Shown here: piece by piece, positions 1 through 27,045 of the stretch
Numbering within the stretch: position 1 is the first letter of the stretch
Layout: each line of letters starts with the position of its first letter
DNA from: a virus
DNA length: 27,045 bases
IMG/VR virus record: IMGVR_UViG_3300013126_000201
Coordinates: 1 to 27,045 of that record
Strand: one strand, 5' to 3'
The notes under the pieces: generated by a model
The model's input: only the letters and a program-made list of their open reading frames with translations
What the model was told of the DNA's origin: nothing
The model's database searches: none
Program-made: the position numbers and the translations under genes

Positions 1-3000
1 AGATCACCTACTTGATCAGCAATAGTTTCTCCATTACCATTAACAGTAAGATTGTTTACATCCCAACCAGTTGGATACATTCCATCTGTTACTTGTACCA
101 AATAGCCAACTGCGGGAGTAGCAGGCAGTGTTAAAGTAAATGCTCCCGTTGATGTGTTAGCAATATAACGTCCACCGTTAACAGCATTAGTATTACTAGT
201 TATTACTGTCCATGCTTGAGGGCTTCCGACTATCCCTTGTATGCCTTGAACTCCTTGAACTCCTTGTAATCCCTGAAGTCCTTGAACACCCTGTGTTCCT
301 TGTAATCCTTCTGCTCCTTGAATACCCAATAAACCTTGTACACCCTGAACACCTTGTCGACCTTGTATACCCTGTGTTCCTTGTAATCCTTGTGCTCCTT
401 GAATACCCAATAAACCTTGTACACCCTGAACACCTTGTACACCCTGAACACCTTGTCGACCTTGTATACCCTGTGTACCCTGTAATCCAGCTGGGCCTAA
501 TGTTGCCTGAACTAACCAAGTAGTACCATCATACAATAACTCAACTAATACACCTGCCACATTTAAGTATAAATCACCTACTTGATTAGCGATTGTTTCT
601 CCATTACCATTTACAATGAGATTGTTTACGTCCCATCCAGTTGGATACATGCCATCAGCAACTTGTACCAAGTAACCTACTGTGGGTGTTGCTGGTAGTG
701 TTAATGTAAATGAACCAGTTGATGTGTTAGCAATATATCGTCCACCGTTAACAGCATTAGTATTACTTGTAATTAATGTCCAAGCTTGTGGACTACCTAC
801 AATACCCTGTGTACCTTGTAGTCCCTGTAGTCCCTGTAATCCCTGTAGTCCTTGAGTCCCCTGTAGTCCTTGAACCCCTTGAGTCCCTTGTATTCCAAGT
901 ATTCCTTGTAACCCCTGAACACCCTGAACTCCTTGTGTTCCTTGTAGTCCCTGTAGCCCTTGCGTTCCTTGTGTTCCTTGAACTCCTTGAGTACCTTGAA
1001 TACCCTGTGTGCCTTGAAGACCCTGAAGACCTTGAACACCCTGTACTCCCTGGACACCTTGTGCTCCCTGGACACCTTGTGCTCCTTGGACACCTTGTGC
1101 TCCTTGTGTACCCTGTAGTCCTTGTAGTCCTTGTAGTCCTTGTGTTCCTTGAACGCCTTGTGTTCCTTGTATACCCTGTAGTCCTTGTATACCTTGTATT
1201 CCTTGAACACCTTGTAATCCCTGAGTTCCTTGAACTCCTTGTGTACCTTGTGTACCTTGTGTTCCTTGAACACCCTGTACACCTTGTACGCCTTGTACGC
1301 CCTGTGTGCCTTGTGTCCCTTGAACTCCCTGTAATCCCTGTAATCCCTGAATACCTAAAATACCTTGAGTTCCTTGAATACCTTGTGTGCCTTGTGTCCC
1401 TTGAACTCCCTGTAATCCCTGAATACCTAAAATACCTTGCGTACCTTGAATTCCTTGTGTACCTTGAACTCCTTGTGTACCCTGTGTGCCTTGAAGGCCT
1501 TGTATACCTTGACTTCCTTGAACTCCTTGTGCTCCTTGTGTACCCTGTAATCCCTGTAGTCCTTGTAGTCCTTGTGTACCTTGAATACCCAATGACCCCT
1601 GTAATCCTTGTACTCCTTGTACTCCTTGTGTTCCTTGAAGTCCTTGTATCCCTTGAAAGCCCTGATCACCTTGAATACCTTGTGTTCCTTGAACTCCTTG
1701 AATTCCTTGACTGCCCTGTACACCCTGTATACCAAAAGTACCTTGAAGTCCTTGTAATCCCTGAACACCTTGTACTCCTTGTGTTCCTTGTATACCAATT
1801 GTGCCTTGTAGTCCTTGTGTGCCTTGTAGTCCTTGTGTTCCTTGACTGCCTTGTACACCTTGAACCCCTTGTGTGCCTTGAATACCCAATGATCCCTGTA
1901 ATCCCTGTATACCTTGAGTTCCTTGAAGTCCTTGTATCCCTTGAAAGCCTTGATCACCTTGAATACCTTGTGTTCCTTGAACTCCTTGAATTCCTTGACT
2001 GCCCTGTATACCCTGTATACCAAAAGTACCTTGAAGCCCTTGTGTGCCCTGAACACCTTGAGTTCCTTGACTGCCCTGTATACCCTGTATACCAAAAGTA
2101 CCTTGTATACCCTGAATTCCTTGAACACCTTGTGTTCCTTGTATGCCCTGTGTTCCTTGTGTACCCTGAATACCTAATGATCCTTGTATACCCTGAGTTC
2201 CTTGAGTTCCTTGAATGCCTTGTGTGCCTTGTGTACCTTGCGCCCCTTGTAGACCCAAGATACCCTGAATTCCTTGAACACCTTGTGCTCCCAATGCTCC
2301 TTGAGTACCTTGAATTCCTTGTGTTCCTTGTGTTCCTTGAGTACCTATAGTTCCTTGGGCTCCTTGAATGCCTTGAATACCCTGAATACCTAAAGATCCT
2401 TGTAATCCTTGTACGCCTTGTATACCCTGAGATCCCTGTAGACCTTGTAATCCCTGTGTCCCTTGTATACCCAATAACCCTTGAACACCTTGAACACCTT
2501 GAACACCTTGAACACCTTGTGTACCTTGTAAACCTAAATCACCCTGTAATCCCTGTGTTCCTTGTACGCCCTGTGAACCTGTTGCTCCTTGTGTGCCCTG
2601 ACTGCCCTGAAGTCCCAATGAACCCTGTGTACCTTGACTACCCTGAACACCCTGACTGCCTTGAACACCTTGTAAACCTAAATCACCCTGTAATCCCTGC
2701 GTTCCTTGTACACCCTGTGAACCTGTTGTTCCTTGTGTGCCTTGTGTGCCTTGTGTACCTTGGAGACCAAACGAACCTTGAACTCCCTGAACTCCTTGCG
2801 TTCCTTGAGTTCCAGTTGTTCCTTGTAGGCCTTGAAATCCTTGAATACCCTGAATACCTTGCGGTCCTTGTAAATTACCTCCTAAATCTGTTAAGTATTG
2901 AGCACTACCTATGAAATATGTAGCTGTAACATTGCCTGCTCCACCGACATTAATACCTTGTGTACTAAACACAGCAACGTTTTGTACTCCGTCGATATTT

Positions 3001-6000
3001 ACCTGTACATTACCATCAACTACTGGGATAGTGACAGATGTGTTTCCATTAACTATAGATTCGGCAGATCCAACTCCTGTAAGTTGACTACCATTTCCAA
3101 AGTAATAACTAGCAGTCACGTTTCCACTGAATATACCCTGAATACCCTGTATAGTTTGTGTCGCAAATACATTATTTGCTGCTACATTTTCAGTGAATAC
3201 ACCTTGTAAACCTTGTATTGTTTGTGTGCTAAAGATATTATTAGCATTTAGATTACCAGTAAATGTTCCTTGTAATGCTTGAATACCTTGTGTAGCATAT
3301 AATACGTTACTATGTAATCTATCAGCAACTAAACCAGCTTGACCAGCATTTCTACCAATATAAACATTACCTGTTGTAAGAATAGCATTGGCTGTTGTTA
3401 GTGGTGTTAAATTGATATTACCAACAATTGTAGTAACTTCAACGTCAGTGGCAATATTTTGACCTGCTGTTATTGTAGCATTACTAGTAACGGATGCTTT
3501 TATAATTGCGCCAACACGACTTGATGCCCCATTATATGCTAAAAAGTTAATTGTACCAATGGTGTCGCTTGCTTGTACAGCACTAGCACCTGCTCTTGAT
3601 CCTCTACGTCTATCAATAGACCAAAATCCACCTTGACTTGCTGTATTGCTATGACCAACATAGTTAATACCAGGAGGAGTTGAAGTTCCTGCTCCTTGTG
3701 TAATAGTTACTCTAGCATTTTGATCGAACTGAAATTGATTTTGTGAGCTAGCATTAGCAGCTACAGTAGTGTTACCTGAAGGATTGCCAATAATTACAGT
3801 AAATGATCCTGGAGTGAAAGGTACTCCTGGAGGTTGAAATAATAAATTAGCAGCACTAGTTGCTGTGAATATCATTTGTCCTGCTAATGCATAATAATTA
3901 TTTCCTGTAAACGCATAAAACTTCATTCGTCCGATAGAAGAATTGTTAGCTAATGGAGTTGGACTTGCTAATGTTCCATCTGATCTAGTGTACGCAATAT
4001 CTTTTACACCACCAAAGTCACTAAAAATCATAGCAGCAGTATTTGTTGTTACTGTACTATTGACAACACTACCATCACCGAAGAATTCTAAACGAGCAGC
4101 ATTTCCTGTACCAGCAACTGTTAATGTGTTAGCACTTAAGCCACTAATTTCAACAGTGCTACCAATTGTGATACCTGCGCCTTCTGGTGAGCTTAATTGG
4201 ATATTGTTTCCATCAGGACTTGAAATACTTGCGTTACCCACAAAGATTGTATTTTGTGAAACAAATAAATCTTTCCAAACTAAATCATCTTTACCTAAAC
4301 TATAGATATTATTAGCAGTCGGAATAACATTACCTGTTACAAAAATGTTTGAACCTGTTACTGTTACAATATTCCCGTTACCTGAAACACTAATTGTTAC
4401 ATTGCCATCTGCTGTAGGTATATTAATATTACTTGTGCCATTGGCTAATTTACCGACAAAATTATTAGCGCCAATATTTCCACTGTTTGCGAATATATTT
4501 CCTGCTGTGATATTTGCTGTTACATCTAATGATGCTAAAGTACCTACGCTAGTTATATTTGGTTGACTAGAAGTAGTAAGTGTGCCAGTCAATAAGCTAG
4601 CACCAATAGTACCTGAATTGGCATAAACATTACCTGATGTAACATTACCTGTTACGTCTAAAACAGTTAAGGTTCCAATACTTGTGATATTTGGCTGAGC
4701 ACTGGTTGTTAAATTGCCTGCGATATTTGTAACACTTAATGTATTTGTTATATTATCAAATGTGAACGCACTAGAACCTGCCAAATTACTTTCATTATTA
4801 TATTGAACTTGTGTATTACTGCCACCGATAGCAGCACTTGGACCTTGTAAGCCTTGAATACCTTGTGCCGCAAACGCTCCTGCTAGACCTTGTACACCTT
4901 GATTACCCAATAAACCTTGAACACCTTGACGACCTTGAACACCTTGAGCTGCATATGCTCCGTCTAAGCCTTGAACACCCTGATTGCCTTGTACACCTTG
5001 AACACCCTGATTGCCTTGTACACCCTGAACACCCTGTGTGCCTTGATTGCCTTGAACTCCTTGAACTCCTTGATTGCCCTGAACACCCTGAACACCCTGA
5101 ACACCTTGTGTACCTTGAGTTCCCTGAGCACCTTGTACCCCTTGTAGTCCTTGCGCTCCCTGAACCCCTTGAATACCTTGAGCAGCAAATGCCCCGTCAA
5201 GACCTTGTATACCTTGAGGCCCTTGTACACCCTGTATACCCTGTACACCTTGACCTGCAAACGCTCCGTCTAATCCTTGTATACCTTGTATACCTTGAAT
5301 GCCCTGTGTACCCTGCATGCCTTCAATACCTTGAAGACCTTCATATCCCATAAAGCCCTGAATACCCTGAATGCCTTGTACTCCTTGTACACCTTGTGCT
5401 CCTTGAGTACCTTGAGTGCCTTGTAGTCCTTGAGTGCCTTGTAGTCCTTGAGTGCCTTGTGTCCCTTGTGTTCCTTGTGTACCTTGTGTACCCTGTAGTC
5501 CTTGTATACCCTGTGTTCCTTGAAATCCCAACAATCCTTGAGTACCTTGACTACCCTGCAATCCTTGTATTCCCTGTAAACCTCTGTCCCCTGTTCTGCT
5601 CCACTGTATAGTCATTTCTTCGTCATTGCTTGGCATAACACCGCTAACGTATGAAACATTGACTTCTGACCAACCAACATTATCATCTACAGATCCTACA
5701 GCAAATATACAAAATGTATTATTCACATCTGTACTCGTAAATGTTAAGTATCCTTTTACATTACTACTTGGATTATCCCATGAATCTATCCAACTTGTTA
5801 CGTTTATGCCTGACTTGCTAAAGTCATCAATAGAAATAATTGATACTGAGTTTATAACAGAATTATTAAATCTAAAAAAGCCTAGACCAGGATCAGCGAC
5901 AACTGTATTGTTACTAAAATTATAAAGGACACCGCCTTGATTACCTTTTTGTCCTTGTAGTCCTTGTAAACCCTGTGACCCTTGTGTTCCTAATATACCT

Positions 6001-7760
6001 TGTATACCCTGTAGTCCCTGAATACCTTGAGCAGCATATGCGCCATCTAGACCTTGTATACCCTGTGTTCCTTGAACGCCCTGAATACCCTGTATACCTA
6101 AAACACCTTGAATACCTTGAACTCCTTGTGTACCTTGTGTACCTTGTGTACCTTGAACACCTTGTGTCCCTTGAGTTCCCTGAACTCCTTGACTACCTTG
6201 TGTCCCCTGAATACCTTGTGTACCTTGAACACCTTGTGTCCCTTGAGTTCCCTGAACTCCTTGACTACCTTGTGTCCCCTGAATACCTTGTGTTCCTTGA
6301 ACACCTTGTATACCTGTATTACCTTGTACACCTTGAGTTCCTTGAGTTCCTTGACTGCCTTGTATACCCTGTGTACCAGTAGTTCCTTGGATACCCGTAT
6401 TGCCCTGTATACCTTTTGTCCCCTGAGAACCTTGTGTTCCTTGAACACCTGTACCTTGTAAACCTTGTAAACCTTGAAACCCTCCAATACCGCGCTCACC
6501 TTGTAAGCCCTGTGTGCCTTGAAAGCTTGCTGGACCTTGTAAACCCTGTGAACCTTGTATACCTTGAGCAGCATAGGCTCCATCTAGACCTTGTACACCT
6601 TGTGTACCTTGATTACCTATTAAACCTTGTATACCTGTATTACCTTGTACACCTTGAGTTCCTTGAGTTCCTTGACTGCCTTGTATACCCTGTGTACCAG
6701 TAGTTCCTTGAATACCCGTATTACCCTGTATACCTTTTGTCCCTTGAGAACCTTGTGTTCCTTGAACACCTGTACCTTGTATACCCTGTAAACCTTGAAA
6801 CCCACCAATACCTCGCTCACCTTGTAAGCCCTGTGTACCTTGAAAGCTTGCTGGACCTTGTAAACCTTGAATACCTTGTACACCTTGACCAGCAAATGCT
6901 CCGTCTAAACCTTGTATACCTTGATTGCCTTCTGTACCTTGTACACCTTGTGATCCTTGTACACCTTGAACTCCTTGACTACCAGTTGTACCTTGTGTTC
7001 CAATTGTTCCTTGAACACCTTGACGGCCTTGTAATCCTTGTAGTCCTTGTAACCCACGTTGTCCTTGTAATCCCTGTGTTCCTTGACGACCTTGTATACC
7101 TGTATTGCCCTGAAGTCCTTGATTACCCTGTGTTCCTTGATTACCTTGTATACCAGTTGGGCCCTGTACACCTTGACCAGCATAGGCTCCATCTAAACCC
7201 TGTAACCCTTGTGTTCCCTGAAAACCTAAATCACCTTGAATACCTTGTGTACCTTGAATACCCTGACCAGCATATGCTCCTGATATACCCTGCGTACCTT
7301 GTAATCCTAATTGTCCCTGTAATCCTTGTAATCCCTGTAATCCTTGTGTGCTACTACTAAATGACCAACTTAAATTACCAACTCCATCTGTTGTCAACAC
7401 ATAACCATTGCTACCACCAGTAATTGTTACATTAGCAACATCACCTAAATTTGTATCACCGACAACAACTAAACTACCTGTTGTTAACGTATTGGTTGTT
7501 TTATTAAACGTTAAATTAGCACTTGCCCCAAATTCACCACTGTCATTAAATTGAACTTGAGTATTGCTACCAGCTGGATCACTCGCAAAGGGTTGACCAT
7601 TGGCAAAATAATAATTGTTTCCGTAGATATTATTGGCTGTAACATTACCCGTCGTATTAACATTAGTAACAACATTACCATTACTATCTACAACTGGAAC
7701 TGGTGGGATTCCTGCTGAATAACCACCTGCGCTGTTAAATTGATCCGCTGACATAGACAT
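1..7760 (-). CDS. Giant collagen-like tail fibre protein (partial, C-terminus beyond window)
   Basis: One minus-strand frame stays in register from the ATG at 7760 to base 1 (about 2586 codons, no stop in the parts I translated), so the stop lies outside the window. An AAGGA box precedes the ATG by a few bases. Order of parts: residues 1-136 N-terminal domain with an [11 protein letters not shown] motif common in marine phage tail proteins; Gly-X-Y block to about 608; a beta-rich insert of about 115 residues (motifs [24 protein letters not shown]); second Gly-X-Y block to about 975; about 650 residues of non-collagen beta-repeats with [11 protein letters not shown] and [13 protein letters not shown] motifs; a third Gly-X-Y block of about 700 residues; then two copies of a roughly 95-residue domain separated by a short collagen stretch. 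The Y position is nearly always Gln and Pro is rare. The family is known for trimeric phage fibres; trimerisation and receptor binding here are inferred. Its position next to structural genes fits a tail fibre. Confidence 0.88.
240..500 (-). repeat. Collagen-like block 4 between two copies of a C-terminal domain
   Basis: Short Gly-X-Gln stretch separating two near-identical globular domains of the fibre (about 500-782 and 1-240). Contains its own internal duplication (302-340 against 383-445). Confidence 0.85.
783..2884 (-). repeat. Collagen-like block 3, about 700 residues
   Basis: Longest Gly-X-Y block; I saw no break of triplet register in it. Internal copies (1584-1745 against 1881-2033, and 2531-2600 against 2675-2744) show growth by in-frame duplication. 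Synonymous codons (CAA/CAG, GGT/GGA) are mixed. Confidence 0.88.
4838..5595 (-). repeat. Collagen-like block 2 (Gly-X-Gln repeats)
   Basis: Second Gly-X-Y stretch of the same reading frame, rich in GVQ, GNQ and GTQ triplets. It has four of the LDGAYAAQG-type interruptions near its C-terminal end (around 5252, 5185, 4955 and 4866). Confidence 0.9.
5937..7353 (-). repeat. Collagen-like block 1 (Gly-X-Gln repeats)
   Basis: The minus-strand frame reads as Gly at every third residue with Gln mostly in the Y position ([12 protein letters not shown]). It contains several Gly-to-Ala substitutions in the context LDGAYAAQG that keep the triplet register, and two copies of a 107-codon unit. Confidence 0.9.
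6311..6911 (-). repeat. Direct repeat of 321-bp period in fibre gene
   Basis: The stretch starting at 6311 recurs from 6632 with few substitutions over roughly 230 bases, diverging from about 6540/6861. The offset of 321 bases equals 107 codons, so the duplication keeps both frame and Gly-X-Y register. Shared landmarks are the [20 protein letters not shown] and ERGIGGFQG segments. Confidence 0.8.
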
Positions 7761-7774
7761 ATTTCCTTATCTTA

Positions 7775-7782
7775 TATTTATG
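7775..7782 (-). promoter_or_regulatory. Candidate T4-type late promoter for the fibre gene
   Basis: The minus strand reads CATAAATA, one mismatch from the T4 late consensus TATAAATA. It lies 14 bases upstream of the fibre ATG, with AAGGA in between. A gp55-type late sigma factor is encoded in the same window. Confidence 0.5.
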
Positions 7783-7834
7783 CTACATATGCCCATAAAT
7801 ATTCGGAATAAGTCACTAACAATGTCTTTTTTCC

Positions 7835-7842
7835 TATAAATA
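7835..7842 (+). promoter_or_regulatory. T4-type late promoter, perfect TATAAATA
   Basis: Exact TATAAATA only four bases before the ATG at 7847. In T4 the start of transcription lies about six bases downstream of this box, so the mRNA would begin at or next to the start codon (leaderless). Confidence 0.6.
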
Positions 7843-7846
7843 AGTT

Positions 7847-8212
7847 ATGCTAATTCAACAACCTACAAGAAAACTGTGTGAGCTTTGTAAAATTTCATTA
7901 GCGAAACCCAATGGAAAAAGTATTCATGGTTTTACTAAATGGCACAAATATTGTAGTAGTTGTGCTAAAGCAACCTATGATAAAAAGTATGGATACTTAC
8001 TTCACAAAAAGAATAAATGTGACAAGTGTGGATTTATACCTACTGATAAATGTCAGCTTGATTTGATTTATATAGATGGAGACAAATCAAACAAAGACAA
8101 AAAAAACTGTAAAACATATTGTGCTAATTGTAGCAGACTACACAATAAACAACTAAGACTTAATAAAAAGTCAATCTATGATATTACTGTTGATACTGAC
8201 TTGACTCTTTAA
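7847..8212 (+). CDS. Small zinc-finger protein, degenerate HNH endonuclease-like
   Basis: The 121-residue protein has two paired zinc-binding sets: C11-x2-C14 with C36-x2-C39, and C58-x2-C61 with C92-x2-C95. The second set frames an HNH-like core (CQLDLIYIDGD, then YCANCSRLHN). In active HNH enzymes of this type the core reads DHIDG; here Tyr75 stands where the catalytic His is expected. It may therefore bind DNA without cutting. Homing-type HNH genes are common free-standing insertions in T4-like phages. It lies alone on the plus strand, runs head-on into the desaturase gene with a 29-base overlap, and has a late promoter abutting the start but no clear Shine-Dalgarno. Confidence 0.7.
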   Translation: MLIQQPTRKLCELCKISLAKPNGKSIHGFTKWHKYCSSCAKATYDKKYGYLLHKKNKCDKCGFIPTDKCQLDLIYIDGDKSNKDKKNCKTYCANCSRLHNKQLRLNKKSIYDITVDTDLTL

Positions 8213-8906
8213 TCGTTGCTAATTTAAGCAATTCAAATAATTTCAAATACTTGTAGCCAATATCTATCTCAAACCAACGACTACTTAATTTTGGACTTGC
8301 TGGATTTTCATGATGATTGTTATGTAATTCTTCTCCACCTATTATAAAACCAAATGGAATAATATTTCGTGATTTATCTTTCGTATCAGTATTTCTATAA
8401 CCCAACCAATGTCCTAATCCATTGATAACTCCTGCTGCCCAAAACGGTATCCAAGCCATTTGTATTAACCATATTAGTATACCCCAACCTTTAAATAATA
8501 ACGTATTAATAATTAATAACAAAAATACACCATGTAATGTATATCTACTGTATAACTTGCGTTCTATCCAATCGTCAGGAGTACCAACTCCATATTGTTG
8601 TATCATTTTTGTATCTTTAGTAGCAATAGCATATAACCAAGCACCACGAAACAATACATTTATGATACCATATACGTGTGGACTATGTGGATCACCTTCA
8701 CGTTCACAATAACGATGATGCTTACGATGTACTGCTACCCATTCCTTTGTGACCATACCGGTTGTTAGCCATAACCAAAACCTCATAAAATGACTTAATA
8801 TTGGATGAAACTCTATGGCTCTATGTGCCTGTCCACGATGTAAAAATAATGTTACACAAATAATTGTTATATGAGTGGCTATAAGGGTGTATAAGATTTC
8901 AATCAT
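8184..8906 (-). CDS. Fatty acid desaturase (delta-9 type, membrane di-iron enzyme)
   Basis: The 240-residue protein carries the three histidine boxes of membrane acyl-lipid/acyl-CoA delta-9 desaturases: H23RGQAH28, H60RKHH64 and H195NNHH199, plus the NGLGHWLGYR motif at about 162-171. These bind the di-iron centre that inserts a cis double bond into a fatty acyl chain, at the membrane. Hydrophobic segments lie at about residues 3-22, 38-52 and 125-162. It is somewhat shorter than bacterial relatives (around 300). It is a host-type metabolic gene, so it may adjust membrane fluidity during infection; that role is inferred. Its ATG follows GGCTAAATAAAAT, without an obvious Shine-Dalgarno. Confidence 0.88.
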   Translation of the reverse strand: MIEILYTLIATHITIICVTLFLHRGQAHRAIEFHPILSHFMRFWLWLTTGMVTKEWVAVHRKHHRYCEREGDPHSPHVYGIINVLFRGAWLYAIATKDTKMIQQYGVGTPDDWIERKLYSRYTLHGVFLLLIINTLLFKGWGILIWLIQMAWIPFWAAGVINGLGHWLGYRNTDTKDKSRNIIPFGFIIGGEELHNNHHENPASPKLSSRWFEIDIGYKYLKLFELLKLATIKESSQYQQ

Positions 8907-8925
8907 ATTTTATTTAGCCACAAAA

Positions 8926-8946
8926 AAGCGCACATAAAGTGCGCTT
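8926..8946 (-). terminator. Rho-independent terminator (minus strand)
   Basis: Perfect 8-bp stem AAGCGCAC/GTGCGCTT with a 5-base loop, followed on the minus strand by a run of T. It ends the transcript of the GIY-YIG gene and the 59-residue gene just before the desaturase start. Confidence 0.85.
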
Positions 8947-8982
8947 AATTGCCTTCCAACCCGAGTGAGATAATATTATTTA

Positions 8983-9162
8983 TCAATCATAATGATAAGG
9001 TAAGCCACTTGGAACAATTACAATAGTTCCATCTACTAATTCTACCTCATATTCTTGTTGGTCTGCACTTAAACAAACAGATTTATATTCTGTAATGCCT
9101 GCTCTTTCCATTGTTTCTTGTAATTGTTGATTACGCATTTTTTCATATTGTCTTGAATTCAT
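8983..9162 (-). CDS. Small conserved-looking protein, 59 residues, unknown function
   Basis: ATG at 9162, stop TGA at 8983-8985. The product starts MNSRQYEKMRNQQ and ends SGLPYHYD. The first half is charged and probably helical, the second beta-like (EYEVELVDGTIVIVP). AAAGGAA lies seven bases upstream. Its ATG overlaps the TGA of the upstream GIY-YIG gene (ATGA), which suggests coupled translation, and a strong terminator follows. Good start signals and terminator make it a real gene; I do not recognise the family. Confidence 0.7.
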   Translation of the reverse strand: MNSRQYEKMRNQQLQETMERAGITEYKSVCLSADQQEYEVELVDGTIVIVPSGLPYHYD

Positions 9163-9962
9163 TTTTTATTCCTTTCTTTACATTTAACTCCGTGCCATCT
9201 TTTATACATTCCAATGCTTGATGTTTTACTACAATATTCACAAGTTTGTTTTTGTTGACTAGGATGCCTTCCTTCTTGTAATCTTTTCAAATTACTGTCT
9301 GATCCTAAAAAGTTATGCGTTCCTTCATTAATTCGTTTCTGATTTGTTTCAGGTCCTAAAAAATTATGGCGACCTTCTTCAATTAATTTCTTATTCAGTT
9401 TACCTTGATAATTAGGAGCTTTTCCATTCTGCCAATGATGTGTTCCGTTTTTACTATTCATAGTGCTTGGATTGTTATTGATTGAATTGTGATTACCTCG
9501 TTCATATGCTATTTTAGCATTCCTTCCATCTTTGTTTGGATGATTTTCTAAAAATCTTTCTTTTGCTTCATAATCTTTATTCATCCAATGAGCTTGTCCT
9601 GACAATTTTTTTTTGTATTTTTCAGGATCTTTTTTAGACCAATGATTTTCTCCTGATATTTTAGCAACACTTTTTGGATTTTTCATAGGGTTATTTGTTG
9701 AACTAAATCCAATTGGATCATTAGTTCTATTCATACAGTTTGGTTTTCCGTAATGTTCTGCTAAATATTTTCCCTCTAGTTGTATAAGTTCATCTTCATT
9801 ATTTGCGTATTCTAATATTTCTCTAGTTAAGGTTGACTTATCCTTTATAGATAAAGGCCATTCTCCTGATCCAATATATCCATCTTCAATATTTGTGGTG
9901 CTATGTCTACCAACATAGTATTTGCCGTTTTTATGAGTTGTTTTGTATATAAAGTGTTTCAT
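9159..9962 (-). CDS. GIY-YIG homing-type endonuclease with NUMOD3-like repeats and zinc finger
   Basis: Residues 4-33 match a GIY-YIG nuclease start (FIYKTTHKNGKYYVGRH, then YIGSG), the form found in phage free-standing endonucleases of the Seg type. The middle carries NUMOD3-like DNA-binding segments (NNPMKNP, SGENHWSKKDPE, EGRHNFLGPETNQKR, EGTHNFLGSDSNLKR). The C-terminus has a CEYC...H...C zinc-finger-like motif. It would cut a related phage genome and spread its own gene; this is inferred from the family. It sits just behind the major capsid gene terminator and in front of the 59-residue gene, with which it shares an ATGA overlap. A perfect late promoter box lies five bases before its ATG. 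Confidence 0.85.
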   Translation of the reverse strand: MKHFIYKTTHKNGKYYVGRHSTTNIEDGYIGSGEWPLSIKDKSTLTREILEYANNEDELIQLEGKYLAEHYGKPNCMNRTNDPIGFSSTNNPMKNPKSVAKISGENHWSKKDPEKYKKKLSGQAHWMNKDYEAKERFLENHPNKDGRNAKIAYERGNHNSINNNPSTMNSKNGTHHWQNGKAPNYQGKLNKKLIEEGRHNFLGPETNQKRINEGTHNFLGSDSNLKRLQEGRHPSQQKQTCEYCSKTSSIGMYKRWHGVKCKERNKK

Positions 9963-9967
9963 ACTAT

Positions 9968-9975
9968 TATTTATA
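9968..9975 (-). promoter_or_regulatory. T4-type late promoter, perfect TATAAATA, for the GIY-YIG gene
   Basis: The minus strand reads CTATAAATAATAGT directly before the ATG at 9962. With five bases between box and ATG, transcription would start at the start codon. No Shine-Dalgarno is visible. Confidence 0.6.
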
Positions 9976-10024
9976 GTCTGCTGCGTTTAATTATATATGT
10001 ATATTTTAAAATAGCAATAAAAAA

Positions 10025-10040
10025 GGGCACCGAAGTGCCC
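10025..10040 (-). terminator. UUCG-loop terminator after the major capsid gene
   Basis: On the minus strand: GGGCAC, loop TTCG, GTGCCC, then TTTTTT. This is the classic C(UUCG)G tetraloop terminator used by T4-like phages and it closes the head operon. Confidence 0.92.
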
Positions 10041-10088
10041 AATTTTGTTTGTGAAATTACTTTCAAAAAATCTTGTAAGTACTTGATT

Positions 10089-11285
10089 TTATTGAAATGT
10101 AAGGTTTTGGACCGCAATCTCTCCAACGTAGTCAGCGGCATTCCCAAACGAACTTGCGGTGTTCGTAAGCTCAATGTAGCCGTAACGTGTCATAAAGCTA
10201 ACTACTGGTTCGAATGTTGTTGGATCTAGAACAACACCGCTGCTCATTAATGGAATATATGGGCAGTAAAATGCTGCTGCGTCAGTTTCGCTTGAACCCT
10301 TATATCCAACCAATACTGGTTGTGTATCTGGAGCGTAGCTGTTTACGAATACACGCATTGCGCCGTTCAATGTACCAACGAATTTTGTATTTGTTGGTGC
10401 TTCGAACGTACCTTCTGTTGTACGTGCGAATGCTGATGTTGTTGCTGACTGTAAAACAGTCAATGTTGCTGGACTAACAACTGCAAAGTTACCAGCACCA
10501 CGACGGGTACGTTGAGCAATCAAATTAGCAACACGATTAATTAGAACTGCTAGAGCAGCATGTTCATCACCAACGTAAGTAGCTGTACCTGATACTGTTG
10601 CTTGGTTATATGTAAACTCTGTTGATGCTAATGTTGACAATGATAACAAGATTTCCTGATCAATTTCAGCAGTAATTTCTTGTGCTAGTGCTGCCATGAT
10701 TTCTGCTTCAACGTCGATACCATGTTGACTTTGAGCATCTTGTGCTGCTTCAAATGTCCAACGTGCTTGTAACTTACGTGATTTAGCTTCAACAGCCTGA
10801 CGTAAGATTTGTACAGAAATTTGCTTACCACCGTTACCTTCTAGACTTGCTGTATCATTAGCTGTGTAGCTAGTGGTTGTGCTAGTACCTGAAGGAGTAC
10901 GTGAGTATGCCTGTGCAATTTTGAATGGGCTCAATGCTTCCTCACCAGCTGTAACTGATGTTGCTGCTGCGCTATTATCAGTCAATGACTGAGCATAACG
11001 AACACGTAGTGTATGAATTTGACCAACTGGGCCAGTCATTGGCTGAACACCTACCAACTCATTAGCGATAACTGTTGGCATTACACGACGGATTACTGGA
11101 AGAATCACACGATTTAATGTTGCGATATTACCAGCTGTTGTAGTACCTGCACTACTTTCTTGGAGTAGTGCTCTACGGGTGTTTTCTAAAATTACACCCA
11201 TTGTTGAGCGGCGTGTGCCCTTTAAGCCTTCTAACAGGGCATCTTTGGTCTCGTCCCAACGGCTTTCTAAAAGAACTTTTGACAT
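10089..11285 (-). CDS. 23: Major capsid protein (gp23-like)
   Basis: The 398-residue protein has the gp23 pattern: a charged N-terminal region (ESRWDETKDALLEGLKG), a core motif (PVIRRVMPTVIANELVGVQPM), then GPVGQIHTLRVRY and a conserved central block on DIDVEAEIM-like sequence (GIDVEAEIMAALAQEITAEI). It forms the hexamers of the prohead shell. In T4 the protease gp21 trims gp23 after an (L/I)-x-E site; LLQE near residue 43 is a candidate here, inferred only. At 398 residues it is shorter than T4 gp23 (521), as in distant T4 relatives. AGGAG precedes the ATG. It is last in the head operon, directly before a strong terminator. Confidence 0.95.
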   Translation of the reverse strand: MSKVLLESRWDETKDALLEGLKGTRRSTMGVILENTRRALLQESSAGTTTAGNIATLNRVILPVIRRVMPTVIANELVGVQPMTGPVGQIHTLRVRYAQSLTDNSAAATSVTAGEEALSPFKIAQAYSRTPSGTSTTTSYTANDTASLEGNGGKQISVQILRQAVEAKSRKLQARWTFEAAQDAQSQHGIDVEAEIMAALAQEITAEIDQEILLSLSTLASTEFTYNQATVSGTATYVGDEHAALAVLINRVANLIAQRTRRGAGNFAVVSPATLTVLQSATTSAFARTTEGTFEAPTNTKFVGTLNGAMRVFVNSYAPDTQPVLVGYKGSSETDAAAFYCPYIPLMSSGVVLDPTTFEPVVSFMTRYGYIELTNTASSFGNAADYVGEIAVQNLTFQ

Positions 11286-11313
11286 TTATATTATCTCCTA
11301 TTATGTCTATAAA

Positions 11314-12426
11314 TTAAAGCCCTGCCAAACGCTTAATATCGATGACGTTATCACGTCCTTCGAATTCTTCTTTAACTTGAACCTTGGCAGATTTATCACC
11401 AGTTACTTCTGTAACAATTTTTGACTCACTAAGTTGCTGTTTTGCTACAACTTTTGATTGAATTCCATTGTTAAGAACTGCTGGTAAATACTTATCGAAA
11501 GCGACTTTCAATTTTGGTGTCTGAACGCTTTCTAGTAAACTACTCATTACCTGAGCCTTTTCTTTGTTCAAAGTAGATAACAATCCTTCCATTACCTTCT
11601 TTCTCTCCACAGACTCTTTAATAATGCGTACTTCACGATCCTTACTTTCTACTAACTTCTTAGCTTGAGTTACAACTTTTGTAGCTTCGGCTAATTGCTG
11701 TTCTTTTTCTTGTAATTGTGTCATAAGTTTACGTGTTTCTGCCTTATCGTTTAGATAAGTCACACTAAACTCACTAGCAAATGCTTCAAAGAGTTTGCGA
11801 CCAAAGTTATTTTCTCTAGCTAATTTAATATCTTCCTTAAGTTGTGATAATTCACCCTTTAAGTGTGATGTTACAATGTTGTTAAGTTTAGTTGCGCTTT
11901 CTTTGACAAACTTACCTTTTAACTGCTCAAGTTTTTGTCTGCCTTCTGCTACTAATTTAACTTTTGCTTCTACAACTGCACGCTTATCAATACTAAATTC
12001 TTTGATTTCACGAGCAAGAGCATGTACAACAAACTTTTCTAATTTCTCTTGGTTCTCTACTTGTAGCTTTCTATCAGTACGTAATTCTTTGATTTCTTCA
12101 GCTAATTTAGTAACCATAAAGTCATTAAACTTCTTAGCATGTTCTACCATTTGCATTTTCGCTTGAACACGTTCTTCACTTAGTGATTTACGTTCATCAT
12201 TAAAATCTGCTATCTCTTGTTGTAGACTCTCTGTAATCATCTTGTCAAGGGCTTCAACCATCACGCTTCTATCATGCTCATAGCGTTGTGCGAATTCTTC
12301 ACGTAATTCAGCACGAACTTGTTCACGGGCTTCATTAAGTTTTCCTTCCCAAGCTTCGTTTAATTCTTGGGCGATATCCTCTTTGATAAGTCCGCTTTCA
12401 AGTAATGGTTTGATAGCATCAAACAT
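11314..12426 (-). CDS. 22: Prohead core scaffolding protein (gp22-like)
   Basis: The 370-residue, highly charged, almost fully helical protein has coiled-coil repeats through residues 20-290 and starts with MFDAIKPLLESGLIKEDIA, a typical gp22 start. It forms the internal scaffold around which gp23 assembles and is later degraded by gp21. It lies between gp21 and gp23, as in T4. An AAGGGGAA box precedes the ATG. Little in the sequence other than the start, the coiled coils and gene order supports the call, but together they are strong. Confidence 0.88.
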   Translation of the reverse strand: MFDAIKPLLESGLIKEDIAQELNEAWEGKLNEAREQVRAELREEFAQRYEHDRSVMVEALDKMITESLQQEIADFNDERKSLSEERVQAKMQMVEHAKKFNDFMVTKLAEEIKELRTDRKLQVENQEKLEKFVVHALAREIKEFSIDKRAVVEAKVKLVAEGRQKLEQLKGKFVKESATKLNNIVTSHLKGELSQLKEDIKLARENNFGRKLFEAFASEFSVTYLNDKAETRKLMTQLQEKEQQLAEATKVVTQAKKLVESKDREVRIIKESVERKKVMEGLLSTLNKEKAQVMSSLLESVQTPKLKVAFDKYLPAVLNNGIQSKVVAKQQLSESKIVTEVTGDKSAKVQVKEEFEGRDNVIDIKRLAGL

Positions 12427-12438
12427 TGCTTATTCCCC

Positions 12439-13077
12439 TTATTTGATTTTGAGGTCCTTGATCAGGCGCATTACTTCCCCTTTCAAGTACTTTTCTACTT
12501 TTTTGTCGCCCTTCACATCTTTAGCAATTTCTAATGCCTTATGACCATACTTCATATTCATAACACCTTCATAAATTGCTTTGGGATACGCATTTGGTGC
12601 GCTTGGTTGAGCAACAATATCCACAGTGATTATTTCAAAATCACTGACACGGCCATCTAAATCATTGACGTTACCACTGCCACGACTAGATACACCTAAT
12701 TTAACACCACTTTCCAACATGGTACGAACTAACTGTCCCATTGGAGTTGGTAATATTTTAAGTTTACCGAAACCATTTGGCCCGTCCATCCACATACTTG
12801 TTATCATATGTGATACACGATCCAAGTTAATCTTTAGATCGTCTGGGTGATCTACTTCCCCTAATACTGAGTAACCTTCGCTAATTTGTTTGTTAAGTGT
12901 ATCAACGGCAGTTTCAATTTCAGATACAGGGTAAACACGCTCATTGGCGTTCTTGACACCTCCTTGTATAAAAATTCCCTTCATATAAAGGGTCTTCAAG
13001 TCGCCGTCTTCTTTAACACTCTCCACGACCATTCCTGCTCGGTCAAATGTTAAAGTTTCTTTGAGATAGAAAGCCAT
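12439..13077 (-). CDS. 21: Prohead maturation protease (gp21-like)
   Basis: The 212-residue serine protease of the phage prohead type processes scaffold and capsid proteins during head maturation. Visible signs are the IQGGVKNANERVYP segment, GEVDHP with the likely catalytic His77, GVSSRGSG with the likely catalytic Ser130/131, and DIVAQPSAPNAYP with a conserved Asp153. Length is the same as T4 gp21 (212). It sits between the core proteins and gp22, in T4 order. AAGGAA lies upstream of the ATG. Confidence 0.93.
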   Translation of the reverse strand: MAFYLKETLTFDRAGMVVESVKEDGDLKTLYMKGIFIQGGVKNANERVYPVSEIETAVDTLNKQISEGYSVLGEVDHPDDLKINLDRVSHMITSMWMDGPNGFGKLKILPTPMGQLVRTMLESGVKLGVSSRGSGNVNDLDGRVSDFEIITVDIVAQPSAPNAYPKAIYEGVMNMKYGHKALEIAKDVKGDKKVEKYLKGEVMRLIKDLKIK

Positions 13078-13092
13078 TTCTTTCTCAGTTCC

Positions 13093-13914
13093 TTAACCTT
13101 TAGCTACTGGACTGTGCTTATCCGCAGCACCGTCTTTACTTACTGGCTTTGGTGTGCCCTCACCTTTTTCAGCAAAATTGTTTTTGCCTGGAGCATTCTT
13201 AAAACTACCAGCACCTTTTACACTTGTTTCACCTTTTGTGTAAGCATTGCTTGGAGCTTTAGGACTTGTTGGAACAGCTTCACTAGCACCACTAAACTTT
13301 ACTGGTTTACTGTCCATTCCTGCTTGACCACTATTTTGTAGTCCTGGGCTTTTTGTGTAAGCACCATTGTCACCATGTGTAACACTAACTTTTTGTAAGT
13401 TAACATTTTCCATCATAGCAACATCTACTTCCTCTTCTTCACCCTCTTCACCATCCATGTCGTCCATATCGCCCATGTCATCGTCACCACCGCCCATTTC
13501 TGCTTCAAACTCAGCCATGAGTCTTTCTAACTCATCAACTTTGTCCTCTAGGTCAACAACACGGTCTTCGATATCTTCTTCACCATCCATGTCATCAGAA
13601 GGCTCTAATTCAATTTCTTCTTCATCTTCGATGTCCATTGAATCCATGTCTTCATCTTCATCTTCATCTTCATCTTCATACATGCCTGATTCTTCTGAAG
13701 TGATTTCGTCCATGAGATCGCCTACTTCACCAACCATCTCATCACCTTCTTCCATGCCACCATGCGTTGTTTCATCCATCATTTCTTCTTCCATGATAGA
13801 TTCATAAATCTCACGTGACTTCTCAACAATTATTTCGTGAAATAATTGTCTTGCCTGATCTTCATTCTCATTGATAATTAAATCAATAAGCGTTTCAAAT
13901 TTTTTGTTATCCAT
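13093..13914 (-). CDS. Acidic prohead core protein (gp67/gp68-type)
   Basis: The 273-residue protein opens with FETLIDLIINENEDQARQLF, similar in style to the start of T4 core protein gp67, followed by VEKSREIYESIMEEE. The centre is extremely acidic (a run of DE pairs at about residues 75-100) and the C-terminal 110 residues are Ser/Thr/Lys/Gly-rich and probably disordered. Its slot between portal and protease is that of gp67/gp68 in T4, so a role in the prohead core is likely. AGGAG precedes the ATG. The choice between gp67 and gp68 is not resolved. A Ser-rich open frame on the opposite strand is only its shadow. Confidence 0.75.
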   Translation of the reverse strand: MDNKKFETLIDLIINENEDQARQLFHEIIVEKSREIYESIMEEEMMDETTHGGMEEGDEMVGEVGDLMDEITSEESGMYEDEDEDEDEDMDSMDIEDEEEIELEPSDDMDGEEDIEDRVVDLEDKVDELERLMAEFEAEMGGGDDDMGDMDDMDGEEGEEEEVDVAMMENVNLQKVSVTHGDNGAYTKSPGLQNSGQAGMDSKPVKFSGASEAVPTSPKAPSNAYTKGETSVKGAGSFKNAPGKNNFAEKGEGTPKPVSKDGAADKHSPVAKG

Positions 13915-13953
13915 TATAAAATTCTCCTGATGTTGAAATGGCTTTGTAATAAT

Positions 13954-13961
13954 TATTTATT
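13954..13961 (-). promoter_or_regulatory. Candidate late promoter before the acidic core protein
   Basis: The minus strand reads AATAAATA, one mismatch from TATAAATA, 39 bases before the ATG, with AGGAG between. Confidence 0.4.
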
Positions 13962-13970
13962 AGGTATTAT

Positions 13971-14009
13971 GAAAAAGTGTGTTATATGTATGTATTTTTA
14001 ACACTTTTT
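13971..14009 (-). terminator. Possible weak terminator hairpin after the 77-residue gene
   Basis: Inverted repeat AAAAAGTGT/ACACTTTTT with a long A+T-rich loop in the 127-base gap after the 77-residue gene. The loop is long for a terminator, so this is tentative. Confidence 0.3.
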
Positions 14010-14041
14010 GTATAGATATGGTATTTTAGCCAAAAAAAATA

Positions 14042-14275
14042 TTATAAAGTAGGTGCTGCTGCGCCTTGATCAGCCTTTGCGCCGTATTGTTCTTTAACTT
14101 TTTTTAAGTGCTGAGTTTTTTCATAATTTCTTACATCTAACATTTTTCTTAATTTTCTTAGTTGTCTTAATGTAAGTTTTGTCTTACGACTCATTTTCCA
14201 CATAGGTTTACTGTTGTCTTGGTCAACATCTTGGTAACCGGCTATCGGTGGATCAAACATTTCGTATAAGTTCAT
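14042..14275 (-). CDS. Small basic protein in the gp67 slot, unknown function
   Basis: The 77-residue protein has a GYQDVDQDNSKP segment followed by a basic helical part (RKTKLTLRQLRKLRKMLDV). Small proteins of this shape often follow the portal gene in marine T4-like phages, from memory of the group. Nine bases separate it from the portal stop, so it is in the head operon. A structural or core role is inferred from position. A CATAAATAAG motif overlaps the portal stop codon and sits five bases before the ATG; there is no clear Shine-Dalgarno. Confidence 0.7.
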   Translation of the reverse strand: MNLYEMFDPPIAGYQDVDQDNSKPMWKMSRKTKLTLRQLRKLRKMLDVRNYEKTQHLKKVKEQYGAKADQGAAAPTL

Positions 14276-14280
14276 AATCT

Positions 14281-14288
14281 TATTTATG
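14281..14288 (-). promoter_or_regulatory. Candidate late promoter overlapping the portal stop codon
   Basis: The minus strand reads CATAAATA (7 of 8 to TATAAATA), containing the TAA of the portal gene and lying five bases before the next ATG. Confidence 0.4.
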
Positions 14289-16071
14289 CTACCGGTGCTG
14301 CTGTTGGTGCTGTTGGTGCTGGCGCTGCGCCTGGTGTTTCAGTACCGACAGGACCTGCTGTTTCTAACCCTGCCCCTTCTTCAGTTTCGGGAGCATTCAT
14401 TTCTTCTCCTGCGTCCATATCAGCCTCTATATCACCGCCACTAACACCTATACTACGCAAATCATTTCCTTGAACTGTTTCTACAGCCTCTTTACCGTTT
14501 TCTTCACGCCATAACTTTTCATTTTTGCTAATTTCTTCTTCAGTTAACCCTAAGAATCTTTCCATAGCAAAACGCTTACTCATATATGGCAATGCTTCCA
14601 TACTAACAAATGTGCTTACTCTTGCTGTATCTAATTCACTTTGTCTGTAAGCAGCAAAGTTTTGTGGTGGATTAAAAGCTAAATTAAATAATCCTGGATC
14701 AATATTAAAACCACGCCAACGCAAGAACAATTTAAATTCTTCGTCCAACTTCATTGCCATATAACTTTGTAATCGTTCACAATATTGATTGAAACGATAT
14801 TCTTGAATCATGGCAGTTCCAACTCTACCATCACTTAGTGGTGTGGTATTATCATCTGGACCAGTTGGTAAATAACTACTTGGAACACGCAAACCACGAG
14901 CTAAACGATTATTAAAATATTTTAAATCATCAATTTCGCCAAGATTTTGTCCACCAGCTAATGTAGTAACATCACTACCACGACCATCAGCAGTAACAGG
15001 GAAAAAATAATCTTCATTCATACTAAGTGGATTATATGTAGCATCTACAATACTTTGTCCCCCATATAAACTTGGAATGCGTCTTTGATGTATTTCATTC
15101 TTAATACGTTCAACAAAAGCCATAGCCATATGACTTGGCATATTACCTACATCAATCTTAAAAACTCTACGCTCAGGAGCACGTTGAACACGATAAATCA
15201 ATACCGCATCTTCTAACAATTCTTTTTGTTTATATACTTTAAAAATGTTTTCTAAAATACTTTGTCCAAATGGCCAAAATCTATCTAAGCCCTCTGTCAA
15301 ACTCAAATGAACAATATGTTTAGCATCAATCGCACTTTCGCTTTGACCCAATGTGAACCTACTACCTGATGTATTGTATGGCATAGCTGGAACTGTATAT
15401 GGTGTATTTGTTCCACCACCAGTACCACCTAAGCCAGTTGCTGGATTCGCAGCAAAGTCTGTATTAGTCTTTTGTGCTACGCTTAAGTTTTGTAAATTAA
15501 TATTAATATCTTTCACTACATATTGTTCAGGTTTCTTTCCTTCACTTTCATTTACAATAACTTTAATAACCTTAACCATATCAACCCAATATAGTTTAAA
15601 GTTTTCAGGATCACGCACGAATACTTGATCTCCATACTTTACTACATTACGGAATATTTTAAATATACGATTATCAAATTCATTTAATTTACACCATTGT
15701 TGTAGTTGTGTTTTAAGCATATCAACTTCATGTGGTGTGGGATCGTCTTTCCATTCAAAGTTAAATGGAGTTTTATTATGTTCATTTCTTTGTGTTGAAA
15801 ATTCTGAAATAATATCTAAACAAGCATTTATTTCAGCATCAACATCCATCATTTCATATTGATTATATCTTTCAATACGATTTGGGTGTCCTGTATAGAC
15901 TTCAGGAAGTCTTGACATATAATTTTTGTAACCAAACTCAGTATTGTTATAACCACCAGTTGGCATACCATTTTGTCCTGGACTACCGTTCCAAGCACCT
16001 TGGTTACTATTGCCGCCTGAAATGGGGCTGCTTACACCGCTTCTGTTGAGGAATTTTTTCTTATATGTCAT
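14284..16071 (-). CDS. 20: Portal vertex protein (gp20-like)
   Basis: The 595-residue protein forms the dodecameric ring at the head vertex through which DNA enters. Diagnostic stretches are RIERYNQYEMMDVDAEINAC (about residues 64-83), KYGDQVFVRDPENF, HIVHLSLTEG with WPFGQSILEN, DAVLIYRVQRAPERRVFKIDVG and LPTGPDDNTTPLSDGRVGTA, all typical of the T4 portal family. It is a little longer than T4 gp20 (524), mainly through an Ala/Pro/Glu-rich C-terminal tail. It is the first gene of the head block. No Shine-Dalgarno is visible; ACTAAATA, a weak late box (6 of 8), lies nine bases before the ATG. Confidence 0.95.
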   Translation of the reverse strand: MTYKKKFLNRSGVSSPISGGNSNQGAWNGSPGQNGMPTGGYNNTEFGYKNYMSRLPEVYTGHPNRIERYNQYEMMDVDAEINACLDIISEFSTQRNEHNKTPFNFEWKDDPTPHEVDMLKTQLQQWCKLNEFDNRIFKIFRNVVKYGDQVFVRDPENFKLYWVDMVKVIKVIVNESEGKKPEQYVVKDININLQNLSVAQKTNTDFAANPATGLGGTGGGTNTPYTVPAMPYNTSGSRFTLGQSESAIDAKHIVHLSLTEGLDRFWPFGQSILENIFKVYKQKELLEDAVLIYRVQRAPERRVFKIDVGNMPSHMAMAFVERIKNEIHQRRIPSLYGGQSIVDATYNPLSMNEDYFFPVTADGRGSDVTTLAGGQNLGEIDDLKYFNNRLARGLRVPSSYLPTGPDDNTTPLSDGRVGTAMIQEYRFNQYCERLQSYMAMKLDEEFKLFLRWRGFNIDPGLFNLAFNPPQNFAAYRQSELDTARVSTFVSMEALPYMSKRFAMERFLGLTEEEISKNEKLWREENGKEAVETVQGNDLRSIGVSGGDIEADMDAGEEMNAPETEEGAGLETAGPVGTETPGAAPAPTAPTAAPVA

Positions 16072-16089
16072 AATGTTATGTATTTAGTA

Positions 16090-18564
16090 TCAAGCCATGG
16101 AATATTTTACTAACTTGTCTTGGTAATCATTTGATGTACTCAATCTGTCAACAACCATATCCATTTTTTCACCAAGTTTAGTTAATAGTTCTTCAAGTTG
16201 TGGACTACTAACTTCAGTAACATTATTGGTTACATTACTAGTTGCCTCTACTTGATTGCTTGTTGTTTCAGCAAGTTTCATTAGTATACTGTCAGCTTTC
16301 AGAGGAGCTGTGATTTCTAACCCATGATGTTCTACAGGATAACCAGTCATTGGACCGTTCGTAACTGCGCCAAACATTGCCTTAGGCATTGCGAAATGTA
16401 CTGGATCATTAGCAACAGTTTGCGATAATCCTTGTTTGTTTAACATTTGAATTGCTATAGGATCGCTCTTACCTTGTTGAATATCAACTGCCAAACCCAA
16501 ATTATGTTTGCTTTTACCTGTGTATGGATTAGCAATTGGCATTCCTGATTCTGTGAATCCAAGTCTACCTTTATCTTTAGACTCTTCCCACAATCTAATT
16601 TGATCAGTCATATCACGATACGCACTATTAATTTGTAATTTTTTACCAGTAGCAGCATGATATTCTGTAGCAGCAGCAATAACTCTTGCTCTGAAATCAT
16701 CCTCAAGAGCCATAAAGTTTTCTCTACTACCCGATTTACTTGTAAATGATAAAACTTTGTCTATTTCATCACCTGCCATAAAATTCTTATAGAGCCCGTA
16801 TCCAGCTCCTATTGCGCCCATTGCTAATGCTCCTTTAGGACCGGCCAACATGCCAATCGCAGCAAACTGAGCAGCAGTACCTGTTACATCAGCCATTTTA
16901 CCACCTGTTGTTTCCGCTCCTAACTTAGATTGTGCTGCTTCAGCAGCCATACCTATTCCTAATGCCGCAGCGCCAGCCATTCCAGCTTTACCTGCATAGG
17001 AAGCACCTTTACTTGCAGCTGCAGCTGCTCCTGCTGCAGCAGCACCACCTGCCTTTAGTGCGAGGCCACTTAATGCCAAACTAGCAGCTCCTGCTGCCGT
17101 CGCTAAAGTTATTGCTGCTAGCGATGCGTTTGTTATACTTCCTGTAAACGGATTAATTTTATCCATAACAGTATCAGCAAATTGTCTGGCACTACGTTCT
17201 AGTGATTCTAATGCTGCTTTATTTTTCAATAACTGGTCATTACCTTCTTTTCTAGCTTCCAATTCTTTTTGCTTGGTTACCATATCTGCTATAAATTGTT
17301 TCTTACCTTCTTCAGTTTCAAGTTTTTTAAACATAAGGCCAGATTGACGCATTTTATTATCCATGCCCATGTCTTGCTGAAATTGCCTACTTGCTGGTCC
17401 ATAAGCAAATGCCATTTCACCAAATTCCTTATCAAAGTTTTTTACAGCTTTCGCCTGCTGTCCTAATAACTCTCCAGTTTGATTTATTCCTTTGTTTAAA
17501 TTACCACTCATTTTTACCATATCAATGCCTACCATAGCTAATTTAGCACTGTTTTCTGTGTAAACTGCTCCTGATTTATTTGATATGGTTTCTAACACTG
17601 CAGTGGCATTTGCTGCGCTCATTGTACTAGCTGCCATTCTAGCAAATTCATCTTTGTTTTTTACTACCTCACGTATTTGATCTGCTTCAGCTTTTCTACC
17701 TTGTTTTTCTAATTCATCAGCCTTTTGTAATTCACTAAATCTATAAGCATTATAGTTTTCTTGTGACATCGCAAAATTTTGTGCTTCTTGTTGCTTTGCT
17801 ACTTCAATACCAGTCAATTCTGACAAAACTAATAAGTTATCAATATAAGCTAAACTTGCTTTTTGTAATTCTTTGGGTGTCTTAACTAATAACCCACCAC
17901 CTTCTGCTTGCTGTTTGGCATATTGTGTTTGAGCATCAATTAAATCTTGCTGCGAAAATCCTAATTGTCTATATTTTCTAAGTTGATCATCACCCACAGC
18001 TACAAAACTTGTAAAAGCTTTGACACCTTGACTTGTACTATCACCTAGTTGTTTTAGATTGGGACCAAACTCTTTGACACCTTTTGTAAAGATATTCAGT
18101 GTACCACTTGTAAAATCAGCAGATTTTCCAAGACTGTAAATTTCTTTACTTGATAACCCTACAGCCCCACCTAGTTTACTTAAATCATCATAACTTTTAA
18201 CTAAGTTATCTGTTTGTTTTAAAACAGCACCAACTACTGGAGTTATTGCTGATAATGCCGCACCAATAGCTTTTCCCAAAGGTCCGAATAAAGAAGTAGC
18301 AGTTGATATAGCTTGCCCAAATTGATTTATGCTACCCTCATATTTGCTAAATGAGCTAGTAGTATCCATAATGGCACTACCAAAAGACTTAAGCGCACCG
18401 CCAGCCTGATTCATAGCAGCCTTTTGTGCCTCCATAGTCCTTACAGTTTCCATTCTAGCTTTTTGTTCGTATGTCAAACCCTCAGTATTAAGGTTGACTT
18501 GACCAGTTAAACCTTGCAGGGTTCTTGTTAACTGATCTAATGTTTCTTGAGAAATTTCAGGCAT
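16090..18564 (-). CDS. Tape-measure-like tail protein with C-terminal M15 peptidase domain
   Basis: The start is ATG at 18564 (MPEISQETLDQLTRT); an in-frame extension to 18654 only runs into the neighbouring promoter region and gene. The 824-residue protein is long, helical and Ala/Gly-rich, with hydrophobic stretches around residues 480-600, as in tail tape-measure proteins. Residues about 620-730 form a D-Ala-D-Ala carboxypeptidase-type (M15/VanY) domain: SAYRDM, then SKH687NLGLAVD694I and DPVH723F, giving the zinc ligands H, D and H. This domain likely opens the cell wall at DNA entry. It would sit inside the tail or baseplate hub. It lies 18 bases before the portal gene and divergent to gp26, next to a late promoter. 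Confidence 0.8.
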   Translation of the reverse strand: MPEISQETLDQLTRTLQGLTGQVNLNTEGLTYEQKARMETVRTMEAQKAAMNQAGGALKSFGSAIMDTTSSFSKYEGSINQFGQAISTATSLFGPLGKAIGAALSAITPVVGAVLKQTDNLVKSYDDLSKLGGAVGLSSKEIYSLGKSADFTSGTLNIFTKGVKEFGPNLKQLGDSTSQGVKAFTSFVAVGDDQLRKYRQLGFSQQDLIDAQTQYAKQQAEGGGLLVKTPKELQKASLAYIDNLLVLSELTGIEVAKQQEAQNFAMSQENYNAYRFSELQKADELEKQGRKAEADQIREVVKNKDEFARMAASTMSAANATAVLETISNKSGAVYTENSAKLAMVGIDMVKMSGNLNKGINQTGELLGQQAKAVKNFDKEFGEMAFAYGPASRQFQQDMGMDNKMRQSGLMFKKLETEEGKKQFIADMVTKQKELEARKEGNDQLLKNKAALESLERSARQFADTVMDKINPFTGSITNASLAAITLATAAGAASLALSGLALKAGGAAAAGAAAAASKGASYAGKAGMAGAAALGIGMAAEAAQSKLGAETTGGKMADVTGTAAQFAAIGMLAGPKGALAMGAIGAGYGLYKNFMAGDEIDKVLSFTSKSGSRENFMALEDDFRARVIAAATEYHAATGKKLQINSAYRDMTDQIRLWEESKDKGRLGFTESGMPIANPYTGKSKHNLGLAVDIQQGKSDPIAIQMLNKQGLSQTVANDPVHFAMPKAMFGAVTNGPMTGYPVEHHGLEITAPLKADSILMKLAETTSNQVEATSNVTNNVTEVSSPQLEELLTKLGEKMDMVVDRLSTSNDYQDKLVKYSMA

Positions 18565-18576
18565 TTGTAATGTCCA

Positions 18577-18584
18577 AATAAATA
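18577..18584 (+). promoter_or_regulatory. Candidate late promoter for the gp26-like gene
   Basis: AATAAATA followed by TTATAG (consensus continues CTATT), 46 bases before the ATG at 18631, which has AAAGGAA upstream. It is back to back with the minus-strand promoter at 18591-18598. Confidence 0.45.
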
Positions 18585-18590
18585 TTATAG

Positions 18591-18598
18591 TATTTATG
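18591..18598 (-). promoter_or_regulatory. Candidate late promoter for the tape-measure gene
   Basis: The minus strand reads CATAAATACTATA, close to the extended T4 late consensus TATAAATACTATT. It is 26 bases before the ATG at 18564. Confidence 0.6.
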
Positions 18599-18630
18599 TT
18601 ACCGTACCAATGTTTTTTTAAAGGAAACTC

Positions 18631-19455
18631 ATGGATAACAACCCACTTAAACAATATTTTCGTCGTCCAAGCGTATTTTTAAGACTACCTAGTGGTGGTC
18701 GCCATTATCAACCAGGTGTTTTAAATCTACCTGAATCAGGTGAATTGCCTGTTTTCCCCATGACTGCTATTGATGAAATCACAAGTAAAACACCTGACGC
18801 ATTGTATAACGGTTCTGCTGTTGCTGATATTGTAAAAAGTTGTGTTCCAAATATACTTGACCCATTTCAAATTATTAGTATTGACATGGATGCGATATTA
18901 ATTGCTATTAAATCAGCAACTAATGGTAATGAAATTGAGATTGAATCAACATGCCCTAGCTGTGAAAATGTAGGTAGTTATGGTATCAACTTAATTGCCT
19001 TATTACAACAAATGCAGGCACCTGATTACGAACAAATACTAACGATTAATGATTTGAAAGTTAAATTCAAACCAATAACCTACAAACAAATGAATGAAGC
19101 AAGTATTGGTCAATTTGAAATTCAAAGAAAATTTGCCCAATTAGAATCAGTCGAGGATATTGAACAAAAAAACATTAAAACAAATGAAATCATAAAACAA
19201 GTAACATTGCTTACTATGAAAATATTAAGTAAGGCAATTGATTATATACAAACACCAAAAGTTTTAGTTGACAATACTGCGTTTATTTTAGACTTTTTAG
19301 AAAACTGTGATAAAAATATCTATACTAAAATGCTGAATCATAACAGTGAATTACGTAGTAAAACAGAAATACAACCCATTGATATAGAATGTGTAAATTG
19401 TAAACACCACTACAAACAAATGTTTACATTGAACGCTAGCGATTTTTTCGGCTAA
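18631..19455 (+). CDS. 26: Baseplate hub protein (gp26-like)
   Basis: The 274-residue protein matches the T4 gp26-type baseplate family: RRPSVFLRLPSGGRHYQPG near the start, VFPMTAIDEITSKTPDALYNG, then IVKSCVPNI. Two Cys pairs (C108-x2-C111 and C254-x2-C257) probably bind one zinc ion between distant parts of the chain. It is longer than T4 gp26 (208). It acts in hub assembly at the tip of the tail, next to the tape-measure gene with which it diverges. Start chosen by AAAGGAA six bases upstream. The last codons run over TTTTTTC (19443-19449), a -1 slippery heptamer in the correct phase, six bases before the stop. Confidence 0.82.
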   Translation: MDNNPLKQYFRRPSVFLRLPSGGRHYQPGVLNLPESGELPVFPMTAIDEITSKTPDALYNGSAVADIVKSCVPNILDPFQIISIDMDAILIAIKSATNGNEIEIESTCPSCENVGSYGINLIALLQQMQAPDYEQILTINDLKVKFKPITYKQMNEASIGQFEIQRKFAQLESVEDIEQKNIKTNEIIKQVTLLTMKILSKAIDYIQTPKVLVDNTAFILDFLENCDKNIYTKMLNHNSELRSKTEIQPIDIECVNCKHHYKQMFTLNASDFFG

Positions 19456-19679
19456 GGCTTCTACGCCTTGACCCTGAGGCTGTTCAGAAGCTAGTAGAAC
19501 AATACGAAAAAGATATAAAGGGCATTAAAAAGAATGCTCTTACCATGGCTTGGTATATGAGAGGTGGTATTTCCTATGAGGAAATCATGAATCTTAGCCA
19601 AACTGAGAGATTGCTTATAAATGAAATTATAGAAAGTAATTTGGAAACTACTAAAAAGTCTCAAATGCCTTTCTTCTAG
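19440..19679 (+). CDS. -1 frame extension of the gp26-like protein (probable programmed frameshift)
   Basis: An open frame of about 79 residues overlaps the end of the gp26-like gene in the -1 frame and ends at TAG 19677-19679. It reads LDPEAVQKLVEQYEKD, then NALTMAWYMRGGISYEE, and ends KKSQMPFF: protein-like and helical, with a style I associate with a small protein encoded near gp26 in T4-like phages (family not established). No ATG, GTG or TTG precedes the protein-like part; the first ATG (19545) falls inside it. Reading it by slipping -1 on T TTT TTC gives a continuous product of about 349 residues. A 5-bp hairpin (AAGGC/GCCTT, 19454-19469) begins four bases after the heptamer. By analogy with lambda G/GT, this may be a tail assembly chaperone pair beside the tape measure. 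Confidence 0.6.
   Translation, partial: RFFRLRLLRLDPEAVQKLVEQYEKDIKGIKKNALTMAWYMRGGISYEEIMNLSQTERLLINEIIESNLETTKKSQMPFF
19443..19469 (+). promoter_or_regulatory. Probable -1 ribosomal frameshift signal
   Basis: Heptamer TTTTTTC (19443-19449) is in phase X XXY YYZ with the gp26 frame; the stop TAA is at 19453-19455; a stem AAGGC/GCCTT with a 6-base loop spans 19454-19469. Confidence 0.55.
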
Positions 19680-20102
19680 GAGACGAACTACGTTCGTCTA
19701 AGTCTCTCACTTCGTTCGGACTTAGTTATTTAATTATAAGTCTTTTACTATACTTGCCGCTAGGATGTCCATGGTAGTGCTATTCAGCACTACCAAAATT
19801 GACTTGCCATGCTTGTCAATCCATGTTGTCTTTGCCAATACAAACAGCCTTACTGCTAATGTATCCTACCGGTTGCCCTGTAAAGTTTATGGCCTGTAGT
19901 GAAGATAATGTTTGTAAACAATTCTTCGGCAACGCACATCCTATAACATCAAGACAAAATAGTTGTAGGCTTGTTGAGTGTTCGCTTTGTCGATTGCACT
20001 CTCGGTATATAGAGGATAGGTCCTCCTACTCCAGTTCTGTCGGCACAGCACTACCTGTACTTTCTCAAGGAGGGTCGAAGATCTCCGACCAAACAAATTG
20101 TA
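19680..20102. other. Hairpin-rich, G+C-richer convergent intergenic region
   Basis: This 423-base gap between convergent genes is visibly richer in G+C than its neighbours, close to half in the part 19980-20090. It holds many inverted repeats: AGACGAAC/GTTCGTCT (19681-19699), CTAAGTC/GACTTAG (19698-19725), a perfect 10-bp stem TGGTAGTGCT/AGCACTACCA (19772-19795), ATTGAC/GTCAAT (19798-19820), GAGTG/CACTC (19976-20001), GAGGA/TCCTC (20012-20025), GGTCG/CGACC (20073-20090). AGCACTACC recurs at 20047-20055. The first two may serve as terminators for the gp26 transcript. The rest could be a structured RNA. I found no tRNA and no recognisable protein; the only open frame (19799-20122) starts with TTG and is Cys-rich without family features. 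Confidence 0.5.
19772..19795. repeat. Perfect 10-bp inverted repeat with 4-base loop
   Basis: TGGTAGTGCT, loop ATTC, AGCACTACCA. No T run follows on either strand, so it is not a typical terminator. Confidence 0.75.
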
Positions 20103-20660
20103 TTAGTGAATGTTTTTGTTAATTGTATGACTTGCTATTGACTTGGTGTCTATATGAGCCGAATATTTTTTTAATAAGTCTTTATTGTGTTCAAAAAAGC
20201 TATCAAATTCTGTAATGAGCCAATCTCTATGTTGTTTTGTTTTATAATGTATGTAATTGTCTACGATCCATTCACACTCGGCTTGTACTGCTACAAACTT
20301 ACCTTTACGATTAAACTTCATAAAAAGAATACTACAATCGTTAGGTTCAGCAACAGTTAATAACTGGTCAAGCCAAGTATTTAATACTTTACAGTATCCT
20401 GAAACTACTAAGTGAAACGGAAAGTCTTTATAACTTTTACACTCTGCGTTGAAATGGGGGAAACTTTGTCCAGGTACAATGTCCCCTTTAAATGAACGAA
20501 TCTGTCCCTCATGTAATACTTCTTTACGAGATTGATTCTTACCGCCCACATACGCACCACTTCCTGGAGCACGAATAAAACTTTCATTATAGGTTTTAGT
20601 TAAGAATGTTGCTACTTCACGTTCAAAACTACTACCTTTTTGTTTTTGTGGACTAGGCAT
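20103..20660 (-). CDS. PD-(D/E)XK-like nuclease, possible Holliday-junction resolvase type
   Basis: The 185-residue protein starts KGSSFEREVATFLTK and continues with RAPGSGAYVGGKNQ, GDIVPG and FNAECKSYK. The E...GD...ExK arrangement (Glu14, Asp at GDIVPG, Glu/Lys in ECK) is that of PD-(D/E)XK nucleases such as archaeal Hjc-type resolvases and RecB-like proteins. It may process recombination intermediates made with gp46/gp47, directly downstream of which it lies (35-base gap). Exact substrate is unknown. The ATG follows an A+T-rich leader with TATAAT but no clear Shine-Dalgarno. Confidence 0.65.
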   Translation of the reverse strand: MPSPQKQKGSSFEREVATFLTKTYNESFIRAPGSGAYVGGKNQSRKEVLHEGQIRSFKGDIVPGQSFPHFNAECKSYKDFPFHLVVSGYCKVLNTWLDQLLTVAEPNDCSILFMKFNRKGKFVAVQAECEWIVDNYIHYKTKQHRDWLITEFDSFFEHNKDLLKKYSAHIDTKSIASHTINKNIH

Positions 20661-20695
20661 ATAATTATATATCTATTGTACAGTTTACCAATAAA

Positions 20696-22672
20696 TTACT
20701 CAACATCAACGCTTGTATTGTAACTGGTAAAACCGTGCTCCTTTACTACCTTCAACACGTTTGGAACACGCCCCGCTAATTCTTCACGATGACTAACTAA
20801 CCAAATACTCTTATGGCGCCGTCTACTCATGTCTTTTAATATAGCAATAGCATTTTCTACACCCATTGTGTCTAAACCGCTATCAATTAATTCATCAATA
20901 AACAATGTATTAACTGGGGCATATAAATTCTCCCAAACATCACGGAAAGCAAAACTTAGTCCTAATATTAATCTATTACGCTCACCCCTCGATAAATTAT
21001 CAAAATCAAGCTCACGACCCAATTCTGTAATTTCAACTTGTAAATCGTTCTTAAAAACAACTTGATGAGGTAATCCAATTTTATCTAAGTAATGTGTCAA
21101 TCTTGAATTTAAATAACTTAAGTTCTGATCAATTATTTTTTTACGAACATAACTATCTTTACTTGTTAATAAATCAAGCAAAAACTTTTGATGTTCCATA
21201 ACTTTAGTAATTTGATTGATTTTGTCAAAACTAATTTCTTGTAATGCTTGACTTTCCATTTCATTGATTTGTTCTTGATATGGATCAGTTTCATTACTTT
21301 TATCTTCAATCTGTTTAATAATTGTTTCAATTTGACTGCTATGTTTAATAGCTTCAGTCTCAGTTTGATAATGTGTGACTGGTTTATCAATCACGGTAAC
21401 TGGAACTTTTGTTAGTTCATCTAGTTGAAACTTATAATCATCAAGTAAATTTTTACTCTCTACCAATGAATTATACTTACTTTCTAGTACACTGGTATGC
21501 TGTTTATCATGTAATTCATGTCCACAAGCATAACACTTATGATCTTTTAATGTAGCAACCTCAGTTTCTAGTTTTTTGTAATTTTTATCTTCTTTACTAA
21601 TATCTTTTTTAAGACTTTCAATCTTACTATCATATGAGGTTTTTAACAAAACTTGTTGATTATATGTGGCTAAATCTTTGTGTGCCTGCAATTCTATTTC
21701 AATATCTATTTGATTTAATCTAGTATATTGAATAGCTAGATTTTCTAAATCTTCGTTATGTTTTGTTGTCCAAAGTTTTTGTCTACGTTTGGTACTTTCA
21801 ATTTGTTCTTTAACACGTTTGTTTGCTTCTTCAACAGCCTTGATACGAAATTCTTCTTGTTGAATATCATCTTTGCTTTGACGTAACAAATCCTTTACTG
21901 TTTCAGCTTTTTCTGACAGTAATGTAATACCAAGTAATTGTTCAATAATAGCACGTTGGTCATTTGTTTTTAGTGCTAGAAAAGGCTCGCTGTAAGTATT
22001 AAGTGCGACAATATGCCTAAACATATCAGGTGACATAGAAACAGTGCGTTCAATAAAGGCTTGTGTTTCCTTATTCTCGCCCTGCGCATCATCCTGCGTT
22101 TTCTGTAGTGTGTTGTTAACATAAAATTTCAATAAGTTTGGTTTACGTCCACGCTCAATCTTATAATCAGTACCATTCACATTGAAATCTAATGTGACTA
22201 GCATACCCTTGCCATTGGTACGATTAACAAGATTGTCCTTACGAATATTATTTATTGGTACACCAAATAGTGCGTAACACAATCCTTGTATTAAAGTTGT
22301 GTTATGTGAAAGAATTTCATTTGTGTAATATCTATGGTCAGGCGAATCAACGGTAATATCATACATGTTTTCTTCTCTGGACGAAGAAGTTATTTTATGC
22401 ACTCTTTCAATTCCTGATGAAGTTAATATGAGTGATTTATGAGGAATTAAATTTTTTACAAATATTTCCGTAGTATTATCAGTGAAAACAATATGATCAT
22501 CAGCACATTCTAGATGTTTTCCAGTTTCTGTTTCTATGGCCCAAACAGTATAAGGTATTGTTTTGTGTATTTTAGAAATTGGCGCCCAACCAGTGTCAGT
22601 CTCTATTTCTAAATTATTTAAATCTAGACTTTCTATGAATTTTCTTTTTACTGATTCAGAAAGTTTTTGCAT
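20696..22672 (-). CDS. 46: Intein-C half plus C-terminal part of gp46 recombination ATPase
   Basis: Start chosen at ATG 22672 (MQKLSESVKRKF), 11 bases after AAGGA; a TTG 45 bases upstream is less likely. Residues 1-124 are the intein C-part: block B-like (LECADDHIVFT), block F (MYDITVDSPDHRYYTNE) and end LSHN. The extein resumes with Thr125: TTLIQGLCYALFG, completing the Walker A motif GTGK-TT started in the upstream half. Then follow an ATPase lobe, a long coiled coil with zinc hook CYAC (Cys380, Cys383), a second coiled coil, the signature LSRGERNRLILGLSFAF, Walker B LFIDELID and the H-loop WLVSHRE. Extein halves together make about 584 residues, near T4 gp46 (560). With gp47 it forms the Rad50/Mre11-like nuclease for DNA ends. 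It overlaps the endonuclease gene by 25 bases. Confidence 0.92.
   Translation of the reverse strand: MQKLSESVKRKFIESLDLNNLEIETDTGWAPISKIHKTIPYTVWAIETETGKHLECADDHIVFTDNTTEIFVKNLIPHKSLILTSSGIERVHKITSSSREENMYDITVDSPDHRYYTNEILSHNTTLIQGLCYALFGVPINNIRKDNLVNRTNGKGMLVTLDFNVNGTDYKIERGRKPNLLKFYVNNTLQKTQDDAQGENKETQAFIERTVSMSPDMFRHIVALNTYSEPFLALKTNDQRAIIEQLLGITLLSEKAETVKDLLRQSKDDIQQEEFRIKAVEEANKRVKEQIESTKRRQKLWTTKHNEDLENLAIQYTRLNQIDIEIELQAHKDLATYNQQVLLKTSYDSKIESLKKDISKEDKNYKKLETEVATLKDHKCYACGHELHDKQHTSVLESKYNSLVESKNLLDDYKFQLDELTKVPVTVIDKPVTHYQTETEAIKHSSQIETIIKQIEDKSNETDPYQEQINEMESQALQEISFDKINQITKVMEHQKFLLDLLTSKDSYVRKKIIDQNLSYLNSRLTHYLDKIGLPHQVVFKNDLQVEITELGRELDFDNLSRGERNRLILGLSFAFRDVWENLYAPVNTLFIDELIDSGLDTMGVENAIAILKDMSRRRHKSIWLVSHREELAGRVPNVLKVVKEHGFTSYNTSVDVE
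22301..22672 (-). other. Split intein C-part (124 residues)
   Basis: The coding region of the intein C-half ends in His-Asn before Thr, giving a standard splice junction. It contains both the block B-like His motif and blocks F/G, so the split lies between blocks A and B, unlike the usual late split. Confidence 0.85.
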
Positions 22673-23736
22673 TTGTTTATTATTCCTTGTTTGTCTTTTT
22701 TGTATTCTGATTCCCAAATTATTAATACAGCATACCCATTGTCATTAAGTGCCTTAATTTTTTGATTGTCATGATCCCATATTTTTTGTGCGGTTGTTTT
22801 TTTTATGATATCGGTAGCCTTAAATTTCTTAGGGTTAGCATGCCAATAGTCACCATAAAATTCTATAATTTTTTTATGTACAATATCAATACAATCTATA
22901 GAGTATGACATATTGTTTATTTTTAATATAACCTCATCATAACCAAATTTTATATTTGGGATATTGTATGATATGGATTCAAACAACTCAAGTGATATTT
23001 TTGAAAATCCACCATGTAACCCAGATTTTTTTAGGGAAGACAACCATTTAATTTGGCGTTCACTCCAAATTTGTAATCCTTTTTCTTCTCCGTATTTTTC
23101 AATACATTTCTTTTGTGAAAATAAAGTTTGGGCTTCTGCGACTTTGTTTTTCGCTTCTTCTTTGGAATATCCTCTTAAGGTCCAATATTCTGTAGTGCGG
23201 TGACTATGTGCTCTGATACGTTCAATGTTTCTGTTTTTTGATGAGTTCGCTCCCTTACTATTATTAAAGGTTTTTTGATTTTGTGCAAACAATAAGGCGG
23301 TTTCATTATCATAACCTTTATTTATCCAGTATTCTTTTCTTATAGGTCTTCTAGAATTTCTTTCAAACTCAGCCTCAATTAATGTATATTTTTTGCCTGT
23401 TTTGGGATTAATTCTGTCCGTCCAAAAATTAATAGAGTAAGTACTTTTTCTTACCGTTTTACTATCAATGTCCTTCATATACATTTTAGCTTTTATTTCT
23501 GCTGACAGTTCGTCCCAACCCCTACTAAGCCAATATTTTTTTCCTCCCTTACCTACTCCAGGTAAAGTTAGCATAGTTTGTCTAACAATAGCTTCACATT
23601 TTTTAACACTAGTTATGTCAGGTTGACATAATAGTTTTTCTCTAATTGATGCCATCAGGTTAGGTTCTATGTTTTTAATAATTTCTATCAATGTTTTATC
23701 TATTATTTGAGTCAGTGTCAATTTTGGCTGCTTCAT
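22648..23736 (-). CDS. Vsr-like homing endonuclease inside the split intein locus
   Basis: The 362-residue protein has a C-terminal nuclease domain (about residues 265-360) of the Vsr/EDxHD type: YSIDCIDIVHKKIIEFYGDYWHANP, then KIWDHDNQKIKALNDNGYAVLIIWE. The EFYGDYWHANP segment parallels the GCFWHxH part of Vsr. The N-terminal two thirds carry repeated small modules with the pattern YW-x2-(R/K)-G-(W/Y) (YWLSRGWDE, YWINKGYDN, YWTLRGYSK), likely DNA-binding. A known family of phage homing endonucleases has this build and occurs between split-intein halves. Its ATG has AGGAG five bases upstream. It overlaps the intein-N gene by 41 bases and the intein-C gene by 25. It would cut intein-less copies of gene 46 (inferred). 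Confidence 0.85.
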   Translation of the reverse strand: MKQPKLTLTQIIDKTLIEIIKNIEPNLMASIREKLLCQPDITSVKKCEAIVRQTMLTLPGVGKGGKKYWLSRGWDELSAEIKAKMYMKDIDSKTVRKSTYSINFWTDRINPKTGKKYTLIEAEFERNSRRPIRKEYWINKGYDNETALLFAQNQKTFNNSKGANSSKNRNIERIRAHSHRTTEYWTLRGYSKEEAKNKVAEAQTLFSQKKCIEKYGEEKGLQIWSERQIKWLSSLKKSGLHGGFSKISLELFESISYNIPNIKFGYDEVILKINNMSYSIDCIDIVHKKIIEFYGDYWHANPKKFKATDIIKKTTAQKIWDHDNQKIKALNDNGYAVLIIWESEYKKDKQGIINKCKNFLNQ

Positions 23737-23965
23737 ATAATTCTCCTATAGTCATTGAGTATATCTCACCTGTGATAGTATTTCTTACTCTAACTATAGT
23801 ATTTATGCCAACGCACTTGCCTGTACCGTTACGTGCGCCATCACCACCCAAGTCTAAGTTTTCACCAAGAATAAGTGTAAGCTCTTTTCTATCAAAGTTA
23901 ACTGCTTGTGTAACTTGTCCAATACTAAGGAAGTTACGCAATGTAATATTTTTCAGTGAAATCAT
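23696..23965 (-). CDS. 46: N-terminal part of gp46 plus intein-N half
   Basis: The 89-residue product has residues 1-50 as the start of gp46 (MISLKNITLRNFLSIG, then TLILGENLDLGGDGARNGTGK), a Rad50/SbcC-type ATPase N-terminus that ends at the Walker A lysine. Residues 51-89 are intein: Cys51 nucleophile, VGINTIVRVRN (block A), then TGEIYSMTIGELYEAA, and a stop after SNNR. Protein splicing in trans with the intein-C product would restore the P-loop GTGKTT. Its ATG overlaps the gp47 stop (ATGA). Without splicing neither half can make a working ATPase, so splicing is probably needed for gp46 function. Confidence 0.92.
   Translation of the reverse strand: MISLKNITLRNFLSIGQVTQAVNFDRKELTLILGENLDLGGDGARNGTGKCVGINTIVRVRNTITGEIYSMTIGELYEAAKIDTDSNNR
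23699..23815 (-). other. Split intein N-part (39 residues)
   Basis: Starts with Cys directly after the P-loop Lys and stops 39 residues later, before block B. Typical split inteins have N-parts near 90-100 residues; atypical ones with short N-parts, such as AceL-TerL (about 25), are known. Confidence 0.85.
23800..23807 (-). promoter_or_regulatory. Candidate late promoter inside the intein-N coding sequence
   Basis: The minus strand reads CATAAATACTATAG, the same 13 bases (CATAAATACTATA) as the tape-measure promoter, within the codons for GINTIV. It lies 63 bases before the endonuclease ATG, which has its own AGGAG. Confidence 0.45.
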
Positions 23966-24975
23966 AGTGTGTTATAAATGTCCAACAATAATTTTTTGTC
24001 AAAGCCTTTACTTTCAATAGCATTGATTTGATCTACAATGATTTGGTCAACACTTTCAAACTTAAGACCTTCAAAATTACCTTGTTCTATATTTTCAAGT
24101 TTCATAGGAATTAATGTCATTTCACGTAGTTTGTATTCTGGAATAAATGTTTCACGCAAGAAGTTTGCTTCCTCATAACTAATGTCAATATCCAAGTGTA
24201 CCCTAACATGACTATCAATCAATAGCAAGCCCTCTGGGTTTTCCAAGATATCACTAAGTTTATGTACACGATAAACTGGTTGTCGTGGCCAACTATGAAA
24301 AGTTGGGTCATTGCCCCACTCTAGTATCATCATGCCACGAGCATCGTCACCAGCATCAGCATAATTATGTGGAAAAGCATTTCCTATATACCAAATATTT
24401 TTACGTGCTTGTCGTTTATGAAAATGACCACTAAAAGCATACTCAAATCCTTTTAAGTGATTTTCATTGATTTCACCATGATCGGGCATTTCTACCATAG
24501 CATTCATATAAAAATGCGGTAGTTCTAAATGACCAAACAAATATTTGCTTGACATTTTCATAACTTTTTTGTAATCATCTTGTACCAACCAAGGCAGTAT
24601 GACTACATCATCTTGTTTGAAAAAATCATTGATAATTTTTACATTTGGTAAATGTTTTGCCCATTCAACACTATGTATATCACGACGGTCACGATAATAC
24701 AGGTCATGATTGCCTGGAATAAAATAAACCATGTCAAAGTTTTGACTAAGTTTTTCTAATCCACGTAATCCAAACTGTAATGTTTGTATGTTGATACTAG
24801 CACGATGATGGTTATAATCGCCCAAAAAGAAACAGGTTTCACAGTTTTCTTTTTTAGCTTTTTGAATAAACCAGTCTACAAAATTATCACAATCTTGATT
24901 ATGTTGTAGACTGTTACTCTTTAAACCATAGTGCACATCGGTAAAAAATGCTGCTTTTTTAAATAAATTTGCCAT
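23962..24975 (-). CDS. 47: Recombination nuclease subunit (gp47-like, Mre11 family)
   Basis: The 337-residue metallophosphoesterase carries all nuclease motifs: TD13VH15YGL, LGD53YNHH, GNH90D91, FGH149 and GH184FH186KRQ, which bind two metal ions. It is the Mre11/SbcD-type partner of gp46 and resects DNA ends for recombination-dependent replication. Length equals T4 gp47 (339) within two residues. Its stop overlaps the gene 46 start by four bases (ATGA), so subunits are coupled. A sigma70-like promoter lies directly upstream. There is no strong Shine-Dalgarno before the ATG. Confidence 0.95.
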   Translation of the reverse strand: MANLFKKAAFFTDVHYGLKSNSLQHNQDCDNFVDWFIQKAKKENCETCFFLGDYNHHRASINIQTLQFGLRGLEKLSQNFDMVYFIPGNHDLYYRDRRDIHSVEWAKHLPNVKIINDFFKQDDVVILPWLVQDDYKKVMKMSSKYLFGHLELPHFYMNAMVEMPDHGEINENHLKGFEYAFSGHFHKRQARKNIWYIGNAFPHNYADAGDDARGMMILEWGNDPTFHSWPRQPVYRVHKLSDILENPEGLLLIDSHVRVHLDIDISYEEANFLRETFIPEYKLREMTLIPMKLENIEQGNFEGLKFESVDQIIVDQINAIESKGFDKKLLLDIYNTL

Positions 24976-24980
24976 TCACT

Positions 24981-25009
24981 ATTATAAATGTTTGTGTAGG
25001 TAAAGTAAA
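24981..25009 (-). promoter_or_regulatory. Sigma70-like promoter for the gp47-gp46 operon
   Basis: On the minus strand TTTACT, 17 bases, then TATAAT (perfect -10), six bases before the gp47 ATG. Consistent with early or middle expression of recombination genes by host polymerase. Confidence 0.55.
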
Positions 25010-25029
25010 GAAGTAATTTACCCTGTTGT

Positions 25030-25037
25030 GATAAATA
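25030..25037 (+). promoter_or_regulatory. Candidate late promoter for the second GIY-YIG gene
   Basis: GATAAATA (7 of 8), followed by ATAGTG, 61 bases before the ATG at 25099. The expected transcript start (about 25043) coincides with the first base of a stem-loop. Confidence 0.45.
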
Positions 25038-25042
25038 ATAGT

Positions 25043-25072
25043 GTAGTTCACGGAAGTGGAATTCCCAACTAC
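25043..25072 (+). promoter_or_regulatory. Stem-loop in the leader of the GIY-YIG gene
   Basis: GTAGTT (25043-25048) pairs with AACTAC (25067-25072) and inner GGAA with TTCC. It lies between the late box and AAGGAG (25085-25090), which it leaves free. Confidence 0.5.
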
Positions 25073-25098
25073 TCTAATGCTTACAAGGAGCAATCAGC

Positions 25099-25842
25099 AT
25101 GACTATTTATTATCTCTATGTAAAGGTACATAATATTACCGGCTTACGGTACTTAGGCCAGACTAAACAAAATCCTCACTCATATAAAGGTTCAGGTGTT
25201 GATTGGGAAAAACACATTAAACTGTTTGGTTATAATGTAGATACAATCATACTACTATCTACTGTTAATATAAATGAAAGAAATTATTGGGGTAGATATT
25301 ATAGTTTATTATGGAATGTAGTTTCGGCCCAAGATGATTTTGGAAATAAGATTTGGGCCAATCGTATCCCTGAGTCAGGCGGCGGTGGAGGCAACAAACT
25401 AAGTACTCAAGAAAGAATTAGACTAGGTAAAAAATCAGTTGCAAAACAAATCTTAGAAAATAAACATAATTGGTCTAAAAAGGGGGTTGAAAACGCAAAC
25501 TACAATAAGAGAATATATAAGTTTGAAAATATCATGTCAGGAGAAGTGATTGAGATGACCCAGTATGATTTTAGAACTAAGTTTGGTTTTAATCAAGGAA
25601 ATGTAGGAGCAATGATTAGTGGTCTTAAGAAAACATGCGGTAGCTGGAAAATGCATGGTAAACCGACGCCAAGTCAATATATAACTCACAAATTCATCAA
25701 TTCATCATCTACTATAATAGTAAGCATGACACAAGATGAATTTGTAAAAACTTACAATCTTAATCGTGGTCATGTTTGCCAAATGATAAAAAAGAATAAA
25801 AAGTTTCAATCAGTTAAAGGTTGGAAACTTTATTCTTCGTAA
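25099..25842 (+). CDS. GIY-YIG homing-type endonuclease with two repeat DNA-binding modules
   Basis: The 247-residue protein starts with a variant GIY-YIG fold: YYLYVKVHNITGLRYLGQT, then SYKGSG, WEKHIKLFG and NERNYWGRYYSLLWNVV with the conserved Glu. The C-terminal half has two copies of an IENR1/NUMOD-like module (about residues 145-190 and 198-245), each with a SG/S..E.TQ-DF/EF..-F/Y.LN-G.V..MI..-..K..G-WK pattern. Such genes are free-standing mobile elements in T4-like phages. It is inserted between gp55 and gp47 on the opposite strand and its end overlaps the end of the gp55 gene by 13 bases. AAGGAG lies eight bases before the ATG. Confidence 0.82.
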   Translation: MTIYYLYVKVHNITGLRYLGQTKQNPHSYKGSGVDWEKHIKLFGYNVDTIILLSTVNINERNYWGRYYSLLWNVVSAQDDFGNKIWANRIPESGGGGGNKLSTQERIRLGKKSVAKQILENKHNWSKKGVENANYNKRIYKFENIMSGEVIEMTQYDFRTKFGFNQGNVGAMISGLKKTCGSWKMHGKPTPSQYITHKFINSSSTIIVSMTQDEFVKTYNLNRGHVCQMIKKNKKFQSVKGWKLYSS

Positions 25843-26717
25843 CGTGTAATTGATGTGGTTTGTCTAGACCAAGAGGGTGCTAATCCATTCATTTCTAAAA
25901 TATCATCACGTATATTTTGATTACGTTTTTCTGTATTCAATACACGGCAAAAACTATTAGTAATTGCTGCTGTATAATATGCGAATGGGTTTTGTGATTT
26001 TGCTTCGTTGAATCGCAACCCAACATAAGTCAATTGTAATATAGCTGAGTTACGCATTTCATCATTGTATGTATATCCACGCCAATTGAACTTCATTGCG
26101 TATTTTTCACATAACATAATATACATACGTGCCAGTTTATCGGTAAGATTACCATGATCTTTGCTAAAATGACCACGTTTTATGCCACCTACCCAATGAC
26201 TTTTGCCCACACAATAGTAACTACCTTCGTTATCTATTTTGTAATGTTGGAATGGTGGGAAGTTTACTTTAACATGTACCATGTCATCAACTTCTCCTGC
26301 TGTAGTTGGGTCTTCTAAATCAACGAAAATTTCTTCATCAATATCTTCAAACTCCATGATATCAATTGCTGTTTTCTTTTTAGTTGTTTTCTTTTGTAGT
26401 TTTGGACTAAGCGGGATATGTTCCCAAGTCATAATACGAAATACTAAATCAGTTGTTGGGATAGATTTTGGTTCAATCTTTGTACCAGTCTCAACTGATA
26501 ATCTTGCTGCTCTATTTTCTTTTGCTTGTTTAATTGTATCACGTTTATTTGTATATTTGAAACAATTTTCTAGCGAATCTTGCGGCATGTCAACAATCAA
26601 ATCATAATGATGATATTCTTGTTTTGTATAATAACAATAACTATTTTTGCTTTCGTGTATTTCTTTTAGTATATCTTTGTTATTAAGGTAATTCACAGGT
26701 TTTTTTGTGGTACTCAT
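25830..26717 (-). CDS. 55: Late-transcription sigma factor (gp55-like)
   Basis: The 295-residue protein's C-terminal half (about residues 185-280) carries the conserved gp55 core: KFNWRGYTYNDEMRNSAI, LRFNEAKSQNPFAYYTAAIT and CRVLNTEKRNQNIRD, a minimal sigma region 2. With host core polymerase it recognises the late box TATAAATA. The N-terminal part (about 150 residues) is longer than in T4 gp55 (185 in total); it includes a basic stretch and an acidic one (EFEDIDEEIFVDLED). It lies upstream of gp47/gp46, a common marine T4-like order. AAAGGA lies five bases before the ATG. Confidence 0.9.
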   Translation of the reverse strand: MSTTKKPVNYLNNKDILKEIHESKNSYCYYTKQEYHHYDLIVDMPQDSLENCFKYTNKRDTIKQAKENRAARLSVETGTKIEPKSIPTTDLVFRIMTWEHIPLSPKLQKKTTKKKTAIDIMEFEDIDEEIFVDLEDPTTAGEVDDMVHVKVNFPPFQHYKIDNEGSYYCVGKSHWVGGIKRGHFSKDHGNLTDKLARMYIMLCEKYAMKFNWRGYTYNDEMRNSAILQLTYVGLRFNEAKSQNPFAYYTAAITNSFCRVLNTEKRNQNIRDDILEMNGLAPSWSRQTTSITRYEE

Positions 26718-26737
26718 AGAATCCTTTATTTTGAAAT

Positions 26738-26754
26738 ATTATAACATATATGTT
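26738..26754 (-). promoter_or_regulatory. Promoter -10 box abutting a perfect palindrome, upstream of gp55
   Basis: TATAAT on the minus strand (26738-26743) touches the perfect 12-base palindrome AACATATATGTT (26743-26754). A weak -35 (TTGTGC) lies 18 bases upstream of the -10 box. The palindrome could be an operator, or chance in A+T-rich DNA. Confidence 0.4.
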
Positions 26755-26836
26755 GCGGAGGGCACAACAATTAGTATATAAGTTGGGTAAAAAAGTGCTA
26801 TTTTTATTTAGCTAAATATATAATAGGATCATTGAT

Positions 26837-27045
26837 ATGGCAAATCAACAAACAGCACAAGATTGGGCAACAGTAAAGAATGAAGCTCAAAAAGAAATTG
26901 ATGGTATTACTCCACTATTAAGAACAGCCACTGCCAATTTAAAAAACGCTGATGCTAGATTTAATTCATTATCTTCTATAGAAAACCAATTAAAAGATGA
27001 TCCAACTAAAGTAACAGAATATGAAGCTGCTAGACAAGCTAGAAA
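26837..27045 (+). CDS. Unrecognised protein, N-terminal part only
   Basis: An open frame runs from ATG 26837 past the window end (69 full codons). It begins MANQQTAQDWATVKNEAQ and is rich in Ala, Lys, Glu and Gln, with a helical, possibly coiled-coil pattern. AGGA lies eight bases before the ATG and TATAAT at 26819-26824. Divergent from gp55. I do not recognise it. Confidence 0.65.
   Translation, partial: MANQQTAQDWATVKNEAQKEIDGITPLLRTATANLKNADARFNSLSSIENQLKDDPTKVTEYEAARQAR

What the first reader, a model, noticed from the sequence alone, without database searches (positions are those of the whole stretch)
20696..23965. Gene 46 fractured inside its P-loop by an atypically split intein with a Vsr-like endonuclease between the halves
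Seen: GTGK ends the N-extein, Cys starts the intein, HN ends it, and Thr-Thr-Leu resumes the ATPase. The intein-N part has 39 residues, the intein-C part 124, and a separate 362-residue endonuclease gene overlaps both. Known: fractured genes with split inteins and Vsr-like homing endonucleases were described from marine metagenomes, and short N-part inteins such as AceL-TerL exist. Inference: trans-splicing is needed for any working gp46, and the very short N-part (split between blocks A and B) makes this a rare type.
Basis: partly seen in the sequence, partly recalled or inferred. Interest (0 to 1): 0.9.

Follow-up and report, generated by a model that had tools for sequence, protein, structure and literature searches.

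The report
Mobile split intein breaking phage gene 46
A phage's DNA-repair ATPase gene is broken in two by a mobile self-splicing element with its own DNA-cutting enzyme, so the two protein pieces must almost certainly be stitched together after they are made; many related elements break the same ATP-binding site in several other phage genes.

Summary
On the minus strand, gene 46 (SbcC/Rad50-like, next to gp47) is cut inside Walker A, GTGK|TT. The first ORF has 50 extein + 39 IntN residues. A 362-aa ORF in the +1 frame overlaps it by 41 nt and the C-half by 25 nt. The C-half carries 124 IntC + 534 extein residues. Uninterrupted gp46 relatives match at exactly these two bases. The endonuclease model's C-terminal domain matches Vsr (Z 12.2) and homing endonuclease I-Bth0305I (Z 11.4). 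A contiguous relative folds as a HINT domain, closest to VidaL, an atypical split intein. All splicing residues checked but one are canonical.

I found about 104 distinct relatives in viral contigs and phages (a lower bound). Most are split at this point with the endonuclease between. They sit at GK|T/S of gp46, an SbcC-like ATPase, TerL and a helicase-like gene. The cassette is mobile: one pair of phages shares it at 99.8% while flanks are 70-73% identical. Endonuclease-less relics show the split outlives the nuclease.

The parts
23816..23965 (-). gp46 N-extein (50 aa, ends ARNGTGK, first part of Walker A)
   Evidence: fused directly to the C-extein in uninterrupted relatives
23699..23815 (-). 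IntN, 39 aa (Cys1, block A region); stop codon 23696-23698
   Evidence: Cys1 in 104/104 relatives
22648..23736 (-). Vsr-like (EDxHD-type) homing endonuclease ORF, 362 aa, +1 frame relative to the intein, overlapping both halves
22651..23016 (-). Vsr-fold nuclease domain (residues 241-362)
   Evidence: AF2 pLDDT 91; 1cw0 Z 12.2, 3r3p I-Bth0305I Z 11.4
23743..23747 (-). AGGAG, probable ribosome-binding site of the endonuclease, inside IntN codons for I-G-E
   Evidence: SD-like motif before 42/79 HE starts vs 5% background
22684..22688 (-). AAGGA, possible ribosome-binding site of the C-half (11-nt spacing), inside the endonuclease ORF
22301..22672 (-). IntC, 124 aa (block B H60, block F D105/H113, terminal H123-N124)
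20696..22300 (-). gp46 C-extein, 534 aa (TTLIQG.., rest of Walker A onward), including stop
   Evidence: phrog_77 SbcC-like, E 4e-86
23962..24975 (-). gp47 (SbcD/Mre11-like nuclease), partner gene directly upstream
   Evidence: Pfam Metallophos; phrog_100

Best explanation
A mobile, naturally split intein of the AceL-TerL/VidaL type sits between Lys and Thr of the gp46 Walker A motif. Shown by sequence: three overlapping ORFs (gp46N-IntN, endonuclease, IntC-gp46C), an exact insertion boundary, the intein fold (in a contiguous relative) and catalytic residues, a Vsr-fold endonuclease, and horizontal movement of the whole cassette between phages. Inferred: IntN (39 aa) docks into a largely formed IntC (124 aa) and the pair splices in trans by the class-1 route (Cys1, branched intermediate on Thr+1, Asn cyclisation), rebuilding a 584-aa gp46 with an intact P-loop. 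Inferred: the endonuclease cuts uninterrupted gp46 alleles near GGTAAR|ACN during mixed infection, and repair copies in the whole IntN-HE-IntC block. Because the endonuclease is read in the +1 frame, the intein frame across it meets stops, so the gene is fractured and only trans-splicing keeps the host gene alive.
For: Exact empty sites. Splicing residues: Cys1 104/104, H60, D105, H123 and N124 105/105, +1 Thr/Ser/Cys. Contiguous relative L246 modelled at pLDDT 92; best PDB matches are inteins, VidaL first (Z 22.1), with the low-confidence linker (block pLDDT 57-59) at the split point. HE domain = Vsr fold. Mobility: L105/L114 inserts 1533/1536 nt identical, flanks 70-73%; window/L094 intein 86-90% identical in DNA, upstream flank mostly 52-66% and C-extein 72%; on the gp46 tree intein presence needs at least 5 changes. 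Purifying selection: dN/dS IntC ~0.1, exteins 0.05-0.15, HE 0.14-0.15 in intact pairs. HE loss with the split kept: L056 and about a dozen others. No second gp46 in contigs to 289 kb. A cultured phage, SCTP-2, has TerL halves of the same intein family 172 kb apart on opposite strands, so trans-splicing seems unavoidable there.
Against: No splicing, cleavage or expression was measured. Block B Thr is replaced by Ala in all 105 sequences (VidaL has Ala too), so kinetics may be unusual. IntN dN/dS (0.12-0.9) is noisy because only 26 codons are free of overlap. Contigs are fragments, so an unseen intact gp46 elsewhere is not excluded.
Confidence: 0.91

Rival explanations
1. The two gp46 halves work as separate subunits without splicing, as some HE-split phage enzymes do (e.g. 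the Aeh1 NrdA/MobE case).
For: Known precedent for a split enzyme working as two chains (mentioned in PMC10448857).
Against: The break is inside Walker A, and the intein catalytic residues are conserved in relatives with IntC dN/dS ~0.1; a two-chain enzyme would not need them.
Confidence: 0.04
2. The fracture is an assembly error or a dead pseudogene.
For: Single metagenomic contig; one relative (L094) has a frameshifted endonuclease.
Against: Same layout with the same 25-nt HE/IntC overlap in 44 of 60 relatives from many metagenomes; exteins under strong purifying selection; 49 stops in the intein frame across the HE, as expected by chance, so not one lost base.
Confidence: 0.01
3. Ribosomal frameshifting, bypassing or readthrough joins the halves, or the insert is an RNA intron carrying a homing endonuclease.
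For: Three overlapping frames; out-of-frame endonucleases exist without any splicing element (ShiLan domain, PMC11855218).
Against: No Rfam match in 20300-24400 at E<=1; the ends are conserved as intein protein; 49 stops lie in the intein frame.
Confidence: 0.02
4. The intein splices but this endonuclease is no longer active, so the element is now only inherited vertically.
For: 15 changes of HE presence on the intein tree and the frameshifted HE in L094 show that loss is common.
Against: The window HE is full length with D281, E292, H299, dN/dS 0.15 against L003, and its close group is interspersed with empty sites.
Confidence: 0.15

Closest known systems
AceL-TerL and GOS-TerL atypical split inteins
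   Same: Short IntN split (25/104 and 37/115 aa; PMC11766414); host gene is a phage P-loop ATPase (TerL).
   Different: Here the host gene is gp46, IntN/IntC are 39/124, nucleophiles are Cys1/Thr+1, and an overlapping Vsr-like endonuclease ORF lies between. Whether AceL/GOS loci carry one I could not check.
VidaL (6vgv)
   Same: Best PDB match by sequence profile (E 2e-8) and by fold (Z 22.1); also has Ala at the block B Thr position.
   Different: Only about 19% identical over the structural alignment; its genomic context was not available.
Fractured genes with split inteins and Vsr-like endonucleases (Dassa et al. 2009, NAR 37:2560; not held, cited via other papers)
   Same: Gene broken by a split intein with a free-standing Vsr-like endonuclease ORF between the halves.
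   Different: From my own knowledge the split inteins named there (gp41-1, NrdJ-1, IMPDH-1) are cut near the usual endonuclease site with long IntN; here the cut is near residue 39.
Aes517/Aes123 PolB and MIJ3 PolB split inteins
   Same: Split intein with an endonuclease ORF between the halves (Aes517 VSR endonuclease overlaps both; MIJ3, PMC6892783).
   Different: Other host gene, block B in the N part (long IntN), other intein family; MIJ3's nuclease was called HNH.
Contiguous TerL inteins of Ackermannviridae (Vibrio phage Kuja and others)
   Same: 40-49% identical IntC, same kind of Walker A site, RQSGK|TT.
   Different: One unbroken ORF, no endonuclease.
I-Bth0305I / Vsr (EDxHD) nucleases
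   Same: Same predicted fold of the C-terminal domain.
   Different: Different helical N-terminal part with repeated YW..(R/K)G motifs; coupled to a split intein rather than a group I intron.

Membership tests
Intein (HINT splicing domain) | Cys/Ser1, block B His, block F Asp/His, terminal His-Asn, Cys/Ser/Thr at +1 | tested here: met
   (but block B Thr is Ala throughout)
Intein (HINT splicing domain) | HINT fold | tested here: met
   Tested on the contiguous relative L246: pLDDT 92, top rows all inteins, Z 17-22. The window's own two halves could not be modelled together.
Intein (HINT splicing domain) | Insertion absent, to the base, from related host genes | tested here: met
Intein (HINT splicing domain) | Protein splicing activity | not testable with these tools
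   needs expression and mass spectrometry
Atypically split inteins (AceL/GOS-TerL, VidaL type) | Natural split between blocks A and B, short IntN | tested here: met
   IntN 39, block B in the C part; relatives mostly 29-57 aa
Atypically split inteins (AceL/GOS-TerL, VidaL type) | Sequence kinship to the named members | tested here: met
   VidaL E 2e-8; CatC, an engineered consensus, E 2e-4
Fractured gene (Dassa 2009) | Host gene in two ORFs, each with an intein half, with an endonuclease ORF between | tested here: met
Vsr/EDxHD homing endonuclease | Vsr-type nuclease fold | tested here: met
   1cw0 Z 12.2 over 113 residues, 3r3p Z 11.4 over 94
Vsr/EDxHD homing endonuclease | Sequence match to curated family | tested here: inconclusive
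   Pfam MTES_1575/DUF559 below cutoff; PDB Vsr E 0.08
Vsr/EDxHD homing endonuclease | Cuts the empty host allele | not testable with these tools
   horizontal movement is indirect evidence
gp46/SbcC | SbcC-like ATPase next to gp47/SbcD | tested here: met
   phrog_77 E 4e-86; phrog_100 E 3e-63

The most novel reading that the evidence does not exclude
The window element is one state of a single mobile family that spreads among Walker A sites (GK|T/S) of four phage ATPase genes and changes between forms: split with endonuclease, split without it, contiguous with the endonuclease fully overprinted in the +1 frame of an unbroken intein (TerL loci L229, L252, L253, L260, L262), and contiguous mini-intein. 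On the current tree the contiguous overprinted TerL clade lies inside the split forms, so a fractured gene may have been re-joined by clearing every stop from the intein frame across an endonuclease gene.
Probability: 0.55. Interest if true: 0.8.

Novelty: new variant of a known kind. Interest (0 to 1): 0.64.

Why it matters
It ties two separately described curiosities, atypically split inteins and fractured genes with Vsr-like endonucleases, into one large mobile family, and shows recent horizontal transfer, endonuclease loss and different host genes in natural sequences. It makes the origin of split inteins testable: endonuclease-plus, endonuclease-less, dual-coded and contiguous relatives can be compared side by side. 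It also offers about 90 new short-IntN split inteins with Cys1 and Thr/Ser+1, possibly useful for protein labelling. Invasion of the recombination ATPase gp46 is notable because gp46/gp47 may themselves act in homing repair (PMC2988022).

Tried and rejected
Assembly error or single frameshift: rejected (49 stops in the intein frame, as by chance; recurrent layout). RNA intron: no Rfam match. Relatives in bacterial/archaeal genomes: the IntC profile found none in the GTDB collection. 'Rare type': rejected. L229 as an ordinary in-frame endonuclease fusion: rejected, the HE is in another frame. Salicola SCTP-2 gp46 intein as the contiguous ancestor: it sits at the same GK|TT site but appears to begin with Ala and was not matched by IntN/IntC, so it looks like a separate invasion. 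Dassa 2009, Bachmann & Mootz 2015, Carvajal-Vallejos 2012 and the VidaL paper were not held. One paper search was wasted on the surname Vidal.

Full report
WHAT IS THERE. The reported coordinates and residue counts are correct. On the minus strand, directly after gp47, lies a 50-residue gp46 start ending GTGK, then 39 intein residues and a stop; a 362-aa ORF in the +1 frame; then 124 intein residues and 534 residues of gp46. The N ORF and the endonuclease overlap by 41 nt, the endonuclease and the C ORF by 25 nt. Joined exteins give 584 aa. The C-extein is SbcC-like (phrog_77, E 4e-86) and its neighbour SbcD-like.

EMPTY SITES. Of 80 gp46 relatives from viral contigs, about 75 have the two extein parts joined with no base between them (bases shown). 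The nearest empty relative is L004, 84% identical in the C-extein. The insertion point is therefore exact, and the extein is one gene elsewhere.

INTEIN. Pfam's splicing model matches the C part (E 9e-7, under the gathering cutoff). A five-sequence profile finds VidaL first among solved structures (E 2e-8), then gp41-1 and CatC. Cys1, H60, D105, the His-Asn end and Thr/Ser/Cys+1 are invariant or nearly so over about 105 sequences; the block B Thr is Ala in all of them. A contiguous relative from TerL (L246) was modelled at pLDDT 92 and matches inteins, VidaL best (Z 22.1, 136 residues, 1.5 A); the split point of the split forms falls in its floppy linker.

ENDONUCLEASE. The model (pLDDT 91, pTM 0.57) has a helical N-terminal part and a C-terminal domain (241-362) matching Vsr (1cw0, Z 12.2) and the homing endonuclease I-Bth0305I (3r3p, Z 11.4). 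Sequence-only evidence was weak, so the fold match is what supports the name. Over 53 sequences E292 and H299 are invariant and D281 nearly so.

FAMILY. IntN is mostly 29-57 aa. Host genes, judged from the flanking P-loop, are gp46, a second SbcC-like group, TerL and a helicase-like gene, nearly always at GK|T/S. In 51 of 79 loci the endonuclease starts 79 or 82 nt after the Cys codon begins, and its end overlaps IntC by exactly 25 nt in 44 of 60. A Shine-Dalgarno-like motif stands before 53% of endonuclease starts against 5% background, and in the window AGGAG lies inside the IntN codons for IGE. This suggests translational coupling of three ORFs (inference).

MOBILITY. L105 and L114 carry inserts identical at 1533 of 1536 nt while flanks are 70-73% identical, with saturated silent change in the exteins. 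Window and L094 share 86-90% of intein and endonuclease DNA, but the C-extein is 72% and upstream DNA mostly 52-66% identical. On the gp46 tree intein presence needs at least 5 changes, and the window's group lies among empty relatives. This is what homing predicts.

LIFE AFTER THE ENDONUCLEASE. In L056 the endonuclease is reduced to a 36-codon relic, yet gp46 stays split by a stop codon with both intein halves kept. About thirteen split loci have little or no endonuclease left, and the intein tree needs 15 changes of endonuclease presence. The split presumably still works in these (inference).

IS SPLICING NEEDED? Walker A Lys and Thr are on different chains. No second gp46 was found in the intein-bearing contigs searched, up to 289 kb, although their completeness is unknown. 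SbcC/SbcD are called practically universal in jumbo phages (PMC7824862). In cultured Salicola phage SCTP-2 a TerL intein of this family has its halves 172 kb apart on opposite strands. Splicing activity itself was not tested.

COMPARISON. Known atypical split inteins AceL-TerL (25/104) and GOS-TerL (37/115) are in TerL (PMC11766414). Fractured genes with Vsr-like endonucleases are known (Dassa 2009, cited through PMC12350094 and others). A search for gp46 with intein and phage found five papers, none evidently about this insertion, judged by title and abstract except PMC2988022. So the mechanism is known, while the host gene, the fixed overlapping three-ORF layout and the breadth of the family appear new within what I could read.

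SIDE FINDING. In five contiguous TerL loci the endonuclease is entirely in the +1 frame of an open intein frame: 0 stops against 14-23 expected from synonymous shuffles (z about -7 to -8), while split loci including the window sit near chance. L268, almost identical to L262 in the intein, has lost most of the endonuclease by deletion and is a contiguous mini-intein. Out-of-frame endonucleases without an intein are known (ShiLan, PMC11855218).

Noticed in passing
L229:3014-4366, L252:3110-4372, L253:3104-4369, L260:3101-4366, L262:679-1944: Contiguous TerL inteins whose frame stays open right through a Vsr-like endonuclease read in the +1 frame; 0 stops vs 14-23 expected by synonymous shuffling. 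Looks like true dual coding.
   Followed up: partly
MF360958.1 (SCTP-2) 429356-429748, 256428-257321, 215993-218077 (loci L311, L084, L313): TerL of Salicola phage SCTP-2 is in three pieces on both strands, apparently needing two trans-splicings, and the last piece seems to hold a third, contiguous intein.
   Followed up: partly
L088:2281-4566: Vibrio phage Va1 'terminase': a Vsr-like endonuclease is fused in frame to an IntC and the TerL C-terminus.
   Followed up: no
L001:2352-5117: SCTP-2 gp46 holds a different, contiguous intein at the same GK|TT site that appears to begin with Ala.
   Followed up: no
L094:4001-5091: Endonuclease of an otherwise ~90% identical cassette carries frame changes: decay or sequencing error.
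   Followed up: no
window 3-7760: Very long (over 2586 aa) protein of collagen-like G-x-Q repeats (GLQGTQG..), probably a tail fibre, open at the window edge.
   Followed up: no
window 9159-9962 and 25099-25842: Two ORFs with GIY-YIG-like starts (FIYKTTHKNGKYYVGRH; YLYVKVHNITGLRYLGQT), probably free-standing endonucleases, one beside the major head protein; Pfam gave no convincing match.
   Followed up: no
window 7847-8212: 121-aa Cys-rich ORF resembling an endonuclease VII/HNH-type protein by eye.
   Followed up: no
window 8184-8906: His-box protein (HRGQAH, HRKHH, HNNHH) that looks like a fatty-acid desaturase by eye; phrog_35201, function unknown.
   Followed up: no
window 22502-22504 (IntC residue 57) and family: Block B Thr of inteins is Ala in all 105 sequences of this family and in VidaL; possible hallmark affecting the first splicing step.
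   Followed up: partly
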